The position numbers were made by a program, and so were the translations under genes. Under the pieces are notes generated by a model, which was not told where the DNA came from, ran no database searches, and saw only the letters and a program-made list of their open reading frames with translations. Shown here one piece after another: positions 1 through 5,482 of a stretch of 5,482 nucleotides of DNA. The stretch's first letter is position 1. The number at the start of each line of letters is the position of its first letter. Location of the stretch: NCBI GenBank assembly GCA_001799195.1, contig MGSU01000217.1, positions 1,924 to 7,405 on the forward strand, in the 5' to 3' direction. Origin of the DNA: Deltaproteobacteria bacterium RIFOXYA12_FULL_61_11. GTDB taxonomy: Bacteria > Bdellovibrionota_F > JAHFAK01 > YA12-FULL-61-11.

Positions 1-10
1 TGCGAGAAAT

Positions 11-41
11 ATCGACAACTGCAGGATGCTAAGTTGTCGAT
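11..41 (-). terminator. Possible transcription terminator at the array's distal end
   Basis: ATCGACAACT (11-20) and AGTTGTCGAT (32-41) are a perfect 10-bp inverted repeat around an 11-nt loop. In minus-strand RNA the hairpin comes directly after the truncated last repeat and is followed by ATTTCTC, a short, imperfect U-rich tail. Position and shape suit an intrinsic terminator for the array transcript. The stem is only moderately GC-rich and the tail is weak, so it could also be an RNA-stabilising 3' hairpin or the remnant of a hairpin-containing spacer. Confidence 0.4.
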
Positions 42-65
42 GAACATCAGGGAACTGTCTCGGAC
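29..65 (-). repeat. Degenerate leader-distal terminal repeat
   Basis: Positions 44-65 match the last 22 bp of the + strand repeat exactly, but 29-43 do not match its first 15 bp. In transcript sense the 5' part is intact while the right arm of the stem and the whole ATGGAAAC handle are missing, so this copy should not be a normal Cas6 substrate. Loss of the far end of the last repeat is typical of the leader-distal end of arrays. The replaced segment forms one arm of the hairpin at 11-41. Confidence 0.93.
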
Positions 66-653
66 AAGAAAGTCGCGTGGTACTGGCACGCGGAAGGGTG
101 TTTCCATCCCTTCTACATCAGGGAACTGTCTCGGACAACGTACCGAAAGAAGATGATCACTAGCGAGGAAGTGCGTTTCCATCCCTTCTACATCAGGGAA
201 CTGTCTCGGACAGTCGATCATGGAAGCAGCGCAAGCATGCGCTCCGGCGTTTCCATCCCTTCTACATCAGGGAACTGTCTCGGACCTGTAGCACCTGTCC
301 CATGGGCTCCAACCTCTGTGTTGGTTTCCATCCCTTCTACATCAGGGAACTGTCTCGGACGGATTAAGCCTAGAGCGTCTTCATTCTTTTCCGCCGTTTC
401 CATCCCTTCTACATCAGGGAACTGTCTCGGACCCAAGGTTAGCAGCGGTTGTTGAGCGCAATAAGTTAATGTTTCCATCCCTTCTACATCAGGGAACTGT
501 CTCGGACGACGCCAAAACGAATACCCAGCTCTCGACGCTGAACGTTTCCATCCCTTCTACATCAGGGAACTGTCTCGGACCTCGCAAGAGGTCTAAGTGG
601 AGGTAGGCAACAAGAGGTTTCCATCCCTTCTACATCAGGGAACTGTCTCGGAC

Positions 654-687
654 TGGGGCGTCAGTGGAAGTCACCATCCAGGTCCTT
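654..687. other. Spacer S9, shares 16 bp with S54
   Basis: This 34-bp spacer holds TCACCATCCAGGTCCT at 671-686, which recurs exactly at the start of S54 (3912-3927). On the + strand it reads GASVEVTIQVL. The shared part is read in the same frame in both spacers, giving the common peptide TIQVL, so both probably come from overlapping stretches of related targets. Confidence 0.75.
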
Positions 688-801
688 GTTTCCATCCCTT
701 CTACATCAGGGAACTGTCTCGGACTCGCCGCCCTTACGGGCGGTTGCTGGATCGCAAAGAAGACGTTTCCATCCCTTCTACATCAGGGAACTGTCTCGGA
801 C

Positions 802-839
802 ATTGACGCCTTGTCTTCGGCAGACAAGGGTTATATGCA
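802..839. other. Spacer S11 with an 8-bp stem-loop
   Basis: CCTTGTCT (809-816) pairs perfectly with AGACAAGG (822-829) around TCGGC. The same strand reads IDALSSADKGYM without a stop, so the hairpin appears to lie inside a coding sequence. The protospacer source is unknown. Confidence 0.7.
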
Positions 840-1236
840 GTTTCCATCCCTTCTACATCAGGGAACTGTCTCGGACTTGATGCCGTTTTTCACGGCTCAA
901 TTCAACCCTTGTTTCCATCCCTTCTACATCAGGGAACTGTCTCGGACTCTCGACTACGACGCAAGGAGTTTGCTCGGTACGGAGTTTCCATCCCTTCTAC
1001 ATCAGGGAACTGTCTCGGACGAATTTTTCAAACAACAATTCAAAGTTGTGAACAAGTTTCCATCCCTTCTACATCAGGGAACTGTCTCGGACGACCACGT
1101 TGCGCGATGATATCCCTCGGTTATTGACGTTTCCATCCCTTCTACATCAGGGAACTGTCTCGGACATTGGTCGACTCGAAGGGCCCTTTTGCCCTGTACG
1201 TTTCCATCCCTTCTACATCAGGGAACTGTCTCGGAC

Positions 1237-1270
1237 GGTGAAGACGTTTAATAAACGTCTTCACACACTA
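1237..1270. other. Spacer S17, nearly all one palindrome
   Basis: GTGAAGACGTTTA (1238-1250) and TAAACGTCTTCAC (1252-1264) are perfect inverted repeats around one A. As RNA this gives a 12-bp stem with an AAT triloop filling 27 of 34 bp. The + strand reads VKTFNKRLHTL. A crRNA this self-complementary would fold on itself, which is unusual for a guide. Confidence 0.85.
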
Positions 1271-1522
1271 GTTTCCATCCCTTCTACATCAGGGAACTGT
1301 CTCGGACTACGAACTCCATCGCCGACGTCGCCCTCAAGGGTGTTTCCATCCCTTCTACATCAGGGAACTGTCTCGGACAGAAAGTAGCGAAACTCAAAAA
1401 GAGAAACCAGCGCTGTTTCCATCCCTTCTACATCAGGGAACTGTCTCGGACTTTGTAAACTTTGACCGAAAAATCTCGCGCGCGTGTTTCCATCCCTTCT
1501 ACATCAGGGAACTGTCTCGGAC

Positions 1523-1556
1523 ATAACCTCATCAGTGAGGTCCTTGGAGGACCGAA
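1523..1556. other. Spacer S21 with two overlapping hairpins
   Basis: ACCTCA/TGAGGT (1526-1531 and 1536-1541, 4-nt loop) and GGTCCT/AGGACC (1539-1544 and 1548-1553, 3-nt loop) share three bases, so they compete or stack. The + strand reads ITSSVRSLEDR. Confidence 0.75.
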
Positions 1557-2321
1557 GTTTCCATCCCTTCTACATCAGGGAACTGTCTCGGACCGCTCGC
1601 AAGGAGCTTGCGCTTTCCAAGGTCGGCAAGTTTCCATCCCTTCTACATCAGGGAACTGTCTCGGACCTTGCGAAGGAAGTAAAGATCGAGACTACCGAGG
1701 AAGTTTCCATCCCTTCTACATCAGGGAACTGTCTCGGACTCCGATTGTAAATGCGCGATCGGCAAACAGGAGAAGGTTTCCATCCCTTCTACATCAGGGA
1801 ACTGTCTCGGACTGAGGCAAAGCCTTATACTTGATGCATTGCCAAGGCGTTTCCATCCCTTCTACATCAGGGAACTGTCTCGGACTTAGCACAACTTCGG
1901 GGGATCCCGGGCACTACTGTTTCCATCCCTTCTACATCAGGGAACTGTCTCGGACTGCGCAGCTTCAAGAACCCGAGTGCGGGCCTGATGTTTCCATCCC
2001 TTCTACATCAGGGAACTGTCTCGGACAGCCTGTAGTGAAGGTAGATTTGTTGGAGAGATCTCTAGTTTCCATCCCTTCTACATCAGGGAACTGTCTCGGA
2101 CTGAAAAGGAGGAAACAGGAGGAGAAGAACGAGTTGCGTTTCCATCCCTTCTACATCAGGGAACTGTCTCGGACGACCTCGAGCGCATGAAAAACATCAA
2201 CGCGGCTTAGTTTCCATCCCTTCTACATCAGGGAACTGTCTCGGACTGTGGCGCAATACCCGGGCTTACCCCCGGCCAGATTATGTTTCCATCCCTTCTA
2301 CATCAGGGAACTGTCTCGGAC

Positions 2322-2354
2322 CCCCCTATGACGTCTACATAGGGAGGGCGGGAA
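2322..2354. other. Spacer S32 with a 7-bp stem-loop
   Basis: CCCTATG (2324-2330) pairs with CATAGGG (2338-2344) around ACGTCTA. The + strand frame reads PYDVYIGRAG. Confidence 0.7.
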
Positions 2355-3408
2355 GTTTCCATCCCTTCTACATCAGGGAACTGTCTCGGACCGCAAAACC
2401 GGAGAAGATGAAGATGAAGATGAAAATGTTTCCATCCCTTCTACATCAGGGAACTGTCTCGGACGACACCCGCGGCCTCGATGACCGCGTGCGCGTGGTG
2501 TTTCCATCCCTTCTACATCAGGGAACTGTCTCGGACTCGGCCAGCTTGTGGAAGTCAGCAAGGTCCTCGTCTCGTTTCCATCCCTTCTACATCAGGGAAC
2601 TGTCTCGGACTTGCCACTATCCAGATAGAAGAGGTGATAGGCGACAAGGCGTTTCCATCCCTTCTACATCAGGGAACTGTCTCGGACGGGAATAGCCATT
2701 ACTCTTTCGTTTCGACAATGGAGTTTCCATCCCTTCTACATCAGGGAACTGTCTCGGACTGGCATGAGCGACGCAGTTCAAACAGCGGCCAGACAGTTTC
2801 CATCCCTTCTACATCAGGGAACTGTCTCGGACAGGCGCCGGGACATGCCTCTTCCACGGAAGCGACTACCAAGTTTCCATCCCTTCTACATCAGGGAACT
2901 GTCTCGGACAACGAGTCTCTTCCTCTCTCGCCGCCGCTTTTCCGGTTTCCATCCCTTCTACATCAGGGAACTGTCTCGGACAGGGCGAGACATTTGACGT
3001 CGCCGTGCAGGCGTTTCCATCCCTTCTACATCAGGGAACTGTCTCGGACTGGAAGCGTGCCCCGCATTTGGATTGGTCCACCCAGTTTCCATCCCTTCTA
3101 CATCAGGGAACTGTCTCGGACGTTATATCCCCACGCTAAACAACGGGGAAACCGGGTTTCCATCCCTTCTACATCAGGGAACTGTCTCGGACACCCCCAA
3201 AGGGACCCAGGAAGTTAACCCGTCCAAGTTTCCATCCCTTCTACATCAGGGAACTGTCTCGGACCCGTTACTATGATCATCGTCGAGTGTAGGACACGTT
3301 TCCATCCCTTCTACATCAGGGAACTGTCTCGGACTGGCGGATCCAGGTTGACAACCAAGGAGATTCCCCATGTTTCCATCCCTTCTACATCAGGGAACTG
3401 TCTCGGAC

Positions 3409-3440
3409 ACCTGCTTCTCGGGGTCCCCGAGCCGGAGGTC
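3409..3440. other. Spacer S47 with a 15-bp odd palindrome
   Basis: CTCGGGG (3417-3423) and CCCCGAG (3425-3431) mirror each other around a single T, giving a 6-bp stem with a GTC loop as RNA. The + strand reads LLLGVPEPEV. Confidence 0.75.
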
Positions 3441-3911
3441 GTTTCCATCCCTTCTACATCAGGGAACTGTCTCGGACCTCACAAAAGAAGAAATACTACC
3501 CTCCCTCTTCGTTTCCATCCCTTCTACATCAGGGAACTGTCTCGGACGCTGAGAAGGCCAAAGTCAAGAAAGTCAAGAAAGCGGTTTCCATCCCTTCTAC
3601 ATCAGGGAACTGTCTCGGACTCCAGCAGGCCTTTGCTCCCTTGATCCAGGTGACGTTTCCATCCCTTCTACATCAGGGAACTGTCTCGGACTAATTCCGT
3701 AAGGATCAGAAATCATTGAGAGGGAGTTTCCATCCCTTCTACATCAGGGAACTGTCTCGGACTTTAAAGAGTGGCCCCTTAACATTGCAAAGGCGTTGTT
3801 TCCATCCCTTCTACATCAGGGAACTGTCTCGGACAGGCCCTGTCGTGGGCGGCAGGCCAGAAACCATACACCCAGTTTCCATCCCTTCTACATCAGGGAA
3901 CTGTCTCGGAC

Positions 3912-3947
3912 TCACCATCCAGGTCCTACAGGAGCGCGTCCGGTGGG
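3912..3947. other. Spacer S54, overlaps the target of S9
   Basis: It begins with the 16 bp shared with S9, then continues into new sequence. With the last repeat base the + strand reads LTIQVLQERVRW. Just after the shared block S9 has T and S54 has A, so the two sources are related rather than necessarily identical. Confidence 0.75.
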
Positions 3948-4203
3948 GTTTCCATCCCTTCTACATCAGGGAACTGTCTCGGACTACAGCCTTGAGGGTT
4001 TTGCAGCCCAAGGTTTTGCAGGTGTTTCCATCCCTTCTACATCAGGGAACTGTCTCGGACAGTCAACGCCTAATCTCTATCCCTAGCGTTCCTGTTTCCA
4101 TCCCTTCTACATCAGGGAACTGTCTCGGACCAGGGGACATGAAAACAAAGTACAGCATTTTGCCCGGTTTCCATCCCTTCTACATCAGGGAACTGTCTCG
4201 GAC

Positions 4204-4237
4204 TCAGCATTCGCGAATATTCGGGTTTGCGAATATT
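4204..4237. other. Spacer S58 with an 8-bp stem-loop and direct repeat
   Basis: AATATTCG (4216-4223) pairs with CGAATATT (4230-4237) around GGTTTG. GCGAATATT is also present twice in direct orientation. Readable as SAFANIRVCEY or QHSRIFGFANI on the + strand. Confidence 0.7.
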
Positions 4238-4644
4238 GTTTCCATCCCTTCTACATCAGGGAACTGTCTCGGACTTCCCCGATAAAATCGGGAGCTTGTT
4301 CTTTGCGCAGTTTCCATCCCTTCTACATCAGGGAACTGTCTCGGACGGTCCCACGATGATTACATGGATCGTTGTCGTTGCATATGTTTCCATCCCTTCT
4401 ACATCAGGGAACTGTCTCGGACGAAAAAGGTATTCTGCCCGATCTCGCATGCAGAAGTCGTTTCCATCCCTTCTACATCAGGGAACTGTCTCGGACGGCT
4501 GAGCGTAAGGCATTGAATGAAAAGGCTGCAAGTGGTTTCCATCCCTTCTACATCAGGGAACTGTCTCGGACAACCGTAAGAAGGCTCTGCAACGAACTCG
4601 GTTTCAAGTTTCCATCCCTTCTACATCAGGGAACTGTCTCGGAC

Positions 4645-4682
4645 AGGAAGACGACGACCTGCCCTTCTGAGAAATGAACAAA
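4645..4682. other. Spacer S64, matches the 3' end of an ssb-like gene
   Basis: On the + strand, from 4647, the codons read EDDDLPF followed by TGA (4668-4670), then GAA and an ATG at 4674 that starts MNK. An acidic tail ending DDDLPF or DDDIPF is the conserved C-terminus of bacterial, phage and plasmid single-stranded DNA-binding proteins. The spacer therefore probably spans an ssb stop codon and the start of the next gene. The source may be a phage, a plasmid or a chromosome. If the array is transcribed on the minus strand, the crRNA is antisense to this mRNA. Confidence 0.7.
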
Positions 4683-4985
4683 GTTTCCATCCCTTCTACA
4701 TCAGGGAACTGTCTCGGACGCATCCTCGGTGTAATCCCTACCGACGTTGTGGAGACGTTTCCATCCCTTCTACATCAGGGAACTGTCTCGGACGTCTCTT
4801 CCTCTTCTTCGACCGAGAAGGTCGAGGTGTTTCCATCCCTTCTACATCAGGGAACTGTCTCGGACTGCCGTCGCGTACGGCAAAGGGGTAGATCTGGCCT
4901 GGTTTCCATCCCTTCTACATCAGGGAACTGTCTCGGACTGCCACCCTCTATGTCCCGCAACCGGCGCGGGGATGCAAGCGGAAAA

Positions 4986-5139
4986 TGCGTTACCCCCCCC
5001 TCCCTCGAAAAATAACTCATTAGGGGGTGGTGTGGATAAGTATTAACTATCATAAATTCATTAGAGAAAAAACATGCGTTATCGCGCAATGCGTCAGAAT
5101 GCAAGATCATAGGGTTACATTTTGCCGGGGGGTAACGCA
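4986..5139. repeat. 13-bp inverted repeat within the leader
   Basis: TGCGTTACCCCCC at 4986-4998 and GGGGGGTAACGCA at 5127-5139 are perfect reverse complements, 128 bp apart. The inner part of the left arm (ACCCCC, 4992-4997) could instead pair with GGGGGT at 5023-5028. This could be a pair of sites for one DNA-binding protein or a long-range fold in the leader RNA. No known site is recognised. Confidence 0.7.
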
Positions 5140-5150
5140 ATTTTTTGCCG

Positions 5151-5163
5151 CAACAAATTGAAT
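5151..5163. promoter_or_regulatory. Weak IHF-like site in the leader
   Basis: CAACAAATTGAAT fits the reversed IHF consensus YAANNNNTTGATW with one mismatch and is flanked by A/T-rich DNA. IHF bends leaders during spacer integration in some proteobacterial type I systems. It lies over 200 bp from the first repeat, farther than in those systems, and the host is not known to have IHF. Confidence 0.15.
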
Positions 5164-5236
5164 TTTTAGAATAGCAGTACAAAAGAGGGGGTTTTAGGTC
5201 GATCGCCATGAGCAACACCTCAACCGGGATAGCACC

Positions 5237-5265
5237 AGTGTACCCATAACCAAATGATCTGCCAA
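5237..5265 (-). promoter_or_regulatory. Candidate promoter for the array
   Basis: On the minus strand TTGGCA (5265-5260) is 17 bp from TACACT (5242-5237), matching the bacterial housekeeping sigma consensus at 5 of 6 and 4 of 6 bases with ideal spacing. Transcription would start near 5230 and run about 290 nt before the first repeat. Another TATGAT-like box lies at 5049-5054 but without a good -35. Hexamer matches of this quality occur by chance, so this remains a candidate. Confidence 0.35.
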
Positions 5266-5307
5266 GTGGAAATGAGGGAAATCGTCAAGATTCAATCATT
5301 GAGGGCA

Positions 5308-5371
5308 TGAGAACCTACCGGCGGCTACGAGCGCCGGTGAGCACAGACGTGCTTCATTGTCGGGTTTCTCA
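5308..5371. ncRNA. Possible branched RNA structure, strand uncertain
   Basis: Three nested pairings occur within 64 nt. TGAGAA (5308-5313) pairs with TTCTCA (5366-5371), extended by CC/GG past a one-base bulge. Inside it lie ACCGGCG/CGCCGGT (5317-5323 and 5332-5338, 8-nt loop) and AGCAC/GTGCT (5340-5344 and 5349-5353, AGAC loop). On the + strand TCTTTTT (5373-5379) follows, as in a terminator. It is not a tRNA: there is no TpsiC-type arm. No family is recognised. It could also be a terminator or chance pairing upstream of the leader. Confidence 0.25.
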
Positions 5372-5398
5372 CTCTTTTTCGGGAAAGTAATACTACCT

Positions 5399-5416
5399 TG
5401 CCCCATTGTGGGGGCA
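5399..5416. other. Stem-loop in the right flank
   Basis: TGCCCC (5399-5404) and GGGGCA (5411-5416) pair around ATTGTG. No T-run follows on either strand, so it is not a clear terminator. Confidence 0.4.
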
Positions 5417-5442
5417 GCGATGAAGAGCGTCTATTCTTCGCG

Positions 5443-5460
5443 CAGGAAACTCAGGAAACT
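5443..5460. repeat. Tandem 9-bp repeat
   Basis: CAGGAAACT occurs twice head to tail (5443-5451 and 5452-5460). Its meaning is unknown. Confidence 0.6.
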
Positions 5461-5482
5461 CGAGCGATGAGGGACACTGCCG

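Follow-up and report, generated by a model that had tools for sequence, protein, structure and literature searches.

In RT-linked CRISPR modules, such as the type III-B systems of Marinomonas mediterranea and Arthrospira platensis, a reverse transcriptase (RT) is adjacent or fused to Cas1, and RT-Cas1 acquires spacers from RNA (PMC5513706, PMC11014452). The sources of the spacers in RT-linked arrays have been termed enigmatic (PMC5513706). For type III-A systems, as studied in Streptococcus thermophilus and Staphylococcus epidermidis, adaptation needs no RT; it is enriched for stem-loop regions, for the coding strand and for sites just downstream of start codons, and folded single strands have been suggested as its favoured substrates (PMC9048733).

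The array described here resembles the RT-linked modules in having spacers of about 36 nt that cannot be traced, and differs from them in that neither an RT nor a cas gene is visible beside it, the cas side being unassembled. Its likeness to type III-A adaptation lies in the preference for stem-loops, the coding strand and the dispensability of an RT. The type III-A reports, however, concern laboratory acquisition, often of host rRNA, tRNA or plasmid origin, whereas the spacers of this array are natural and match neither the host nor Rfam. Enrichment of spacers for hairpins is not mentioned in the published descriptions of RT-linked systems that we searched (the word 'hairpin' does not occur in PMC5513706), and the association of an RT with hairpin-rich spacers, reported below, appears to be new.

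Layout and probable type of the array

The window, by which we mean the whole stretch of 5,482 nucleotides that was analysed, spans positions 1924-7405 of a 7405-base contig in the bin of Deltaproteobacteria bacterium RIFOXYA12_FULL_61_11 (4.64 Mb, 342 contigs, 87% complete). It contains a CRISPR array (66..4938, minus strand) in which 67 unique spacers of 31-40 nt (mean 35.7) lie amid 67 exact 37-nt repeats and a partial one. At the trailer end the repeat is truncated and degenerate, retaining part of AACATCAGGGAACTGTCTCGGAC only (41..65, minus strand), and beyond an N gap to the left of the window there is another decayed copy, CAGTCAGGGAGCTGTCTCGGAT. At the trailer edge, ATCGACAACT ... AGTTGTCGAT form a perfect inverted repeat (15..45, minus strand), possibly an array terminator or the remnant of an old spacer. 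Because the left-end repeat is degenerate and the minus-strand repeat, GTCCGAGACAGTTCCCTGATGTAGAAGGGATGGAAAC, ends in the 8-nt handle ATGGAAAC, we place the leader to the right of the array (4939..5482, minus strand, reaching the contig end), and the crRNAs would be read from the minus strand. No cas or other recognisable gene was found in the 544 bases between the last repeat and the end of the contig.

The array is probably of type III. Its spacer lengths, which scatter broadly around about 36 nt, fit a type whose spacer length is centred at 36 nt (PMC9048733). The 5' handle on the predicted crRNA strand ends in GAAAC, a type III mark that is weak, as other types carry one too, and the Rfam family CRISPR-DR32 matches the minus strand weakly, below its gathering threshold. 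In the bin, neither an RT (PF00078 and the A2 profile) nor a RAMP protein (PF03787) was detected, and the two Cas1 genes sit in type I-C-like and Cas9 loci. The array flank has a G+C content of 44-53% compared with about 60%, and the contig may be mis-binned. Since the contig ends beside the leader and may not belong to this bin, we regard the lack of RT and RAMP genes as absence of data more than as evidence of absence.

Hairpins are over-represented among the spacers

Thirteen of the 67 spacers (19.4%) contain a perfectly paired stem of 6 bp or more, closed by a loop of 3-8 nt. The longest stem, 12 bp with a 3-nt loop, is in S17 (1238..1264), followed by 8-bp stems in S11 (809..829) and S58 (4216..4237) and a 7-bp stem in S32 (2324..2344). 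Stems of 6 bp are found in S3 (228..243), S10 (728..743), S21 (1526..1541), S22 (1598..1612), S47 (3417..3431), S59 (4278..4292), S66 (4809..4825), S67 (4866..4882) and S1 (74..92, CGCGTG-gtactgg-CACGCG). An earlier, sequence-only reading of this DNA had listed twelve of these hairpins, all of which are present as located; S1 is the thirteenth, which it missed. Dinucleotide shuffles of each spacer give an expectation of 2.6-2.7 hairpin spacers, so that the excess is about fivefold and the earlier estimate of roughly two for random 36-mers was about right. None of 2000 whole-set dinucleotide shuffles reached 13 hairpin spacers, and the exact Poisson-binomial P-value is 3.8e-7 for at least 13 and 2.9e-6 for at least 12. 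The excess was stable across all loop ranges tested (limits 4-20) and at stem thresholds of 5, 6 and 7 bp.

Ordinary DNA does not share this excess, since hairpins were found in 2.4-4.2% of the 36-mers of dsDNA phages (lambda, T7 and Mu; 3.3% for dsDNA phage) and phiX174, as the sequence-only reading had expected of ordinary phage DNA, and in 3-4% of random fragments of two other contigs of the bin. Six other arrays, including Synechocystis pSYSA, Thermus pTT27 and the bin's Cas9 array, together held 8 hairpins in 190 spacers compared with 6.5 expected. Within spacers, the hairpins tilt weakly and not significantly toward the crRNA 3' end. Intrinsic terminators were rejected as a source of the hairpins, as no T-runs follow the stems. 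The asymmetry of G-U pairs between strands, which might separate RNA from DNA hairpins, was non-discriminating even in Leviviricetes.

Compared with shuffles, the folding energies of the spacers show a modest mean shift (z about -0.4 on each strand), nearly the whole of which is due to the 13 spacers with hairpins; the remaining 54 are no more folded than their shuffles (-0.17 +- 0.28 kcal/mol).

The spacers also show a strand bias. In 44 window spacers the strand that looks coding is complementary to the crRNA, compared with 23 of the opposite orientation (P=0.003).

RT-linked arrays of Chloroflexota share these properties

We surveyed Cas1 loci of Chloroflexota, a phylum to which an unrelated hit had led, ignoring hairpins in the choice, and gathered more RT loci with a profile built from the RT seen next to cas1 in some of them. 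The survey comprised 66 arrays, 16 RT-linked and 50 RT-less, with the call made on the presence or absence of an RT in the fetched stretch; L213 was called through a contig region that it shares with the RT-cas1 pair of G016. The designation 'type III' for the RT-linked loci is taken from the literature. The most conspicuous arrays, with stems up to 13 bp, were L190 (18 hairpins in 51 spacers, P 1e-10), L184 (14/56) and L213 (29/151, P 4e-12), and in all three loci an RT (RVT_1) adjoins cas1. The aligned survey RTs share 42-76% identity with the L190 RT, and the closest NCBIfam model is that of the group II intron RT.

Hairpins occur in 96 of the 610 spacers of the RT-linked arrays (15.7%; 25.9 expected, 3.7x) and in 173 of the 2907 spacers of the RT-less arrays (6.0%; 93.8 expected, 1.8x). 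When only arrays with 20 or more spacers are compared, the two sets differ at the array level (P=0.007), and a hairpin frequency of at least 19% is reached by three of seven RT-linked arrays and by none of the 37 RT-less ones. The window, with 13 hairpins compared with 2.6 expected, is compatible with the fit to the RT-linked arrays (P=0.21) and departs from the fit to the RT-less arrays (P=0.0012). The RT-linked set comes from a single phylum and its hairpin rate varies from 0 to 35%. An RT is no strict condition for the property, since the RT-less array L164 is also rich in hairpins (13/91). The earlier suggestion that structured nucleic acid was captured or selected is supported by these comparisons with phages and with other arrays.

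The likeness of the window array to the RT-linked arrays extends from the hairpin level of the spacers to the architecture of the repeat. Fifteen of the 16 RT-linked arrays, compared with three of the 50 RT-less arrays, have a 37-nt repeat with the layout 13-4-8-4-8, that is, 13 nt, a 4-bp stem arm, an 8-nt loop, the second stem arm and an 8-nt handle. The repeat of the window fits this layout as GTCCGAGACAGTT-CCCT-GATGTAGA-AGGG-ATGGAAAC. A pattern search with the window's own repeat found no related array in the genome contigs or viral contigs searched. In the survey, the coding-like strand is complementary to the crRNA in 58.7% of 554 spacers of RT-linked arrays and in 54.1% of those of RT-less arrays. 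The repeat layout and the coding-strand bias are what an RNA-directed memory would give.

In three RT-linked arrays, the spacers with hairpins have no match in their host genomes outside the arrays, except for one at 94% in G170; the sources of these hairpins are not the host genomes. The spacers of L190 and L213 had no match among phages. Several L190 spacers overlap one another and seem to span the starts of genes or parts of coding sequence, with hairpins that include ATG. Two related spacers of this array keep one stem through a paired change of C-G to T-A (GCC...GCG and GCT...GCA), at synonymous third positions of codons that all encode Ala, which suggests that the sources of the L190 spacers contain RNA structure under selection.

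Sources of the spacers and competing explanations

No protospacer was found for any spacer of the window in phages, plasmids, its own genome or the scans of IMG/VR with a few spacers. A blastn search with the whole window against phages and plasmids gave nothing significant, an Rfam scan of the window placed no structured RNA family in the spacers, and searches of the spacers against their own genome and one genome of the same class returned matches in the array only. Under the LEVIVIRICETES reading, which the sequence-only reading had proposed, the spacers derive from Leviviricetes, ssRNA phages with genomes that fold densely within coding regions. In 91 Leviviricetes genomes or fragments, hairpins are indeed present in 3-17% of 36-mers (mean 9.4%, 3.2x over shuffles), which exceeds the dsDNA phages and is of an order comparable with the array, and the coding-strand bias of the spacers also agrees with such a source. 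The hairpin rate of the array nevertheless exceeds the mean of the Leviviricetes (P 0.009 on the assumption that they supplied every spacer), and non-hairpin pieces of Leviviricetes genomes are more folded than shuffles (-0.97 kcal/mol) whereas the 54 non-hairpin spacers of the window are not (P 0.01-0.06). With 15 genomes held out, we built profiles of Leviviricetes RNA-dependent RNA polymerase (RdRp) and of the maturation proteins and applied a cut-off of 3 bits. Random pieces of spacer size from these 15 genomes exceeded the cut-off in 1-11 of 67 cases for RdRp (mean 7.1) and in 0-5 of 67 for maturation proteins, but no spacer of the window did so with either profile (0/67; best RdRp score -1.6). 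With the RdRp profile, no match above 3 bits was obtained in any other array tested or in any shuffle, and the Leviviricetes profiles picked up nothing among the spacers of RT-linked and other arrays. The spacers S33 and S49 encode runs of Lys or of Asp/Glu, which we judge to be unlike ssRNA phage proteins. No nucleotide match was found in a phage collection with MS2-like replicases in 1,698 of its records, nor in IMG/VR, Leviviricetes included, where exact or codon-degenerate patterns of a few spacers were tried and the power was low because each scan tested one spacer. The 0/67 on the RdRp profile, against a held-out mean of 7.1, makes a majority origin from Leviviricetes unlikely. Leviviricetes as the source of most spacers are thus largely refuted, and we give the proposal only a very small probability, a minority share being still compatible with these results.

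Chance, or selection of this stretch by the reader from many windows and features, is an even poorer candidate; the feature was picked after looking, but its P-value is 4e-7 against shuffles and 0.001 against real RT-less arrays, and the property recurs independently in L213 and L190. We find it still harder to credit that the hairpins were made at capture from sources without them, by snap-back DNA synthesis in which the RT copies one arm of the stem. RT-Cas1/Cas2 performs such synthesis in vitro (PMC11014452) and the stems are perfect, but the product needs a stem flush with one end of the spacer, and most stems are internal with unpaired flanks on both sides; those within 3 nt of the crRNA 3' end number 28 of 95 in RT-linked arrays and 5 of 13 in the window. 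Two further explanations deserve more weight, although we hold each to be rather unlikely. The spacers of the RT-linked arrays, the window's included, may be fossil records of an unsampled group of structured RNA viruses outside the Leviviricetes, with conserved coding-region hairpins, so that the source rather than the capture step would be rich in hairpins. The non-hairpin spacers of the RT-linked arrays, which are more folded than those of RT-less arrays (-0.75 +- 0.15 compared with about -0.27 kcal/mol), and the paired synonymous change in L190 speak for such a source; the ordinary folding of the window's non-hairpin spacers, the occurrence of gene-start hairpins in the mRNAs of DNA phages too and the lack of any RNA virus match speak against it. 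A type III Cas1-Cas2 without an RT might instead favour hairpins in ssDNA, a preference published for the type III-A systems of S. thermophilus and S. epidermidis (PMC9048733). A bin without an RT and a coding-strand bias that fits displaced single strands agree with this possibility, but the RT-less arrays of the survey, whose types are unassigned, are enriched just 1.8x and never reach 19% at 20 or more spacers, and the repeat layout of the window is that of the RT-linked set.

A proposed acquisition preference for hairpins

The most economical explanation of the hairpin excess is a preference at acquisition. We consider it somewhat better than an even bet that the array, probably of type III, is of the class fed by an RT together with Cas1-Cas2, and that its adaptation prefers hairpin-forming segments of invader transcripts. 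The adaptation machinery would preferentially take segments able to form short hairpins from the transcripts of diverse invaders, in the form of RNA, cDNA or single-stranded DNA displaced at transcribed genes. Read from the minus strand and mostly antisense to coding sequence, the crRNAs would guide cleavage of invader RNA. Capture with such a preference would leave perfect stems of at least 6 bp over-represented to the degree observed. For the window array, the ordinary folding of the other 54 spacers favours a bias at capture over a uniformly structured source. In the RT-linked arrays of Chloroflexota the non-hairpin spacers are themselves more structured, and their origin may lie in RNA genomes. 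The window array probably works like the RT-linked class and probably belongs to it; we do not claim membership, because only 0.5 kb of contig follows the array and no RT or RAMP gene was found in the bin.

A property that is read from the spacers alone, with no protospacer, and that splits RT-linked from RT-less arrays would offer a handle on what is captured. Hairpin density could quickly flag arrays that were assembled without their cas genes, that of the window among them. If the spacers do record RNA genomes, their hairpin density would be a sequence-only marker of RNA-derived memory.

Array content and trailer end

Spacers S9 (window positions 654-687) and S54 (3912-3947) have 16 nt in common on the same strand, TCACCATCCAGGTCCT, while the longest stretch shared within shuffled spacer sets was 13 nt at most, suggesting from sequence that the two spacers are overlapping pieces of a single source, with a coding-like frame (GASVEVTIQVLQERVRW). 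The sequence immediately left of the window (L011:1841-1923, on the same contig) holds a decayed copy of the repeat together with a stretch of Ns, which indicates that the array trailer extends past the window start.

Two mutually similar proteins, sharing VVFKxKxIRR...WWFSVxDV..., are encoded at the cas loci of the same genome bin, one within the type I-C-like cas operon (L013:7238-8416) and the other adjoining the cas9 gene (L012:7884-8708). Judged by eye, both resemble BRO/antirepressor N-terminal domains.

Hairpin spacers and reverse transcriptase loci in Chloroflexota

Spacers with a perfect stem of at least 6 bp made up as much as 35% of arrays adjoining a reverse transcriptase (RT)-cas1 pair in Chloroflexota (L190, L184, L213 and L230 among others). 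Several of these stems carry ATG (CAT on the crRNA strand) within or close to the loop, as if gene-start hairpins had been captured. The L164 array is an exception to the RT association: 13 of its 91 spacers bear hairpins, among them a perfect stem of 16 bp, and no RT gene was found in its source genome, G242.

Directly upstream of the RT, several Chloroflexota loci encode a protein of ~460-490 aa (L190:6371-7756, L222:6639-8075, L230:9466-10905, and L226:8146-9603), which matched no Pfam family in the two copies compared (L230 and L226) and no PADLOC family in the single copy compared (L230). Close to the RT-cas1 pair of G016, the genome of the L213 array, L205:5751-7280 encodes a fusion of a trypsin-like protease with a SAVED domain, an arrangement suggestive of cyclic-oligonucleotide signalling.
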